The notes beneath the pieces are model-generated. The model searched no databases. It was not told the origin of the DNA and saw nothing but the letters and a program-made list of their open reading frames with translations. A program made the position numbers and the translations under genes. From NCBI GenBank assembly GCA_025361125.1, contig JANYBM010000022.1, positions 1 through 64,000 of the forward strand: a stretch of 64,000 bases of DNA, in the 5' to 3' direction. Below, piece by piece: positions 1 to 64,000 of the stretch. The DNA comes from Holophagaceae bacterium (GTDB lineage Bacteria; Acidobacteriota; Holophagae; Holophagales; Holophagaceae). Within the stretch, counting starts at the first letter, position 1. Every line of letters starts with the position of its first letter.

Positions 1-50
1 AAAGCGGATCGGGGGTTTTTCTTTGTGCCCTGCCCTTCCAAGGAGCCCCC

Positions 51-1754
51 ATGTGCGGCCTCGTCACCATCCTCAACATCGATCCGACCCGCTCGAATTC
101 CGGCGAACTGCGGAAGCTGGCGCTGTCCATGGCCAAGAAGATCCGCCACCGGGGGCCCGATTGGAGCGGCATCTACAGCGACGCGCGGGCGATCCTGGCC
201 CACGAGCGGCTTTCCATCGTGGACGTGGAGCATGGCGCCCAACCGCTGGTGGACACGCTTAAAGGCAGTGTGCTGGCAGTGAACGGCGAGATTTACAACC
301 ACAAGGACCTGCGCCGCGGTTTGAAGCACGAGCATGACTTCCAGACTGCTTCCGATTGCGAAGTGATCCTGTACCTCTACGACGAACTGCCACCGAAGGA
401 GTTCCTGAACCGCATGAATGGGATCTTCGGCTTCGTGCTTTACGACCCCAAACGCGAGACCTTTCTCATCGCCCGCGACCCCATCGGTGTCATCCCGCTC
501 TACGTGGGCTGGGACCGCCAGGACAACCTGTTCGTGGCCTCCGAGATGAAAGCGTTGGTGGGCCATTGCGAGCGCATCCGCGAAGTGCCGCCGGGCCACT
601 ACTACCTGGGCCATGAGGCGGACAAAGGCTTCCAGCGTTACTACGAATCCAAGTGGGCCGAGCCGGGTTTCTACCCAAACGAACCCTATGACCCGGCGAA
701 GCTCCGCAAAGCTCTTGAGGACGCGGTCCATCGCCAACTCATGTGCGACGTGCCCTACGGCGTACTGATTTCCGGTGGTGTGGATTCCAGCATCGTGGCA
801 TCCATCGCTGCGCGGTTCCGCCAGACGCGTGTGGAAGAAGATGACAAGTCACCGGCCTGGTGGCCGCAGATCCATTCCTTCGCCGTGGGTCTGGAAGGCG
901 CCCCGGATCTGGCTCCCGCTAGAAAAGTCGCAGACCACATCGGCGCCATCCACCACGAAATCCACTTCACCGTGCAAGAAGGCCTGGACGCGCTTTCCGA
1001 TGTGATCTACCACCTGGAGACCTTCGACATCACGAGCATCCGCGCCTCGACGCCCATGTACCTGATGATGCGGAAAATCCGCGCCATGGGCATCAAGATG
1101 ATCCTCTCGGGCGAAGGCGCCGACGAGATTTTCGGCGGTTATCTGTACTTTCACAAGGCGCCCGATGGCCACGCGCTGCACGACGAAACCGTGCAAAAGC
1201 TGCAGAAACTCCACCTCTACGACTGCCTACGGGCCAACAAATCCAGCGCCGCCTGGGGCGTGGAAGCGCGCGTCCCCTTCCTGGACCGCGAATTCCTGGA
1301 CGTGGCCATGATGCTGGATCCGGAGTTGAAGATTCCCCGGAACGCCAAGCGCGAAAAACCCATCGAGAAGTATTTGTTGCGCAACGCTTTCGACGGCACC
1401 ATTCCTGACGAGATCCTGTGGCGCCAGAAGGAGCAGTTCTCCGATGGCGTGGGCTACGCCTGGATCAATGGCCTGAAGGCCCACGCCGAACACGAAATCA
1501 GTGACAGCATGATGCGTGGCGCCCACGAACGCTTCCCCGTGAAGACACCCGATACCAAGGAAGCCTATCTTTACCGCCAGATGTTCGAGCACCATTTCCC
1601 ATCGGCCACAGCAGTGAACTGCGTGCCCTGGGAGAAGAGCATCGCCTGCAGCACCGCCACCGCGTTGCTCTGGGACGAAGCCTTCCAAAAGATGGCGGAT
1701 CCATCTGGCCGGGCGGTCATGGATGTGCATGAGACGGGGTACACGGCGGAATAA
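51..1754 (+). CDS. asnB: Asparagine synthase (glutamine-hydrolysing), class B
   Basis: Converts aspartate, glutamine and ATP to asparagine in the cytoplasm. The protein has 567 residues, close to the size of E. coli AsnB. Cys2 directly follows the initiator Met and is the Ntn amidotransferase nucleophile; RHRGPD and NGEIYNH are typical of the glutaminase domain. The C-terminal synthetase half has the PP-loop SGGVDSS near residue 242 and the SGEGADEIFGGY motif. AAGGAG lies 7 bases before the ATG. The gene appears monocistronic, with about 200 non-coding bases after it. Family identity is seen directly in the motifs. Confidence 0.96.
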   Translation: MCGLVTILNIDPTRSNSGELRKLALSMAKKIRHRGPDWSGIYSDARAILAHERLSIVDVEHGAQPLVDTLKGSVLAVNGEIYNHKDLRRGLKHEHDFQTASDCEVILYLYDELPPKEFLNRMNGIFGFVLYDPKRETFLIARDPIGVIPLYVGWDRQDNLFVASEMKALVGHCERIREVPPGHYYLGHEADKGFQRYYESKWAEPGFYPNEPYDPAKLRKALEDAVHRQLMCDVPYGVLISGGVDSSIVASIAARFRQTRVEEDDKSPAWWPQIHSFAVGLEGAPDLAPARKVADHIGAIHHEIHFTVQEGLDALSDVIYHLETFDITSIRASTPMYLMMRKIRAMGIKMILSGEGADEIFGGYLYFHKAPDGHALHDETVQKLQKLHLYDCLRANKSSAAWGVEARVPFLDREFLDVAMMLDPELKIPRNAKREKPIEKYLLRNAFDGTIPDEILWRQKEQFSDGVGYAWINGLKAHAEHEISDSMMRGAHERFPVKTPDTKEAYLYRQMFEHHFPSATAVNCVPWEKSIACSTATALLWDEAFQKMADPSGRAVMDVHETGYTAE

Positions 1755-1830
1755 AAATAACCACGCGGAGGAGGGTTCCCGCCTCTGTGAGTGCACCGAG
1801 CAGGAGCGCGTACACGCGCGATAGGCGGGA

Positions 1831-1876
1831 GCGGAGAAAAGAAAATCTTTTCAGCTATCTTCAATCTTTTCTCCGC
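1831..1876. repeat. 12-bp perfect inverted repeat between asnB and a lipoprotein gene
   Basis: GCGGAGAAAAGA (1831-1842) and TCTTTTCTCCGC (1865-1876) are exact reverse complements around 22 bases. A second hairpin, GAAAAG with CTTTTC inside the left part, would compete with it. The rest of the 197-base gap has no convincing gene. The repeat could be the asnB terminator or a decayed intergenic repeat; no T-run follows. Confidence 0.6.
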
Positions 1877-1951
1877 ACCCCTCCGCGTAGTTTCGTTTTC
1901 CCGGTGCCGCATCCATTCAACCTATTGCCCATGGAGGGGTCCAAAGCGCAT

Positions 1952-3376
1952 ATGCCGTTGAATCTTCGTAGGCTCTCGACTTCTCTGATAGCAGGCTCAC
2001 TCCTCAGCCTGGCGCTGCTGCTTGTTTTGTCCTGTGCGCGGCCGCAGGTCCAGGATCTCTCGACGCTAAGGCTGCAGCAGGTGGGCTTCCACAAGGCCAG
2101 TTACGATACTGACGGAAAACTTTTGCCGTGGACTTCCTGGGAGGACGCCATCGCCCGGGAGATGGCCTGGTATCTAAACTGTCCCCTTGGCACCAATGCT
2201 TACCCTGTCTTCGTCTATGCCACTTTCATGGATGAGCATTACCGCCCCACGAAGACCGAGATCATTCCCGCTACCCAGAACGGCATGGGGATTCTCTCCT
2301 ATCTGAAATATTGGGAATACAACGGGCGATCGAATCCAAAAATTTTGCTATGGGCCCGGAAAATGGGGGACTACCTGGTGCGAGAATCCCTCACCAAAGA
2401 CGTGGGGCCTTATCCTCGTTTCACTCGTTCCACGGGCCATCATACGAATTTTCCTATCAAGGCCAGCTCTCAAGGGGATGAGAAATTCGGCCCCGACGTG
2501 ATTGAACCCGACAAGGGCGGATTGGCGGGCTACGCGTTGTTCAAACTCTTTCAAGCGACCGGTGATGAGCGCTATTTGCAGCAGGCGCTCCACAACGCTG
2601 AGTGCCTGGCCAGGAATATGCGCAAGGGAGATGCGAGGCACTCGCCCTGGCCCTTCCGCGTAGATTCGGTAAGCGGAAGATCCTGGGGGCGGCGCAGTGG
2701 CAATATGGCCTTCAACTTACGCCTTTTCGATGAGCTGATCGCCGCGGGGCATCCTGAATTCCAGGTGCCTCGGACCGCTTTGTGGACTTGGATCAAGGCG
2801 TATCAGATCCCATCGGCTGACCCGCGTTCGACCAGTTTGTGGATCCAATTTTTCGAAGATCAAACAGCGGAAGACAACCGCACCTCCTGGGCTCCACTGG
2901 AGCTGGCCCGCTATCTCATCGAAAAGAAAGAGCCCCTCGATCCCGACTGGAAGGCTGATGCAGAACGGCTCATCCAATTCGCCTTGAAACACTTTTCGGC
3001 CGCCGGTCCCGGCGGGGTTACCACCGTGGGGGAACAAGACGTGGACAGGCAGCCCTGGGGTGGAGCCTGCTCCAAGCTGGGCGGTGTAACGGCCTTGTTT
3101 TACGCGGCCGGTGGCGGTGAGAAATACCGGGAGATCGCCTACCGGAATCTCACCTGGATGATCTACCACATTGACAAAGACGGCTGTCCCACCGAGCGCA
3201 CTGGTAACAGCATCAGCCTGCGGGGCGGATGGCAGGAGGACTGCCACACGGACGTGATCCACAATTTCATGGATGCCCTCCAGGCCGTGCCGGAATGGCG
3301 CGGCGCTGGGACACTCGTCACGCTCCCCACTGTCTCTCCGGGCGCCCTTCCCGCTCACAGCTTCTTGGCAAAGTGA
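1952..3376 (+). CDS. Unrecognised exported lipoprotein, possibly alpha/alpha-toroid fold
   Basis: I do not recognise a named family. The reading frame is open from 1787, but the protein-like part starts at MPLNLRRL (1952). It opens with a basic n-region, a hydrophobic stretch and VLSC, a plausible lipobox, so a surface or periplasmic lipoprotein of about 474 residues is likely. The mature part is rich in Trp, Tyr and Gly with helix-like segments such as GLAGYALFKLFQATGDERYL and GGVTALFYAAGGGEKYREIA. This resembles six-hairpin or alpha/alpha-barrel glycosidase and epimerase folds, but that is inference. An alternative start at 1931 has no better ribosome site. Confidence 0.7.
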   Translation: MPLNLRRLSTSLIAGSLLSLALLLVLSCARPQVQDLSTLRLQQVGFHKASYDTDGKLLPWTSWEDAIAREMAWYLNCPLGTNAYPVFVYATFMDEHYRPTKTEIIPATQNGMGILSYLKYWEYNGRSNPKILLWARKMGDYLVRESLTKDVGPYPRFTRSTGHHTNFPIKASSQGDEKFGPDVIEPDKGGLAGYALFKLFQATGDERYLQQALHNAECLARNMRKGDARHSPWPFRVDSVSGRSWGRRSGNMAFNLRLFDELIAAGHPEFQVPRTALWTWIKAYQIPSADPRSTSLWIQFFEDQTAEDNRTSWAPLELARYLIEKKEPLDPDWKADAERLIQFALKHFSAAGPGGVTTVGEQDVDRQPWGGACSKLGGVTALFYAAGGGEKYREIAYRNLTWMIYHIDKDGCPTERTGNSISLRGGWQEDCHTDVIHNFMDALQAVPEWRGAGTLVTLPTVSPGALPAHSFLAK

Positions 3377-3429
3377 TGCCCCATCCCTTCGGGCCATCGG
3401 TCAGGATGAACCATTAGAACGAGGGGAAC

Positions 3430-4770
3430 ATGACTGACCCAGCCAGCAATCAGGCGCACAGAGCTATCCTCTCGCCTCCGGACCTGCGGCGCACCCAAGG
3501 CAAGTCCCGGCGGGGAACGCTGAAGAGGGCTGATCAGGGGAGCTGGACGGTTGCCGCCAACAGGCCAGAACCCGTGGAGGTGCTGAAGGCTGCGGTGGCG
3601 CACCGGGACCCTTCATTGCTACCCATCCGGTGGGGGCGCATGGCGCAGTCACCTTTTTATTTCTTTCGGGGCAATGCGGCGCTGATGGCCTTGGACCTCG
3701 CGCCTTGGCCCACCACGGGTTTGCACAATCAACTCTGCGGTGATGCCCATTTGATCAATTTCGGCGCCTTTGGAAAGCACGATGGCAGCCTTGTCTTTGA
3801 TCTGAATGATTTCGACGAGACCTGTCGTGGACCCTGGGAATGGGATCTGAAGCGCCTCCTGGCCAGCGCCGTGCTGGCAGGACGGGAAGCTGGACATACC
3901 GATGCTGCCTGCTCAGAGGCAGCCAGTCGTTGCGTCCAGGCATACATGGCGGGCATGAATCGCTTCGCGGATATGGGAATCGTGGAGTTATCTCGCGAAG
4001 AAATTGGCCCACACAACGATGGTGGCGCCTTGGCCCCCATTTTCGAAAAAGCTCGCCGGGATACACCGCAAAAACTGCTAGAGAAGGCCATTGAAGAAGG
4101 TCCCCGTTTCAGGAACAAAGAACCATTTCTGCGGCCATTGACTGATGAAGAGTCTTGGCCCTTCCTCGCCTCCTTCCCCGAATACCACGACACACTCGGC
4201 CCCGCACGACAGCAGGTGTTGGCTGGCTACAAACCCGTTTGCCTCGGGCGCCGAGTGGCGGGCTGTGGCTCCCTTGGCGTGATGGATGTGCTGGTCCTGG
4301 CTTTCGGCAATGGCCCTGATGATCCACTATTTCTTGAATTCAAAGCTCAATATGGCAGTGTCTGGGCGCGTTATTTAAAGGAAGCTGCGAACACCCATGC
4401 GGGTTGCCACGCCGCTGAAGGCCAACACCGGATGCAAACCTGGGCTGATCCATTTTTGGGCTGGACCACCGTTACAGGCGCGCCCTACCTGGTCAAGCAA
4501 TGGTCCGATCACAAGGCCAGCATCGAGGTTCAAGATTTGGCCGGGGTGGTCCTGGGCGATTACCTGGAGCTTTGCGGCACGGTGCTGGCGAAGGCCCATG
4601 CCCGCAGCGGCGACCCTGCCCAGATTGCCGGCTACCTGGGTCAAGGTGATGAGCTTCCAGAAGCGCTCTCTTCCTTTGCCTTGCGCTACGGGAACCAGGT
4701 CACCGAGGACTGGGTGAGATTGAAAGAAGCCATAGCGCAAGGCCGGTTGGAGTCCTGGAATCATTCGTAG
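3430..4770 (+). CDS. DUF2252 family protein
   Basis: A 446-residue cytoplasmic protein of the DUF2252 family, whose biochemical function is unestablished; the fold is thought to be related to small-molecule kinases. Family signatures are visible: SPFYFFRGNAALM near residue 75, LCGDAHLINFGAF near 100, FDLNDFDETCRGPWEWDLKR near 125, and a later YLKEAANTHAGCHAAEGQHR segment. GAGGGG precedes the ATG by a good distance. It stands 53 bases after the lipoprotein gene and 67 before a membrane protein gene on the same strand, so an operon is possible but not shown. Confidence 0.88.
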   Translation: MTDPASNQAHRAILSPPDLRRTQGKSRRGTLKRADQGSWTVAANRPEPVEVLKAAVAHRDPSLLPIRWGRMAQSPFYFFRGNAALMALDLAPWPTTGLHNQLCGDAHLINFGAFGKHDGSLVFDLNDFDETCRGPWEWDLKRLLASAVLAGREAGHTDAACSEAASRCVQAYMAGMNRFADMGIVELSREEIGPHNDGGALAPIFEKARRDTPQKLLEKAIEEGPRFRNKEPFLRPLTDEESWPFLASFPEYHDTLGPARQQVLAGYKPVCLGRRVAGCGSLGVMDVLVLAFGNGPDDPLFLEFKAQYGSVWARYLKEAANTHAGCHAAEGQHRMQTWADPFLGWTTVTGAPYLVKQWSDHKASIEVQDLAGVVLGDYLELCGTVLAKAHARSGDPAQIAGYLGQGDELPEALSSFALRYGNQVTEDWVRLKEAIAQGRLESWNHS

Positions 4771-4837
4771 CTTTACGGCGCGGGTACACCAATGCTTAGC
4801 AAGGCGGCTGTCCTGAGAAGCGGCTTGGGAGGCTCTC

Positions 4838-5452
4838 ATGACCCGGATGGACGATCTCCAACAAAAGATGCAATCCATTGAGAAAGAGATCCTCGATGAA
4901 TTGAACGGCCTGCGGGAAACCCAGGGCTACCATCTGGAAGGCAGGAGGGTCCGTATTTTGGAGACCATTCGGAAGGCCCATCGGGCCCGGCGGAAACGGG
5001 TCCATATCTACCTATGGGAGGGTCGCATTCTGGCCTACCTGGTGGCGCCTGTGATCTGGGCGGGTGTGTTCCCTGCCCTGTTCTTGGATGGGTTCGTGGT
5101 GCTCTATCAGTTCATCTGTTTTCCGGCCTATGGAATTCCGCGGGTGCAGCGCAAGGAGTACATGGTGATGGACCGGCGGCCGCTTCCCTACCTGAACTGG
5201 ATCGAGAAGCTCGGTTGCATATACTGCAGCTACTTCAACGGACTGATGGCCATGGTCTCAGAGGTCGCGGCCCGCACCGAACAACACTTCTGCCCCATTA
5301 AACATGCGTTACGGCCGAAAACACTTCACAGTCGCTACCGCTACTTCTTCGACTACGGGGATATGGAGGCCTACCGTGCCCGCCTGGAAGCGGTGAGGCA
5401 TGATTTCTCGGATGTGCGGACCATCCTTTCGCCAACCTTTCCGAAGCCCTGA
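4838..5452 (+). CDS. Conserved-looking small membrane protein of unknown function
   Basis: 204 residues, no named family recognised. The N-terminal 55 residues are charged and probably helical. One or two hydrophobic segments follow (ILAYLVAPVIWAGVFPALFL and FVVLYQFICFPAYGIP). The central part has paired cysteines in LGCIYCSYFNG and a conserved-looking NWIEK, suggesting metal or redox interest, though this is unproven. GGGAGG sits 5 bases before the ATG. It is followed after 22 bases by the serine hydrolase start. The reading frame and ribosome site make it a real gene; the function is unknown. Confidence 0.75.
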   Translation: MTRMDDLQQKMQSIEKEILDELNGLRETQGYHLEGRRVRILETIRKAHRARRKRVHIYLWEGRILAYLVAPVIWAGVFPALFLDGFVVLYQFICFPAYGIPRVQRKEYMVMDRRPLPYLNWIEKLGCIYCSYFNGLMAMVSEVAARTEQHFCPIKHALRPKTLHSRYRYFFDYGDMEAYRARLEAVRHDFSDVRTILSPTFPKP

Positions 5453-5474
5453 ACCACCAATTTTAGGAATTCGA

Positions 5475-7214
5475 ATGAACCCAGCACGCCTTCACCGATC
5501 ATCGTTGATTGCCTTGATAGCGCTCCTTTTCGGCTGGTTCCCCGGAATGGCGCGGGCTCAGGCTGCTAAAGCAGAGGCCAAGGCAGCTCAGAATTCACCA
5601 GTTCTGTCGGACTCCGATATTCGGAAGATCCTGATGGAGCGAATCGAAGACTTCCACCAGGGTGTCGGCATTGTGGTGGGGGTGATTGATCCGAAAGGGC
5701 GCAGGGTCATTTCCTACGGCAGCTTAGATCAGAGGGATGCCCGCGTTTTGAATGGCAAAACGATTTTCGAAATCGGCTCCGTCACCAAGGTATTCACCTC
5801 TCTGGTGCTAGCGGACATGGTTCAGCGTGGCGAAGTCACATTGACGGACCCCGTCGCCAAGTTCCTTCCCGAGGACGTGAAAGTACCGCAGCGAAATGGC
5901 AAGTCCATCACGCTCCAGGACCTTGCCAGCCAGACCTCAGGTCTGCCGCGCATGCCGGACAATTTTGCGCCCAAGAACCTGTCGAATCCCTATGCAGATT
6001 ATTCCCCGGAACTCCTTTTCAAGTTTCTCTCCACCTATGAACTCACACGCGATATCGGTTCTAAATACGAGTATTCCAATCTGGGCGTAGGTTTGCTGGG
6101 CCAGGCCCTCGCACGGAGGGCGGGCATGGATTTCGAGCACCTGGTTCGCACCCGTATTGGAACGCCTTTGGGGATGACGAGCACGGGCGTCACGTTGACG
6201 CCAGAAATGAAAGCCCGGCTGGCAGTAGGCCACGATGACAAATTGGTGCCGGTCTCCAATTGGGATATCCCCACCCTGGCGGGTGCCGGGGCACTGCGTT
6301 CCGACGTTGATGACATGCTCACCTTCCTGGCGGCGAATCTCGGATTCACCCAATCGAAATTGACCCCGGCCATGACCGCCATGCTGGCAAACCGAAAACC
6401 CACCGGCATGCCCGGAGTGGAGATCGGCCTCGCCTGGCATATCTCCACCAAGGACGGTTCCGAGATCATTTGGCACAACGGGGGCACCGGCGGCTACCGG
6501 TCTTTTATGGGTTTCAACCCCAAGACACGCACGGGAGTGGTAGTCCTTTCCAATACATCCAATGATGCGGGAGTTGATGATATTGGAAGGCACATCTTGG
6601 ACTCGCGCCTGCCTCTGATGCAGGCCCCCAAGAGCCATAAAGAAATTGCCCTTGATCCCAAAAAAACGGATGGCTTCGCGGGCCAGTACCAACTTGCCCC
6701 CGGCTTCATCCTGACGGTCACGCGGGAAAGCGAGGGTCTTTTCGCCCAGGCCACCAACCAACCCAAATTCGAGCTCTTTCCGGAAGGGGAGCGGACCTTC
6801 TTCCTGAAAGTCGTTGATGCGCAAATCACCTTCGAGGCCGACCTGAATGGGAAGGCAAGTGGCCTAGTGCTTCACCAAGGCGGACGGGACATACCCGGCA
6901 AGCGGTTGGAGGGAGAAGTCCCAACGCCCGCGGCCCACAAAGAGATCAGCGTTGACCCGAAGCTGTTCGACCTGTACATCGGCCATTACGCCCTGGCTCC
7001 CACCTTCATTCTGACGATCACCCGGGAAGGGGACCACCTGTTTGCCCAGGCCACCAACCAACCCAAATTCGAGCTCTTCGCAGAAACCAGGAAGGACTTC
7101 TTCCTCAAAGTCACCGATGCCCAGGTCAGTTTTGAGACCGATGCCCATGGCAAGGCCATCAGCCTGATCTTGCACCAGAACGGCGCGCACACGCCGGCCA
7201 AGCGGTTGGATTGA
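5475..7214 (+). CDS. Exported serine hydrolase, beta-lactamase class C fold, with two C-terminal repeats
   Basis: The start at 5475 follows AGGA at 8 bases and gives a clean signal peptide (LIALIALLFGWFPGMARAQA). Residues about 45-370 form a class C beta-lactamase/DD-peptidase-like domain with S102-V-T-K105, Y-S-N near residue 200 and HNGGTGG near 334. The natural substrate could be a peptidoglycan peptide, an ester or a D-amino-acid peptide; it cannot be named. The C-terminus carries two copies of a DUF3471-like module, each about 95 residues, offset by exactly 300 bp with one 35-bp stretch identical in both. 579 residues in all, longer than single-module relatives. Confidence 0.88.
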   Translation: MNPARLHRSSLIALIALLFGWFPGMARAQAAKAEAKAAQNSPVLSDSDIRKILMERIEDFHQGVGIVVGVIDPKGRRVISYGSLDQRDARVLNGKTIFEIGSVTKVFTSLVLADMVQRGEVTLTDPVAKFLPEDVKVPQRNGKSITLQDLASQTSGLPRMPDNFAPKNLSNPYADYSPELLFKFLSTYELTRDIGSKYEYSNLGVGLLGQALARRAGMDFEHLVRTRIGTPLGMTSTGVTLTPEMKARLAVGHDDKLVPVSNWDIPTLAGAGALRSDVDDMLTFLAANLGFTQSKLTPAMTAMLANRKPTGMPGVEIGLAWHISTKDGSEIIWHNGGTGGYRSFMGFNPKTRTGVVVLSNTSNDAGVDDIGRHILDSRLPLMQAPKSHKEIALDPKKTDGFAGQYQLAPGFILTVTRESEGLFAQATNQPKFELFPEGERTFFLKVVDAQITFEADLNGKASGLVLHQGGRDIPGKRLEGEVPTPAAHKEISVDPKLFDLYIGHYALAPTFILTITREGDHLFAQATNQPKFELFAETRKDFFLKVTDAQVSFETDAHGKAISLILHQNGAHTPAKRLD

Positions 7215-7323
7215 AGATCCTGGTTCTGATCTCGCCGCCTGCCGAAGCCTTCGCCATGCATAGAAGGCAGGTAAATCCCGGAGCCAGGGTTTAAATAATC
7301 CCGAAGGGCAGAATGCTGCCCAA

Positions 7324-9429
7324 TCAGAACCGCATCCGGATCGAGGCATTCACGCTCCGACCCGGCAGCAGGTAATACTGGGAATCCCCCAGTTCGCTTT
7401 CGGCCACGGGATTGCGGCGATCGGTCAGGTTCTGGCCATCGATACGAAACTCCCACTGACCTGCGCGGTAGCCGAGGCCCGCGGCGAGCGTCGTGTAACC
7501 GCCCACAGGCGCCGTATTGCGCTTGTTCAGGTACACTCCACCGGTGTAGTTCAACTCGATGGAACCGTTGAAGCCGTTCGCTGGCGCGTAGAGAAGTCCA
7601 AGGGCGCCCAGCTGGTAAGGCGACATTTCCAGCCGGTTGCCTTTCAACTGGGTAGGCACACCGGGATCGAACTCGAAGACGAAATCGCGGAAGCGCGTGT
7701 CGTGGTAGCTGTAGGAAACCCGGGTGAAGATGTCCTTCCCGCAACGGTACCGCAAGTCGGCCTCGACGCCCTGGAAGCGCTGCTTGCCGGTGTTGATCAG
7801 GGTCGGCAGCGTATCCCCCGGTTTGAGCGTGGAGGACACCAGATTGTCGAAATCCATGAGGAAGGAACTAACCTCCAAGGCCAGCTTTCCATCCATGAGC
7901 TTTGCCTTCATTCCGAAATCGAAACTTTGGGCGGTCTCTGGGTCGAGGATCTGCCGGGTGCTATCGAGGCCGAAGTCGAGTGCTGCGGGCTTGAAGGAAT
8001 TCCGATAGTTCGCAAAGAAGTTGACTTGGTTCGAGCCACCCTGCCAAGCCGTCCAGCTCAAGCCGGCGCTTCCCGTGAACCGTGTCACGGTGCGGGAATC
8101 CAGCCCATTGCCATCCAGCTGATGGCCACCTTCCAGATCCACGCCAAAGACCCGGCGGGATTCATCGGTGCGGTTGATGCGCCCCCCGACCTCGATGATG
8201 AGGCGGGGCGTCACCGTCCATTCCGTGAAGGCGTAAAGCCCAGAGAAATCACGCCGATCATCCACGCGGATGTCCGCGGCGGGGGGCAGTGCGCTGCTTC
8301 CTGGAGGATTTGTGCCGTTCAAGTTCACGAAGTAGTCGAAATCCCCGCCTCGGCCCTTGCCCTGGCCATGGAGATGGTCGAAGCCGATGACCGTCTTGAG
8401 GCTGGGAACCGAGATCCAGGCCACGTGGCTGTCGAAATAAATGTCCGTCATCTGGACCTCTTCCCGGAAGCCGTGAGCGTTGGGATCGTCCTCGCTGATG
8501 TCCACCAGAAAGCCGCGGAACACATTTTGTTTCGCCTGGGAGATTGCCAAAGTCGTGGACCAAAGCCCGCCCGCCAGGGCCCGGTCGTAGCCCATGTTCA
8601 GGGCCACGCGGCGGTCGTTGATGAAGGCGCCAGCCGGATTGTGGTTGGTATCCACGGCGATCTCATCCGTGAGGACCTTCCCGGTCCTTGGATGGGGACT
8701 GTTGGGCTTCTGATCCACGGAAGTCCAGTCCACGTCAAAGTGGAAAGTGCCCTCGGCCAGTTCCATGCGGTTGCGCCAAAGCAAATGGCTGCGCTGGAAT
8801 TCCGTCCGCGGATCATCGAAACCCTTCTTGGCAAAATCCACGGTGAGGCTGGAATCGAAGCCCGCCCACTTAGGCACTTTCAGGGTGACCACACCGCCGC
8901 CGCTGCCATGGCTTCCGCCTGAGAGCATTGCGGAACCCTGGGCATCCGCGGGCAGCTTGTGGATGACGTGAATGACTCCCACGAAGGAGGTGGCGCCGTA
9001 CATCACGGGCGCTGCGCCGCGCTGCACTTCGATACGCTCGACATCCTGCAGATTGAGGGTGGAGAGGGCCGGGTTAAAGGTGCCACCCCATGGCACGCCG
9101 TCCACCACCAGCAGGAAAGCGTCAAATTCCTTCAGCCCCCAGAATTCGGGGATGCTGGAAGCCGGACCGCCGTCGCCGCCAGGGGCGATGAAGACGCCTG
9201 CGGCCATGGCCAACGCGCTGCGCAGGTCCGTGGCCCCGCGATCCGCCAATTCCCTGCCGGTGATCACCGTGATGGAAGCGGGAACTTTGGCCGGATCTTC
9301 AGGAAATCGGGTGGCCGTGACCTGCACGGTGGCGCTGCCCGGGTCTTTGGGTGGGGCCTGCGCGAATCCTTGGAAGGCGCAAACACCCCCAGCAGCCACA
9401 AGAAGATAGCAAAGTCGCAGATTTTGCAC
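7324..9429 (-). CDS. TonB-dependent outer-membrane receptor
   Basis: A 701-residue outer-membrane receptor for active import of a large ligand (siderophore, cobalamin or other), powered by TonB. I chose the GTG at 9429 because GAGGA lies just upstream and a signal peptide follows immediately (YLLVAAGGVCAFQGFAQA); the frame is open to 9528. The plug domain has VTATR, the typical PASITVITGRELADRG segment and VERIEVQRGAAPVMYGA. The barrel ends in a terminal Phe (NASIRMRF). No TonB, ExbBD or ABC transporter genes flank it, so the ligand cannot be inferred. A large inverted repeat lies over its probable promoter. Confidence 0.93.
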   Translation of the reverse strand: MQNLRLCYLLVAAGGVCAFQGFAQAPPKDPGSATVQVTATRFPEDPAKVPASITVITGRELADRGATDLRSALAMAAGVFIAPGGDGGPASSIPEFWGLKEFDAFLLVVDGVPWGGTFNPALSTLNLQDVERIEVQRGAAPVMYGATSFVGVIHVIHKLPADAQGSAMLSGGSHGSGGGVVTLKVPKWAGFDSSLTVDFAKKGFDDPRTEFQRSHLLWRNRMELAEGTFHFDVDWTSVDQKPNSPHPRTGKVLTDEIAVDTNHNPAGAFINDRRVALNMGYDRALAGGLWSTTLAISQAKQNVFRGFLVDISEDDPNAHGFREEVQMTDIYFDSHVAWISVPSLKTVIGFDHLHGQGKGRGGDFDYFVNLNGTNPPGSSALPPAADIRVDDRRDFSGLYAFTEWTVTPRLIIEVGGRINRTDESRRVFGVDLEGGHQLDGNGLDSRTVTRFTGSAGLSWTAWQGGSNQVNFFANYRNSFKPAALDFGLDSTRQILDPETAQSFDFGMKAKLMDGKLALEVSSFLMDFDNLVSSTLKPGDTLPTLINTGKQRFQGVEADLRYRCGKDIFTRVSYSYHDTRFRDFVFEFDPGVPTQLKGNRLEMSPYQLGALGLLYAPANGFNGSIELNYTGGVYLNKRNTAPVGGYTTLAAGLGYRAGQWEFRIDGQNLTDRRNPVAESELGDSQYYLLPGRSVNASIRMRF

Positions 9430-9493
9430 GGGGTCCTCGGAAATAGCCAAACGATCACATCCAAATGAGACGAGATCTGCCTGGAGATTGTCT

Positions 9494-9537
9494 GAAAGGA
9501 TCTTGTCAGTTTTATTTATAAATGACAAGAACCTTTC
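9494..9537. promoter_or_regulatory. 15-bp inverted repeat over the probable TonB-receptor promoter
   Basis: GAAAGGaTCTTGTCA (9494-9508) and TGACAAGAaCCTTTC (9523-9537) are inverted repeats with a single mismatch around 14 AT-rich bases. On the minus strand TTGAAT, an 18-base gap and TATAAA form a candidate promoter whose -10 lies inside the spacer, so a dimeric regulator could occlude it. It also directly follows the trpA stop, but there is no T-run, which argues against a simple terminator. Confidence 0.6.
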
Positions 9538-9540
9538 AAT

Positions 9541-10290
9541 TCAACCATTCATCCGGGATCGCAGGATATCTACCAATCCACCGCCATTGGCCAGGGCCTG
9601 CACGAGAGCGCTGCCGATGACAGGCGTCGCGCCCATGGCCCGCACTTCGGCCATGGCCGCGGAATCGCTCAGACCGAAACCCACCGCCAGCGGGCGGTCA
9701 GAGATGGCTTTCAAAGCCGCCACTCGCTCTCTTACCGGTGCGAGGTCCGTGGTATCGCCGGTCCCCGTCACACCCAGGCGGGCCACCACGTAAGCGAAGC
9801 GTTGGGCAAAAGGGTGACCTGGCCCGGGATCAGGACGCCGTTCCAGAAGGCCCTTGGCCCGTTCGATATCCGTGGTGGGGGAAAGGAGGGGAATCATGGG
9901 GAAACCTGCGGTCCGTAGCTTAGCTTCGAATTCCGCTTCCTCGGAATCAGGCAGATCCACCACCAGCAAGGCTTTCACGGGTGTAGGCCACAGCAGGTCG
10001 AGCAAGCGATCTGCGCCGATCTGCAGCAAGGGATTCAAGTAGGTGAAGAGGATCAGGTCGGGACTCTCCGTCAATCCGGCCAGCATTTCGAGCACGCGCA
10101 AGGGTGTGGCGCCCCGCTGGATGGCGCGGTGGGCCGCAGCCTGAAGCACGGGGCCATCGGCGATGGGATCGCTATGGGGCAGCCCGATTTCCAGTGCCTC
10201 GATGCCCAAAGCCTTAGCTTCGGCAAGGAGTTGCGGCAAGGCTGCGAGGGATGGGTCACCGGCCATGATGAAAGGAAGTAGTTTATTCAT
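9541..10290 (-). CDS. trpA: Tryptophan synthase alpha chain
   Basis: Cleaves indole-3-glycerol phosphate to indole and glyceraldehyde-3-phosphate and channels indole to TrpB. 249 residues, slightly short for the family. It has the catalytic region ALEIGLPHSDPIADGPVLQ near residues 35-52 and the phosphate-binding region near the C-terminus (GFGLSDSAA and VIGSALV). It is the last gene of the trp operon, 12 bases after trpB. The inverted repeat at 9494-9537 follows the stop. Confidence 0.95.
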   Translation of the reverse strand: MNKLLPFIMAGDPSLAALPQLLAEAKALGIEALEIGLPHSDPIADGPVLQAAAHRAIQRGATPLRVLEMLAGLTESPDLILFTYLNPLLQIGADRLLDLLWPTPVKALLVVDLPDSEEAEFEAKLRTAGFPMIPLLSPTTDIERAKGLLERRPDPGPGHPFAQRFAYVVARLGVTGTGDTTDLAPVRERVAALKAISDRPLAVGFGLSDSAAMAEVRAMGATPVIGSALVQALANGGGLVDILRSRMNG

Positions 10291-10302
10291 ACTTTTTGTT
10301 CC

Positions 10303-11490
10303 TTAAATACCGAGTTTAGATTGGTATGTGGATAGATCCTTGTCTCCACGTCCCGAGAGCCCCAGGAGAACCGTGGCGAAACCTCGTTTCGCCAACTCCG
10401 GAAGCAAGGCCAAGGCGTGGCTCGATTCCAGCGCGGGCAGGATGCCTTCGGATTCGCAGAGCCATTGGGCCGCCTCCAAGGCCTGGGCATCCGATGCGCG
10501 CAGCACTTCAATTTTCCCATCCAAGGCGAGCGCCGCCAATTCCGGCCCCAACGCTGGGTAATCGAGGCCTGCACTGATGCTGGCTGTCTCCGCAGTATGA
10601 CCGTGCTGGTCCTGCAGCAGGAGCGTCTTGCACCCATGCAGTACGCCCAGGCGCCCGCCATCCAACCGCGCGGCATGTTCGCCCAGGGCCGACCCATGCC
10701 CTCCAGCTTCCACCGCGAATCGGTGCAGATCATCCCCCAGAAAAGGCACCAACAGGCCAAGACCATTGCTGCCGCCCCCCGCGCAAGCGATGACCGCATC
10801 CGGCAAAGAGACGGTCTGTTCCAGCATCTGGGCCCGGGCCTCCTCGCCGATGACCGTTTGAAAGGTGCGCACCATAGTTGGAAAAGGATGGGGACCCAAG
10901 GCGCTGCCAAGGATGTAATGAGCCTTGTCGCAGCGCGCAGCCCAAGCGCGGAGGGCTTCGTTCACAGCTTCCTTCAGGGTCCCCTGCCCTGCTTCCACTG
11001 GCACTACTTTTGTGCCGAAAAGCCTCATACGGGCCACGTTCGGGGCCTGTCGGGCCATATCAGTCACGCCCATGTAGACCGTGCATTTCAGCCCCAACCT
11101 GGCGCACGCGGCGGCGGCGGCCACGCCATGCTGGCCCGCGCCGGTTTCGGCGATGATTTCCGACTTGCCCATCCGTCGCGCGAGCAGAGCCTGGGCCATG
11201 GCGTTGTTGATCTTATGAGCACCGGTGTGGGTGAGGTCCTCGCGTTTGAGAAAGAGGCCTTGCAAGCCAAACTTCGCCGCCAATCGAGTGGCCGAGGTAA
11301 GAGGAGTCGGGCGGCCTACGAAATGACGTAATTCGCTCTTTAATTCGACCCGGAAAGAAGGATCATCCAAAGCCATCCGAAAGGCTTCTTCAAGATCCAG
11401 CAGCGGCTGCATCAGGGTTTCCGGCGCGTAGCATCCACCGAGCCCCCCGGTGCCGAATCGCGTGGGAAGCAGGAACTCAGTCGCGTGCAT
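10303..11490 (-). CDS. trpB: Tryptophan synthase beta chain
   Basis: PLP enzyme that condenses indole with serine to give tryptophan. 395 residues, the usual size of the TrpB1 class. The Schiff-base lysine is in THTGAHKINNA near residue 90; GRPTPL, ETGAGQHG and the glycine-rich phosphate cup CAGGGSNG are present. The start overlaps the end of trpF by 14 bases, which implies translational coupling. The partner subunit gene trpA follows directly. Confidence 0.97.
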   Translation of the reverse strand: MHATEFLLPTRFGTGGLGGCYAPETLMQPLLDLEEAFRMALDDPSFRVELKSELRHFVGRPTPLTSATRLAAKFGLQGLFLKREDLTHTGAHKINNAMAQALLARRMGKSEIIAETGAGQHGVAAAAACARLGLKCTVYMGVTDMARQAPNVARMRLFGTKVVPVEAGQGTLKEAVNEALRAWAARCDKAHYILGSALGPHPFPTMVRTFQTVIGEEARAQMLEQTVSLPDAVIACAGGGSNGLGLLVPFLGDDLHRFAVEAGGHGSALGEHAARLDGGRLGVLHGCKTLLLQDQHGHTAETASISAGLDYPALGPELAALALDGKIEVLRASDAQALEAAQWLCESEGILPALESSHALALLPELAKRGFATVLLGLSGRGDKDLSTYQSKLGI

Positions 11491-12124
11491 AGTGGGCCTC
11501 GCTGGACAAAGTCTTAGCGGTTTGAATGAAGGCCTTGACCTTCAAGGGATCCTTGATGCCTGGTGAACGCTCCAAGCGGCTGGCGGCATCGAACCCCCGG
11601 AACTGGATTCGTGCTTCAGCTGGGCAAAGTGCCGCCCGTTCTCGCAGGTTTTGAGTATGGAGTCCGCCCGCCAACAAGAAGTCTCCCGGTGGCGGGAAAG
11701 TCATGGCGTGGGTTTGCCCGGAACCACCTACCAGACCCGTGGCTTGAGGATTCGACTCCCAGATGTAAAGGTCTATTGGAATGGGCATTGTAATGGGCAT
11801 TGCGCCTTGCTCATCACTCCATGGAAGCAAAATGAAATAACCTTCTGCTTTTAATCGTTGAACTACGGCTGCCCGATATTCAGAGGACACATGGGGCTGA
11901 ATGTTCCGTATGCCCGCAACGCTCGCCAATCTTATGATGGCCTCGGCGTCATCCGAAACCATGACCAGCACGGCCTGGTCGCGCACTTCAGTGGTTGCTT
12001 CGGCCAGATCCGCACAATGTCTCGGGCTGGGCGGATGCACGACGAAGCCTAAATAATCAGCGCCTTCGGCGGCGGCGAAGGCGGCATCGGCGGCATTGGT
12101 AAGGCCGCAGATTTTGACTTTCAT
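11477..12124 (-). CDS. trpF: Phosphoribosylanthranilate isomerase
   Basis: Isomerises N-(5-phosphoribosyl)anthranilate to the ribulose phosphate form, the third step of tryptophan synthesis. 215 residues, a standalone TIM barrel not fused to TrpC. MKVKICGLTN holds the catalytic Cys; the C-terminal FRGFDAASRLE carries the usual Asp and SPGIKD follows. The ATG overlaps the trpC stop as ATGA. The 14-base overlap with trpB is at the other end. Confidence 0.94.
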   Translation of the reverse strand: MKVKICGLTNAADAAFAAAEGADYLGFVVHPPSPRHCADLAEATTEVRDQAVLVMVSDDAEAIIRLASVAGIRNIQPHVSSEYRAAVVQRLKAEGYFILLPWSDEQGAMPITMPIPIDLYIWESNPQATGLVGGSGQTHAMTFPPPGDFLLAGGLHTQNLRERAALCPAEARIQFRGFDAASRLERSPGIKDPLKVKAFIQTAKTLSSEAHYARD

Positions 12125-12966
12125 AAAGCCACGCGAGTTTTAGAGCCAACCAAAATCCGTTCCAGGAATCCTTTGGGATTCGCGCTGCGCATGAGGGCCT
12201 CGCCCATAAGCACGGCATCGAAGCCTGCCATGAATGCCTTTACCGCATCCTCGGGCGTAGCAAGACCCGATTCACGAATCAGCACCGCGTTTGGAAAGGC
12301 TTTTCTGAGCGGCGCAGCGCTGGGCGCTCCAAGCGTGAAAGTCGAGAGATCTCGCGCATTGATGCCAACAAGTCGGGCTTTGGCAGCCTGGGCCACAGGA
12401 ATTTCTGTCAAGTCATGCAGTTCCACAAGCGGCTCCAACCCCAAGGCCCGCGCGCCGTCGGCAAAGATGGCGGTGGCTTCCTTCAAAACGCGGGCGATGA
12501 GCAGCACAGCCCTGGCACCGGAGGCGGCAGCGTCGAAGAGATGCGCTTCGGAGATCACGAAACCTTTGTAGAGGCTTGGCACTCCAAGTTCTACAGCCTG
12601 GGCTAGATGTCTGCTTGAACCCAGGAAATAACGAGGTTCGGTGAGGATCGAGAAACACGCGGCGCCACCTTCCTGGTAGGCGATCAGTTGTTCCCGCAAG
12701 GCTGTGCCCGCCGCGAAGGGTCCAAGCGAAGGTGAGCCCTGCTTGAATTCCGCGATGATGGCGCAGCCTTCTCGCACATGGCTCTCACGCAGAGCTGATT
12801 CGAAGGGACCAGCCTGGTGCGCGGACAAGGGTTCCCTTTCGGAACCGGCTGCTGATGGCAATTCACTGATCCGCGCCAACTCGGACAGCAGCACCTTTTG
12901 AAGGTGTGAGCTGGGGGCCAGGCCAGTGCCCTGCACCAGCTCCTCAGGATTCGGGAATGCGCTCAT
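12121..12966 (-). CDS. trpC: Indole-3-glycerol phosphate synthase
   Basis: Closes the indole ring of the carboxyphenylamino-deoxyribulose phosphate intermediate. 281 residues. Signatures: IAEFKQGSPSLGPF near residue 90 (the catalytic Lys region), a modified VGINARDLSTF, and SGLATPEDAV with FDAVLMGEALM near the C-terminus. Its ATG shares one base with the trpD stop (TGATG) and its stop overlaps trpF as ATGA, so translation is probably coupled through all three genes. Confidence 0.95.
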   Translation of the reverse strand: MSAFPNPEELVQGTGLAPSSHLQKVLLSELARISELPSAAGSEREPLSAHQAGPFESALRESHVREGCAIIAEFKQGSPSLGPFAAGTALREQLIAYQEGGAACFSILTEPRYFLGSSRHLAQAVELGVPSLYKGFVISEAHLFDAAASGARAVLLIARVLKEATAIFADGARALGLEPLVELHDLTEIPVAQAAKARLVGINARDLSTFTLGAPSAAPLRKAFPNAVLIRESGLATPEDAVKAFMAGFDAVLMGEALMRSANPKGFLERILVGSKTRVAL

Positions 12967-13997
12967 CAGCGGGCCTCCGCATTGGTTGGAAGCGGCAATG
13001 AGAACCCGCCTTCAAGGGAGTCCTTGGCTTCACGAAAATAATCTGGTACACGATCCAGTCCCACATCGCGATGCAGCACCAACCCCAGCGCCACTTGAAG
13101 CGCCACGCCATCGGCTATGGCAGGGCGGAAGTCGGGATGTTTGGAGCCCCCATGAAGGCCCCTGGCCACCCTCAGCGCTTCAGCCCGGTCGTGCACGCGA
13201 AGAGCGTTCTTGGCTGGCTGCGGAATGCCCAGCTCGCGCGGGACCAGCACCTGCAAAGGCTCCAGAGCGCCATCATGAATTTCAATGACCATGGTCGGCC
13301 CTTCAATGGACGCCTCATCCAGGCCCCGGCCTTCGGCGTCCTTCCCGTGAACTACGAAGGCCCGTTGCACGGAACTCTTCGCGAGCGCGCCCGCCATGGG
13401 CTTCAACAAGGCTTCTTTCGCCACGCCCAGAAGCTGCAGTTGCGGCTTCCCAGGATTTAACAGTGGACCCAAGAGATTAAAAATTGTGGGGATGCCAAGG
13501 CGCTTGCGGATCTCCCGCAGGCGGCCCAACAGCGGGTGATAGGCGGGTGCGAAGAGGAACGCGAAACTCCGTTTCCGAAGATCATCCACCAACTGTTCTG
13601 GAGATCGGGCCAGGTCGTAGCCCAGGGCCTCCAGCAGGTCCGCCGAGCCGCACAGGCTCGTGGCCGCACGATTGCCATGCTTTAGCACCGGCACGCCAAG
13701 ATGCGCCAAGTGCAAGGCCGCAAGTGTGCTCAAGTTGGCCGTGGATGCGCCATCTCCGCCGGTGCCGCAGGTATCCAGCACGCGCATTCCCGAATCGGGA
13801 AAGGGAATGGCGACTTCCTGCAAGGCCTCGGCGAAGGCCGCCAATTCTTCGGCTTCGGGAACCCGTTGGGCCAGCAGCGCCAGGCAGGCGCCCACCAGCA
13901 GCGCGTCGGTGTCCTGGTCAATGAAGGTCTTCATCAACTCCCTTGCCGTGATGTGCGGCAAGGGTTGGATAGGGTTGTGGGTGGTGAGCAGAGTCAT
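12966..13997 (-). CDS. trpD: Anthranilate phosphoribosyltransferase
   Basis: Transfers phosphoribosyl from PRPP to anthranilate. 343 residues, typical of standalone TrpD. The PRPP/Mg signature VLDTCGTGGDG is near residue 75 and KHGNRAATSLCGSADLLEAL near 105. Its ribosome site GGAAGGA is strong, which fits a start 39 bases after trpG rather than an overlap. TrpG is separate here, unlike the TrpGD fusions of enterobacteria. Confidence 0.96.
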   Translation of the reverse strand: MTLLTTHNPIQPLPHITARELMKTFIDQDTDALLVGACLALLAQRVPEAEELAAFAEALQEVAIPFPDSGMRVLDTCGTGGDGASTANLSTLAALHLAHLGVPVLKHGNRAATSLCGSADLLEALGYDLARSPEQLVDDLRKRSFAFLFAPAYHPLLGRLREIRKRLGIPTIFNLLGPLLNPGKPQLQLLGVAKEALLKPMAGALAKSSVQRAFVVHGKDAEGRGLDEASIEGPTMVIEIHDGALEPLQVLVPRELGIPQPAKNALRVHDRAEALRVARGLHGGSKHPDFRPAIADGVALQVALGLVLHRDVGLDRVPDYFREAKDSLEGGFSLPLPTNAEAR

Positions 13998-14036
13998 GAG
14001 GGATCCTTCCGACTAAGAGCTAAAAAACATGAGCTA

Positions 14037-14615
14037 TCAGCCATGAACAACACCGGCCAGTTTCAGAAAATTTTTCAGCAGGGCCGGGCCATCAGGAGTG
14101 AGGATGCTTTCCGGGTGAAACTGGACGCCCCAGCGGGGCAACGTGGCATGTTCGATGGCCATGATCTCGCCGCCTGGACTCGTCCCCGTCACACGCCAAC
14201 ACGCAGGCAGGGTCAATGTTTCCGCGATGAGGCTGTGATAACGGCCGATAGGGAAGTCCTGGGGCAGGCCTGCAAAAACCCCCATGCTTTCATGTCGCAG
14301 CGGTGTGGCCTCGCCATGAAGGGGTTCCAAGGCGCGGACGACCTTGCCTCCAGTGGCCGCCACAAGCGCTTGATGCCCCAGGCAGACCCCCAGCACAGGG
14401 ACTTTCCAATCGCTCCCGGCGATAGCCATATGGCCTGGACTTTCACTAGGATGACCCGGGCCCGGCGACAGCACCACGGCTTCGGGATTCATGGCCTTCG
14501 CCTCATCAAGCGCGATGGCATCGTGGCGCACCACGCGGACTTCGGTGCCAAGGGTTTCGAAGGCCTGCACCAGGTTGTAGGTGAAGCTGTCGAGGGCATC
14601 AATCAGCAGGATCAT
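14037..14615 (-). CDS. trpG: Anthranilate synthase component II (glutamine amidotransferase)
   Basis: Supplies ammonia from glutamine to TrpE. The frame is open upstream, but the family start MILLIDALDSFTYNL is at 14615, where the ATG overlaps the trpE stop as ATGA. This gives 192 residues, normal for a class I amidotransferase. The nucleophile is in VLGVCLGHQAL and the catalytic His-Glu pair in WGVQFHPESI. The operon position makes the tryptophan role more likely than a folate PabA role. Confidence 0.96.
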   Translation of the reverse strand: MILLIDALDSFTYNLVQAFETLGTEVRVVRHDAIALDEAKAMNPEAVVLSPGPGHPSESPGHMAIAGSDWKVPVLGVCLGHQALVAATGGKVVRALEPLHGEATPLRHESMGVFAGLPQDFPIGRYHSLIAETLTLPACWRVTGTSPGGEIMAIEHATLPRWGVQFHPESILTPDGPALLKNFLKLAGVVHG

Positions 14616-15991
14616 CTCTCCATCTCCGAAAGATTCACGCCCAGGGCTTCGGCGACTGCGCCCATCTTCTGCAACGTCTCGCGGTATTCCGAAGCTGGAT
14701 CCGAGGCCCGCACGACACCTGCTCCGGCTTGCAGGTAGGCCGCTCTGTTCGCGTAGATCGCTGTGCGCAGGATCAGCGCGGTATCCAATACGCCATCGGC
14801 GCCGATGCGCACCAAGGCGCCGCCGTAAGGACCGCGCATGTCGCCTTCCAGTTCGGCGATGCGTTGACAGGCCCGCAGTTTCGGCGCGCCGCTTACTGTT
14901 CCCGCCGGGAAGCACGATGCCAGTACATCCAGCGCATCCAGGCCCTCCTTCAGCTTCGCCTTCACGGTGGTGGTGAGGTGCAATACGTGGCTCGTGCGTT
15001 GTGAAGCTAATGGCTTTTCCACCCGCACGCCGCCCGGCACGGCAATACGGCCCAGATCGTTGCGTGCCAGGTCCACGAGCATCTGGTGTTCGGCCAGTTC
15101 CTTGGGATTGCGCTTCAGCGCTTCGAATCGTTCGGCGTCTTCGTCATCGCTGCCGCCCCGGGCCACCGTTCCTGCTATGGGCAGTGTCTCCGCCTGCCCC
15201 TCGGACACGCGCACCAGCATTTCCGGGGATGCGCCGACGAGGGCGAAATCATCCCATTCCAGCAGGAAGGCATAGGGGCTGGGATTGAGACGCCGCAGGC
15301 GTCGGTAGGCCTCCAGGGGCGAGGGCGGATCCTCCACTCGAACGCGATGGCTGGGCACCATCTGGTAGACGTCACCATTCAGGATCCGCTCCTGGATGGC
15401 CTTCACGAAGTCTTCGTACTGTGCCTGGCTGACCTGGGCGATGGCTTGGGTCCGGTGCGCCGGTTCCACCGGCGTAGCGAAATGTTTCAACAGTTCAGCT
15501 AGTTCATCCAGCCGTGCCATGCCTTCGCTTGGATCGCCGCAAAGCACCTGCAATTCGGCCACCTGATGCAGGTGATCAATCACCAGGGCGGCGTCGAAGC
15601 GCCGCATCCACACGGTCGGAAGCCCCAGGCTATTTTTGGCGGGCAAGGGTAGGCTCGGTTCCAGTGCGACGATGGCCTCGAAACCCACATAGCCCGCGCA
15701 ACCCACGCCGATGGGAAAGGCATCGCGGGGGCCGGGGAGATCCGCCCGGGCGTCCGATTCACTTTGTAAAGTGCCAATGGACGCCAGCCCTCGCAGCGCC
15801 TCGACCCAGCCCATTCCAGGCGGCTCCAGGCGGACTTCGTCCTGGCCTTCCAGCAGCACAAAACTATGGCGGCCCACCCGCTCGCCCAGGTCGCAGGATT
15901 CCAGCAAAAGGCTGGCGCCAGCGTGCTTCAAGGCAAGAAAGGCCGAGAGGGGGGTGATGAGATCCGCGGGAAGCAGGCGGCGCAGCAGCAT
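14612..15991 (-). CDS. trpE: Anthranilate synthase component I
   Basis: Converts chorismate to anthranilate with TrpG. About 459 residues from the ATG at 15991; a TTG at 16006 would add five residues but lies against the terminator T-run. Chorismate-enzyme motifs are plain: PIAGTVARGG, DLARNDLGRIA, and FPAGTVSGAPK near the C-terminal third, then GPYGGALVRIG and AGAGVVRASDP. The N-terminal tryptophan feedback region is expected around LLLES (residues 29-33 from this start), which fits the LLES element of feedback-sensitive TrpE. It is the first structural gene of the operon, directly downstream of an attenuator. Confidence 0.96.
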   Translation of the reverse strand: MLLRRLLPADLITPLSAFLALKHAGASLLLESCDLGERVGRHSFVLLEGQDEVRLEPPGMGWVEALRGLASIGTLQSESDARADLPGPRDAFPIGVGCAGYVGFEAIVALEPSLPLPAKNSLGLPTVWMRRFDAALVIDHLHQVAELQVLCGDPSEGMARLDELAELLKHFATPVEPAHRTQAIAQVSQAQYEDFVKAIQERILNGDVYQMVPSHRVRVEDPPSPLEAYRRLRRLNPSPYAFLLEWDDFALVGASPEMLVRVSEGQAETLPIAGTVARGGSDDEDAERFEALKRNPKELAEHQMLVDLARNDLGRIAVPGGVRVEKPLASQRTSHVLHLTTTVKAKLKEGLDALDVLASCFPAGTVSGAPKLRACQRIAELEGDMRGPYGGALVRIGADGVLDTALILRTAIYANRAAYLQAGAGVVRASDPASEYRETLQKMGAVAEALGVNLSEMER

Positions 15992-16005
15992 GATGGGTGT
16001 GTCCA

Positions 16006-16040
16006 AATAAAAAAGCCCGGGTCCACATGGGAACCGGGCT
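16006..16040 (-). terminator. trp attenuator terminator
   Basis: In the operon direction AGCCCGGTTCC, loop CATGT and GGACCCGGGCT form an 11-bp stem with one mismatch, followed at once by six T residues. It ends about 15 bases before the trpE ATG, which is where an attenuator terminator should be. The left arm overlaps the antiterminator arm (16038-16048). Confidence 0.88.
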
Positions 16041-16087
16041 CGGAAGGGAGAAAAAAATCAGCTAGGTAGTAGCGTCCCCATCCGAGC
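16038..16087 (-). promoter_or_regulatory. trp antiterminator pairing
   Basis: On the transcript GCTCGGATGGG (16077-16087) can pair with CCCTTCCGAGC (16038-16048): seven perfect pairs, a mismatch and three more. This uses bases of the terminator left arm, so the two structures exclude each other. The first arm starts only 7 bases after the Trp codons. TCCGGCA (16130-16136) could pair with the same arm with one bulge, acting as the protector hairpin. Confidence 0.78.
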
Positions 16088-16148
16088 AGCCGCGCCACCA
16101 CCAACCCAGATAGGCCGCAGGAGCGAAAGTGCCGGAAACGAACGTCAT
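16062..16148 (-). CDS. trpL: trp leader peptide with three tandem Trp codons
   Basis: A 28-codon reading frame beginning ATG ACG TTC and ending TAG. Residues 16-18 are Trp-Trp-Trp (TGGTGGTGG at 16095-16103). An in-frame ATG at 16157 could add three residues. It reads straight into the antiterminator and terminator in front of trpE. The expected role is to stall the ribosome when charged tRNA-Trp is scarce, so that the antiterminator forms and the operon is transcribed. No good Shine-Dalgarno site is visible; GAG about 9 bases upstream of 16148 is the best. Confidence 0.85.
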   Translation of the reverse strand: MTFVSGTFAPAAYLGWWWRGCSDGDATT

Positions 16149-16155
16149 GAAAACC

Positions 16156-16185
16156 ATCTCAGCAGCAAGGATGGGGCTGTGTCAA
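16156..16185 (-). promoter_or_regulatory. Candidate trp operon promoter
   Basis: A perfect TTGACA (16180-16185 on the minus strand) is followed after 18 bases by TGAGAT, a weak -10. Transcription from it would begin very near the leader ATG, so either the leader is almost leaderless or the real -10 lies elsewhere. Confidence 0.4.
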
Positions 16186-16409
16186 CTTGATCGTCTTGGC
16201 AACGGGCTTATAAAGGTGCTCACGCAGACCGCCACCAGCTTCGAGGTGCGGAAACACTCTGCTCGTTCGAATGGGAGCCCGAACACCGCCTTGAAAACAC
16301 GCGGCGCCCCGGCCTTGCTCTGAAAGTGGATCAAGACGGCAGCACTGGGCTTCAAGGCCGCCATGAATCATGCCCGATGGTGCCCAACCACTTGGAAGCC
16401 CATTTCCCG

Positions 16410-16759
16410 TTATTGCTTGTCCCGCAGATAGTGCAGCTCAACTTCCCAGAAACCTGATCCGCCCACCCTTCGACAGCCTTCGGCATGAATCCATGGGAGT
16501 GTCTCCCCGGTGCCCGGATCCTGGGCCTGGGTGACCTCGCGGAGGTCTTGCTTGGTGAGCAGATCAGCTCTTGGCATCCATTGGTTGCTCCCATACGGTA
16601 CCGTTGCATCGACCAAGGCATCCTGTTCACCCGTGCGACCCAGGAGACCGCTTTTCTTCGTGTATCGATTCCGAAGCAGGAACCATCAAGACCATTTTGC
16701 TGGGCCGACTGGGCAAGCTTGCATCGTTCGAGGACCCTGTTTTGAAATAGACTCTTCAC
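16410..16759 (-). pseudogene. Frameshifted remnant of an unrecognised gene
   Basis: From about 16685 to the TAA at 16410 one frame reads like real protein: LLRNRYTKKSGLLGRTG, then DATVPYGSNQWMPRADLLTK, ending FWEVELHYLRDKQ. It has no proper start and meets a stop at 16686. The frame just before it, opening with GTG at 16759 (MKSLFQNRVLERCKL), looks like the missing N-terminus in another phase. The simplest reading is one gene broken by a frameshift near 16690. I do not recognise the family. About 220 bases between this remnant and the trp promoter (16186-16409) hold no gene I can support. Confidence 0.5.
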
Positions 16760-17761
16760 ATGCCTGATGATTCCTTCCCTTCCGACGCGCTACCTGAACG
16801 ACCTAACACTATTCATACCCAGGACCCTTTGAATCCAAGGGGTCCATGGAGCTTCATGAGGGAAGCTATCGGTGGCGGGCTTTCGAAATGGTCCTGGCAG
16901 CTCATGGCGGCCTGGGTGGCCTTCCAGGTGCTCACTAGCTTTGTGTGGGCCCGGCATCTGGGCGGTTTTGCGGCCTTTGGAAACCCTACCGGGGGCAGCG
17001 TACTTCCGAATAATTGGGGCGAGCATCTCACGGCAAGAGATATCTGGGAGCTCATGGAAAATGGGGGTATGAAGCACGAACCGTTTGGCTCGATGGTGCC
17101 GCTGCTCGCGCTTCTCTGTCTGATGTGGGTGTTCTGGTCGGGATGGGCCATGCAGGCTAACTGCCTGGGTTTCCCGCCGCGCTTAAAGCACTGGGTGTTA
17201 GGTCTGCTGGACGCCCTTCTTCTTGGGTTTTTGCCTTTGGGAATCGTATTTGGTCTGGCACGGTGGGCGCTGTCCACCATGGGTTCCACGGGTATCCAGG
17301 GCCTGGGTTGGGTGTCGTTCGTGGGGACTCCGCTCCTCTTCATGGCCTTTATTTCAGCCCTCAACCTTCAATGGTGGCTTTGCCGGATGGACCGCGCAGC
17401 AGGGTCCACTGGATTGCTGCGTCACTGGGGCCGCAGTTTTCTACGGCTTTGGATGAACCCAGTGCAATGGACGAGCCTGGTGCTTGCCGGGGTGATGCTG
17501 CGGGCGGGACTCGCCTTTCTGGCGATCTGGAGCGGCTGGCGCCTTGGCGGAGGGAGCACTTCTAGAGTGGAGTTGTTGCTTCTGCTGGAGCTGCTTTCCG
17601 CAGGGATCAATGCTTGGCTACTGGGTTGGTTTCTGCGTCTGACAGCCTTGTTCTGGAAGCAGGATGAAAAGGTGCGAAACGTGAGATTGGAATTGGAAGT
17701 GGCCAGGAAAATGGCCGTGACGGTTGAGTCACTGGAGATGGGCGGAACCAATGAGGCTTGA
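16760..17761 (+). CDS. Multi-pass inner-membrane protein of unknown function
   Basis: 333 residues with about six hydrophobic segments, for example MAAWVAFQVLTSFVWA, LLALLCLMWVFWSGWAM, LLDALLLGFLPLGIVFGLA and LLLLLELLSAGINAWLLGWF. No family recognised. The first 40 residues are hydrophilic. The start at 16760 has no clear ribosome site; an ATG at 16856 with GGAG upstream is a serious alternative. The stop overlaps the start of the next gene by 11 bases, so it is probably co-transcribed with the split 5'-nucleotidase pair. Confidence 0.75.
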   Translation: MPDDSFPSDALPERPNTIHTQDPLNPRGPWSFMREAIGGGLSKWSWQLMAAWVAFQVLTSFVWARHLGGFAAFGNPTGGSVLPNNWGEHLTARDIWELMENGGMKHEPFGSMVPLLALLCLMWVFWSGWAMQANCLGFPPRLKHWVLGLLDALLLGFLPLGIVFGLARWALSTMGSTGIQGLGWVSFVGTPLLFMAFISALNLQWWLCRMDRAAGSTGLLRHWGRSFLRLWMNPVQWTSLVLAGVMLRAGLAFLAIWSGWRLGGGSTSRVELLLLLELLSAGINAWLLGWFLRLTALFWKQDEKVRNVRLELEVARKMAVTVESLEMGGTNEA

Positions 17762-18608
17762 AATTTCTATCCTGGCGCTCGCGCTTGCGCTCTCCCCCCT
17801 GGCTTGCCAAAAAGCAATGGTGGCGCCAAAGCCCAGCTCAACCATCAGCCAATCCGAAAATCCGAGGCCCGCTCCTCAATTGCTCCAGGCCCAGACCATG
17901 GGAGTGATCCAGGATTTTCTGGATGACCCAGGCATCATGACGATTCTTGCGCCCAAACAGGCCGAGATCAAAGCCACCTTTGACCTGCCCCTATGTGCGT
18001 GCCCCAAAGGGCTTTTTCGAGGCCGCAACGGGGAGGAAAATCTTTTGGGCTATTGGGTTACGGACATCATGCGCGCCCGCGCAGCCCTGTTGATTGGCAG
18101 GCCCGTGAAGTTCGCCCTGACCAACAGTGGTGGGCTTCGCGCCAATTTGCCCGCGGGCCAATTGAAAGTGTCCGATATGTACGGTGTCATGCCCTTCGAA
18201 AACGAACTGGTGACCCTCGAGATGACCGGCCAGGACGTGATGGACGCCGTCAAGCAGGGCATCCTTCATCGTGGAAGCGAACCCAGTTCCGGTGTGAAGT
18301 TGGTCTTGTCAGGGCCCGTGGACAAACCCGAATTCCTGATCACCTGGGAGGATGGGGCGGCCATCAAGCCTGACGAACCCGTCACGGTGGCCACCACGGA
18401 TTACTTGTATAACGGTGGCGATTCCATTCCCGCCCTGAAGAAAGGCCGTCGCCCCTTCACCACGGGTGTATCCATGCGCCAGATGCTGTTGGACGCCTGC
18501 GGAGACTTGGCCAAAGCCGGAAAGCCCTTGGAAGCCCCTGCCCTGGGCCGTTACAAAATCACACCTGAGCTGTATAACGCCGCTCGCGATCACAAACTTG
18601 GGCATTGA
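17751..18608 (+). CDS. 5'-nucleotidase C-terminal domain lipoprotein
   Basis: A 285-residue lipoprotein: a short hydrophobic signal ends in SPLAC, a good lipobox. The mature part is the nucleotide-binding C-terminal domain of UshA-type 5'-nucleotidases, shown by FALTNSGGLRANLPAGQL, VMPFENELVTLEMTGQDVMDAV and YLYNGGDSIPAL. On its own this domain lacks the metal centre, so it needs the metallophosphatase encoded next door to act on extracellular nucleotides. The start overlaps the previous gene. The two-gene arrangement inverts the usual N-to-C domain order. Confidence 0.88.
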   Translation: MRLEISILALALALSPLACQKAMVAPKPSSTISQSENPRPAPQLLQAQTMGVIQDFLDDPGIMTILAPKQAEIKATFDLPLCACPKGLFRGRNGEENLLGYWVTDIMRARAALLIGRPVKFALTNSGGLRANLPAGQLKVSDMYGVMPFENELVTLEMTGQDVMDAVKQGILHRGSEPSSGVKLVLSGPVDKPEFLITWEDGAAIKPDEPVTVATTDYLYNGGDSIPALKKGRRPFTTGVSMRQMLLDACGDLAKAGKPLEAPALGRYKITPELYNAARDHKLGH

Positions 18609-18609
18609 A

Positions 18610-18641
18610 AAGTTGAGAAGTTGAGAAGTTGAGAAGTTGAA
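18610..18641 (+). repeat. Tandem 8-bp repeat, four copies
   Basis: AAGTTGAG is repeated three times and then once as AAGTTGAA between the two 5'-nucleotidase genes; a looser copy follows. GAGAGG just before the next ATG may serve as its ribosome site. Confidence 0.85.
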
Positions 18642-18673
18642 AAGTCTAGAGCTTGAAAGATTGAGAGGCTGCT

Positions 18674-19770
<1,097 letters not shown>

Positions 19771-19845
19771 TGAAACCCTGATGAATGCTTGATCCCGGCC
19801 TGTCTTCGTGGGACGCTGCTGTTGGTTATTTCTAGGAGAACGCAT

Positions 19846-21144
19846 ATGACCGCAGTCCAGATCACTCCTCCCGCAAACGGCGAAAAGATTCGCATCGAAA
19901 ACGGCCAGCTGCACGTTCCCGATCGGCCGATCATTCCTTTCATTGAAGGCGACGGTACCGGTCCAGATATCTGGAGAGCCTCGGTGCGCGTGTTCGACGC
20001 GGCGGTGGCCAAGGCCTACGGCGGGAAACGCCAGATCCAATGGATGGAAGTCTTTGCCGGCGAGAAGAGTTTCAAACAGTTCGACACCTGGTTGCCCGAT
20101 GAAACCATCACCGCCTGCCGGGACTACCTGGTGAGCATCAAGGGCCCCCTGACCACCCCTATCGGAGGTGGCATCACCAGCCTGAATGTGGCCTTGCGCC
20201 AGAAACTGGACCTGTACGTCTGCCTGCGCCCTGTGCGCTGGTTCAAGGGTGTGCCCAGCCCAGCCAAACGCCCCGAAGACGTTGATATGGTGATCTTCCG
20301 CGAAAATACCGAAGACATCTACGCGGGTATCGAATTCGAACAAGGCAGCGAGGATGCGAAGAAATTTCTGAAAATCTTCGAGGAGAACTGGCCCAAGCAG
20401 TACGCCAAGATCCGTTTCCCCAATACCGCGGGCATTGGCGTCAAGGCCGTATCAAAGGAGGGCACGGAGCGACTCATGCGTGCGGCCATTGATTACGCCA
20501 TAGCGACCCACCGTGAGAGCGTCACCATCGTACACAAAGGCAACATCATGAAGTTCACGGAAGGCGCCTTTCGTAACTGGTCCTACGCGGTGGCCGAGGC
20601 TGAATACGGCGACAAGACCTACACCTGGAGCCAATGGGAGCGCACCAAGAAGGCCTCCGGCGAGGACGCCGCCAACGCCGAACAAAAAGCGGCCCTGGCC
20701 ACCGGAAAAATCCTGGTGAAAGATGCCATTGCCGACATCACGCTGCAGCAGATCCAGACCCGTCCCAAGGAATTCAGCGTCATCGCCACCTTGAACCTGA
20801 ACGGCGATTACCTGAGCGACGCACTGGCCGCGCAGGTGGGGGGGTTGGGCATCGCCCCAGGTGGCAACATCAATTACCTCACCGGCCACGCCATCTTTGA
20901 AGCCACCCATGGCACAGCGCCAAAATACACGGATCTGGACAAAGTGAATCCGGGCTCTGTCATCCTTTCCGGCGAAATGATGCTGCGCTACATGGGCTGG
21001 ACCGAAGCCGCCGATGTGATTCTGGCCGCCATGGACAAAGCCATCGCATCCAAGCATGTGACTTATGATTTCGCCCGTCAGATGGAAGGCGCGACCGAAG
21101 TCAAGTGCAGTGGCTTCGCAGATGAGATCATCAAAAACCTGTGA
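19846..21144 (+). CDS. icd: Isocitrate dehydrogenase, NADP-type
   Basis: TCA cycle enzyme converting isocitrate to 2-oxoglutarate. 432 residues from the ATG at 19846, preceded by AGGAGAA; the frame is open from 19789 but the ribosome site decides the start. It has [24 protein letters not shown] (substrate Ser and Asn), YVCLRPVRW and NGDYLSD. The [17 protein letters not shown] segment has the Lys-Tyr pair used by NADP-dependent enzymes such as E. coli Icd. It converges on the PEGA kinase gene with a strong hairpin between them. Confidence 0.96.
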
Positions 21145-21159
21145 TTCAGAACGAATCAG

Positions 21160-21202
21160 TGATTCAAACAAGGGCTCGTGATGCGGGCCCTTGTTTGAAT
21201 CA
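21160..21202. terminator. Bidirectional hairpin between icd and the PEGA kinase
   Basis: TGATTCAAACAAGGGC (21160-21175) pairs perfectly with GCCCTTGTTTGAATCA (21187-21202) around an 11-base loop, giving 16 uninterrupted pairs. It lies between two convergent stops, 15 bases from each. No long T-run follows on either strand, but position and strength fit a shared terminator. Confidence 0.78.
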
Positions 21203-21215
21203 AAATCTTGGGAAT

Positions 21216-23099
21216 TTAGATCTTGAACTTCACCACCTGGTCGGAGGTTATGTTCACCATTTGTTTGATGCCTTTGACTGAGATCACATGCCGTCCACGG
21301 CTGACGGTGATGGGGTTGCTACCGTCGCTGTCCTTGCCCGTGGGCGTTCCATCTATGGAGACTTTGTCATAGGTGGGAAAGGTGGATACGGTGATGAGCG
21401 CGGTGCCAGGCACATTGATCAGTACCACTTGCCCACCCTTTGCGGTAATGGGGCGCGAATCGCGGTAGAAGAATGATGAGTTGCTGAGCTCCAGCTTATG
21501 GGGGCCATCACTCACGGTGGTTTTGCTCGACGAGGTCAACTCACCCGCATCCTTGCCATCTATGCGGACCCGCACGGGGAATCCACCGGTGAGCTTCAAA
21601 GTGGCCGGAGCATTGGGATCCGGGGGATTGATCTCCGAAGGGTTTTTTAATTGGATGGGCGATTCATCTGGGATATCGCCCATGAGGTAATCGCGGCTAA
21701 AAATCAGTTCGTCCTTCTTCAATGACAGTGAGTGTTTCCTTCCTTCGTTCCAGCGCAGCTTCACGGGAGTGCGGTCCTGCAAAGTATCACCATCGAGCGT
21801 CACCGTTGCACCAGGGGGGTCTGACTTCAGGGTGATGTCGCTTTCCTTCGCCTTCAGCGTGGGTTGGAGCTTATCCCCCTCCTTGTAGGCGATGGTCACT
21901 GATTCAAAGCCTTTGTGCTCGAACCGGACCCTATCACCCGTTTTGAGCTGCACATTGGTGGGAGTGTCCCCATCAACTTTTTTATCATTCTTGAATACGG
22001 CGGCCTTGGGTGGATCCGAATTCACGAGGACCCGGCTGCCACCCTTCAGCACGTACCATCCACTGAAACCCAGAAGCCCCAGGATGAGGATGCTCGCGGC
22101 AATCAGCCCCCCCCTGCTCTTGCGCGGTCCCAACATGATGGAGGGGGAGGAATCCAGCAGCGTTTCATCGCTGGCCCGGGACACGATGGGGGGCAACGGT
22201 GCATCACCCCCCATGTGCATGATGCCCAACAACTCTCGTCGCTCATCCTTTTCGATTTCAGAAGTGGCATCCATCAGGTCCTTGACGAAGGCACCGCAAG
22301 ACGTGTATCGGTCCGCAGGCTTTTTGGCCAGTGCACGGAAAAAGATGCGCTGCCATCCCCCTGGGAGGATCCCGAGCACAGGCGGTTGTACTTCGATGGG
22401 TGGTTCATTCACGATGCGATAGAGAATCGTATTGATGGAGTTGCCTGGGAACGGTGAAACACCAGAAAGCATTTCGAAAACCAGCACCGCGAAGCTGAAT
22501 TGGTCCGAACGACCGTCAACGGTACCTTCGCGGATCTGCTCAGGGCTGGCATAGCTGGGCGTCCCTAGGAAAGTACCGGTTTGAGTGAGGTTCGCGTCTT
22601 CGCGCTTGGCGATGCCGAAGTCCATGAGCTTGGGCCTGCCATCCTCGGTGATCATCACGTTGCCCGGCTTGACGTCGCGGTGTACGATGCCCGCCTTATG
22701 AGCGTGATCCAAAGCCTCAGCCACACCGGCCGCGATCCTTAACTTGTCCTTGATAGGGAACGGACCGCCAGCCTTGATGATGTGGTCCAATGGCTCGCCT
22801 GGCACAAATTCCATAGCCAAGAAGGGGCCCAGCGCACTCTCTCCGACGTCGTAGATGGCAACAATACCCGGATGGTTCAGCAGACCTGAAATCTCAGCTT
22901 CTCGCTGAAAACGGAGCATGTACTCCTGCCGATCCGCATCGCTGCGCATGGCATCCATCTTCACGACCTTCACCGCCACCTTGCGCTTGATGCGGGGGTC
23001 TTCTGCCAGGTAAACACTGCCCATAGCCCCAGAACCCAGGAGTCGCTTGATCTCATAGCGACCGATGGTCGAAGGCAGGGGTTTTTGGGGTTCGTCCAT
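21216..23099 (-). CDS. Membrane Ser/Thr protein kinase with PEGA repeats
   Basis: 627 residues. The N-terminal Hanks-type kinase domain has LLGSGAMGSVYLA, VAVKVVK, the active loop IVHRDVKPGNVMI and LMDFGIAK, so it should be active. A linker leads to a single membrane span (ASILILGLLGFSGWYVL, near residue 345), then an extracytoplasmic part with about four PEGA-like segments, for example VLVNSDPPKAAVFKN and ITLKSDPPGATVTLDGD. Its signal and targets are unknown. ATG at 23099 with AGGTG upstream is preferred to GTG at 23105. It is divergent from the glycosyltransferase gene across about 155 bases that should hold both promoters. Confidence 0.93.
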   Translation of the reverse strand: MDEPQKPLPSTIGRYEIKRLLGSGAMGSVYLAEDPRIKRKVAVKVVKMDAMRSDADRQEYMLRFQREAEISGLLNHPGIVAIYDVGESALGPFLAMEFVPGEPLDHIIKAGGPFPIKDKLRIAAGVAEALDHAHKAGIVHRDVKPGNVMITEDGRPKLMDFGIAKREDANLTQTGTFLGTPSYASPEQIREGTVDGRSDQFSFAVLVFEMLSGVSPFPGNSINTILYRIVNEPPIEVQPPVLGILPGGWQRIFFRALAKKPADRYTSCGAFVKDLMDATSEIEKDERRELLGIMHMGGDAPLPPIVSRASDETLLDSSPSIMLGPRKSRGGLIAASILILGLLGFSGWYVLKGGSRVLVNSDPPKAAVFKNDKKVDGDTPTNVQLKTGDRVRFEHKGFESVTIAYKEGDKLQPTLKAKESDITLKSDPPGATVTLDGDTLQDRTPVKLRWNEGRKHSLSLKKDELIFSRDYLMGDIPDESPIQLKNPSEINPPDPNAPATLKLTGGFPVRVRIDGKDAGELTSSSKTTVSDGPHKLELSNSSFFYRDSRPITAKGGQVVLINVPGTALITVSTFPTYDKVSIDGTPTGKDSDGSNPITVSRGRHVISVKGIKQMVNITSDQVVKFKI

Positions 23100-23255
23100 G
23101 ATCACCTGGAAAGGGAATACGAAAATCGTACCGAAACGAGACCTGATTAGCTTGATAAAAGCCGATAAAATCTTTTGATTTCCTATGAATTCCTGTCAAA
23201 ATAAGGCGTTCTTGTATGCCATTCCAACCAGTTGCCGGAAAGGGCCTAGCCGATC

Positions 23256-24776
23256 ATGGAAGCACTGAAGACCACCATCCTGTTCACCTATTTTTCTATA
23301 TTGACCATTTTAAGCATTTACGGCGCTCATCGCCTGTGGATGTTGCTGCTGTATTACCGTCATAAAAACGAAGTGCCCCAACCCAAGGGTGATGCCAATT
23401 ATCTCCCCATGGTCACGGTGCAGTTGGCTGTATTCAACGAGATGAACGTGGTAGAGCGCCTGGTTGACTACGTCACCGCGATGGATTGGCCCAAAGAAAA
23501 GTTGGAAATCCAGCTGCTGGATGATTCTACCGATGAAACGGTTAAGTTCGCCGAAGCGGTCTGCGAAAAATACAAGATGCTGGGCTTCGACATCCAGTAC
23601 ATCCATCGCACCGATCGCACAGGTTACAAAGCTGGCGCGCTGGCAAATGGCTTGAAGACCGCCAAGGGCGAAGTGGTCGCCATGTTCGATGCGGATTTCC
23701 TGCCCACCGAGGATTTTCTTCGCCAAGCTGTACCTCATTTCGCCGATGGCAAAGTCGCTTTTGTCCAGGGCTGCTGGGCCCACATGAACCGCGACTTCAG
23801 CCTGTTGACCCAAGTGCAGGGCATTTTGCTGGATGGCCACTTCATCTTCGAACATACCGCCCGGCATCGCTCCAATGCTTTCTTCAATTTTTCAGGCACC
23901 GCGGGCATGTGGCGCGTCGCCGCCATCGCGGATGCGGGCGGTTGGGAGAACGACACCATCACTGAAGACGCCGATCTGAGCTATCGCGCCCAACTCAAGG
24001 GCTGGAAGGGTGTTTATCTCAAGGACCTGGTTGTTCCCGCTGAATTGCCCGTGGATGTGAACGCCTTCAAAAGTCAGCAGCACCGCTGGGCCAAAGGCAA
24101 TGCACAGGTCATCCGCAAGCTCATGAAGACCATCTGGATGAGCAACGAGAGCCTGCACACCAAACTGGAATGCTGGTTTCATCTCACCGCCAACTGCAAC
24201 TACCTGCTGATGGTCATTCTCGCGGTCATCATGGTGCCTTGCATGATCCTGCGGGCTGGAACGCCATGGTATGTGCTGCTGGCCACGGATGGGCCGTTCT
24301 TCCTGCTGAACGCCGTCAGCGTCGGGCTTTATTTCGGACTGTCCCAAAAAGAACTCACGGATAACGCGGGTTGGACCAAGCGCCTGAAATACATCCCGGC
24401 CCTGATGAGTTTGGGTATCGGCCTTGCGCTGAACCAATCCAAGGCCGTTCTGGAAGGTTTCTTCACGGATGACAAGGAATTCAAACGCACACCGAAACTT
24501 GGCATGGATGCCCAGGGCAAGGCCAGGAGCAAGCGCGCCTACAAGGTGCCAAAAAGCCTCGTCACCTTCCTGGAAGCAGGCTTCGCGATCTACTACTTCG
24601 CGGCGGTCGTCTTCTCCATTGCCATCCGCAAGTGGGCCTCGGTACCGTTCCTGGTGCTCTTCTTCAACGGGTTCGCCTATATGAGCATCTTCTCATTGAT
24701 GGATGTCCAACTCTTCCGGCGCTTGGCCATGGAAGAACTGGAAGACGAGGAAAAAGCTTCCTCCCTCATCCAATAA
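23256..24776 (+). CDS. Processive family 2 glycosyltransferase, membrane-bound
   Basis: 506 residues. An N-terminal membrane span is followed by a GT-A domain with the D, D, D, QxxRW pattern: LLDDSTDE, FDADFLP, TEDADLSYRAQLKGWKG and QQHRWAKGNAQ. At least four further C-terminal spans follow. This is the architecture of cellulose-synthase-like or glucomannan-synthase-like enzymes, making a beta-linked polysaccharide or transferring to a lipid. There is no PilZ domain or bcsB-like partner nearby, so cellulose itself is not supported. The next gene begins on the very next base after the stop. Confidence 0.9.
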   Translation: MEALKTTILFTYFSILTILSIYGAHRLWMLLLYYRHKNEVPQPKGDANYLPMVTVQLAVFNEMNVVERLVDYVTAMDWPKEKLEIQLLDDSTDETVKFAEAVCEKYKMLGFDIQYIHRTDRTGYKAGALANGLKTAKGEVVAMFDADFLPTEDFLRQAVPHFADGKVAFVQGCWAHMNRDFSLLTQVQGILLDGHFIFEHTARHRSNAFFNFSGTAGMWRVAAIADAGGWENDTITEDADLSYRAQLKGWKGVYLKDLVVPAELPVDVNAFKSQQHRWAKGNAQVIRKLMKTIWMSNESLHTKLECWFHLTANCNYLLMVILAVIMVPCMILRAGTPWYVLLATDGPFFLLNAVSVGLYFGLSQKELTDNAGWTKRLKYIPALMSLGIGLALNQSKAVLEGFFTDDKEFKRTPKLGMDAQGKARSKRAYKVPKSLVTFLEAGFAIYYFAAVVFSIAIRKWASVPFLVLFFNGFAYMSIFSLMDVQLFRRLAMEELEDEEKASSLIQ

Positions 24777-25619
24777 GTGATTGATCTCCATTGCCACTCC
24801 TTTTTCTCTGACGGTACTGATACCCCAGAGGAACTGGTTCGAATGGGGGAAGACGCGTCACTCGACGCCCTGGCGCTGACCGATCACGACACCCTGGAAG
24901 GCTTGCCACGGTTCCTGAGTCAGCAACCTCAGGTGAAAATGAGATTGATCCCCGGGATTGAGTTGAGCTGCCGTTTTATTGGACGCTCCCTCCATGTGCT
25001 GGGACTTTTTGTGAATCCTGACGACAGCAGCTTTCAACGTCGCCTAGTGGACCTGCGGCAGCGCCGCGAGGACCGTAATTTACGGATGGTTGAAAAACTT
25101 CAAACCATGGGCGTTGCCATAACCTGGGAAATGGTGCAGGCTCAGGCCCCCACGGCTCTGGTGGCGCGCCCCCATTTCGCCAAGGCACTGGTGGCCTGCG
25201 GAGCAGCCAACTCCTCCCCGGATGCCTTCCTCCGGTACGTCGGCGATCACGCTCCAGGGTACGTAGAGCGGGAGGAGTTGGAGCCCTCAGAAGCCATTCG
25301 TTGGATTTGGGAAGCCGGAGGCATTCCTCTGGTGGCCCATCCTGGACGCTTTGGTCGGGGCTTCATCTGGAATGAGGCTATGCCGGTGCTCCAAAAAACA
25401 GGCATGGCAGGCTTCGAAGCCTTCTATGGTGATTACAGCACCTCTGAACAGACTTATTTCAATTCCCTGGCCACGCGGCTTGGCATGGCCCGCAGTGGCG
25501 GTAGCGATTACCATGGCGCCAATAAACCTGGCCTGAAACTCGGTCTAGGCTGGGGAGGGCTCAAGGTCCCTGGTGAATTGATAGCGGAATTGGAAACCAC
25601 TCGTAATCAGGGTGCTTGA
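24777..25619 (+). CDS. PHP-domain phosphoesterase (RNase AM / YciV-like)
   Basis: 280 residues, starting with GTG directly after the previous TAA, so translation is likely coupled. PHP metal motifs are IDLHCHSFFSDGTDTPEEL, LTDHDTLEG, GIELSC, VAHPGRFG and SGGSDYHG. The closest known group is YciV (RnaAM), which trims 5' ends of RNA and hydrolyses 3',5'-nucleoside bisphosphates; the exact substrate here is inferred. The coupling to a glycosyltransferase gene is not explained by that role. Confidence 0.88.
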   Translation: MIDLHCHSFFSDGTDTPEELVRMGEDASLDALALTDHDTLEGLPRFLSQQPQVKMRLIPGIELSCRFIGRSLHVLGLFVNPDDSSFQRRLVDLRQRREDRNLRMVEKLQTMGVAITWEMVQAQAPTALVARPHFAKALVACGAANSSPDAFLRYVGDHAPGYVEREELEPSEAIRWIWEAGGIPLVAHPGRFGRGFIWNEAMPVLQKTGMAGFEAFYGDYSTSEQTYFNSLATRLGMARSGGSDYHGANKPGLKLGLGWGGLKVPGELIAELETTRNQGA

Positions 25620-25664
25620 ACACGGCGTTAGCAAATGTTGGTAAGATCGCTAGTGAGGATTCCC

Positions 25665-26066
25665 ATGGCTCAAAAGATTCTGCTGGTCGAGGATGATCCG
25701 ATCAATGTCAAGTTCATTGAGGTTGTATTGACCCGCATGGGTGGCTATGAAGTGATCGTGAGTGAAGACGTTGAAGAGATTCTAGCCTTGGCCAAGAGCG
25801 GCACGCTTGCTGGAATCATCATGGACATTAGCCTCGCCCGAAGCAGTTACCAGGGGAAAAGGGTGGATGGCATTTTCATCACCAAACTCATCAAAGCAGA
25901 TCCTGAATCCGCCAAGATCCCCGTGCTGATGGCAACCGCACATGCCATGTATGGCGACCGGGAAAAGTTCCTTGCCGAGACTGGCGCCGAGGGCTATCTC
26001 TCCAAGCCCATTCACGATCCAGATGCCTTTCTGCGGGAAGTGCAAAGCGTGGTCAAGAAGCCGTGA
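25665..26066 (+). CDS. Single-domain response regulator
   Basis: 133 residues from the ATG at 25665, preceded by GAGGA. It is a lone REC domain: acidic pair in LLVEDDPINVKF, phospho-acceptor Asp in GIIMDISLA, the Thr-Ala switch in LMATAHAMYG, and Lys in YLSKPI. The stretch after the phospho-Asp (ARSSYQGKRVDG) is longer than in CheY. With no output domain it must signal by protein contact. No cognate kinase is adjacent. Its stop overlaps the truA start as GTGA. Confidence 0.92.
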   Translation: MAQKILLVEDDPINVKFIEVVLTRMGGYEVIVSEDVEEILALAKSGTLAGIIMDISLARSSYQGKRVDGIFITKLIKADPESAKIPVLMATAHAMYGDREKFLAETGAEGYLSKPIHDPDAFLREVQSVVKKP

Positions 26067-26968
26067 AGAAGCCCTACCGGGGCGGATCTCACCAAGGATA
26101 CCCGCCAACCCCAAAGGTCGGCCTGAGTCAACGCCGTGGCCTGAATCCATCCCAGGATGTCACTGCTTTCCGCCTGCTCATCGAATACGATGGCGGTCGC
26201 TTTGCTGGGTGGCAGAAGCAAGGCCCAAAACAAACTGCCGCAGGGGTTCGCACGGTGGCGGGCATTCTTGAGAAAATCCTGCACGACGCCGGTTGCGACG
26301 CGCTGACGCTTATGGGTTCAGGCCGCACGGATGCAGGCGTCCACGCGCTCGGACAAGTGGCCCACCTGCACTTGGCCGTGACGGGCGCACCCAAGGCCCA
26401 TGAGTTGCAGCGGCTCTTCAACGACACCCTGCCACACGATCTCTCCGTGCGCGAGGTACGCCCCTGTTCGAGCACTTTCCACGCTCGCCACGACGCCATG
26501 GAACGCAGCTATCTCTATCAGTTGAGCACTAGGCGTAGCGCCTTCGCCAAGCCCTACGTCTGGTGGGTGAAGCGGCCACTGAACCTGCGCGATCTCAGAG
26601 CAGCCTGGGAGACCTTCCAGGGCAACCACGAGTTCGCTGCGTTCGCGGATTTGGAGCCGGGAGAAGATTCAAGAGTACAAATCCGGGCCTGCGACCTATC
26701 CGAATCAGGATCGCTCGTTCTGCTGCGCGTCACCGCCACCCATTTCCTCCGCAGCCAAGTGCGCCGAATGGTTGGCGCCACAGTTTCCTGTGCGCTGGGG
26801 GATGATGATTCAGCTGCCATCCTGACGGATTTGAGGACGCCCACCGAAGAAGCAAATCTCCATTGGGGCAAGCTAGCCGCGCCCAGCGCGGGGCTTTTCC
26901 TGGAACGCGTGCGGTATAGCGGCGACCCAGAGACGGGTGTCTTGAAACCGGTCGTGGCTGTGTACTGA
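26063..26968 (+). CDS. truA: tRNA pseudouridine(38-40) synthase
   Basis: Isomerises uridines 38-40 in the tRNA anticodon arm. 301 residues from the GTG that overlaps the response-regulator stop. The first 35 residues are not family-like; the TruA body begins at FRLLIEYDGGRFAGWQKQ. The catalytic Asp is in GSGRTDAGVHALGQVAH, and FLRSQVRRMVG and the C-terminal AAPSAGLFLERV are typical. A start further downstream is possible, but no better site is evident. Confidence 0.95.
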   Translation: MKKPYRGGSHQGYPPTPKVGLSQRRGLNPSQDVTAFRLLIEYDGGRFAGWQKQGPKQTAAGVRTVAGILEKILHDAGCDALTLMGSGRTDAGVHALGQVAHLHLAVTGAPKAHELQRLFNDTLPHDLSVREVRPCSSTFHARHDAMERSYLYQLSTRRSAFAKPYVWWVKRPLNLRDLRAAWETFQGNHEFAAFADLEPGEDSRVQIRACDLSESGSLVLLRVTATHFLRSQVRRMVGATVSCALGDDDSAAILTDLRTPTEEANLHWGKLAAPSAGLFLERVRYSGDPETGVLKPVVAVY

Positions 26969-27184
26969 AGCCACCGATGACTGCCGATAAAAAAACAATG
27001 AACTCAGGTTTCTGGTTTAAGCAGCGGCAGGAGCCGATGGGTGGGAAATGACCAGAGCTAACCCCATCCTTATGAAGATGGACTGCGTTGGGCCCCTGAT
27101 TTCCAAAGGTTTTTAGCGCAGTGTTTAGCTCTTTTTTGGCATCCATGTTCATCTGTGGCTTCCCTTTCTAGGAGCGCTCCCACC

Positions 27185-27754
27185 ATGACCATCACCCGTG
27201 ACGAAGCCTGGCGACTGCTTTGCGAATGGACGCCTTCAGAAAAACTGCGGGTCCACGCCCGTGCCGTGGAACTGGTGATGCGGGATCTCGCCACCCAGCT
27301 CGGGGCCGATGTGGAAGCCTTCGGCGTCGCGGGCCTGCTGCACGACGCGGACTACGACCAATGGCCCGGGGACCATCCCAAACGCATCGTCGCCTGGCTG
27401 CAGGAGCGCGGCGAGACCGCCATCGCCCACGCCATCAGCGCTCATTACACCAAGTGGGGCGTGGACTACGACACGCTGCTGGACAAGGCGCTCATCGCGT
27501 CCGATGAAATCACCGGCTTCTGCATGGCCTGCGCCCTGGTAAGGCCGACCCGAACCGAGGGACTTGAACCTCGCTCGGTGAAAAAGAAATTGAAGGACAA
27601 GGCCTTCGCGGCCGGAGTGGATCGCCATGAGGTGGCCGAAAGCCTTCGAATGCTCATGGAGGGCATCGGCGGCACGGAAGACGAGCACCTGGCCCGGATC
27701 ATCGCCGTTCTCCACTCGAATCGGGAGCTGCTGGGACTGCTGCCGCCGGGCTGA
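27185..27754 (+). CDS. HD-domain hydrolase
   Basis: 189 residues from the ATG at 27185 with AGGAG about 11 bases upstream. The HD metal motif is in VAGLLHDADYDQWPG, with an upstream His in LRVHARAVELVM and a later SDEITGF. Such proteins are phosphohydrolases, often acting on nucleotides; the substrate is not predictable. It stands alone between truA and a membrane protein gene. The 216 bases before it contain TCCATGTTCATCTGTGGC, which looks like a decayed dispersed repeat. Confidence 0.88.
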   Translation: MTITRDEAWRLLCEWTPSEKLRVHARAVELVMRDLATQLGADVEAFGVAGLLHDADYDQWPGDHPKRIVAWLQERGETAIAHAISAHYTKWGVDYDTLLDKALIASDEITGFCMACALVRPTRTEGLEPRSVKKKLKDKAFAAGVDRHEVAESLRMLMEGIGGTEDEHLARIIAVLHSNRELLGLLPPG

Positions 27755-27891
27755 GCTGGAGCCACAGAAAAACTGATTCACCGCGGAACCACGAGATATA
27801 GAAAATCCAGTGAGTTCAGCATTTTTTCGATTGAACTGGGTTCGGTATGAACCGGGCCATAGCACGGTTAAACTGAAGGCTGGAGCGCATC

Positions 27892-28590
27892 ATGGCCGAG
27901 CTGCAACAACGTTCTCTACTTTCCTCAGGCAACGCCGTCTGGGATCGCAGCGGCACCGACACCCTATCGCGCCGGGCTTTCCTTGGGCTCATCGGCGGGC
28001 TCACCTTTTATGGTCTGGCGTTGAATGCCATCCTGGCCACCTGGGCCATGCAGATCCGTTTCCAGCCTGGGATCGTTTTGTTCCTGGTTCTTGGAATCGG
28101 CCTGCCCATGGCAGGAATCCTCATCGCCAGCCGGGCAAAATCAATGCCGATGGCCCTCTTCGGCTACCACCTGTTGCTCATTCCCATGGGCTTGATCCTG
28201 GGACCGATCCTTTCGGTATACATCAACATTGGCGGGATGGCCCTGGTGACGCGGGCCCTGATGCTCACAGGCAGCGCCGTGGGGGTGATGACGCTTCTGG
28301 GCCTGAGCTATCCGGATATTTTCGCCAAGCTCGGCGGCGTTCTTTTCGCTTCATTGATCGCGCTCGTGGTCCTGCGCCTGGTCTCCATGTTCGTGCCCTC
28401 CCTGGCGGCCGCGGGCTGGATAGATTGGCTGGCGGCGGGCATCTTCACGCTCTATATCGGCTATGACTGCCACCGCGCCATGGCCATCCCGGCCACCGGA
28501 CGCAACGGCGTGGATGTGGCAATCAGCCTCTACCTGGATATCTACAATCTTTTCCTCACCATCCTCCGCCTGCTCAGCCGGAGGGACTGA
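27892..28590 (+). CDS. Bax inhibitor-1 (YbhL/YccA) family membrane protein
   Basis: 232 residues with about seven membrane spans. The C-terminal pattern YIGYDCHRAMAIPATGRNGVDVAI followed by SLYLDIYNLFLTILRLLSRRD is characteristic of the BI-1 family, where it forms part of a pH-sensitive cation leak or a protease-regulatory unit. GGAG lies 7 bases before the ATG. The role in this organism is unknown. The PD40 lipoprotein gene follows closely on the same strand. Confidence 0.85.
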   Translation: MAELQQRSLLSSGNAVWDRSGTDTLSRRAFLGLIGGLTFYGLALNAILATWAMQIRFQPGIVLFLVLGIGLPMAGILIASRAKSMPMALFGYHLLLIPMGLILGPILSVYINIGGMALVTRALMLTGSAVGVMTLLGLSYPDIFAKLGGVLFASLIALVVLRLVSMFVPSLAAAGWIDWLAAGIFTLYIGYDCHRAMAIPATGRNGVDVAISLYLDIYNLFLTILRLLSRRD

Positions 28591-28644
28591 AACCAGGAAA
28601 GCACGGCAGTGGCAGCGAAAGCTGTCATGTACTCAAAATGGGAA

Positions 28645-29670
28645 ATGAAAATACGGCAATGGGTTCTCCCAACCATGGTTTCCCTCCTCCTGGGTGGTGT
28701 GTTTTTCGGCATGACTGGTTGCGGCTGCGGCTGTGGCGGAGAACAATCCATTCCGCCAGTTTCCGCCAATCAGCTGGCCTTTGATTCGGACCGCACCGGC
28801 AATTACGAAATCTATCTGATGAATGCCGATGGCAGTGGCGTGCGCGCATTGACCAACGATCACACGAAGGATTCCTGGTGGCCCCGGATCTCCCCGGACC
28901 GTTCCCACCTCCTCTTCTACCAGACTCCTGCCGGCACCCACGATGGGGATTACACCAAAACAAGCCTATGGATGAAGAATCTGACCGATGGAAGCCCCAA
29001 TTCCCAGATCATCGCCAACGGTGCCAACGGCTGGCAATTCCAGGGCCACGCAGAGTGGGCACCGGATGGAAACAAGCTGGTGATGTTCGCGGGGACCGCG
29101 TCCAACCTACAGATATTCACGACCGACGCTGCGGGGAAAAACCCGGTTGCCATCACGAACCGCCCAAGCCCCAACATCGACCCCAGCTGGTCTCCGGATG
29201 GCGCCACACTTGCTTTCGTCGGCTCACCCAAGGGCACCACGAACCCAACGGACTACGAAGTCTACACGGTGCCTTCAACGGGCGGGACCGCAACACGGCT
29301 CACGAACGACGGGCTCATCGACAACGATCCCTATTTCTCACCAGATGGCAGGTCCCTGGCCTTTCTCACCCAAACGTTGCCTCCGGGGAGTCCAGGCAAG
29401 CCTTTGGGTACCTGGGGCATCCGCAAACTCAACTTGGCCGCCGCAGGACCCATGGGGATTCCAGGCATCGTCATAGATGATGGCCAGGTCAACTCCAAGC
29501 CAGACTGGAGCCTGGATGGTTCCCTCATCCGCTTTCATCGCACGCTCTATTTCGGCAATGGCAAGTTCAGCATCTTCTCCATCCATCCAGATGGCAGCGG
29601 TCTGTCTGAACTCACGCCCGGCCAGTCCACCAACAGCGAATTTCCCAGCGCGGGTGCCATTCGGCGGTAG
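28645..29670 (+). CDS. Lipoprotein with TolB-like PD40 beta-propeller repeats
   Basis: About 341 residues. The best signal starts at MKIRQWVLPTM (28645) and ends in the lipobox-like GMTGC, followed by an unusual Gly-Cys run. A GTG at 28609 or ATG at 28627 could add residues. The body has PD40/WD40-like blades with recurrent SPDGxxLAF and TNDxxxD phrases: LAFDSDRTGNYEIYLMNADG, PSWSPDGATLAFVG and PYFSPDGRSLAFL. It is probably anchored in a membrane and binds another protein. Unlike tolB it is not beside pal or tolQR. Confidence 0.85.
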   Translation: MKIRQWVLPTMVSLLLGGVFFGMTGCGCGCGGEQSIPPVSANQLAFDSDRTGNYEIYLMNADGSGVRALTNDHTKDSWWPRISPDRSHLLFYQTPAGTHDGDYTKTSLWMKNLTDGSPNSQIIANGANGWQFQGHAEWAPDGNKLVMFAGTASNLQIFTTDAAGKNPVAITNRPSPNIDPSWSPDGATLAFVGSPKGTTNPTDYEVYTVPSTGGTATRLTNDGLIDNDPYFSPDGRSLAFLTQTLPPGSPGKPLGTWGIRKLNLAAAGPMGIPGIVIDDGQVNSKPDWSLDGSLIRFHRTLYFGNGKFSIFSIHPDGSGLSELTPGQSTNSEFPSAGAIRR

Positions 29671-29676
29671 GCCAGA

Positions 29677-30171
29677 TCACTCCACCGGCGCGGTTTCAGC
29701 GGCTTTCCTGGATCTGAGCATCGCGATGCCGAAGAGGATTGCTCCCACCACAATGCAACTGTCGGCGAGATTGAAGGTCCAGTATTGCCATGTGCCAAAC
29801 CAGAAATCCAGGAAGTCCACCACGTGGCCGTGCAAGATGCGATCAAGGCCATTGCCGCACGCACCACCAAGAATAAGGCCCAACGCCACGCGCTCCAGGG
29901 TAGGAGTCTCATCGGCCAGGAAGAGACGGCCGAAATAGATCAGCGCCGCGATACCAGCCAAACTGAATAGAGCCACACGCAACCATTCCGGGGCCGAGTG
30001 AAGGGTGCCAAAAATGGCACCCTTGTTGAATCCTAGGGACAAGTTCAAAAAGCCTTTGATGATTGTTATCGAATCGCCTTGGTAGTGAAGGTGGTTCAAG
30101 ATCCAGAGCTTGGATGAGTAATCCGCGGCCAGGGCGGAGATGGGGAGCAGGAGCCAGGGCAGACGCTTCAT
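29677..30171 (-). CDS. lspA: Prolipoprotein signal peptidase II
   Basis: Cleaves the signal peptide of diacylglyceryl-modified prolipoproteins in the inner membrane. 164 residues, four hydrophobic segments. Both catalytic Asp regions are present: GGACGNGLDRILHGHVVDFLDF and FNLADSCIVVGA. The ATG overlaps the ileS stop as ATGA, the common ileS-lspA pairing. Several predicted lipoproteins in this window would be its substrates. Confidence 0.97.
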   Translation of the reverse strand: MKRLPWLLLPISALAADYSSKLWILNHLHYQGDSITIIKGFLNLSLGFNKGAIFGTLHSAPEWLRVALFSLAGIAALIYFGRLFLADETPTLERVALGLILGGACGNGLDRILHGHVVDFLDFWFGTWQYWTFNLADSCIVVGAILFGIAMLRSRKAAETAPVE

Positions 30172-33110
30172 GCAAGCTCCAATTCAGTCCCACTTACCAC
30201 ATCCCAGCAGCGGCCACAGAGATCTGCATCCGAGACCTGCCCATGCCCACCCTTATGATTCCAACACCGGGGACACTTGGTGCCTTGATGGGCTGAAACT
30301 TCCACGTTCAGTTCGGCGGAATCAAAGAATTCAAAGCCCGAAACCACGAAACAGTCATCCAGCGATTCTCCCAGGCTCTTCAGCTCCAATTGCACCGAGG
30401 CCAGAAGTCCGATGCGCACGGATGCATCCAGACTGGTGCCAATGATCTTGGCGGCGCGATGGGGTTCCATGGCGCCCTGCAAGGCTTCCCGAACGATCCA
30501 AAGAGCTTGCCAGGCCTCGCTTTCTGGAGTGGCGGCGGGCTCAGGAAAACGTTGTTCAAACACGCTTCCCGTGGCCCCTGGAATGAATTCCCACACCTCA
30601 TCGGCTGTAAAGCTCACGACCGGCGCCAGCAGGATGGCCATTCCGATTGCAAGCTTGAAACAAACCGTGCGGCAACTGCGACGGCGCGCCGAATCCAGCG
30701 CATCGCAATAGAGACGGTCCTTGATGATCTCAAAGTAGCGACTGCTCAATTCCAGTTGGCAGAACCCATGCAATGCTTGGGTCGCACGATGAAAATCAAA
30801 CTTCTCGAAGGCATCCCCAACCTCCACGGAGAGACGGCCAAAAGCGCCCCAGATCCAGGCGTCCAGAGGAGACCATTCCCGTTCAGGTACCAGATCCTTA
30901 ACCGGATCAAAGCCATCCAATGCGCCAAGCAGGAAACGCAGCGTATTGCGAATCTTTCGATAAGCATCAGCGCTGCGATCCAGGATCTCTTTCCCGATAC
31001 GCACGTCCTCGTTGTAATCCACACTGCAGGCCCAAAGCCGCAGGATATCGGCGCCGAGGGTCTTCATCACTTCATCCGGCGACACCACGTTGCCCAAGGA
31101 CTTGGACATTTTCTGACCTTTGCCATCCATCACGAAACCATGGGTGACCACGGTCTTGTAGGGTTTTTTACCTGTAGCGGCGAGATTGAAAAGAAGGGAC
31201 GAATGGAACCAGCCGCGGTGCTGGTCCGACCCTTCCAGGTAGATGAAATTGCCGTAATCAGCACGGGAAAGTTCAGAGTGTGTATCGCAAACCACACCCG
31301 CGCTGACACCAGAATCTATCCACACATCCAAGATGTCCGTTTCTTTCTGGTACTGGCTTGCATCAATTCCAAGGCCCGCCACCAGATCATCTACGCTCAT
31401 CTCAGACCAGGCTTCGATGCCAGCTTTTTCGATGGCTGCCGCGGCGCGTTCAAAAAATTCAGGGCGCACCAAGGGCTCACCACTTTCGATGTGGCGCAGC
31501 ACTGTGATGGGAGTACCCCAGGCCCGTTGCCGTGAGATGCACCAGTCCGGGCGCCCATCAATCATGGCGTAGATTCGATTGCGTCCAGCGGCTGGCACCC
31601 AGGTGGTGCTATCCACACCCTCCAGGCCCAGTTCCCTTAGGCTTTTTCCAGTGCCAGATAACTTATCATCCATGGTGATGAACCATTGTTCCGTGGCGCG
31701 GAAAAGAATCGGCGTCTTAGTCCGCCAGCAATGGGGATAGCTGTGGTGGATGGTTTCCTGGTGGAGCAGGAATCCATGACCGGAATTCGTGTCGCTTCCG
31801 AGCTCCTTCAACTTGTTAACGATGAATTTGTTGGTTTCACCGACGCCTTCTTTATCCAGCACTGGTCTGCCGACTAATTCTGGATCTGTGTTGGGCCCCT
31901 CCACGAAGCGCCCATCAGGCCCCACGAGTTGCAGCAATTCCAGGCTCGCCGCCAATTCCGGATGCATTTTTTTATACGTTTCCACAATGTTGAAGTCATC
32001 CACGCCGTGGTCCGGTGCAGTGTGAACCAGCCCCGTGCCTGTGTCCGCGGTGACATGATCGCCCAGCAATACAGGAGCACTCCGGTTGAGCCATGGGTGG
32101 CGCGCCACAAGGGATCCCAGTTCGCGTCCCTTGAAGGGGGCGGAGCAATGGCTTGAATTCATAAAATACTGCGCATCAAGTCCCAGCTTTTGGGCGAGAT
32201 CTTCCTTCCTGGAATCCGCAACGACATAGACCCTGAGAAGATCGGTCGAAGGACCGACCATCAGGACGTAGTCCATGCTTGGCTTCACAGAAATGGCGCG
32301 GTTGCTGGGTATCGTCCAGGGCGTGGTAGTCCAGATGGGAAGATACAGACGGGCTGTTTTTCCTGACGTGACGAGGAGGTTCTTCCCGAATTTCTCCACG
32401 AATTGCTGCCCTCTGGCGTTGTCGCTCACTGGAAATGCCACGGTGATGGCAAGACTGTCGCGGTCCGCGTACTCCACTTCCGCTTCGGCCAGGGCGGTTC
32501 GGGCCCCATAACTCCAGTGGACCACTTTCAATTTTCGTGTCACGGCGCCGTGCTCGAAGAGTTGGCTCATCTGCCTCACCACTGCGGCTTCGTACTTCGG
32601 GGCCATGGTCAGGTAAGGCTCTTCCCACGCTCCTAGAATGCCCAGGCGCTGGAAGGCCGCGCTTTGCGTCTCCACCCATTTGCTTGCGAAGGCCCTGCAC
32701 CTTTCCAGAAATTGGGTACGGCTCAGTTCTCGGCGCTTGGGGCCCAAATCCTTTTCAACCGCATGCTCGATGGGCAGGCCGTGGCAGTCCCAGCCGGGGA
32801 TATAGGGCGATTCATAGCCTTCCATCCAACGGGATTTCACGACCACATCTTTCAAGATCTTGTTCAGCGCATGACCGATATGGATGGCGCCATTCGCGTA
32901 GGGTGGGCCGTCATGCAGCACGGCGCGGCCTTGGCCGGTCCCAGCGGCGTTGTCAGCCCTTCGTTTGGCTTCCACGCGCTGGTACAAACCTTCGGCCTTC
33001 CACTTCTCAAGCCGTTTCGGTTCCCGCTGTGGAAGGTCCGCCTTCATGGGAAAAGCCGTCTTGGGCAGATAGACCTTGTACTTCTTTTTCTCAACAGGAG
33101 ATTCGCTCAT
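30168..33110 (-). CDS. ileS: Isoleucyl-tRNA synthetase
   Basis: 980 residues from the ATG at 33110 (GAGGG upstream); the frame is open to 33260 but the upstream part is not protein-like. The HIGH signature is at residues 77-80 in GPPYANGAIHIGHALN and KMSKS in GKGQKMSKSLGN near residue 665. The C-terminal zinc finger CPRCWNH...CGRCWDV is present, as in the bacterial type 1 enzyme, which tends to be mupirocin-sensitive. Translation is coupled to lspA. Two inverted repeats lie upstream, but I see no T-box. Confidence 0.97.
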   Translation of the reverse strand: MSESPVEKKKYKVYLPKTAFPMKADLPQREPKRLEKWKAEGLYQRVEAKRRADNAAGTGQGRAVLHDGPPYANGAIHIGHALNKILKDVVVKSRWMEGYESPYIPGWDCHGLPIEHAVEKDLGPKRRELSRTQFLERCRAFASKWVETQSAAFQRLGILGAWEEPYLTMAPKYEAAVVRQMSQLFEHGAVTRKLKVVHWSYGARTALAEAEVEYADRDSLAITVAFPVSDNARGQQFVEKFGKNLLVTSGKTARLYLPIWTTTPWTIPSNRAISVKPSMDYVLMVGPSTDLLRVYVVADSRKEDLAQKLGLDAQYFMNSSHCSAPFKGRELGSLVARHPWLNRSAPVLLGDHVTADTGTGLVHTAPDHGVDDFNIVETYKKMHPELAASLELLQLVGPDGRFVEGPNTDPELVGRPVLDKEGVGETNKFIVNKLKELGSDTNSGHGFLLHQETIHHSYPHCWRTKTPILFRATEQWFITMDDKLSGTGKSLRELGLEGVDSTTWVPAAGRNRIYAMIDGRPDWCISRQRAWGTPITVLRHIESGEPLVRPEFFERAAAAIEKAGIEAWSEMSVDDLVAGLGIDASQYQKETDILDVWIDSGVSAGVVCDTHSELSRADYGNFIYLEGSDQHRGWFHSSLLFNLAATGKKPYKTVVTHGFVMDGKGQKMSKSLGNVVSPDEVMKTLGADILRLWACSVDYNEDVRIGKEILDRSADAYRKIRNTLRFLLGALDGFDPVKDLVPEREWSPLDAWIWGAFGRLSVEVGDAFEKFDFHRATQALHGFCQLELSSRYFEIIKDRLYCDALDSARRRSCRTVCFKLAIGMAILLAPVVSFTADEVWEFIPGATGSVFEQRFPEPAATPESEAWQALWIVREALQGAMEPHRAAKIIGTSLDASVRIGLLASVQLELKSLGESLDDCFVVSGFEFFDSAELNVEVSAHQGTKCPRCWNHKGGHGQVSDADLCGRCWDVVSGTELELA

Positions 33111-33171
33111 TGTCCGCCCTCGTGCGTCAGCAAAGCGCACCCAAGCGCTTCGGAGTTTAGGAACCGTTGCT

Positions 33172-33193
33172 AAATAACCTGTGCTGGTTATTT
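33172..33193. repeat. 8-bp inverted repeat upstream of ileS
   Basis: AAATAACC and GGTTATTT are exact reverse complements with a 6-base spacer, 62 bases upstream of the ileS ATG. It could be an operator or part of a leader hairpin. The strand of function is unknown. Confidence 0.55.
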
Positions 33194-33218
33194 TGTTATG
33201 GCTCCTTATGTCGGTGCA

Positions 33219-33252
33219 CCGTCGCAATGAAAAAGTTGTTGTGGCGCGACGG
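33219..33252. repeat. 7-bp GC-rich inverted repeat between ileS and the DUF2344 gene
   Basis: CCGTCGC (33219-33225) and GCGACGG (33246-33252) are exact reverse complements around 20 bases. It sits in the divergent promoter region of ileS and the DUF2344 gene. Confidence 0.5.
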
Positions 33253-33296
33253 CTATACAACTAGTTGAACATGGCGAGGCCTTGCTGAAAAGTCGG

Positions 33297-34415
33297 ATGA
33301 GAATGGACAGGCCCCAGGCGTATAGCCCACAACCTGCAGCCAACCAACAACCGCCCGGCTATCCTGATCCCGTGAACAACCCTTCTGCCTCTGCCCTTCA
33401 GCGTTTCGAGCAAATACTCGGTGCCTTGGAACCTGATTGGGAAGCGGCCCTGGCCCTGTTGCCAGATTTAGAAAAAGAAAGTGGGGCAGAAGCAGCCCAG
33501 GCACGCCTGCGCCACCATCGGAGGCCAAAGGGCTCTCATCCTTCCAAGCTCAATCAGTTGAAAATTCGCCTGGGAGTGGCAGCGGAAAAGGCCAGGGATC
33601 GCCGTAGCGCTGAGACCAGGCTGGACTCTGAACGCGGAATCCTGCGCCTGTGTTTTGGACGTGGCGAACCCCTTGCCCGGCTGAACCCCGCCCAATTCCT
33701 AGCCCAGCTCGCAAGCGTTTTGCAGGCGGCCGACTTGGCCCCAACCTTAAGTTTAGAACGCACGCCACGCCCGCTGGTGGCCTTGGGGCATCCCCTGCCC
33801 GTGGGCCTGACGAGCCGCATGGAATGGGCCGATGCGGAGATCAGTCCGATGCCCAAAGAAGGTGAAGATTCACTTCTGGCGCGGCTGACCGCGGTAGCTC
33901 CAATTGGCCTAGTCTTTTCGAGCTGCGAGGCGCTACCCGCTTATGCAACGCCTGTGCTGGAATTGTCTCGCTTCGCGCATTGGCGGTGGCCATGTCCTTT
34001 GGAATTGCGCCTGGAGGCGGAAGCCAGGTTGGCGGATTTCGAGGCAGCAACACATTTCTGCATCGAAAAAGCCGGCAAAGTCGGGGGACAGAAAGCCGTA
34101 AAACAGATCGACATTCGTGATCTCGTCGAAGCCCTATCCTGGGATAATGGGGAACTGTCCTTCACAACTCGAATATCGGCTCACGAAGCCTTGAATCCCC
34201 AAAAATTGTTGGCGGGTATCTTGGGCCTGGAACCCACCACCATCAGGGGCTTGGAGCGCATTGCCGTGGAGCTGGCTGACGACCCGCGGATGCTTCAGGC
34301 AGAGCGTTTTGAACCGAAATTGCGGAATATCTATGAGGACGCCGTGCTCCTGAGCACTGCTCCCAACTTGCAAATCGTTGACGATGACGAGGACGAACCC
34401 ATGCACCTTGGGTGA
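33297..34415 (+). CDS. DUF2344-like protein (radical-SAM-linked family)
   Basis: About 372 residues; the start is uncertain (TTG 33282, ATG 33297 or 33303, GTG 33373), because no candidate has a convincing ribosome site. The middle resembles DUF2344: ILRLCFGRGEPLARLNPAQF, a prediction of the usual LDL segment, then GHPLPVGLTSRMEWADAEI. The N-terminus is Pro/Gln-rich and the C-terminus very acidic (VDDDEDEP). DUF2344 proteins usually sit beside, or fused to, a B12-binding radical SAM protein and often near rne; here no such partner is adjacent. Function unknown. Confidence 0.65.
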   Translation: MRMDRPQAYSPQPAANQQPPGYPDPVNNPSASALQRFEQILGALEPDWEAALALLPDLEKESGAEAAQARLRHHRRPKGSHPSKLNQLKIRLGVAAEKARDRRSAETRLDSERGILRLCFGRGEPLARLNPAQFLAQLASVLQAADLAPTLSLERTPRPLVALGHPLPVGLTSRMEWADAEISPMPKEGEDSLLARLTAVAPIGLVFSSCEALPAYATPVLELSRFAHWRWPCPLELRLEAEARLADFEAATHFCIEKAGKVGGQKAVKQIDIRDLVEALSWDNGELSFTTRISAHEALNPQKLLAGILGLEPTTIRGLERIAVELADDPRMLQAERFEPKLRNIYEDAVLLSTAPNLQIVDDDEDEPMHLG

Positions 34416-34436
34416 GTCTCGAAAAGCGATTGCTGT

Positions 34437-35549
34437 TCAGGCTCCGGCTTCCTTGGAAATGCTTAAAAGCAAGCCAAGGCAAATTAGACTGATGATGAGG
34501 CTGGTACCGCCATAGCTGATGAACGGCAGCGGGATGCCCTTGTTGGGTGCGATGCTCAACACCACGCTCATGTTCATCAAGGCCTGCACCACCAGCAGAA
34601 GGGTAAGACCCATGGCGCAGAGTTTGAGATAGCTGTCGCGCACCATGCGCGCCACGCGGTAGCCCCGCCAAAGAATCCCTACAAAAAGCGCAAGCACGAG
34701 CACAGTCCCGATAAGCCCAGTTTCCTCGCCGATGACCGCGTAAATGAAGTCTGTATGAGCTTCTGGAAGGTAGTGGAGCTTCTGCATGGAAGCTCCGACA
34801 CCCACGCCGTACGCGCCACCATTCCCAACCGCGATCAGGCTTTGCAGAGCTTGGTGGCCCTTACCCAAAGGGTCAGCTTCTGGATTCAAAAAACTCAGCA
34901 CTCGGGCCCGGCGGTAGGGTTCGAACCACACAAAGGCAGCACCCACCGCGATCAGCACTGGCCCTACCACCGCAAAAATCCAACGCGGCGCACCGCCCAT
35001 GAAAATCAGTAACATGCTGACGAACAGAATCAAGAAGGTGGTGCCAAAATCCGGTTCCCGAAGAATCAGCGCCAAGGGCAGTAACAGAATGCCGAACAGT
35101 ATCAGGAGCTTCGGAATGGAATTCTGACGTTCATCCCAGGCCTCAGCATGGCGAACCATCCACCAGGAGACGATCAAGACTGATAGTGGTTTGAAGAATT
35201 CAGACGGTTGGACACTTTGCCCGAAAAGCCGAATCCAGCGATGGGCATTGTTAACTTTGGGAAAGAAAAATACCGCCAGAAGCGAAAGGATGGTCAGCAC
35301 GTAAAGCACCTGCAAAACCCGCGGATTGTCCTGGATCACCCCGAGTTCAACCTGAGACAAAGCCAACATGAGCGATACGCCAATGATTCCTGCAATGAAT
35401 TGGCGCACAAAAAAAGCCGTCGCTGCCTCATGCCCGTAATCGCCCTTTAACGCCGAAGCGGAATAGATCCAAACCATCCCAACTGCCATCAGTAGGAAGG
35501 CAAAGAAGAGCATCTGGCGATCAATGGGGCGGCGAACGTCGGGGGACAT
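34437..35549 (-). CDS. ftsW: Peptidoglycan polymerase FtsW (SEDS family)
   Basis: 370 residues, about ten membrane spans. Polymerises lipid II at the division septum with its PBP partner. SEDS signatures: NNAHRWIRLFGQSVQPSEF, LREPDFGTTFLI, and LHYLPEAHTDFIYAVIGEE with GIPLPFISYGGTSLI. The AHTDFIYAVIGEE wording fits FtsW better than RodA. It stands alone, not in a dcw cluster with murG and ftsZ. It converges on the DUF2344 gene with a 21-base gap and lies 75 bases downstream of the mutase gene. Confidence 0.92.
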   Translation of the reverse strand: MSPDVRRPIDRQMLFFAFLLMAVGMVWIYSASALKGDYGHEAATAFFVRQFIAGIIGVSLMLALSQVELGVIQDNPRVLQVLYVLTILSLLAVFFFPKVNNAHRWIRLFGQSVQPSEFFKPLSVLIVSWWMVRHAEAWDERQNSIPKLLILFGILLLPLALILREPDFGTTFLILFVSMLLIFMGGAPRWIFAVVGPVLIAVGAAFVWFEPYRRARVLSFLNPEADPLGKGHQALQSLIAVGNGGAYGVGVGASMQKLHYLPEAHTDFIYAVIGEETGLIGTVLVLALFVGILWRGYRVARMVRDSYLKLCAMGLTLLLVVQALMNMSVVLSIAPNKGIPLPFISYGGTSLIISLICLGLLLSISKEAGA

Positions 35550-35582
35550 TTTTGTTCTGTGGGCGGTGGGTTTGAAAGGAAG

Positions 35583-35620
35583 GCGGCCAGGGGCCGCTAA
35601 CTACAGACTACAGACTACAG
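35583..35620 (+). repeat. Small hairpin and 7-bp tandem repeat
   Basis: GCGGCC-AGG-GGCCGC (35583-35597) is a perfect hairpin and ACTACAG is repeated three times at 35600-35620. Both lie in the 75-base gap between the mutase gene and ftsW. Confidence 0.8.
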
Positions 35621-35624
35621 CCCA

Positions 35625-37280
35625 CTAGACCACCAGCCTCTCCTGGTATTCGCCGAAAACTTCGCGCATGGCATCGCAGATCTCGCCGATGGTGGCATGA
35701 GCTTTGACGCAGGTCAGAATGAGAGGCATCAGGTTATCGCGACCCTTGGCGGCGGTTTGAAGCGCTTCCAGGCTCCTGCGGACGGCGCCATTGTCCCGGG
35801 CGGCGCGGACTGCGGCTATCTGTTTGCGGCGCTCGGCGCCCAGCGCCTCATCCACGCGTAGGAGGTCAGGTTTTTGTTCATTCTCGATGGTGAATTTATT
35901 CACGCCAACCACGATTTGCTCACCCTTCTGCACGTCCATCTGATAGCGGTAGGCTGCATTCTGGATTTCACGCTGCGGGAACCCCTTTTCGATGGCCCCC
36001 ACCATGCCACCCATCTCATCCACCCTGGATAGCAGAGCTTCAGCCCGCTGCTCCAATTCATTGGTCAGGCTCTCTACGTAATAACTTCCAGCAAAAGGAT
36101 CCACCACGTCGGCGATCTTGTGCTCAAAAGCCAGGATCTGCTGAGTGCGGAGGGCGATGCGAGCTGAAGTTTCAGTTGGCAGCGAGAGCGCCTCGTCGCG
36201 GGAGTTCGTGTGCAGGCTCTGGGTCCCGCCGCACACCGCGGCCATGGCCTGCACTGTGGTTCGCACGATATTGTTGTCAGATTGTTGGGCGGTGAGGGTG
36301 CTGCCGGCGGTCTGAGTATGGAAGCGCAACATTTGCGATTTCGGATCATCGGTCTTGAAACGGTTCTTCATGATGCGGGCCCATAGACGGCGCGCCGCGC
36401 GGAACTTCGCGACTTCCTCGAAAAACTGGTTATGGCTGTTGAAGAAGAAGGACAGTCGTGGCGCGAAGACTTCCAGCTTCAACCCGGCATCCAGGGCGGC
36501 CTGCACATAGGCGATGCCATCGCCGAGCGTAAAGGCGATCTCCTGGGCCGCCGTGCAACCTGCTTCGCGGATGTGATAACCCGAAATGGAAATGGTGTTC
36601 CAATTGGGCACCTGATCGGCGCAGAAGGAAAAAATGTCGGTGATGAGCCTCAGGGAAGGCCGAGGCGGAAAGATGTAGGTCCCCCGCGCCATGTACTCCT
36701 TCAGGATGTCGTTCTGGATGGTGCCGCTGACTTTGTCCCAACCAATGCCCTGCTCTTCCGCCACCGCCAGGTAGAGCGCCAGGAGCACCGAAGCCGGAGC
36801 ATTGATGGTCATGCTCGTACTGACTTTGTCCAGGGGAATGTCCCGGAAGAGCGTGCGCATATCCTGTAGGCTGGCGATGCTCACGCCTACCTTGCCGACC
36901 TCCCCCAGCGCCATTTCATGATCGGGATCCATGCCGATCTGCGTGGGAAGGTCAAAGGCCACGGAAAGGCCCGTGGTGCCTTGTCCCAGCAGGTAGCGAT
37001 AGCGGGTATTGCTCTCCTCGGCGGTGGCGAATCCTGCATACTGGCGCATGGTCCAGAGCCGACCACGGTAGCCAGTAGCCTGCACTGAGCGGGTGAAGGG
37101 GAACCTACCCGGCGCACCGAGATCGGTGAAGACATCGAAGCCTGCAAGATCCGCAGGGTTGTAATTGTTCTTGAGGGTGATGCCAGAGCTGGTTTCGAAT
37201 CCCGGCTGCCGCAGCTTAGAGAAATCTTCCTTCACTGCCAGCTGTTCCCGCACCTGGTTCAGAAAATCCTTTGGGTACAT
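35625..37280 (-). CDS. Methylmalonyl-CoA mutase, catalytic (N-terminal) subunit
   Basis: 551 residues from the ATG at 37280, preceded by GGAG; the frame continues to 37298. Interconverts methylmalonyl-CoA and succinyl-CoA. Family blocks are clear: [60 protein letters not shown] and [10 protein letters not shown]. It ends without the roughly 130-residue B12-binding domain of single-chain mutases, so a separate small subunit must be encoded elsewhere; none lies in this window. Ethylmalonyl- or isobutyryl-CoA mutase large subunits are close relatives and cannot be fully excluded. Confidence 0.9.
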
Positions 37281-37360
37281 CGCCACTCCAAATTCCATTG
37301 CTATCTATCTTACGTTGTCCTTGCTCTAGACTTCGGCGCAGTAACACTCAAGCCTCTGCC

Positions 37361-37446
37361 TAACAGCCCCTGCGTTGTCCTGCGTCCGACATAAGGGGCT
37401 GTAGCGCACTGGCCAGAAAAGCGCTGGCCACTGCGTAACAGCCCCT
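37361..37446. repeat. Palindromic repeat element with flanking direct repeats
   Basis: TAACAGCCCCT occurs at 37361-37371 and again at 37436-37446. Between them AGGGGCTGT (37394-37402) can pair with either copy. The right-hand pairing encloses TGGCCAG-aaaagcg-CTGGCCA, giving a long, nearly continuous hairpin of about 53 bases. Bases 37371-37393 carry a 23-bp motif found twice more in the window. It behaves like a REP-type element. Confidence 0.75.
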
Positions 37447-37481
37447 AAAGGGTAGAATCTTAGAACGGCCCCGAGGTTCCC

Positions 37482-39101
37482 ATGTTGATGGCTCCGCCAC
37501 CACCCGCGATTATTCTAATTACCGGGGCCGATGTGTGGCTGGATGATGGCCGAAATGCTGAGATCAAACCCTCCCAAGCTGTAGCAGTGAAGGGCACGCG
37601 GATTTTAGCAGTGGGTCCAGTTGCTCAACTGGTGAAACGCTACCCAAACGCGTCCAGGGTGGAACTGAATGGTGGCACCTTGCTCCCCGCCTTCACCGAA
37701 GGTCATGCCCACGTAAGCGGCCTTGGTATTGCCAAATCGGAAGTGGACTTAAACGGAACCAAGGACTCGAAGGAGGCTGCCGAGCGTGTGCGGACTTGGT
37801 CCGCAGCTCACAAAAATGGTTGGATCAAAGGCCGGGGCTGGGATCAGAACCGATGGCACGGCAAGGCCTTTCCCACTCTTTCAGACTTGGATTCAGTTAG
37901 CGGAAGTCGCCCCGCTTATCTGGTCCGCGTGGATGGCCACGCCGCCTGGGTGAACTCCACGGCCTTAAGGCTGGCGGGTATCTCCGCGAGCACACCGGAT
38001 CCCAAGAGTGGACGGATTCTGCACGACGATAAGGGCGATCCCACAGGGGTTCTCGTGGATGGCGCTTTGGAGTTGGTCGCAAAGCTCATTCCATTGCCCA
38101 CGGAACTGGAACGCAGGGAGCACTTGCTGGAGGGCCTGTTGGAATTGCGGAATGAAGGCTTTGCAGCGGTTGCAGATATGGGAGTCGATGTCCTGGAGTT
38201 GGCGACCTACCGCGCTCTGGTCGCTGAAAATGCCCTGCCCATACGCGTCTTCGCATACTTGAGACACGATCCCAACCTCCTCTTCCAGGAATTGAAGCAG
38301 CCGCGATCAGAGGCCACAGCCTTCTTCCAAGTGCAGGGGGTGAAGTTCTATATGGACGGTGCCTTGGGCAGCCGTGGGGCCCGGTTGAACCAGCCATACA
38401 GCGATGAAGCTGCCACAAGCGGTCTTTGGGTCACAGAACCCGACGATGTGCTACGGGACGCCACCACAACTATGAAGGCGGGCTATCAGCCTGCGGTACA
38501 CGCAATCGGCGACGCCGCCAACCGGATGGCATTGGACATTCTCGAGGCAGCCAAACAATCATCCCACAGCCTGATCCAACCCCGCATCGAACACGCCCAG
38601 ATCGTTGCTGCCCTTGATGTGCCCCGCTTCGGAAAGCTGGGGGTCATCGCATCGGTCCAACCCGTGCACTGCACCTCGGACCATGCCTGGACGCCTGCAC
38701 GCCTGGGTCCTGAGCGGGTCCACGAAGCCTTTCCTTGGCGCGGTCTCCTGAAAGGGGGTGCCGTGCTGGCCTTCGGGAGCGATGCACCTATTGAGGATCC
38801 GAATCCCTACGTCACCTTGGCGGCCGCCGAAACCCGCGAGGATCCCAAAGGCGATCCGCCCGGCGGTTTCTTGCCGGAGCAGAGACTCACCCGGCTAGAA
38901 GCGCTACGCGCCTACACCTTGGGCAATGCAAGGGCACTGGGCCGTAAGGACATGGGCCGTATCCAAAAAGGAGCGGTAGCGGACCTGCTCTGGGTGAGTT
39001 CACCCATCTTCACTTTGAACCCTGCGGAATTGCGCAAATTACGTCCAGGCCGGTTGTGGGTTAACGGTGTGGATGTAGTGCTTCCCTCGCCGACTCACTG
39101 A
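37482..39101 (+). CDS. YtcJ-like metal-dependent amidohydrolase
   Basis: 539 residues of the amidohydrolase_3 group. The metal-binding start is LLPAFTEGHAHVSG; later QPAVHAIGDAANRMAL, RIEHAQIV and FGSDAPIEDPNPY are characteristic, and GRIQKGAVADLLWV closes the beta-sandwich. No signal peptide, so it acts in the cytoplasm. Substrates of this group are varied N-acyl or cyclic amides; none can be named. GAGG lies 6 bases before the ATG. The diguanylate cyclase starts 3 bases after its stop. Confidence 0.9.
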   Translation: MLMAPPPPAIILITGADVWLDDGRNAEIKPSQAVAVKGTRILAVGPVAQLVKRYPNASRVELNGGTLLPAFTEGHAHVSGLGIAKSEVDLNGTKDSKEAAERVRTWSAAHKNGWIKGRGWDQNRWHGKAFPTLSDLDSVSGSRPAYLVRVDGHAAWVNSTALRLAGISASTPDPKSGRILHDDKGDPTGVLVDGALELVAKLIPLPTELERREHLLEGLLELRNEGFAAVADMGVDVLELATYRALVAENALPIRVFAYLRHDPNLLFQELKQPRSEATAFFQVQGVKFYMDGALGSRGARLNQPYSDEAATSGLWVTEPDDVLRDATTTMKAGYQPAVHAIGDAANRMALDILEAAKQSSHSLIQPRIEHAQIVAALDVPRFGKLGVIASVQPVHCTSDHAWTPARLGPERVHEAFPWRGLLKGGAVLAFGSDAPIEDPNPYVTLAAAETREDPKGDPPGGFLPEQRLTRLEALRAYTLGNARALGRKDMGRIQKGAVADLLWVSSPIFTLNPAELRKLRPGRLWVNGVDVVLPSPTH

Positions 39102-39104
39102 CCC

Positions 39105-40388
39105 ATGGATTTCATCAGCCCCCTGCCCCTGGCCCCTGAGGATCGCAGCTACCAGCGGGAGCTTCATCAAGCCTTGTTGGCCGAATTGTTCCACCACACG
39201 AAAGTGGCTTTGCTCTTTCTGGTTCTGGTGATGGTTTTCATTTGGCAACTGCTGGGCCCTTTGGCGGAAAACCATCCACTCTTCCCGTGGATATATGTTG
39301 GAACCGCAATCATTGTGTTACTGAGACTCTTTTCTATTCAACTGATGGAAATGTGGCCTCGATGGTTGCCGGAACCCGGAGACCGCCATCTGGTTTTCAT
39401 ACTGGGCAGCACACTGGTGGGGCTTGCTTTCGGAACCATCAACTGGGTCATGGTGCCGTTGTTGGACCCCATTCAATTAGCGCTGCTTGGGCTCATCCTG
39501 GTTGGCGTCAATTCAGTGGCGGTACAGAGCATGACCGGCAGTCCCCTGGCCTTCGCGCTGTATATGCTGCCGAACATGGGGATTTTCACGATGAAGTCCT
39601 TCCTTCGGCCGCCCATCGAGCACAACAGCTTGTTTTTGGCGCTACTCATCATCTTCATTGTTGTTCTGTTGATCATGTCGGTGCGGTTTCACCAGAGTTT
39701 GCGCAATAGCATTCTTCAAGGTCTGAAGCTCGGCGATCTGGCCCTTAGAGACACTTTGACGGGCCTTCGAAATCGGCGTTTTCTCCAGGAGTTCATGGAA
39801 ACGGAAGTGGAGCGCACCCAGCGCACCTGGTCGGTGAACTACCACGGGTCCGCGCTGCCATCGAGCAGCTTGGCACTCATCATGTTGGACCTGGATAATT
39901 TCAAGAGCGTGAACGATAGCTATGGCCATGAAGCTGGAGACGAAGTACTGCGGCAGTTTTCATTGATTTTGCGGGATACGGTTCGGAAACCGGATCTGGT
40001 CACCCGTTGGGGCGGGGAAGAATTCGTCGTGGTTGCCGTGGACACTTTCCGCACGCCGCAATTGACCCTGGCCGAGCGAATCCGGCAGGCCGTGGAAGCT
40101 CATCCATTCCGGTTGCCTGGTGGTCATACCATTCGCCAAACCTGCTCAGTGGGATACGCCTTCTTTCCGTTCCTGGAGCAGGATCCTGAGGGCATGGCCT
40201 GGGATCAGGTGCTGAATCTCGCCGATGGGGGGCTCTATATCGCAAAGCGGGAGGGGCGAAACCGAGTTTGCGGAGTGCTTCCTGGGCCGGCCCTATCGGA
40301 CTCCCCCAGAGCCCTGGTGGCCGTGGGCAAGGATTTGATGGACCCCATGCGGGCAGGTCTGGTGAGTCTGGTACGAAGGAATACCTAG
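39105..40388 (+). CDS. Membrane diguanylate cyclase
   Basis: 427 residues. Six hydrophobic segments (residues about 30-200, for example VALLFLVLVMVFIWQLLG and LFLALLIIFIVVLLIMSV) form a membrane sensor of no named type. A GGDEF domain follows from about residue 215: RDTLTGLRNRRFL, LDLDNFKSVNDSYGHEAGDEVL and the active site WGGEEF. RKPD stands five residues before GGEEF, an intact inhibitory I-site. It should make c-di-GMP from GTP and be product-inhibited. No EAL domain. Probably co-transcribed with the amidohydrolase gene. Confidence 0.94.
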   Translation: MDFISPLPLAPEDRSYQRELHQALLAELFHHTKVALLFLVLVMVFIWQLLGPLAENHPLFPWIYVGTAIIVLLRLFSIQLMEMWPRWLPEPGDRHLVFILGSTLVGLAFGTINWVMVPLLDPIQLALLGLILVGVNSVAVQSMTGSPLAFALYMLPNMGIFTMKSFLRPPIEHNSLFLALLIIFIVVLLIMSVRFHQSLRNSILQGLKLGDLALRDTLTGLRNRRFLQEFMETEVERTQRTWSVNYHGSALPSSSLALIMLDLDNFKSVNDSYGHEAGDEVLRQFSLILRDTVRKPDLVTRWGGEEFVVVAVDTFRTPQLTLAERIRQAVEAHPFRLPGGHTIRQTCSVGYAFFPFLEQDPEGMAWDQVLNLADGGLYIAKREGRNRVCGVLPGPALSDSPRALVAVGKDLMDPMRAGLVSLVRRNT

Positions 40389-40399
40389 AGCCTCTTTTG

Positions 40400-40425
40400 C
40401 CTTGGCCGACTTTTTTTGGCCAAGG
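40400..40425 (+). terminator. Hairpin after the diguanylate cyclase gene
   Basis: CCTTGGCC and GGCCAAGG pair perfectly around GACTTTTTTT, 12 bases after the stop. The T-run is in the loop rather than after the stem, so terminator function is only probable. A smaller hairpin (ATTGGG-caggc-CCCAAT, 40493-40509) precedes rpe. Confidence 0.5.
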
Positions 40426-40536
40426 TGTAATTGACCCTGGCGCTGGCGCAAGATGGCATACTTCATTGCTAATCTTGCTTTCTAAATCCTTCATTGGGCA
40501 GGCCCCAATCTTTCTTCGCTATGCTACGGTCGAAGG

Positions 40537-41223
40537 GTGGCACTTCGTCCTGATATCCCTCTTCTCGCGCCAAGCATTCTTTCGGCGGACTTCGCAAAAC
40601 TGGGCGAAGCGTTGGCGATGCTCGAATCCACGGGCGCGGACATTGTCCATGTGGATGTCATGGATGGCCGTTTCGTACCGAACATCACCTTGGGCATGCC
40701 CGTGGTGGCGGCCATGCGCAAGGTCACGAGCCTGCCACTGGATTGCCACCTGATGATCATGGAGCCGAGCCGCTATGCCCTTGAATTCGTGGCTGCGGGT
40801 GCAGCGTGGGTGTCGGTGCACCAGGAGGCTGATCCGCACCTCCATCGCACTCTGGATTCCATCCGCAAGGGGGGCGCAAAAGCAGGCGTGGCACTCAATC
40901 CTGGTACACCGGTGGAAACGCTGGTAGATCTCATCGGTGATTTCGATTTCGTACTCTTGATGAGTGTGAACCCTGGCTTTGGCGGCCAGAGTTTCATCCC
41001 GAGGATCATGGATAAAACGAGGCGTCTGGATGCCCTTCGAACCGAGCGCCAAACGCCTTTTCTGATCCAGGTGGACGGGGGGGTGAGCCAGAAGAATGCA
41101 GCAGAACTCGTTCAGGCCGGGGCTGATTGCCTGGTGGCGGGCAATGCTGTCTTCAAGGCTCCGGATCCGGCAGAAGCCATTCATCAGCTGCAGGCAATGA
41201 TGCGGGGGAATAGAAAGGCCTAG
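40537..41223 (+). CDS. rpe: Ribulose-phosphate 3-epimerase
   Basis: Interconverts ribulose-5-phosphate and xylulose-5-phosphate. 228 residues, TIM barrel. Signatures: APSILSADFAKLGE, HVDVMDGRFVPNITLG, DCHLMIMEP, MSVNPGFGGQSFIP and QVDGGVSQKNAAEL. The start is GTG at 40537; an apparent GAAGG abuts it with almost no spacing, which is odd, but no other in-frame start is nearby. Its stop overlaps the end of a convergent gene by 4 bases. Confidence 0.96.
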   Translation: MALRPDIPLLAPSILSADFAKLGEALAMLESTGADIVHVDVMDGRFVPNITLGMPVVAAMRKVTSLPLDCHLMIMEPSRYALEFVAAGAAWVSVHQEADPHLHRTLDSIRKGGAKAGVALNPGTPVETLVDLIGDFDFVLLMSVNPGFGGQSFIPRIMDKTRRLDALRTERQTPFLIQVDGGVSQKNAAELVQAGADCLVAGNAVFKAPDPAEAIHQLQAMMRGNRKA

Positions 41224-41696
41224 CGGAGCACAGGGCGGGCTTTCTTACGTCGCTCACCTTGAAGCGCGTTATAGGCGGGATAGAGCAATCGCTCCGAATT
41301 CTCCAGGCGAAGGTCCAAGATACCTTTCAGACATTCCCAATCAGCTTGCAGCTCTCCTGCATCGAGGGGACTTTCACTGTTCAGCCAATGCTGAAAGAAA
41401 GCCTGCGAGAGTTCTGTGCAGCTCCTGAGCGGATGAACCCACTGACTCATGATGGCGGCTATTTCTGGCTTTCGATGGGCTTCCTCATCAAGAATCGCCA
41501 CAAGCAAATCGTCTTCCACGCGAAGGTGGAAGAGAACCCGCACTTGCAGCGAAACCAGAAGGCTGAGCCCTTCCTTGGAGCCAAGGTCTTCAGGCTTGAC
41601 GCGTCCAAGCAATTCAAGGACGCCCTGACGTTGGATCGAAAGATTATGGATGAGCGGAAAGCCGAAGGCTGTCATTTCTCGGCCAGGCATCAGCAA
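41220..41696 (-). CDS. Hemerythrin-like (HHE) domain protein
   Basis: 158 residues, all-helical in appearance; an ATG at 41675 (MTAFGFPLIHNL) is an equally good start. The pattern of His and acidic residues (FPLIHNLSIQRQ, VLFHLRVEDDLLVAIL, ENSERLLYPAY) resembles hemerythrin-like HHE bundles that bind a di-iron centre. The last element has Asn-Ser where HHE proteins usually have His, so metal binding may be incomplete. It is divergent from the MocR-type regulator gene, which makes it a candidate target of that regulator. Confidence 0.5.
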   Translation of the reverse strand: MLMPGREMTAFGFPLIHNLSIQRQGVLELLGRVKPEDLGSKEGLSLLVSLQVRVLFHLRVEDDLLVAILDEEAHRKPEIAAIMSQWVHPLRSCTELSQAFFQHWLNSESPLDAGELQADWECLKGILDLRLENSERLLYPAYNALQGERRKKARPVLR

Positions 41697-41775
41697 GCAA
41701 ATGCTTGGCGAAACAAAAGGTGGTGCATGGGGTTTTCCTCCACCTCATGTTTACGATGACTATTGGGCTAACCTA

Positions 41776-41809
41776 TAGACCAGTTCCACCATTCGACACT
41801 AGACCACTT
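41776..41809 (+). promoter_or_regulatory. Direct repeats likely bound by the MocR-type regulator
   Basis: TAGACCAGTT (41776-41785) and TAGACCACTT (41800-41809) are direct repeats 24 bases apart, directly before the regulator start. Read on the other strand they give TGGTCTA, the kind of half-site bound by MocR/GabR-family regulators. TATAGA at 41774-41779, with TTTACG 18 bases before it, could be the promoter, overlapped by the first repeat. Confidence 0.6.
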
Positions 41810-41825
41810 GGATAGCTCAACACCC

Positions 41826-43292
41826 ATGCGCATCAGCGACCTAGCCATCAGCCTTGACTTGAATGCCAAGGAGCCTCTGCAGCTGCAGATTTCGCGGGCT
41901 CTTGTTCTGGTCATCAGGAATGGGCGCATCAAGCCTGGCATGCCCCTTCCCGGCTCCCGGCAGCTCGCGGAAGACCTGGGTGTTCATCGCAATACCGTGC
42001 TTGCTGCATTGCGAGAGCTGGAAGCAGAAGGCTGGATAGAAACCCGCCAAGGCAGCGGTACTTTCGTCTCAGAAAGTTTGCCGGATCTCGCTCCCTACGG
42101 ATGGGGTCAACCAAGTGGCGATGAGGCGGCCCGGCATCCGCCAATGGATCCCGGTTATGACCTGCCCTCACAGTTAAGTCCCATTACAGAACCTTTTCAG
42201 GCCTTGATGGATTTATCAGAAGGGTTGGCGGACGTCCGTCTTGCCCCTACTGAAGCCATGGGGCGCGCCTATCAGCGGGCCATTCGGCTCCATGGAAACG
42301 AGTTGTTGCAGTACGGAGAACCCAAAGGCAATGTGCTGCTGCGACAGGCTCTTTCGGTCATGTTATCTGAGCGCCGGGGACTGGTGGTTGACCCGGATCA
42401 GATCCTGGTGACTCGGGGTAGCCGTATGGCTCTGGATCTTGTAACCCTATCTCTCTTTAAACAGGGTGGATCTATTGCTGTTGAGGACCCAGGAAATCGG
42501 ATTGCCTGGGAAACGATGCAGCAGAGTTCCGGCGTAGTCCTTCAGCCCGTGCCGGTGGACGGGGAAGGCATGAATCTCGACGCACTGGAGTCCTTGCTCA
42601 AGAAACAACGCGTGGATCTGGTGTATCTGACCCCCCACCATCAGAACCCGACAACTGTTGCTTTGAGCCCCAATCGCCGCATGCGTCTGCTGGAGCTGGC
42701 TCAGCGGTATCGCATGGCCGTACTGGAGGACGACTATGATTTTGAATACCAGTACGATGGCAGATCCATGCTCCCCTTGGCCAGTGGCGACCCAACAGGG
42801 CAGGTGATCTACATGGGTTCCTTAAGCAAGCTCATCGCACCGGGTGTGCGCCTGGGTTTCCTGGTGGCCCCCAAAGGGCTCGTGGACCGTCTGACCCGGG
42901 TGCGGTTGCGCATGGACTCGCAAGGCGATCGTGTTCTGGAGTGGGCTGTGGCCGACATGTTCCGTGATGGCGACATGGCGCGACACGTTCGTAAAGTTCG
43001 CAAAGCCTATGAAGCACGTCGGGATCACCTGATCGCCTGTCTACGTCAGCACTTGGGTGATGCCTTGTCATTTGACAAACCAGATGGAGGCCTCGCGCTA
43101 TGGGCTCAGGCGAAACCAGGCCTGGATCTGGAGAGTTGGGTCCAGCGTTGCAGGCAACAGAGCTTGATCATTCAACCCGGGAGCTATTTCTCCTTCAATC
43201 GAAACCCTCTGGGGGCGACTCGGTTGGCGTTCTCCCAGTTCGAGCCGGGGCAGTTGGAGAATGCGGTGCGTAGGATGAAGGCGTGTTATTGA
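41826..43292 (+). CDS. MocR/GabR-type transcriptional regulator with aminotransferase-like domain
   Basis: 488 residues from the ATG at 41826. The N-terminal GntR-type winged helix has LPGSRQLAEDLGVHRNTVLAAL and GWIETRQGSGTFV. The C-terminal half is a fold type I aminotransferase-like domain with VYLTPHHQNPTT, LEDDYDFEYQYDG and the PLP lysine in MGSLSKLIAPGVRLG. PLP or an amine adduct is the expected ligand. Two direct repeats in its own promoter suggest autoregulation. No pdxST, gab or taurine genes adjoin it, so its regulon is unclear. Confidence 0.93.
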   Translation: MRISDLAISLDLNAKEPLQLQISRALVLVIRNGRIKPGMPLPGSRQLAEDLGVHRNTVLAALRELEAEGWIETRQGSGTFVSESLPDLAPYGWGQPSGDEAARHPPMDPGYDLPSQLSPITEPFQALMDLSEGLADVRLAPTEAMGRAYQRAIRLHGNELLQYGEPKGNVLLRQALSVMLSERRGLVVDPDQILVTRGSRMALDLVTLSLFKQGGSIAVEDPGNRIAWETMQQSSGVVLQPVPVDGEGMNLDALESLLKKQRVDLVYLTPHHQNPTTVALSPNRRMRLLELAQRYRMAVLEDDYDFEYQYDGRSMLPLASGDPTGQVIYMGSLSKLIAPGVRLGFLVAPKGLVDRLTRVRLRMDSQGDRVLEWAVADMFRDGDMARHVRKVRKAYEARRDHLIACLRQHLGDALSFDKPDGGLALWAQAKPGLDLESWVQRCRQQSLIIQPGSYFSFNRNPLGATRLAFSQFEPGQLENAVRRMKACY

Positions 43293-43367
43293 ATTCAAGC
43301 CGCCACTGAACTGACTGGGACTCTAATGACCTGCATGCAACCACCTTGGCCGGAAGGAATGGCCAGG

Positions 43368-44165
43368 TCATTTTTTCGGAAGCAAAAGAATTTCCTTCAT
43401 GCGGGCAAGGCCTTCGGCCTTTCCGTGCCCCTTTGGTAGATGCAACACCACCGAGCGTTCGCCATCGCTGCCCGCAACCCAAACTGAGGTTCCACTCGCG
43501 TCACCAGAGACAGGGGCAGAGCCTGTCTTGAACCACCATTCGGCACTTTTGGTGATCCAGCCATCAAAGGTCCCGCTCATCAGTCGCTTGCATAGGGAAA
43601 GCAGGGGTTCTTGATCAGCGTTGGCTAACCATTTGGCCATGGACAAAGCTGTAGTCCTGAGCAAGTAGCCTTCTCCAATCCACTCAGGACTCATGACCGG
43701 GATGGTCTCCCCAGCCTTCAATCGGTTTCCCAGAAAGGGCTTGAAGGTTTGTTCCAGCCGATATCTCGCGGCGCCTTCGCCATAGTCCTGCTTCCAGCGT
43801 TCAGCAGATTCATAGCTCCAAACCATAAATGCGAGATTGCAGCTTTCCAGGGTCGCCTTGGCCAGATCCACCCTGCCATGGCCCTTTCGGTTCCAACAGT
43901 GAATGCCGTTCAGTTCGCCTTTGCATTTGAAGGTGACCATCCTTGAGGCCCATTCCTCGCCTTCCAGCCTCAGCCAGAGCAGGCTTGCCAAGCTGCCCAT
44001 GGGGGTCTCTTGGGAATCTTCACCAAAACTTTTGCAAGTCCCATCCACGGAAGCCCATGCAAAAACCTCACCTGGATGCAGCACGGGAGCGGTAAGTCCT
44101 GATGGGGGTGGCTGCTGGCCGTGGGCCAACAGCGGGGGTACCAGCAGCCATAAGAATCTTTTCAT
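43368..44165 (-). CDS. Exported penicillin-binding-protein-like protein lacking the SxxK lysine
   Basis: 265 residues with a signal peptide (RFLWLLVPPLLAHGQ). It has the transpeptidase/class D beta-lactamase-like blocks GIHCWNRKGHGRVDL, SCN (the SxN box) in TLESCNLAFMVW, and KTGS in WWFKTGSAPVSG. At the expected SxxK box the sequence is PMGSLASLLWL, so the catalytic lysine is Ser. It may be an inactive binding protein. Its ATG overlaps the preceding regulator stop as ATGA, making it the last gene of a three-gene signalling operon. Confidence 0.7.
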   Translation of the reverse strand: MKRFLWLLVPPLLAHGQQPPPSGLTAPVLHPGEVFAWASVDGTCKSFGEDSQETPMGSLASLLWLRLEGEEWASRMVTFKCKGELNGIHCWNRKGHGRVDLAKATLESCNLAFMVWSYESAERWKQDYGEGAARYRLEQTFKPFLGNRLKAGETIPVMSPEWIGEGYLLRTTALSMAKWLANADQEPLLSLCKRLMSGTFDGWITKSAEWWFKTGSAPVSGDASGTSVWVAGSDGERSVVLHLPKGHGKAEGLARMKEILLLPKK

Positions 44166-45979
44166 ATTGACTCAGTGTCCAACTGCAGTGAAAGCTCCAA
44201 CAGGGTGCCTTCACCCATGTTTTCTATTCGCATGGCCGCTTGATACGAGGACATGAGCTGGACACAGGCAGGAAGTCCTGGTCCCGGCTTGCGGACCCCC
44301 AGCACTGCGTCCTCCAAAGATTCCTCGTGCAATACCGAAAAGGGTTCAAACGCATGGGTCAATACTTCTGTAGGAATGGGACCCCCTTCATCCGCCATCT
44401 CCAGCTGATAGCGCCCATCGAGTATCGCGGTTCGGACCAATAAGGAGGGCGATGGTGTGGGACCCCCCAAGGCATGGCGAACCATCTCGGCGACTGTCTC
44501 TGAGAAATCACCATAGATGCCAAATACCTTTGCCTCGGCAGCCCCAACCTCAAGCCTCAATCCACGATCGCCCAGATGGCCCTCAATGGACATCAATTCC
44601 AATTCCTGGGATAGCAGTTCGTCCAAAATAATCCATTCAGGACGAGTATTTTCCTGTTTGCCCACGCGACGGGTAAGCGCCTTCACAAGGTTTCCGATTT
44701 GCCCAACCGAATGTCTGATCTGAGCCACGGAGTGTTTCCACTCACCACTTCCCTGCTCCATATGATCCAGGGCCGCGCTTTGCACCTGGAGCGTGGCGAC
44801 GGGCTCCTGCAAACGCTTCGTCATCTTCTGAAAGAGGTCTCCAAGGAGGGCTTGCCGTTCGCGCAAACTGAGAGCCGCTTGGGCCTGATGAACTTCCATA
44901 TAGGCGGACTCCACAATTTCGTAACTGGAGGCAAGGGCTCGTGAGCTCTCGCTCAGGCTGTAGATCAGCTCCGCATTCTGCAGACTCACTTGGGCGAGTC
45001 CGCCGATCAGGGCGATGAGTTCCACTTCGTAAGGCAGGAAGGGACGGCTCGCCTCTCGGCTGAGCGCCCAGAATCCCCACAATTCAGCTTCGTGCTGTCG
45101 GTGAGGCATGGGGAGGAGCAATGCCTCTGAAGGTTGCGTCCATAGTCCCAAAGCCAGACCTGGGTCCCAATAGGGGGACTGCAACAAATGCTGTCCTAGA
45201 ATCGGGCCTTCGTTCATTACTCGCTTCAGGCGCATGGGTAGGACATGGTCACCACGCACAGGGGCTGTCATTTCCGATCCGTCTTCCGTCCACTGCAGTC
45301 CCTCGAAATACCCTCCATCCGCCTGGACACGAAAGGCATGGAGCATTTTTAAGCCCAGATCCTCTTGGGCTCTTCCAAGGATTCGCGTTAGCAGGGACCT
45401 CGGGTCAGGTTCCGCAACGATGCTCTGGCTGAGAGCCAATAACCGGGACAAATTTCGATTGCGAATTTCCAGGGCATCCTGGGCTTCTTGAAGTTTCCGG
45501 TTGGAGCCCTGGGCTTCCTTCAGGCGCGCTTCGAGATGCTCCACGATCTGTTGACTGAACTGCCTAAGCACCGCGCCTTCCCGGCCCTGATCAACCTTAT
45601 CCCGCTGCCCTCCCAGGTACGCCTCCACCTGGGTCGTGAATTGGAAGGGATCAATGGGCTTCGAAATGTAGCCATCGCAGCCCGACACCAGCGCTGTTTC
45701 ACGATCTATCTTCATGGTCTTGGCGGTCAGGGCAATGATGGGGATGCCGTTCAGGTCAGCGTTTTGCCGCAACTTGGTGGCCACTTCGAAACCCGACAGG
45801 CCCGGCAGGTTGATATCCAGCAACACCAGGGCGGGCTTCAACTCCACCGCCATCTGATAGCCCTGCAACCCTTCTTCCGCCCAATGCATGTCGTAGCCCG
45901 CCTGGCCAAGCAGACGCTGCACCAACCGCCAATTCACGGGGTTATCTTCAATGCAAAGGATCTTGAGTTTCGGGCTCAT
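44162..45979 (-). CDS. REC-GAF-kinase-like hybrid protein with degenerate kinase core
   Basis: 605 residues, no membrane span. Order: REC domain (1-125; IEDNPVNWRLV, Asp in LVLLDINLPG, Lys in YISKPI), coiled coil, GAF-like domain (about 165-335), a second coiled coil and a kinase-like C-terminus. Where the phospho-His should be it reads LLGDLFQKMTKRLQEPV with no His. The N-box has MVRHALGG rather than an Asn, and the G2 box is GPGLPAC. It is therefore probably not an active autokinase. ATGA overlaps link it to the kinase before and the PBP-like gene after. Confidence 0.82.
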   Translation of the reverse strand: MSPKLKILCIEDNPVNWRLVQRLLGQAGYDMHWAEEGLQGYQMAVELKPALVLLDINLPGLSGFEVATKLRQNADLNGIPIIALTAKTMKIDRETALVSGCDGYISKPIDPFQFTTQVEAYLGGQRDKVDQGREGAVLRQFSQQIVEHLEARLKEAQGSNRKLQEAQDALEIRNRNLSRLLALSQSIVAEPDPRSLLTRILGRAQEDLGLKMLHAFRVQADGGYFEGLQWTEDGSEMTAPVRGDHVLPMRLKRVMNEGPILGQHLLQSPYWDPGLALGLWTQPSEALLLPMPHRQHEAELWGFWALSREASRPFLPYEVELIALIGGLAQVSLQNAELIYSLSESSRALASSYEIVESAYMEVHQAQAALSLRERQALLGDLFQKMTKRLQEPVATLQVQSAALDHMEQGSGEWKHSVAQIRHSVGQIGNLVKALTRRVGKQENTRPEWIILDELLSQELELMSIEGHLGDRGLRLEVGAAEAKVFGIYGDFSETVAEMVRHALGGPTPSPSLLVRTAILDGRYQLEMADEGGPIPTEVLTHAFEPFSVLHEESLEDAVLGVRKPGPGLPACVQLMSSYQAAMRIENMGEGTLLELSLQLDTESI

Positions 45980-47643
45980 GGGGCGGCAACCGGGAGCAGC
46001 GGTATCTCGACCATGAACGTACTGCCTTTGCCTTTCACGCTCTCGGCGCGGATGTGTCCGTTCATGAAACCCATGAACTTCTGACTGATGGCAAGCCCCA
46101 AGCCGGTGCCTCCAAAACGTCGGGTGATGCTTCCGTCCACTTGTTGAAAGGGTTTAAAGAGTCGTTCCATCTCGCTTTCGCTCATGCCTATACCCGTGTC
46201 GCGGATGCCAATTTTCAGATGCTTGTCTGCCTGAGTTACAAAAAGAATCACTTCACCTTCTTCTGTGAACTTTACGGCATTCCCCACCAGGTTCGTCATC
46301 ACTTGCTTGAGTCTTACCGCATCGCCCATGACCTTCACGGACCATCCGGGGCGTTTGAAAGTAAGCGTGATGGGCTTTTTTCGGACCAACCCTGCAGCCA
46401 TGGCCACGACTTCATCCAATAAAGCCAGGGGGTCCACCTCCTGAAGATCCAATTCCATTTTGCCTGCCTCGATCTTGGAAAGGTCCAGAATGGAATCAAT
46501 GTGACCCAATAGTTGGGTTCCGTTCTGAAAGATGATCTGGAGGTCCTCACGCACGTCCGGGGCCACCCGGTCGTTCTCTTCCTGCATGAGCATCCCTGAA
46601 AATCCGATGATGGCATTCAGGGGCGTACGGAGTTCATGGCTCATGTTGGCCAGGAATTCATCTTTCATGCGGTCGGCTTGTTGAAGTTTCTGATAGCTAT
46701 CCATGAGGCTGACATTCGCCTCCCGCAGTTCGCGGGTCTTTTCTTCGACCTTGAATTCAAGGGTATTGGCCCAAGCTTTCAATTCGCCACGGCTTTGTTC
46801 CAATCCTTTGGTGCGTTCCTGCACGAGTTGCTCAAGATTCGCCCTGATTTCTTCGAGTTCCCAGATGGTCTCCATGAGCTGGCGCGTACGTTCCTGCACG
46901 CGGTATTCCAGTAGCCGATTCTGCCGCTCGATCTCATCCCGACTCACCCTGAGCTTGTTGGTCATGACCTGGAAATTACGGCTCAGTTCCTCCAGCTCGT
47001 CACGGGAATGGGCATCCACGGCCACATCGTCAAAATTGCCCTGGGCCACCATCTGCGCCGCATTGGTAAGCTGGATGATGGGCTTCAGGTAGCGGCGGGA
47101 CATGAAGGCTGTCAAGACGACTCCGAACCCCATGGTGGTAAGGCCGACGATAAGGCTCAGGCGAAAATTTTCGTCCACGATTCTTTGTGTTTCTTCGGTG
47201 CTGAAGCCGACCAACAGCGTTCCAACTGTATTGGGCAGATTTCGATAGATGACCGGCGCCATGGCCACCATCACGCCATCCTGAGGCCGAGTGATGACTT
47301 TGGAGTCGCCCTTGTTCTTGGCATATTCATCCACCCACCCTGGTGAGTTCTGAGTCGAATGCACCCGCGCGCCCGCGGAATCGTAAACCACGCTGAAACT
47401 GAAGGCAGGAATATGATTCACACCCTCCAACACATTAGCGATGTCCTGGCGATTGCCATTACTTAACGCAGGCGTCAACGCATAACTGGCGGTTTCCGCC
47501 ACCTGGCGAGCGCTTACCTCTGCCTGTTTTCGGAGTTGCGACTCCACCCGCCGCGGATAGTACACGACGTTGAACGCAAAAAAGCTGAGCACCAGTGCAC
47601 CAAGTATGAAGCCCAGCTTCGTCTTGATTGAGATGCGAAGCAT
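45976..47643 (-). CDS. Membrane sensor histidine kinase
   Basis: 555 residues. Two membrane spans (about 8-28 and 170-190) bracket an extracytoplasmic sensor of about 140 residues. HAMP follows (RRYLKPIIQLTNAAQMV), then a long coiled coil rich in Glu and Arg. HisKA has the phospho-acceptor in MSHELRTPLNAIIGFSG and HATPase_c has NLVGNAVKFT, DTGIGM and FGGTGLGLAI. All boxes are intact, so it is an active kinase; the REC domain encoded by the overlapping downstream gene is the obvious partner. The stimulus is unknown. Confidence 0.93.
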   Translation of the reverse strand: MLRISIKTKLGFILGALVLSFFAFNVVYYPRRVESQLRKQAEVSARQVAETASYALTPALSNGNRQDIANVLEGVNHIPAFSFSVVYDSAGARVHSTQNSPGWVDEYAKNKGDSKVITRPQDGVMVAMAPVIYRNLPNTVGTLLVGFSTEETQRIVDENFRLSLIVGLTTMGFGVVLTAFMSRRYLKPIIQLTNAAQMVAQGNFDDVAVDAHSRDELEELSRNFQVMTNKLRVSRDEIERQNRLLEYRVQERTRQLMETIWELEEIRANLEQLVQERTKGLEQSRGELKAWANTLEFKVEEKTRELREANVSLMDSYQKLQQADRMKDEFLANMSHELRTPLNAIIGFSGMLMQEENDRVAPDVREDLQIIFQNGTQLLGHIDSILDLSKIEAGKMELDLQEVDPLALLDEVVAMAAGLVRKKPITLTFKRPGWSVKVMGDAVRLKQVMTNLVGNAVKFTEEGEVILFVTQADKHLKIGIRDTGIGMSESEMERLFKPFQQVDGSITRRFGGTGLGLAISQKFMGFMNGHIRAESVKGKGSTFMVEIPLLPVAAP

Positions 47644-47662
47644 GGCTCGAATTGTAAGGCCT

Positions 47663-48187
47663 TTACCGGCCTTCTAAGAAATGAAACCGTGCAGTTCCGT
47701 AGCGCCGGGTGTCCATGAGCTCCCAGGTCGGCAACCTTGCCAACTCGGTGCGCTCATCCGTTTCCCACACCAGAACCCCTCCCTGTGACAGCCATGGCCG
47801 AATGTGCATGGATGCCTTCGCCCAAAGTTCCTCGGATCGCTCATAAGGGGGATCAGAAAAAAGGACAGCAACATTGGAGAAGGTTTCGGGCTTGAGCGCC
47901 AGAACATCCTTGGGTAACAGAGCTACAGCAACCTGACTCAGGTTTTTAAGGAGGAAGGGCTGTGGCTTCGCTTCCACGCACGTGACAGGGCCGTAGCCCC
48001 TGGAATAGGCTTCCAGGGCCACAGCTCCAGTACCCGAGAAGAGATCCACGAAGATGCCCATGGGCCAGGCCTGCAGAATGGAGAAGAGGGCTTCGCGCGC
48101 CCGGTCTGAGGTGGGGCGGACCTCCCGATCATTTTTGGGTGGTCCCTCCAGTCGGCGGCCCCTGATTGACCCGGCGATAATGCGCAT
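47663..48187 (-). CDS. rsmD: 16S rRNA (guanine-966-N2)-methyltransferase
   Basis: 174 residues from the ATG at 48187, preceded by GGAAG; the frame extends to 48211. The family start MRIIAGSIRGRRLEGP is plain, followed by RPTSDRAREALFSIL, the SAM-binding VDLFSGTGAVALEA and the catalytic DPPY in LFSDPPYERSEEL. It methylates 16S rRNA during ribosome assembly. It lies 20 bases after fabH on the same strand; coaD, a frequent neighbour, is absent. Confidence 0.93.
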   Translation of the reverse strand: MRIIAGSIRGRRLEGPPKNDREVRPTSDRAREALFSILQAWPMGIFVDLFSGTGAVALEAYSRGYGPVTCVEAKPQPFLLKNLSQVAVALLPKDVLALKPETFSNVAVLFSDPPYERSEELWAKASMHIRPWLSQGGVLVWETDERTELARLPTWELMDTRRYGTARFHFLEGR

Positions 48188-48207
48188 TACCGGCTTCCAC
48201 CCATCGA

Positions 48208-49209
48208 TCAATACGCCCAGCGGAGCAGGATTGTGCCCCAGGTGAGGCCCGCGCCGAAGGCTGAAAGCAGTACCAGGTCCCCCTTCTCCATGCGGCCTTC
48301 TCCTTTTGCTTGATGCAGAGCGGTGGGAATGGTGGCGGCGGTGGTGTTGGCGTAGCGGTCAATGTTCACGACCATTCGGTCGTTGGGCAATTCCAGTCGC
48401 TTGGCAGCGGCATCCATGATCCGCAAATTGGCCTGGTGCGGCACGAACAGTTTTAAATCGGCGGGTAAAAAGCCATTGCGATCCAGCATGGCACGGCTAC
48501 CTTCGGCCATCTCCCGCACCGCGAATTTGAAGACTTCTGATCCGCTCTGGTGGATAAAGTGTTCTTTGGCATCCACCGTCTCATGGCTTGCAGGCTTTCT
48601 GGAGCCCCCCGCTGGCATATGCAGGATGCACCCGCCGCTGCCATCAATCCGATGTTCGAAGTCAATAATGCCAAGGCCTTCCTCCACCGGTTCAAGGATC
48701 ACCGCGCCGGCACCATCGCCAAAGAGGACACCGGTGGCGCGGTCCTCCATGTTCATGATGGAGCTCATGACATCCACGCCCACCACCGCCACTTTAGAGT
48801 AGGCGCCGGAGGCCACGAGCGCCGCGCCGGACGTGAGGGCATACAAGAATCCGGAACAGGCCGCGGAGAGGTCGAAGCCAAAGGCGTTCTTCGCGCCGAC
48901 AGCATCCTGTATGCGGCAAGCTGTGGCCGGAAAAAAAGTGTCGGGCGTTACGGTGGCCACGATGATCACTTCCAGTTCATCGGCCATCATGCCCCTCTGG
49001 TCCAGTGCCATTTGAAGGGCAGGAACACCAAGATCCGAAGCCCCCTGGCCCTTTTCGACCCAATGCCGTGAGCCAATGCCGGTCCTGGTCCGGATCCACT
49101 CATCGTTGGTTGCCATCACCATGGAAAGATCGTCATTGGTGACGCGCCGTTCCGGGTAGTACTGGCCAGTGGCGGTGATGCCAACGGGACGAGCGAAGTG
49201 ACGAGTCAA
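48208..49209 (-). CDS. fabH: 3-oxoacyl-ACP synthase III
   Basis: Starts fatty acid synthesis by condensing acetyl-CoA with malonyl-ACP. I chose TTG at 49209 because GGAGG lies 5 bases upstream and the protein then begins near the family start; this gives 333 residues. The catalytic triad is in DLSAACSGFLYA (Cys), VPHQANLRIMD (His) and DRYANTTAATIP (Asn). LFGDGAGAVIL and FGAGLTWGTILLRW are also typical. No plsX, fabD or acpP adjoin it. The 326 bases upstream to kdsB contain a degenerate inverted repeat and the two divergent promoters, with no further gene. Confidence 0.95.
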   Translation of the reverse strand: MTRHFARPVGITATGQYYPERRVTNDDLSMVMATNDEWIRTRTGIGSRHWVEKGQGASDLGVPALQMALDQRGMMADELEVIIVATVTPDTFFPATACRIQDAVGAKNAFGFDLSAACSGFLYALTSGAALVASGAYSKVAVVGVDVMSSIMNMEDRATGVLFGDGAGAVILEPVEEGLGIIDFEHRIDGSGGCILHMPAGGSRKPASHETVDAKEHFIHQSGSEVFKFAVREMAEGSRAMLDRNGFLPADLKLFVPHQANLRIMDAAAKRLELPNDRMVVNIDRYANTTAATIPTALHQAKGEGRMEKGDLVLLSAFGAGLTWGTILLRWAY

Positions 49210-49305
49210 ATGAGCCTCCAAGCGAAACTTTGATTGTGCCGTCAAACCACCAGAACGCCAAGGGTTCCAAGGCCCCATGAGGAGCCACAAAGTCATGCAG
49301 AAAAC

Positions 49306-49483
49306 CGAACCGCTAAGACCCAAGGACGCAAAGAAAAGCCGGTTGGGTAAAACGCTTCCTGTGAATTCTGCTTGACCATGTGTGGAGGGCCTCTAGCTCA
49401 GATTCGGTATTAGATGCGATCCTATTGAATTGCAATGGATACAGGATTTTTTTTGCCTTGCGTGTTTGCGTCTTAGTGGTCCG
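49306..49483. repeat. Degenerate inverted repeat pair between fabH and kdsB
   Basis: Bases 49306-49336 (with CTAAGACCCAAGGACGCAA) and the reverse complement of 49453-49483 (with CTAAGACGCAAACACGCAA) match at about three quarters of 31 positions. They face each other across about 115 bases. Such CTAAGACGCAAAG-like strings look like remnants of a dispersed intergenic repeat. Confidence 0.55.
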
Positions 49484-49535
49484 CTTGATTGGGGATTTTT
49501 ACTATTTATATGCTTCATGGTTCTTTGGAGTCTTT

Positions 49536-50333
49536 ATGCTTATGCGCACGCTGGCAGTTATTCCTTCGCGTTACCAGGCTTCACGATTTCCTGGTAAGCC
49601 TTTGGCCTTGATCGCCGGGAAGCCCATGATTCAGTGGGTGTTCGAGGCCGCCTCCAAGGCTTCAGGCGTCACCCGCGTGGTCGTGGCCACGGATGATGAT
49701 CGCATCGCCGCCACGGTGCGGGCGTTTGGCGGCGAGGCTGTAATGACTGACGCGAACCTTCCCTCTGGCACCGATCGCACAGCCGCGGCGCTGGTGGCTC
49801 TGGAGACATCAGGAGCAGCCTTTGATTGCGTATTGAACATTCAGGGCGATGAGCCAGCCATGCATCCGGACACGGTTTCATCGGTGGTTGCATTGATGCA
49901 AGACAATCCGGAGCTACCCATGGGTACCGCAGCCTGTCCTTTCGCCAATGCGGATGAATTGTTCAATCCCAACGCCGTGAAAGTTGTCACCGACGATCAC
50001 AACCGGGCCTTGTATTTCAGCCGCAGCCCCATCCCCTACATCCGTCATTCGAGCCATTTCGAACCGGACTTCCGCCCCTGGATGAATTCCGAACAACTAG
50101 CGCTCTTCAAGCGGCATCTGGGGCTCTACGCCTACCGTCCGGCGATCTTGAAGGCCTTCACCAAGCTGCCGCCCCATCCTCTCGAACAGACCGAGATGCT
50201 CGAACAATTGCGTGCCCTGGCGGCGGGTATTCCCATTGGTGTGGCCCTCACTCCATTTCTAAGCATCGGTGTGGACACACCCGGCGATGTGGCCTCTGCC
50301 GAGGCCCTGCTGAGAGAGCGGGGACTCGCGTAA
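49536..50333 (+). CDS. kdsB: CMP-KDO synthetase
   Basis: Activates KDO with CTP for lipopolysaccharide inner-core synthesis, so the organism probably makes LPS. 265 residues from the ATG at 49536 (GGAG 5 bases upstream); the upstream open frame to 49380 is AT-rich and not protein-like. Signatures: VIPSRYQASRFPGKPLALI, NIQGDEPAMHP, ALYFSRSPIPYI and HLGLYAYRPAIL. The DNA just before the start is noticeably AT-rich, suiting a promoter. Confidence 0.96.
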   Translation: MLMRTLAVIPSRYQASRFPGKPLALIAGKPMIQWVFEAASKASGVTRVVVATDDDRIAATVRAFGGEAVMTDANLPSGTDRTAAALVALETSGAAFDCVLNIQGDEPAMHPDTVSSVVALMQDNPELPMGTAACPFANADELFNPNAVKVVTDDHNRALYFSRSPIPYIRHSSHFEPDFRPWMNSEQLALFKRHLGLYAYRPAILKAFTKLPPHPLEQTEMLEQLRALAAGIPIGVALTPFLSIGVDTPGDVASAEALLRERGLA

Positions 50334-50390
50334 ACTGGAAAAGTCCCGGGTCCTAGGTCCCACCGCCTGCCGCCCTTTCATGGAGTAATT

Positions 50391-51359
50391 GTGTCCCATC
50401 ACAAAGTCATCATTATTGGCACTGGACCCGCAGGCTACACAGCGGCGCTTTATGCCTCGCGCGCAAATCTGACGCCATTGGTTTTTGAAGGAATCCAGCC
50501 CGGTGGCCAACTCACCATCACCACTGAGGTGGACAATTTTCCCGGTTTTCGCAACGGCATTCTGGGTCCCATGCTAATGGAGGAGATGCGTGAGCAGGTG
50601 TTGCGTTTCGGGACCCTCATCAAAAGCGAAACCGTGCTGGAAGTGAACCTGCTGATACGACCCTTCACACTGAAAACAGACAAAGCCGTCTACACGGCGG
50701 ACGCCGTCATCATCGCCACGGGTGCCACCGCCAAATGGCTGGGCATCGGCAAGGATCAGGAACTCTCCATGAGCGGTGGCGGTGTCAGTGCCTGCGCCAC
50801 GTGTGATGGCTTCTTTTTCCGCGGTAAGGAAATCGCTGTGGTGGGCGGCGGTGACACCGCTATCGAGGAGGCAACCTACCTCACCAAGTTCGCCTCCAAA
50901 GTGAATCTAATCCATCGGCGGGACAAGCTGCGGGCATCGAAAGCTATGCAGGAGCGGGCGATCAAAAATGAAAAGATCGTCTTCCACTGGAATAAAGGCG
51001 TGGCGGATGTGCTGACTTCCACCATCGAGACGCCGCTGGGAGAAAAAGTCGAGAAGATCCGGGCGCTGAAGCTCAAGGACACAGTGGATGGAAGCGATTC
51101 AGAGTTGATGGTGGAAGGTCTTTTCGTAGCCATTGGCCATGAGCCAAACACCAAGCTTTTTGCTGGCCAACTGCCAATGGATGAGACGGGCTATCTGCAA
51201 GTGGAGGACGGTTCCAGCCGCACGGCCATCCCGGGCGTGTTTGCCTGCGGCGATGTGCAGGACCATGTCTACCGACAGGCCATCACCGCAGCTGGCTCCG
51301 GATGCATGGCGGCCATTGATGCTGAGCGATGGCTGGCCGCCAATGGATTTGCCGAATAA
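50391..51359 (+). CDS. trxB: Thioredoxin-disulfide reductase
   Basis: NADPH-dependent flavoenzyme that reduces thioredoxin. 322 residues from a GTG. The FAD site IIGTGPAGYTAALYASRA is at the N-terminus, the redox pair is Cys135 and Cys138 in SACATCDGFFF, the NADPH site is VVGGGDTAIEEA with HRRDKLRAS, and VFACGDVQDHVYRQA is near the end. It lies 57 bases after kdsB, where a CCCGGGTCCTAGGTCCC string resembles the short tandem repeats elsewhere in the window. Confidence 0.97.
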   Translation: MSHHKVIIIGTGPAGYTAALYASRANLTPLVFEGIQPGGQLTITTEVDNFPGFRNGILGPMLMEEMREQVLRFGTLIKSETVLEVNLLIRPFTLKTDKAVYTADAVIIATGATAKWLGIGKDQELSMSGGGVSACATCDGFFFRGKEIAVVGGGDTAIEEATYLTKFASKVNLIHRRDKLRASKAMQERAIKNEKIVFHWNKGVADVLTSTIETPLGEKVEKIRALKLKDTVDGSDSELMVEGLFVAIGHEPNTKLFAGQLPMDETGYLQVEDGSSRTAIPGVFACGDVQDHVYRQAITAAGSGCMAAIDAERWLAANGFAE

Positions 51360-51435
51360 AGCCGCATTGGATCAAAAAACGGAAGTCACGCGCTGCTTTT
51401 CACCCATAATGGCGGCACAGAGATAAGGTTTCATC

Positions 51436-52416
51436 GTGCTGTCGAAGGACCAGACCCTAGGAAAGTACCAGATCCTCGACCGTCTTGGGGCGGGCGGGTT
51501 TGGCACGGTGTATTTGGCTATGGATACCTGGGTGAATCGGAAGGTGGCGCTCAAAGTGCCGCACCAGCAGCAGGAAGAGATCGTGGACCTGCTCAAGGAA
51601 CCGCGCATCATGGCGGCGCTCAAGCATCCAAATATCGTTGAACTCATCACGGTTGAACGGAAAAATGGCACGTTTTTCATGGTGCTGGAATTTATCGAAG
51701 GTGAAAGCCTGGACCGACTCATCCGCAAAGAGCGCACCCTCGCACCCACTCGGGCGCTCGAGATCGGTGTGGATATCTGTTCGGCCATCGCGTTTGCACA
51801 CGCCAACCAGATCCTGCACCGGGATTTGCGACCGGCGAACATCCTGATGACCCGGGATGGGGTGGCCAAAGTCACGGATTTCGGCACCAGCCGAATCCTC
51901 GAAATGCAAAAAGATGGCTTTGCGCGCACCCGCATTGGCTCTCCTCCCTACATGGCGCCAGAGCATTTCCGGGGTCGGGCCGTGTTTCAAAGCGATCTCT
52001 GGTCCTTGGGCATCACCATGTATGAAATGCTCACCGGCACCGTCCCTTTCTATGATGCGGATCCGCTGAAGATTGCCCAGGCTTTCCAGACCCAGCCCAT
52101 CGTTGCACCCCATCTCAAGAATTCGAATGTTCCGAAACAACTTTCAGAAGCCGTGATGAAGGCTCTGGCTGTGAATCTTGGCGATCGCTATCTCAGCGCC
52201 CAAGCCATGCTGGATGCTCTCAGGAAGTTGAAGGATGGGGTCGCGAAAGATACACGACCCATGGGCTCAGCTGTGATGAGCCCCTCGGCCACTGGAAGCG
52301 TTCCTGTACAACGGCCCTCTGCTTCATCCAATACCCAACAGCGCCTGTGCCGCTATTGCTACCGTCCCATGGCACGCATGGCCAGCACTTGTCCGAGCTG
52401 TGGGGAGAAAAACTGA
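51436..52416 (+). CDS. Cytosolic Ser/Thr protein kinase with C-terminal zinc ribbon
   Basis: 326 residues from a GTG with AAGG upstream. Hanks kinase domain: LGAGGFGTVYLA, VALKVP, LHRDLRPANILM (the usual Lys after HRDL is Arg), VTDFGTSR and GSPPYMAPEHF. A Ser/Pro-rich linker of about 50 residues ends in a four-Cys zinc ribbon CRYCYRPM...CPSCGEKN. No membrane span. The TamB-like gene begins 2 bases after its stop, so the two are translated from one message. Confidence 0.9.
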   Translation: MLSKDQTLGKYQILDRLGAGGFGTVYLAMDTWVNRKVALKVPHQQQEEIVDLLKEPRIMAALKHPNIVELITVERKNGTFFMVLEFIEGESLDRLIRKERTLAPTRALEIGVDICSAIAFAHANQILHRDLRPANILMTRDGVAKVTDFGTSRILEMQKDGFARTRIGSPPYMAPEHFRGRAVFQSDLWSLGITMYEMLTGTVPFYDADPLKIAQAFQTQPIVAPHLKNSNVPKQLSEAVMKALAVNLGDRYLSAQAMLDALRKLKDGVAKDTRPMGSAVMSPSATGSVPVQRPSASSNTQQRLCRYCYRPMARMASTCPSCGEKN

Positions 52417-52417
52417 A

Positions 52418-55400
52418 ATGGCCACGGAAGTTCCAACCGGTGGCACCACCTCAACCCCTGCAGGCTCTATCAAAACGCCTGTGGAATCGCCTTTGGTTCC
52501 AAAGCGAAGAAAACGATGGGCCCGGCGAATAACTTTTTTTCTTGTGGCTGGGGGGCTTGCGACAGGTGGTGGAGCTTGGCTGCTGCATCAGCCATTTGTG
52601 GGGGACTATGCCCTTGAAAAAGCCGGTGCCTGGGTAAAGGATGAGACAGGCCTGACCTTGGAAGCCCGCAACCTTCAGGTTGGGCTGTTCTCGGGAATGG
52701 TGGCCATGGATGACATCCGTTTGGGGGGTGATCTCCTGAAAATCCGTCGCCTTGAAATCCAAGGGGGCTTGTTCACACTTCTGGGTGGCCAGAAAAACAT
52801 TCATCGCGTTCTGATCCTTGGCCCTGAACTGCGCCTGGACGCCAAGCGCTTGTCGGGCTTGAGGCTTAAGGCTCATCCTCCTCGAACGGATCCTTGGCCC
52901 CAATTCCGGTTGGATAGCTTCGAGTTGAAGGATGGTTTCGTCGAAATCCGCGAGCCCAAATGGGGATTGCCGGAGGCGCATTCAGCCTTTTCAGCACAAG
53001 GGAAAGGGCTTGGTCCCAATCGCCTGAGGGTTGAATTCAAGGCCACTGACATGGCCATGAAAGCTCCGGGTGGCATGGCCACCGGCCACGCGGAAATCAC
53101 CGCGGATCTCTCTGAAACCATCGAAAGGCTTTTGAAGGCCGAGGTGGAATTCGGCCATCAAAAGCTCCAGGCCAGCGGCACCTTCGAGCCAAAATCTGAA
53201 CGGCTTTCCGCCAAGACTAAATCACTTGGGGATCTGGCCCCCGCTCTGAAATTGGGTTTCCAAAAATCAAAGGCCGCCATGAACGGCCAGTTCACCTTGG
53301 AGGTCGGGCTTGAAGGAACAGTTCAAAAACCACTTTGGGATATGCATCTTCAATCGAAAAACCTAGGACCAGGCATCCTGGATCTCCACCCTGGCGAATT
53401 GGAATTCAAGGCCAACGGGAATCTCCAGGAAGCGAAAATCCACAATCTCATTTGGCATTCCGAAAATGGCGATATCGCCCTTGAAGGTGAGTGGAAAAAC
53501 GGACTTCGAACTTCAGTCACAGTTCAAGGGGCCAAGGTTGATCTCAATCCATTGGCGACATATTTGCGAGTAGAGCAAGTCAAGGATTTACTGGCATTCT
53601 TTGATGCCGAAGTTGAGTTACCTGGCAATCCCTGGGGCAAGGACCTCCGCCTTGAGATCCTGAGGGCCAACACCGCTGGCCGAATCCAACGATCAGGGCG
53701 CAACGTGGGTGACTTCAAGGCCAGTTTGGAAACCGGCCAGCTCACGCTCAATGCTCTGAATCTGGAGGTGGAAGATCTGGAACTTCAAGCCCACGCATCC
53801 GGACGGATCGGGCCAAAGGGCATCCAGGACCTGAAGGCAGAAGGCGAAATCAAAACCGACGCAGCCAAGGTCGCTACCGCACTCCATGCCTGGGATCTAG
53901 TGGATCTGAACATGGCCGGCAGGCTCCAGGCGAAGGTGAATCTTTCGATCCATCCTGCGGACGGATTGCTGCTGAATGGCGTCCTCGAAGCAGTGAACCC
54001 GCGCTGGCACGGAGCTACGGCGGACCGTCTATCAGCCAAGGTCCAGATGCAGGGAAGTACTATGAATATCCAGGGTATAGAGGTTGCCAAAGGAGCGGGC
54101 CGTGGCTTCGGCGATATTTGGCTCACCTGGGCTGATCTCCCGCCCAACGTCAGCCAATTTGAATCCTGTTTCCGGGTCTCCAGGTTACCTATATCCGAGG
54201 GTCTGAAGGCAGCAGATCAGGGCGACCTTCCCATTGATGGGAGCACCAGTGGTTGGGCTCGCATTTGGGGCCCCTACGATGCGCTGCAACTGCAAGGTGA
54301 TGGCCTCGTGGAGAACGCCACCGTCTATCAGCTCAACATCCCCGCGACTTCGGCTGAATTCCACATGGAGATCGCCACGAACAGGATTTCACTGCCTGAA
54401 TTCCGTATTGCGGAATCTTTGGGCACCCTCTCGCTGGGCGAACCCGCTCCCCAAGGTCTCCTAGCGCTAAAAGGTAAGCTGGATCTGGATCTGAACCGGA
54501 ATGCCTGGTGGGGCGACTTCGGCGGCACCCTCGATTCAAGTTTGCTGGCGATCCCTGGCCCCCGCATCCAAGCCAAGGTGGAAGGCAAAGTAGAAGGCGG
54601 ATGGGACCATGGGTTCGGCCCTACCTCTTTACCCAACTTCGAAGTGAGCTTTCGCCAGGCACGCATTTTTATGGGTGAACAGAGCCTGGAAAATATTGAA
54701 GGGAGGTTCCAAACCGATCGAGGTGTCGCTGAAGGTTGGATTGGCCAAGGGGGATCCGCCAGCAGAATTCTGGAGCTGGCGGCTTTCGACGACAAGGGCA
54801 TCCTGCGAGCCGGGGGGCACCTCCGCTTGGACCCGACGAGCATTGATACACCTCGCCTGGCCGCACGCATCACCCAAGATTTGATGGAGGACTTGCGTCT
54901 GGAAGCGGATCTTTCAGCAACGTGGGAACCCGAGGGTTTCCATTGGCAAGGTCGCGTCAATCAACTCCTGGCGAGATTTCCAGCCTTCGATCTGACCCAA
55001 GCCCAACCAGCCTTTGTGCATGGAAACCTTGAAGCAGCCCAGATAGATCTGCCCCTGGAAGCACAGGAAAGACCTTCAACACTTCCCGGCCGAATTGATG
55101 CTCCACTCTCTACCGGCTACCTGAGCCTGACGGGATTGGTTCCCTTTTCGACGTCCGGACCTCTGGCTCTGCAGGCCAGGGGATCTGCAGATCTGGGTGA
55201 GTTGAAGACAATCCTTGATGGCTTGATGGAAGTGGATCCCTATAGCCTGCTCGCGGATCTTCAGCCTTCCGGGGCCACCAAGGTTGACCTGCAGCTGCAG
55301 GGCACACCTGCGGAACCGCGGTTGGATGGGACGTTGAAACTTGAAGGGGCGCGCATCCGAGTAGCCACGTATCCACAAAGCGCAGAGAACATCAATGTCA

Positions 55401-56548
55401 CGGTTCAATTTCACGACCGTGAAATCACCATTCCTGAATCAGAACCCATTCGAGGGCAATTGGCTCAAGGTAGTCTTACAGCCTGGGGATCTGCCCGATG
55501 GCAAATGGGAGGCCTCGCCAGCTACGACGTGAAAGCGAATCTGGATGATTTCCAACTTCGCGATTTGCCTGCGGGATTTGAGGTGGGCGGGAGTTTACAG
55601 GTCCGGCTTTCCGGGAACGATGAAGATGGTGGCTTACTGAAAGGAACCATCCAGGCCGAACGCATGATTTACCGGGCGAATATCAACATCGCAGACATTC
55701 TTTTTAATTCCACCTCAGGTACGATGGCCCTCGCCAGCTTTGATCCTGACGACCCCATGGCCCGCATCAAACTGGATTTGGATTTGAAACTGAACCAGCC
55801 ATGGCGCTTCGATACAAATCTGTTGAAGCTTGAGGGAATACCGCAGGGATCCTTCAAGGTGCTGGGAACCCTGGCGCATCCTGGACTCAAAGGCAAAATG
55901 GAATTCATCCCCGGTGGCAGCATCACCAATCTGTTTCCAGCCGGCGATGTAACCGTGGAGCGAGGTTCCATCAATTTCAACGATCCTAACCAGTTCAACC
56001 CCTTCATCAATGTACAGGGGCGAATTGATGTATCACCTTACCTGGTGAACTTAAGCATGACTGGGCGGGTGGATCAAATGACCGTGGCACTCTCATCAAC
56101 GCCAAGCCTTCGCCAAGATGAAATCACCGCGATTCTGGTGGACCCGGCCGCTGCGCCCACCATTGGTTCCACCATCGGAGGCAGTTCCCAGAGTGCGCTG
56201 AACTATGGGATTGCTTCGGCGGGCTCCGGCCTGATTGGAACCTTGGCACTGGCAAACCTGCAGGAGCAATTGCGCCGCACCTTCAACCTGGATCGCCTGA
56301 GCGTCTCGCCCCGCACGGGTGCCACTGGAACCGCGGAGGTCAGCATCACCGCAGGCAAGAGCTTTGATTTCCTGGGCCATCGGACACCACTGCTGTACAC
56401 CTACCACCGTGCCGGCGACCTCATCACCCATAGCGGCAAAGCTGAGTTGCGTTTCGGGAACTATATCCTGCAGTTCGGTCTTAGCCGGACGGGCTTCGAT
56501 TCCCTGAACCTCACAGGGGAAATCCGCCACGTCTGGAGCCCGAAATGA
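52418..56548 (+). CDS. TamB/AsmA-like inner-membrane-anchored protein
   Basis: 1376 residues. After about 35 residues a single membrane span (FFLVAGGLATGGGAWLLH) anchors a long periplasmic beta-rich body that opens in AsmA style (LEARNLQVGLFSGMVAMDDI). The C-terminus is DUF490/TamB: KGTIQAERMIYRANINIADI, PGGSITNLFPAGDVTVERGS, and SSTPSLRQDEITAILVDP. Proteins of this kind bridge the inner and outer membranes, moving phospholipid or assisting barrel assembly. No tamA/bamA gene adjoins. GGGGAG at 10 bases precedes the ATG. Confidence 0.9.
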   Translation: MATEVPTGGTTSTPAGSIKTPVESPLVPKRRKRWARRITFFLVAGGLATGGGAWLLHQPFVGDYALEKAGAWVKDETGLTLEARNLQVGLFSGMVAMDDIRLGGDLLKIRRLEIQGGLFTLLGGQKNIHRVLILGPELRLDAKRLSGLRLKAHPPRTDPWPQFRLDSFELKDGFVEIREPKWGLPEAHSAFSAQGKGLGPNRLRVEFKATDMAMKAPGGMATGHAEITADLSETIERLLKAEVEFGHQKLQASGTFEPKSERLSAKTKSLGDLAPALKLGFQKSKAAMNGQFTLEVGLEGTVQKPLWDMHLQSKNLGPGILDLHPGELEFKANGNLQEAKIHNLIWHSENGDIALEGEWKNGLRTSVTVQGAKVDLNPLATYLRVEQVKDLLAFFDAEVELPGNPWGKDLRLEILRANTAGRIQRSGRNVGDFKASLETGQLTLNALNLEVEDLELQAHASGRIGPKGIQDLKAEGEIKTDAAKVATALHAWDLVDLNMAGRLQAKVNLSIHPADGLLLNGVLEAVNPRWHGATADRLSAKVQMQGSTMNIQGIEVAKGAGRGFGDIWLTWADLPPNVSQFESCFRVSRLPISEGLKAADQGDLPIDGSTSGWARIWGPYDALQLQGDGLVENATVYQLNIPATSAEFHMEIATNRISLPEFRIAESLGTLSLGEPAPQGLLALKGKLDLDLNRNAWWGDFGGTLDSSLLAIPGPRIQAKVEGKVEGGWDHGFGPTSLPNFEVSFRQARIFMGEQSLENIEGRFQTDRGVAEGWIGQGGSASRILELAAFDDKGILRAGGHLRLDPTSIDTPRLAARITQDLMEDLRLEADLSATWEPEGFHWQGRVNQLLARFPAFDLTQAQPAFVHGNLEAAQIDLPLEAQERPSTLPGRIDAPLSTGYLSLTGLVPFSTSGPLALQARGSADLGELKTILDGLMEVDPYSLLADLQPSGATKVDLQLQGTPAEPRLDGTLKLEGARIRVATYPQSAENINVTVQFHDREITIPESEPIRGQLAQGSLTAWGSARWQMGGLASYDVKANLDDFQLRDLPAGFEVGGSLQVRLSGNDEDGGLLKGTIQAERMIYRANINIADILFNSTSGTMALASFDPDDPMARIKLDLDLKLNQPWRFDTNLLKLEGIPQGSFKVLGTLAHPGLKGKMEFIPGGSITNLFPAGDVTVERGSINFNDPNQFNPFINVQGRIDVSPYLVNLSMTGRVDQMTVALSSTPSLRQDEITAILVDPAAAPTIGSTIGGSSQSALNYGIASAGSGLIGTLALANLQEQLRRTFNLDRLSVSPRTGATGTAEVSITAGKSFDFLGHRTPLLYTYHRAGDLITHSGKAELRFGNYILQFGLSRTGFDSLNLTGEIRHVWSPK

Positions 56549-56612
56549 AGGCAGCGGCAGACCGGCATCAGCCAGTGGTTGGTGGTAGCCGGAGGATGAA
56601 GATGAAGGAATC

Positions 56613-56843
56613 ATGCTGATCACGGTGCTTACATTCGCCAGGTATCGCGTGCTGCTTGGCTTTGAGAGAGCGCAGGTTTCAGTAGCGCAAGGGACGACAC
56701 TGGGAGCCCTGCTCACTGACACCAGATTTGAATCGTTACCCAAAGATGCTCTGCTGGCCGTCAATCAAGCTTTCATGAAACGGGATTCACAGCTGAATGA
56801 CGGAGATGAAGTAGCACTGATGCCACCCGTCAGCGGGGGGTGA
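56613..56843 (+). CDS. moaD: MoaD/ThiS-like ubiquitin-fold sulfur carrier
   Basis: 76 residues, the usual size of MoaD. Starts MLITVLTFARYRVLLG and ends in ALMPPVSGG; the C-terminal Gly-Gly is where the thiocarboxylate forms. The DGDEVALMPPVSGG ending fits the molybdopterin synthase small subunit better than ThiS. AAGGA is a few bases before the ATG. It has no moa genes beside it and its last 14 bases overlap the end of dnaX on the other strand. Confidence 0.85.
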   Translation: MLITVLTFARYRVLLGFERAQVSVAQGTTLGALLTDTRFESLPKDALLAVNQAFMKRDSQLNDGDEVALMPPVSGG

Positions 56844-58524
56844 GCGGCTCCCGCTTCACTTCCAGGATCTCCCCGCCACTGGCCTGAAGCAGCGCTTGGA
56901 AGGCCGGTTCTCGGCGGAGCTGATCTTCGGGGCGTTCAGGGTTAGATTCTTCAAAGATGATTTCAATGCTGGTGAGGCCGGGAAGCAAACGGGCCATGGC
57001 TTCCAGCAGGTGCGGGTTGGTGCGCTCCCGTTCCAATTCCTGAACTGGTTGTCGTGCATTATTTGGGAAACACAAGCGAAGAATCGGGGCTGCCCAGCGC
57101 AGCTCCGTAGCCATGTTAGGCAGGCTCCAGAGTGTTCGCGGAAGGCCACCGGGGCTGGTTTTCAGTACATCTATAACCCCGGTGCGCAAGGCATCTGTAT
57201 CGCCCGGATTCGAGCTGGGATGGATGCTCGGAGCCGCCTGTATTGGGAGTTCCAAAAGGGTGGACGTTTCCAGAGGTGATTGTGTTTCAGTTCGGCTTGG
57301 CATGGGCGCAGACTGCGATGTTGGCTTGAGGATTGATATTGCCAATGGCGTGGCCACGGTTTTGGGTGTTGCTATTTGGGAAGCTGTTGGCTGACTCGTG
57401 TTCGGGGCTGACTGAACTGCAGAACGTGTTGTCAGAGTCGCGGTTGTACCACTCACCAGAGTGTCCAGGGGCGCAAGGTGGGGTAGTTGAGCGGCGGTGA
57501 GCAGGGCCAATTCAACCACCACCTGGGGCAGGCTGGAATCCCGCAAATCCCGCTCCCGCTGCAAGAGCATTTGCAACACGCGGGCCGATCGCAGCAGTTT
57601 TTGTGGACTTGAATCCTGCCGGGTCTCGGCCTCCAGGCGATCCCGGAAAGCCAGCATAAGTTCCCGCCAAAAACTGATCCAGTCGGCGCCCAGGTTGGTG
57701 AGCGCCTGGCAGTGGTCCAGAATCGCAGTGGTGTCTCCCGCGTTCAGCGCATCCAGCATGCCCTGGACTCGAACCGCGGGCACGATTCCCAATTGCTCGC
57801 GGACTACATCCTCAGACACATGGCCATCACCGGCGGCGATGACGCGATCCAGCGTGGTGAGCGCATCGCGCATGGAACCCTGCCCTGCTTCCGCCACGAG
57901 ACGCAGGCTTTTGGCGTCAAAAGTGACGCCCTCGGATTCACATACCCTTTGAAGTCGCCCTTCAATAAGTCCCACGGGTATGAGGCGGAAAGGATAGATC
58001 TGCACCCTGCTTTTAATGGTGTCTGGAACGTCCTGCAATTCAGTTGTTGCCAACACGAAGACCGCGTGAGCCGGTGGCTCTTCTAGTACTTTCAACAAAG
58101 CATCAAAGGCTTGCCGGGAGAGCATATGAACTTCATCAATGATGTAAACCCGATAGCGGCAGAAGGCCGGTCGCGTTTGCACCTGTTCCCGCAGGGCCCT
58201 GGCATCTTCCACCGAGGCCCGACTGGCGGCATCAATTTCAACAATGTCCAAATTGGTGTCTGGCTGTTCTGATGCCACACACGGATCACACACCCCGCAA
58301 GGGGTGGACGTAGGGCCATGGATGCAATTGAGAGCCCGAGCCAGGATTCGGGCGGTGCTGGTTTTGCCAGTTCCGCGCACCCCTGCGAACAAGAAGGCCT
58401 GGTGATGGATGTGGCCAGTGACTTGGGCCCGTTTCAGCGCGTTGGTGAGCGCATGAACGGAAGCTTCTTGACCCACGAGATCCGAGAGCAGACGAGGGCG
58501 GTATTTCAAAGCAAGGGTGGTCAT
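56830..58524 (-). CDS. dnaX: DNA polymerase III subunit tau/gamma
   Basis: Clamp-loader ATPase. About 564 residues from the ATG at 58524, the family-like start TTLALKYRPRLLSDLVGQ; an ATG at 58533 is possible. Walker A is GVRGTGKTSTARIL, the zinc site CGVCDPCVASEQ, the DEVH box IIDEVHMLSRQAFDALLK, and the sensor 1 region TTELQDVPDTIKSR. The C-terminal third, rich in Thr, Ser and Pro and then helical, is the tau extension. recR and the YbaB gene, its common neighbours, are absent. The 332 bases upstream of the start hold only the 23-bp dispersed motif (58553-58575) and a small hairpin (58677-58693). Confidence 0.95.
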   Translation of the reverse strand: MTTLALKYRPRLLSDLVGQEASVHALTNALKRAQVTGHIHHQAFLFAGVRGTGKTSTARILARALNCIHGPTSTPCGVCDPCVASEQPDTNLDIVEIDAASRASVEDARALREQVQTRPAFCRYRVYIIDEVHMLSRQAFDALLKVLEEPPAHAVFVLATTELQDVPDTIKSRVQIYPFRLIPVGLIEGRLQRVCESEGVTFDAKSLRLVAEAGQGSMRDALTTLDRVIAAGDGHVSEDVVREQLGIVPAVRVQGMLDALNAGDTTAILDHCQALTNLGADWISFWRELMLAFRDRLEAETRQDSSPQKLLRSARVLQMLLQRERDLRDSSLPQVVVELALLTAAQLPHLAPLDTLVSGTTATLTTRSAVQSAPNTSQPTASQIATPKTVATPLAISILKPTSQSAPMPSRTETQSPLETSTLLELPIQAAPSIHPSSNPGDTDALRTGVIDVLKTSPGGLPRTLWSLPNMATELRWAAPILRLCFPNNARQPVQELERERTNPHLLEAMARLLPGLTSIEIIFEESNPERPEDQLRREPAFQALLQASGGEILEVKREPLTPR

Positions 58525-58552
58525 GTATTCCATTCTACGAGGGCCCGGCCTC

Positions 58553-58575
58553 TGCGTCGTCCTTCGTCCGACATA
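58553..58575 (+). repeat. Copy of the 23-bp dispersed motif
   Basis: Matches 37371-37393 at 21 of 23 positions, with the shared core CGTCCGACATA. It lies just upstream of dnaX. A hairpin ATCGAGC-TGC-GCTCGAT follows at 58677-58693. Confidence 0.7.
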
Positions 58576-58856
58576 GATGCTCTGGCTCTGCAAGGGAAGT
58601 GAGTTGGGAGGTTTCGCACACACGAGGGTAGCGGGTGGGAACACGCACTGCATGCGATACAAGGAAAGCACAGGCTATCGAGCTGCGCTCGATGGTTGGA
58701 GGATCCCCAATAGTCCGGCCAAAAAAAATGCTGACTCTACCTTAAATGGTCTCTGCTTCGGCACGCTGGCAAATCGGCCAGCTTGTTGTGTTGCAACGAT
58801 TGTGTCCTCCAAATTAAGGCGTCCAAGCCCCCCTTTCCCTGAAGCATTGAAACCCT

Positions 58857-59918
58857 TCAGCTGGCTTGAGTGAACAATGACGGCTGCAGCCCCGCATTGA
58901 ATTGGGGCAAAAGCAGAATAGAGGGCTTAACCGCCCAAATCGGCTCTGGGACGAGCTTTGCGGTACGTGCGGTACATGCGGTCCGTACGGTCGGTTGGAT
59001 GCCAGATTTTCTAGACTGAGCGTTCGTTCGCGGGGACGATACCCGCGTTTGCCCGTGGAGCGCCGCCTTAATGGCCTGTCGCATCTGGTTTGTGTAATCA
59101 GGATCCAGAATGTGCAGCCAATGATGCTCTGCCAGCAGGGCGTAGAAGGGGTCTGCTTTAAGGAGCCGAAGACCCCCAACCCATGCGCTTTTGGCCCCGC
59201 TATCCCGGACGCGGTTAGCGAAATCGGCTATATCCAAAACTGCCATGAGCGGAGTGGCACCAATGCACACACGAATGCCCGCTCTAGATAACCGTTCAAT
59301 GGCGCTCCAACGGCTCTGAATGGATGGAGCATCAGGCTCCACGATCTGACGTACGGCATCGTCATCGGTGGGGATGGAAAAACCCACGGAAAGCCGGGAT
59401 CCAAAGGCTTTCAAGAGATCCAAATCCTGGAGCACCAGCGGAGATCGAGTGTGAATGATGACTGTGGTGGTGGAGCAGGCAAGCAGAACCTGCAAACATT
59501 TCCTGGTGAGCCTAAAATCGCGCTCTATGGGCTGATATGGGTCGGTAGCGCTGGAGATGAAAACCGATTCGTTATGCAGCTTGTGGCGTTGGGCCCACAG
59601 CAACTCTGGCGCATTGAGCTTGGGGGTGACCCAGCGCCCCCACTCTTGCAGATCATGTAAAGGCCTGCTTGCGGATGAAACAACATCACCGCTGCTTTCA
59701 TCGCCTCCCACCTTTTCTGCCACGGGCGCAGGATAACCCCTCACATAGCAGTATCTGCAACCGTGGCTACAGCCGCGGTACGGGTTGAGGCTGAACCCCC
59801 AGCCATATCGCGCATCCTTTTGGGCGCGAAGAATGCTTTTCGCCTCTTCAGGCTCCACCTGGAAATCCCGGAAGAGGTTTGTGGGTGGTGCATCAACGGA
59901 TAAGAGGGTATGAGTCAT
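58857..59918 (-). CDS. SPL-like radical SAM protein (Rv2578c family)
   Basis: 353 residues. The 4Fe-4S/SAM cluster motif is CSHGCRYCYVRGYP near residue 50, in the setting LNPYRGCSHGC typical of the spore-photoproduct-lyase-like Rv2578c group, whose reaction is not established. TDPYQPIERDFRLTRKCL and SIPTDDDAVRQIVEPDAPS are also family-like. The last 65 residues are unlike the core and contain an in-frame 9-bp repeat. GAGGAC precedes the ATG and TTGACA lies about 30 bases upstream. A perfect palindrome overlaps the promoter region. Confidence 0.88.
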   Translation of the reverse strand: MTHTLLSVDAPPTNLFRDFQVEPEEAKSILRAQKDARYGWGFSLNPYRGCSHGCRYCYVRGYPAPVAEKVGGDESSGDVVSSASRPLHDLQEWGRWVTPKLNAPELLWAQRHKLHNESVFISSATDPYQPIERDFRLTRKCLQVLLACSTTTVIIHTRSPLVLQDLDLLKAFGSRLSVGFSIPTDDDAVRQIVEPDAPSIQSRWSAIERLSRAGIRVCIGATPLMAVLDIADFANRVRDSGAKSAWVGGLRLLKADPFYALLAEHHWLHILDPDYTNQMRQAIKAALHGQTRVSSPRTNAQSRKSGIQPTVRTACTARTAKLVPEPIWAVKPSILLLPQFNAGLQPSLFTQAS

Positions 59919-59924
59919 GTCCTC

Positions 59925-59938
59925 TAATATTCGTATTA
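59925..59938. promoter_or_regulatory. 14-bp palindrome in the radical SAM gene promoter
   Basis: TAATA-TTCG-TATTA is a perfect palindrome only 6 bases upstream of the start. On the minus strand TTGACA lies just upstream of it and the -10 would fall inside it. It could be an operator. Confidence 0.4.
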
Positions 59939-60062
59939 TTTTCGCTTTGTCAAGGACCCTGTCTATTTTTTTGAAAGGAAGTTGTTGCGACTGATGGTTA
60001 CCAGCGTAGCCAGACCCACATCCCTTGTGGCGATAACGCTTGCTGAAAATGCCAATGGTATT

Positions 60063-60623
60063 TCATTCAGCGCGGTGCGGTGTAAGGCGGTCCACCAACT
60101 CTGCTAGGAATTTGTCTTGGGCAGCAAGATGAACCTGAATTTGGATCGCTTCATGGAGGACGGCTTCAGCGTCCTTGTAGGTATCAAGGGCCCTTTTGTC
60201 TGAAGCCTTTGCCTGCACCCTTTGGCCAACGATAATGATGGACAACAGGACTAGCTGCAGAAAGGTCTGTGCGATCCAGGAAACTGTGGTGGCCTTCCCG
60301 CCGCTGATGGCTTCGGGCAGGCTGATGAACGCGATTATGGCGAAAAGATAGGCGCACCACATGGTGCCAACACCACCCGTGATCTTCACAGCGAGAAATG
60401 AGTTGAAGCGTTCTAGCGGACTTTCACGTAAATGCATATCCGCAACCTTCACAGGCGAGTGCTCTTTGCGCTGCGCGATGTGCGGATGGGGAACATGGGT
60501 GTAGATCTGGCGCACTGCTTTTCCACCTGGCTTGACCTCTTCGGGTGATGCGCTCGTACCGCAAGCACTGCAATAGCCCGCGGTTGAAACCAAGTCAGCA
60601 CCGCATTTCCGACAGGTGGACAT
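60063..60623 (-). CDS. Zinc-ribbon membrane protein, DUF1003-like
   Basis: 186 residues from the ATG at 60623, preceded by GGGAGG; the open frame to 60731 is not protein-like. The N-terminal zinc ribbon is CRKCGADLVSTAGYCSACG. After a basic linker come two membrane spans (GTMWCAYLFAIIAFISL and WIAQTFLQLVLLSIIIV) and a helical tail, GQRVQAKASDKRALDTYKDA, resembling the DUF1003 pattern in which a basic helix follows the second span. Function unknown. The family link is by resemblance only. Confidence 0.7.
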   Translation of the reverse strand: MSTCRKCGADLVSTAGYCSACGTSASPEEVKPGGKAVRQIYTHVPHPHIAQRKEHSPVKVADMHLRESPLERFNSFLAVKITGGVGTMWCAYLFAIIAFISLPEAISGGKATTVSWIAQTFLQLVLLSIIIVGQRVQAKASDKRALDTYKDAEAVLHEAIQIQVHLAAQDKFLAELVDRLTPHRAE

Positions 60624-60774
60624 CTTGCCTCCCTCAGGCTCATTGGTAGGTAAACCGCGAACAGGTTTCGACCCAAAGTTTGACATATCTTTCAGGTGAA
60701 GAATGCCCCGAAGACCACAGTGGCTTCCCATTGTGGTTGGTCAGCAATTTGCGGAGCGATTCTCAATTAAGAGG

Positions 60775-61962
60775 TTATAGAACTCTCAGCCATAGGCCTT
60801 TAAGGTAAAACCCTTCGGGGTGGTTCAGTGCGTAGGGATGATCCGAAGGCTGGCCGAGATGGCCCAGCACTTGAGCTTCGCGCCCTGCCTCCAGCATCGC
60901 GGTCCACACGGCTTCCTGAAACCGGATGCGATCCAGATGCTGGCTGCAGGAGAAGCACCACAGCATGCCACCTCTGGCCGTGGCCCGGGCACCTAGGCGG
61001 AACACATCCTTATAGGCTTTGAAGGCTTTTTCCACATCTTTGCGCTGCTTGGCGAATGCTGGAGGATCCACGATCACACGATCAAAGGTTTCGGCTTTCA
61101 ATTCGCGCATCAGATCAAACGCATCGCCCTCCATGCGCGTGTGCCGCGCTGGATCCAAGCCATTGGCTTCCCAATCTTTTTCGCATTGGTCCAGGGCGGC
61201 GGCACTGGCATCCAGCGTGGCGACTTGGGTTGCCCCACCCAGGCCCGCGTGGATGGAGAAGCCGCCGGTATATCCAAAGGTGTTTAAGACACTGCAATCT
61301 TTCGCGACGGTTCCCAGGGTCATGCGATGCTCCCGCTGATCCAGGAAAAGCCCCGTTTTCTGCCCCTTCAAGAGATCCACAGTGAACTTGGCCTTGCCTT
61401 CCTTGATGGTGATTGGGCCAGCCAAGGAACCCTTCAGCAGGCGGTTCACCACATCCAACCCTTCTTCTTTCCGGCCGGCCTGACTGCGTTCCACGAAGAC
61501 CGTGCAGCCGATCTGCTTGCCGAATGCCAGGAGCACCGGCCACCAGACCTCCCGCAGCGCCTCAAGCCCTGCGGTGCCAACCTGGATGACCAAAGCATGG
61601 GCATAGCGATCCACCACGAAGCCCGGCAGCAGATCCCCTTCACCGAAAATGAAACGACAGGCTCCCTCGGGATTCATCAGACCTAAATCCATTCGCAGTT
61701 GCAGGGCAGCTTCAAAGCGATTGAGAAAGAATGTTTCGTCCAAAGGTGCGTCTTCATGACGGAAGACGCGCACTGTGAGAGTGTTTGAAGCACTGGCGGT
61801 ACCTGTGGCCAGCACGTTGCCAGAATGATCTGCAATGCGCACCAAGCGGGACTCAGGCTTGGTTTCCAACGCGCCGGAATAGATCCAAGGATGCAGCTTG
61901 CCGAGGAGAGCCTCCTTGCCGGCTTTTAGACGAATGATGGGGTAGGGTTTGTGAGCGGTCAT
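60775..61962 (-). CDS. rlmI: 23S rRNA (cytosine-C5) methyltransferase, RlmI-like
   Basis: 395 residues, the normal length. An N-terminal PUA-like region has HPWIYSGALE; FGEGDLLPGFVVDRY, GQKTGLFLDQREHR and VLNTFGYTGGFSIHA (SAM site) follow, with IVDPPAFAKQRKDVEKA as the catalytic block and FSCSQHLD near the end. This is the YccW/RlmI pattern, methylating 23S rRNA; exact site specificity (E. coli C1962) is inferred. No clear ribosome site precedes the ATG. Confidence 0.9.
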   Translation of the reverse strand: MTAHKPYPIIRLKAGKEALLGKLHPWIYSGALETKPESRLVRIADHSGNVLATGTASASNTLTVRVFRHEDAPLDETFFLNRFEAALQLRMDLGLMNPEGACRFIFGEGDLLPGFVVDRYAHALVIQVGTAGLEALREVWWPVLLAFGKQIGCTVFVERSQAGRKEEGLDVVNRLLKGSLAGPITIKEGKAKFTVDLLKGQKTGLFLDQREHRMTLGTVAKDCSVLNTFGYTGGFSIHAGLGGATQVATLDASAAALDQCEKDWEANGLDPARHTRMEGDAFDLMRELKAETFDRVIVDPPAFAKQRKDVEKAFKAYKDVFRLGARATARGGMLWCFSCSQHLDRIRFQEAVWTAMLEAGREAQVLGHLGQPSDHPYALNHPEGFYLKGLWLRVL

Positions 61963-62115
61963 ACTTTCACTTTAACGACCGTTACGACCTAACCAGCACT
62001 TTTCTGGTCAGTTTGTTGCGATCGTTAACGCTATCAGGTGCTGATCACCCTCCCACTCGCTGCGCTCATAGACGCGGAGCCTCCCTGCTCACTTCGTTCT
62101 CTGAGCTGGGGCCTA

Positions 62116-62138
62116 TATGCCGGACGAAAGACAGCCTG
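62116..62138 (-). repeat. Diverged third copy of the 23-bp dispersed motif
   Basis: Read on the minus strand it ends TTTCGTCCGGCATA and agrees with the other copies at about 16 of 23 positions, mostly in the 3' core. It lies in the 283-base gap between the rlmI-like and desulfurase genes, where I see no gene. Confidence 0.5.
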
Positions 62139-62245
62139 ACGCGCGCATTGATTCGCGCCGTCCCAAGGTGTCTAAACCCCTTGTGTTGCATCTTGATGAT
62201 TGTTCGGCTGGCCGAAGCAGTACCAGGGCCTTTGCTGAGCTTTAA

Positions 62246-63286
62246 TCACCTTTGGATGATTTTTTTCAAGGCTTCCAGCAAGCGCTGCACCGAAGTTTCT
62301 GGTGTTCCCGGCAACATCGAAATGCGGATGACACTCCGGGCATCAGCTTCGCTGTAACCCAGCGCCATGATGGCGTGGCTGGGTTTGGTGGCACCGCTAT
62401 GGCAGGCGCTGCCGGTACTGGTGGCAAAGCCGGCGAGATCCATGGCCATGTGGACCGCCTCGCCGTTGTGGCCGCGTAGCAGCAAAGAGCTGGTATTCGG
62501 CAAACGGGGTTGCCCCTTCCCGATGATTTCAAAATCGGGCGACCAGGCTGCGACTTCAGCTTCCATGGCATCACGAAGGGGTTCCAGTGCTGCGTTTTGC
62601 GCCAGACGATCAGACAGATGATTGACCGCTTCGCTGAGGCCAAGAATGGCAGGCGTGTCTTCGGTTCCACCCCGACGACGACGTTCCTGGGGGCCTTCCA
62701 TGATGGGTGTCCAGGGCAACTCGGGGCGCATCCAAAGCAGCGCCGCGCCACGAGGCCCACCCATCTTGTGGGCGCTGAAAACCGCCGCGTCGCAATCGGA
62801 AAGATCCACCGGCACCTTGCCCCAGGCCTGACAGCAATCCTTGATGCGCACCGCGCCGGCCACTTGTGGCATTTCAGAGATGATTCCGCTTTCATTGTTG
62901 GCGGCCATCTGCACGATCGTGGCAATGCCCGAAAGATCGCAGGGTAGCCACCGTACATTGGCCCAAGCTCGCAGTGGATTCAGGCAGGCGCTATGTTCGC
63001 CAGGGTTCACCGCTGCCGGCATGAAGGTCAGGGAAGCGTCCAGGCCGCCCATGAGCAGGTGCAGCGCTTCCGTAGCCGTGGCGCAGAACACCAGTTGGGA
63101 GGGCGGCACTTCCAGATTGGCGGCAATGGCTCGCCGAGCTTCCTCGATGGCAGCCCGCGCGGCCTGACCTTCCCGGTGGGTGCTGGTGGGATTGGCCCAC
63201 AATTCACCCTGCGCACGCTCCATCACCTGCACAACGCTGGGGAGTGGTGGCGCGGTGGCGTTGGCATCAAAATAAAAGCGATCCAT
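62246..63286 (-). CDS. Cysteine desulfurase, NifS/IscS family
   Basis: PLP enzyme releasing sulfur from cysteine for Fe-S clusters, thiolated tRNA or cofactors. 346 residues from the ATG at 63286 (DRFYFDANATAPPLP), short against the usual 380-400. It has NPTSTHREGQAARAAIE, VQMAANNESGII, the PLP lysine in FSAHKMGGPRGAA, and the active Cys in STGSACHSGATKPSHAI. The region between residues 80 and 130 is shortened relative to IscS. No iscU or iscR is nearby, so it may serve thiolation, perhaps including the MoaD-like protein. Confidence 0.9.
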   Translation of the reverse strand: MDRFYFDANATAPPLPSVVQVMERAQGELWANPTSTHREGQAARAAIEEARRAIAANLEVPPSQLVFCATATEALHLLMGGLDASLTFMPAAVNPGEHSACLNPLRAWANVRWLPCDLSGIATIVQMAANNESGIISEMPQVAGAVRIKDCCQAWGKVPVDLSDCDAAVFSAHKMGGPRGAALLWMRPELPWTPIMEGPQERRRRGGTEDTPAILGLSEAVNHLSDRLAQNAALEPLRDAMEAEVAAWSPDFEIIGKGQPRLPNTSSLLLRGHNGEAVHMAMDLAGFATSTGSACHSGATKPSHAIMALGYSEADARSVIRISMLPGTPETSVQRLLEALKKIIQR

Positions 63287-63351
63287 GCAGCGATGATGGC
63301 AGAAGCCGTTGCGGGACTGGATTCCTTTGCCAGAAGGAAGCAAGCTGGATT

Positions 63352-64000
63352 ATGCCCAAAACCCTTGAAGGCCAGCTGGTCGTCGCCATTTCCTCTCGTG
63401 CGCTCTTCAACTTTGAAGAAGAGAACAAGGTCTTCGAGGATTCTGATGACAGGGCCTACATGAAACTTCAGTTGGATCGGCTGGAGATGCCGGCCCGGCC
63501 CGGCGTCGCTTTTCCTTTGGTGAAAAAACTATTATCCTTCAACACCCAGCGGGAAAAGCTCGTGGAAGTGGTGATCCTTTCGCGCAACGATCCAGTGAGT
63601 GGTCTGCGGGTGTTTCGCAGCGCCCAGGCCTCAGGGTTGCCACTGGAGCGCGGCGTCTTCACCCGAGGGCGGAGTCCTTTTCAGTACCTGAAACCCCTCG
63701 GCGCCAGCCTTTTTCTTTCAGCGCTTGAAGCCGATGTGCGCTCGGCTCTGAACGCAGGCTTTCCGGCGGCTCGCGTTTATGCTAACAGCGCCGTGACCGC
63801 TGAAAAACATCCTACTGAAGTGCGCATCGCATTCGATGGAGATGCGGTTCTCTTTAGCGATGAGGCAGAGCAGGTATATCAATCGGAGGGCATGGATGCC
63901 TTCCAGCGCCATGAGACGGAACACATGGGGGACCCCCTTCCCCCCGGCCCCTTCAAGCCTCTGCTGGAGGCCTTGCAGCGGCTCCAATCCGCCGCCGATG
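63352..64000 (+). CDS. Cytosolic 5'-nucleotidase (cN-I-like), partial
   Basis: The frame opens at ATG 63352 and is still open at the last base, so about 216 residues of the N-terminal part are seen. VVAISSRALFNFEEENKVFE near the start, VVILSRNDPVSGLRVFRSA, FTRGRSPFQYLKPLGASLF and FDGDAVLFSDEAE match the 5'-nucleotidase family of cN-I type, a HAD-like fold that dephosphorylates nucleoside monophosphates. It is divergent from the desulfurase gene. AAGGAAG lies about 12 bases upstream. Confidence 0.85.
   Translation, partial: MPKTLEGQLVVAISSRALFNFEEENKVFEDSDDRAYMKLQLDRLEMPARPGVAFPLVKKLLSFNTQREKLVEVVILSRNDPVSGLRVFRSAQASGLPLERGVFTRGRSPFQYLKPLGASLFLSALEADVRSALNAGFPAARVYANSAVTAEKHPTEVRIAFDGDAVLFSDEAEQVYQSEGMDAFQRHETEHMGDPLPPGPFKPLLEALQRLQSAAD

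Follow-up and report, generated by a model that had tools for sequence, protein, structure and literature searches.

A probable ribosome-mediated trp attenuator with a predicted leaderless leader peptide ahead of trpE in Holophagaceae (Acidobacteriota)

The trpL leader of trpE(G) in Sinorhizobium meliloti (rnTrpL, peTrpL) comprises a leader peptide with Trp codons, a terminator, and an antiterminator, all of which recur in the locus described here. The 5' end of its RNA is the ATG of the leader peptide itself, and the attenuated RNA and the peptide act in trans (PMC7298713). In Streptomyces lividans, trpL1 before trpE likewise encodes a leaderless leader peptide with WWW (MFAHSTRNWWWTAHPAAH; PMC8079986). 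Escherichia coli trpL (RF00513) shares with the present leader the order of the parts, the release of arm 2 by a ribosome stalled at the Trp codons, and the masking of arm 2 by a ribosome at the stop position. A survey published in 2010 stated that leader-peptide systems had been demonstrated only in Proteobacteria and Actinobacteria, to which it added Firmicutes, and that the attenuators predicted in Acidobacteria almost all lacked an assigned function (PMC2965389). No account of trp attenuation in Acidobacteria was found in the open-access literature; subscription papers (e.g. Lopatovskaya 2010, cited in PMC4833913) may include some cases.

The window, that is, the whole stretch of 64,000 nucleotides analysed here, belongs to a metagenome-assembled genome (MAG) of Holophagaceae (3.13 Mb, 181 contigs, 92% complete). 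This family is part of Acidobacteriota, and the chromosome is thus acidobacterial, a possibility that a preliminary description made from the sequence had raised. The trp operon trpEGDCFBA lies on the minus strand with trpE as its first structural gene, downstream of the leader (Table 1). The preliminary description had claimed a complete trp attenuator before trpE, and all the parts, their order, and their spacing were confirmed; the strand, which had been unstated, is the minus strand, and a fold on the plus strand was discarded as irrelevant. Translation of trpE probably starts at the ATG at 15991 rather than at the TTG at 16006, judging from the sequence ATG-CTG-CTG-CGC at this position, which is kept in the sister species and is preceded by a weak GGA. 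This ATG follows the final terminator T at a distance of 17 nt. Elsewhere in the window, two adjoining ORFs were noticed on the plus strand (17724-18608 and 18674-19597, together spanning 17724-19597), which by eye resemble separately encoded halves of a 5'-nucleotidase/UshA-type protein.

Table 1 Features of the trp leader and operon in the window.
Feature	Coordinates	Strand	Basis
-35 hexamer TTGACA	16180..16185	-	sequence; perfect in all 41 Holophagaceae leaders
Probable -10 hexamer TGAGAT, 18-nt spacer, ending 7 nt before the ATG	16156..16161	-	conserved position
trpL leader peptide ORF MTFVSGTFAPAAYLGWWWRGCSDGDATT, 28 codons, ATG at 16148, TAG at 16064-16062	16062..16148	-	sequence; conserved in 41 loci
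Three consecutive Trp codons (control codons)	16095..16103	-	sequence; WWW/YWW/WRW/SWW/WFW or similar in relatives
Arm 2, antiterminator 5' arm GCUCGGAUGGGG, within the leader ORF	16076..16087	-	pairs with 16049-16038
Arm 3, antiterminator 3' arm, overlapping the terminator 5' foot (GAGC)	16038..16049	-	alignment and folding
Intrinsic terminator hairpin and six Ts	16009..16041	-	simple terminator scan; 98.5% paired (40 sequences)
trpE	14612..16006	-	NCBIfam TIGR00564, E 6e-117; sole full-length match in the genome
trpG, trpD, trpC, trpF, trpB, trpA (rest of the operon)	9541..14633	-	NCBIfam matches

The 28-residue reading frame with Trp-Trp-Trp, the terminator with six Ts, and the competing arm 7 nt past the last Trp codon were all found where they had been placed from the letters. 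Arm 2 reads GCUCGGA-U-GGGG (16087-16076), and its pairing partner is CUCCC-U-UCCGAGC (within 16050-16038). The terminator stem GAGCCCGGTTCC-CATGT-GGACCCGGGC occupies 16041-16015 (minus strand) and is followed by the T-tract at 16014-16009, with which the simple scan agrees. An alternative start of trpL at the in-frame ATG at 16157 (31 codons) was rejected, as this ATG lacks conservation and shares bases with the predicted -10 hexamer (16161-16156). The Rfam model RF00513 (Trp_leader) scored 22.4 bits on the window leader, below its gathering score of 41, and among 20 acidobacterial loci none attained the cut-off of any Rfam model. Matches of sX11, Betaproteobacteria_toxic_sRNA, and suhB over the terminator were weak, far below their cut-offs, and were dismissed as a bare terminator hairpin. 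Since folding of the window leader as a single sequence indicated an unremarkable stability (z-score of -1.2 against shuffles), the case for an attenuator rests on conservation.

Relatives were collected by TrpE searches, which gave 41 Holophagaceae loci of the window type with the window's own included (genera g1, g4, g5, and g11); two of the leaders were identical, and the alignment, A1, accordingly held 40 distinct sequences. All 41 loci had a trpL frame that opened with ATG, ran for 28-31 codons, and carried two or more Trp codons at the same place, and a terminator lay ahead of trpE in each. The Trp motif was WWW in 23 loci and YWW, WRW, SWW, WFW, or MFW in the others, and the insertions and deletions within trpL preserve the frame, no frameshift being found among the 41. 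One divergent leader (L016:2885-3033, minus strand) reads CTCWCMFWHAG, with separated Trp codons and many Cys and Met residues, and keeps the conserved arm 2 and terminator.

The alignment upstream of trpE also bore out ribosome-mediated attenuation as first proposed, as both helices covary and the Trp codons are retained. The antiterminator comprised 11 pairs, with 96.4% of the cells paired in the 40 sequences versus 24-59% in slid controls. For the 10 pairs of the terminator, 98.5% of the cells were paired, and double changes occurred at four pairs, amounting to 13 double-change cells versus 1.7 in shuffles, a control that ignores kinship, for which placement on the trpE tree corrects partly. 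At the antiterminator pair formed by columns 74 and 129, C-G was found in 29 sequences, U-A in 7, and U-G in 4; on the trpE tree, the U-A state was spread over five separate positions, some of them next to U-G forms. This change swaps a Ser codon (TCG) for a Leu codon (TTG) in the leader peptide, indicating therefore that the pairing, not the peptide, is what is kept. Furthermore, RNAalifold recovered the antiterminator core from the truncated alignment without its being specified. Within the antiterminator loop (columns 88-108), g4 leaders such as L118 have a small conserved hairpin, GGCC-UAGC-GGCC, whose loop contains the stop codon; the window species has GCUA-CUACC-UAGC instead.

The range of such leaders was examined across the phylum in the upstream regions of 80 trpE genes, with roughly one locus for each genus. 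A Trp-containing ORF followed by a terminator was observed before trpE in 7 of the 80 genus representatives (families f21, f28, f35, f41, and f59); among the controls, it was observed in none of 800 Markov-shuffled sequences and in one of 80 reverse-strand sequences. A Trp leader with a terminator was also present in f5, f6, f8, and f9 (L018, L022, L025, and L017), which brings the number of acidobacterial families with similar Trp leaders to ten, f1 counted. Their distribution is scattered, and many other acidobacterial genomes are without one before trpE. In many of these, short frames with Trp codons do precede trpE, but they were left uncounted: most are the end of a long ORF lying upstream, apparently for a shikimate dehydrogenase, and have no terminator. 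The distant Trp leaders of L017, L078, and L112 (f9, f35, and f41) finish with RVGL or RVGR and the stop codon. In L017, the last codons and the stop spell GGGUGGGUCUG, which is complementary to the 5' side of the terminator, CAGACCCAC; the antiterminator arm of L017 seems to include the stop codon, and L078 and L112 look alike. No leader peptides were seen before leuA-, ilvB-, or hisG-like genes in the window's genome, where these genes apparently lie inside operons.

Taken together, these findings make it very probable that the trp leader is a ribosome-mediated transcription attenuator, with a start of transcription predicted on the trpL ATG or no more than one base away. It could be argued that an unregulated intrinsic terminator merely stands behind a short ORF that is rich in Trp by chance, as lone terminator hairpins are common and the window fold is not unusually stable against shuffles. 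However, the Trp codons, the frame, the spacing, and the covarying antiterminator are kept in 41 loci, and the phylum-wide counts exceed those of the shuffled and reverse-strand controls, so that we regard this explanation as highly improbable. A different Trp sensor at work in place of the leader peptide would be in line with other phyla, in which a T-box, TRAP, or TrpR is the main alternative; yet we give this hardly any credence, since the genome has no match to the T-box model (RF00230) and none to the TrpR protein, the absence of a second regulator not being certain in a 92%-complete MAG, and since no GAG/UAG repeat array of the TRAP type was seen by eye in the leader.

The remaining explanation concerns the start of the transcript: the same attenuator might have an ordinary 5' untranslated region, with a promoter further upstream and an incidental spacing of TTGACA. 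The TGAGAT of the window is a weak match to TATAAT, a formal scan gave no promoter within its limits, and versions with a Shine-Dalgarno sequence exist in other genera of the family. Nevertheless, we consider an ordinary untranslated region unlikely in view of the perfect TTGACA and its near-constant distance from the ATG in all 41 loci (31 in 34 leaders and 29-33 in the rest). In 37 of the 41 leaders, exactly 7 nt separate the end of the best -10 hexamer from the ATG, the base preceding the ATG is a pyrimidine in 40, which creates a pyrimidine-purine step, and no Shine-Dalgarno sequence (GGAG, GAGG, or AGGA) occurs within 18 nt upstream of the ATG in any of them. Because of the conserved -10 spacing, the pyrimidine before the ATG, and the absence of a Shine-Dalgarno sequence, we predict a leaderless mRNA, with +1 at the A of the trpL ATG (16148). 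This strengthens the earlier suggestion that the leader peptide is nearly leaderless, and the predicted +1 is upstream of the Trp codons, not downstream of 16095. In bacteria, a TA-like signal about 10 bp ahead of the start codon most probably marks a gene as leaderless, a class to which about 13% of the genes in three acidobacterial genomes were assigned (PMC3160421). In the Holophagaceae genera g6, g8, and g10, the Trp leaders have a Shine-Dalgarno-like sequence instead, and the two modes of initiation therefore appear to have been exchanged within the family.

For the preferred reading, a leaderless ribosome-mediated attenuator, we infer where transcription starts, that the ribosome stalls, and how the operon responds, as follows. 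Transcription would begin at or within one base of the trpL ATG, and ribosomes would load straight onto the 5' end. When Trp-tRNA is scarce, the ribosome would halt on the first Trp codons, so that arm 2 stays free to pair with arm 3; the terminator foot would thus be removed, and the polymerase would continue into trpEGDCFBA. With ample Trp-tRNA, the ribosome would reach the UAG and cover arm 2, arm 3 would enter the terminator hairpin, and transcription would stop at the U-tract.

The switching was modelled by deleting the ribosome-covered stretch (13 nt past the A-site; 11 and 15 nt were also tried) and folding the remainder, with RNA ends before the terminator 3' arm as a proxy for the decision moment. 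In the window leader, the mean probability that the terminator 5' arm was paired upstream was 0.81 when the ribosome was stalled at the first Trp codon and 0.16 when it stood on the stop codon, the former value varying with the footprint (0.92, 0.81, and 0.58 for 11, 13, and 15 nt, respectively). The same calculation with the E. coli trp leader, the sequence of which was confirmed, gave 0.83 and 0.00, and the two leaders thus behave alike in folding for both the stall and the stop. In leaders with just two Trp codons, the stalled ribosome comes close to arm 2, and the outcome depends on the assumed footprint. Because the antiterminator and the terminator of the window species have only four bases (GAGC) in common, the strength of the switch is less certain there than in genus g4, in which the overlap of the helices is longer. 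In the complete transcript of the window species at equilibrium with a first-Trp stall, the terminator core was still largely formed (0.70), indicating partial switching. Equilibrium folding of complete transcripts was abandoned as a proof of switching, in favour of the truncated ones, on account of its poor discrimination; since the terminator wins in most states, also in E. coli, a kinetic switch has to be assumed for both leaders.

The truncated RNA free of ribosomes paired arm 3 upstream with a probability of 0.68-1.00 in 12 Holophagaceae leaders (0.98 in the window leader), versus 0.27 in E. coli. No arm-1 protector sequestering arm 2 in the untranslated leader was found by folding these 12 leaders, and this protector-free behaviour is a prediction only. 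It is possible, and we propose it tentatively, that ribosome-mediated trp attenuation is old and widespread in Acidobacteriota; that the Holophagaceae form is leaderless and protector-free, reads through by default when no ribosome is present, and replaces the pause and protector hairpin of E. coli by fast loading of ribosomes at the 5' end; and that leaderless and Shine-Dalgarno-led forms were exchanged within one family.

The attenuator proposed here would assign a function to acidobacterial attenuators in one whole family and in scattered members of nine others, and it offers an explanation for the control of trp genes without TrpR or a T-box. The leaderless and Shine-Dalgarno-led leaders, moreover, form a natural series for testing how ribosome loading is coordinated with the polymerase. 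The kind of switch is known, and its presence in Acidobacteriota seems to be undescribed. Similarly, a leaderless trp leader peptide is new only for Acidobacteriota, having already been reported in S. meliloti and S. lividans. The S. meliloti leader differs in belonging to Alphaproteobacteria and in its 14-residue peptide, whereas that of S. lividans, from Actinobacteria, has a peptide unlike the Holophagaceae trpL beyond the Trp run. The E. coli trpL, which also encodes a 14-residue peptide, differs in having a Shine-Dalgarno sequence and an arm-1 protector hairpin.
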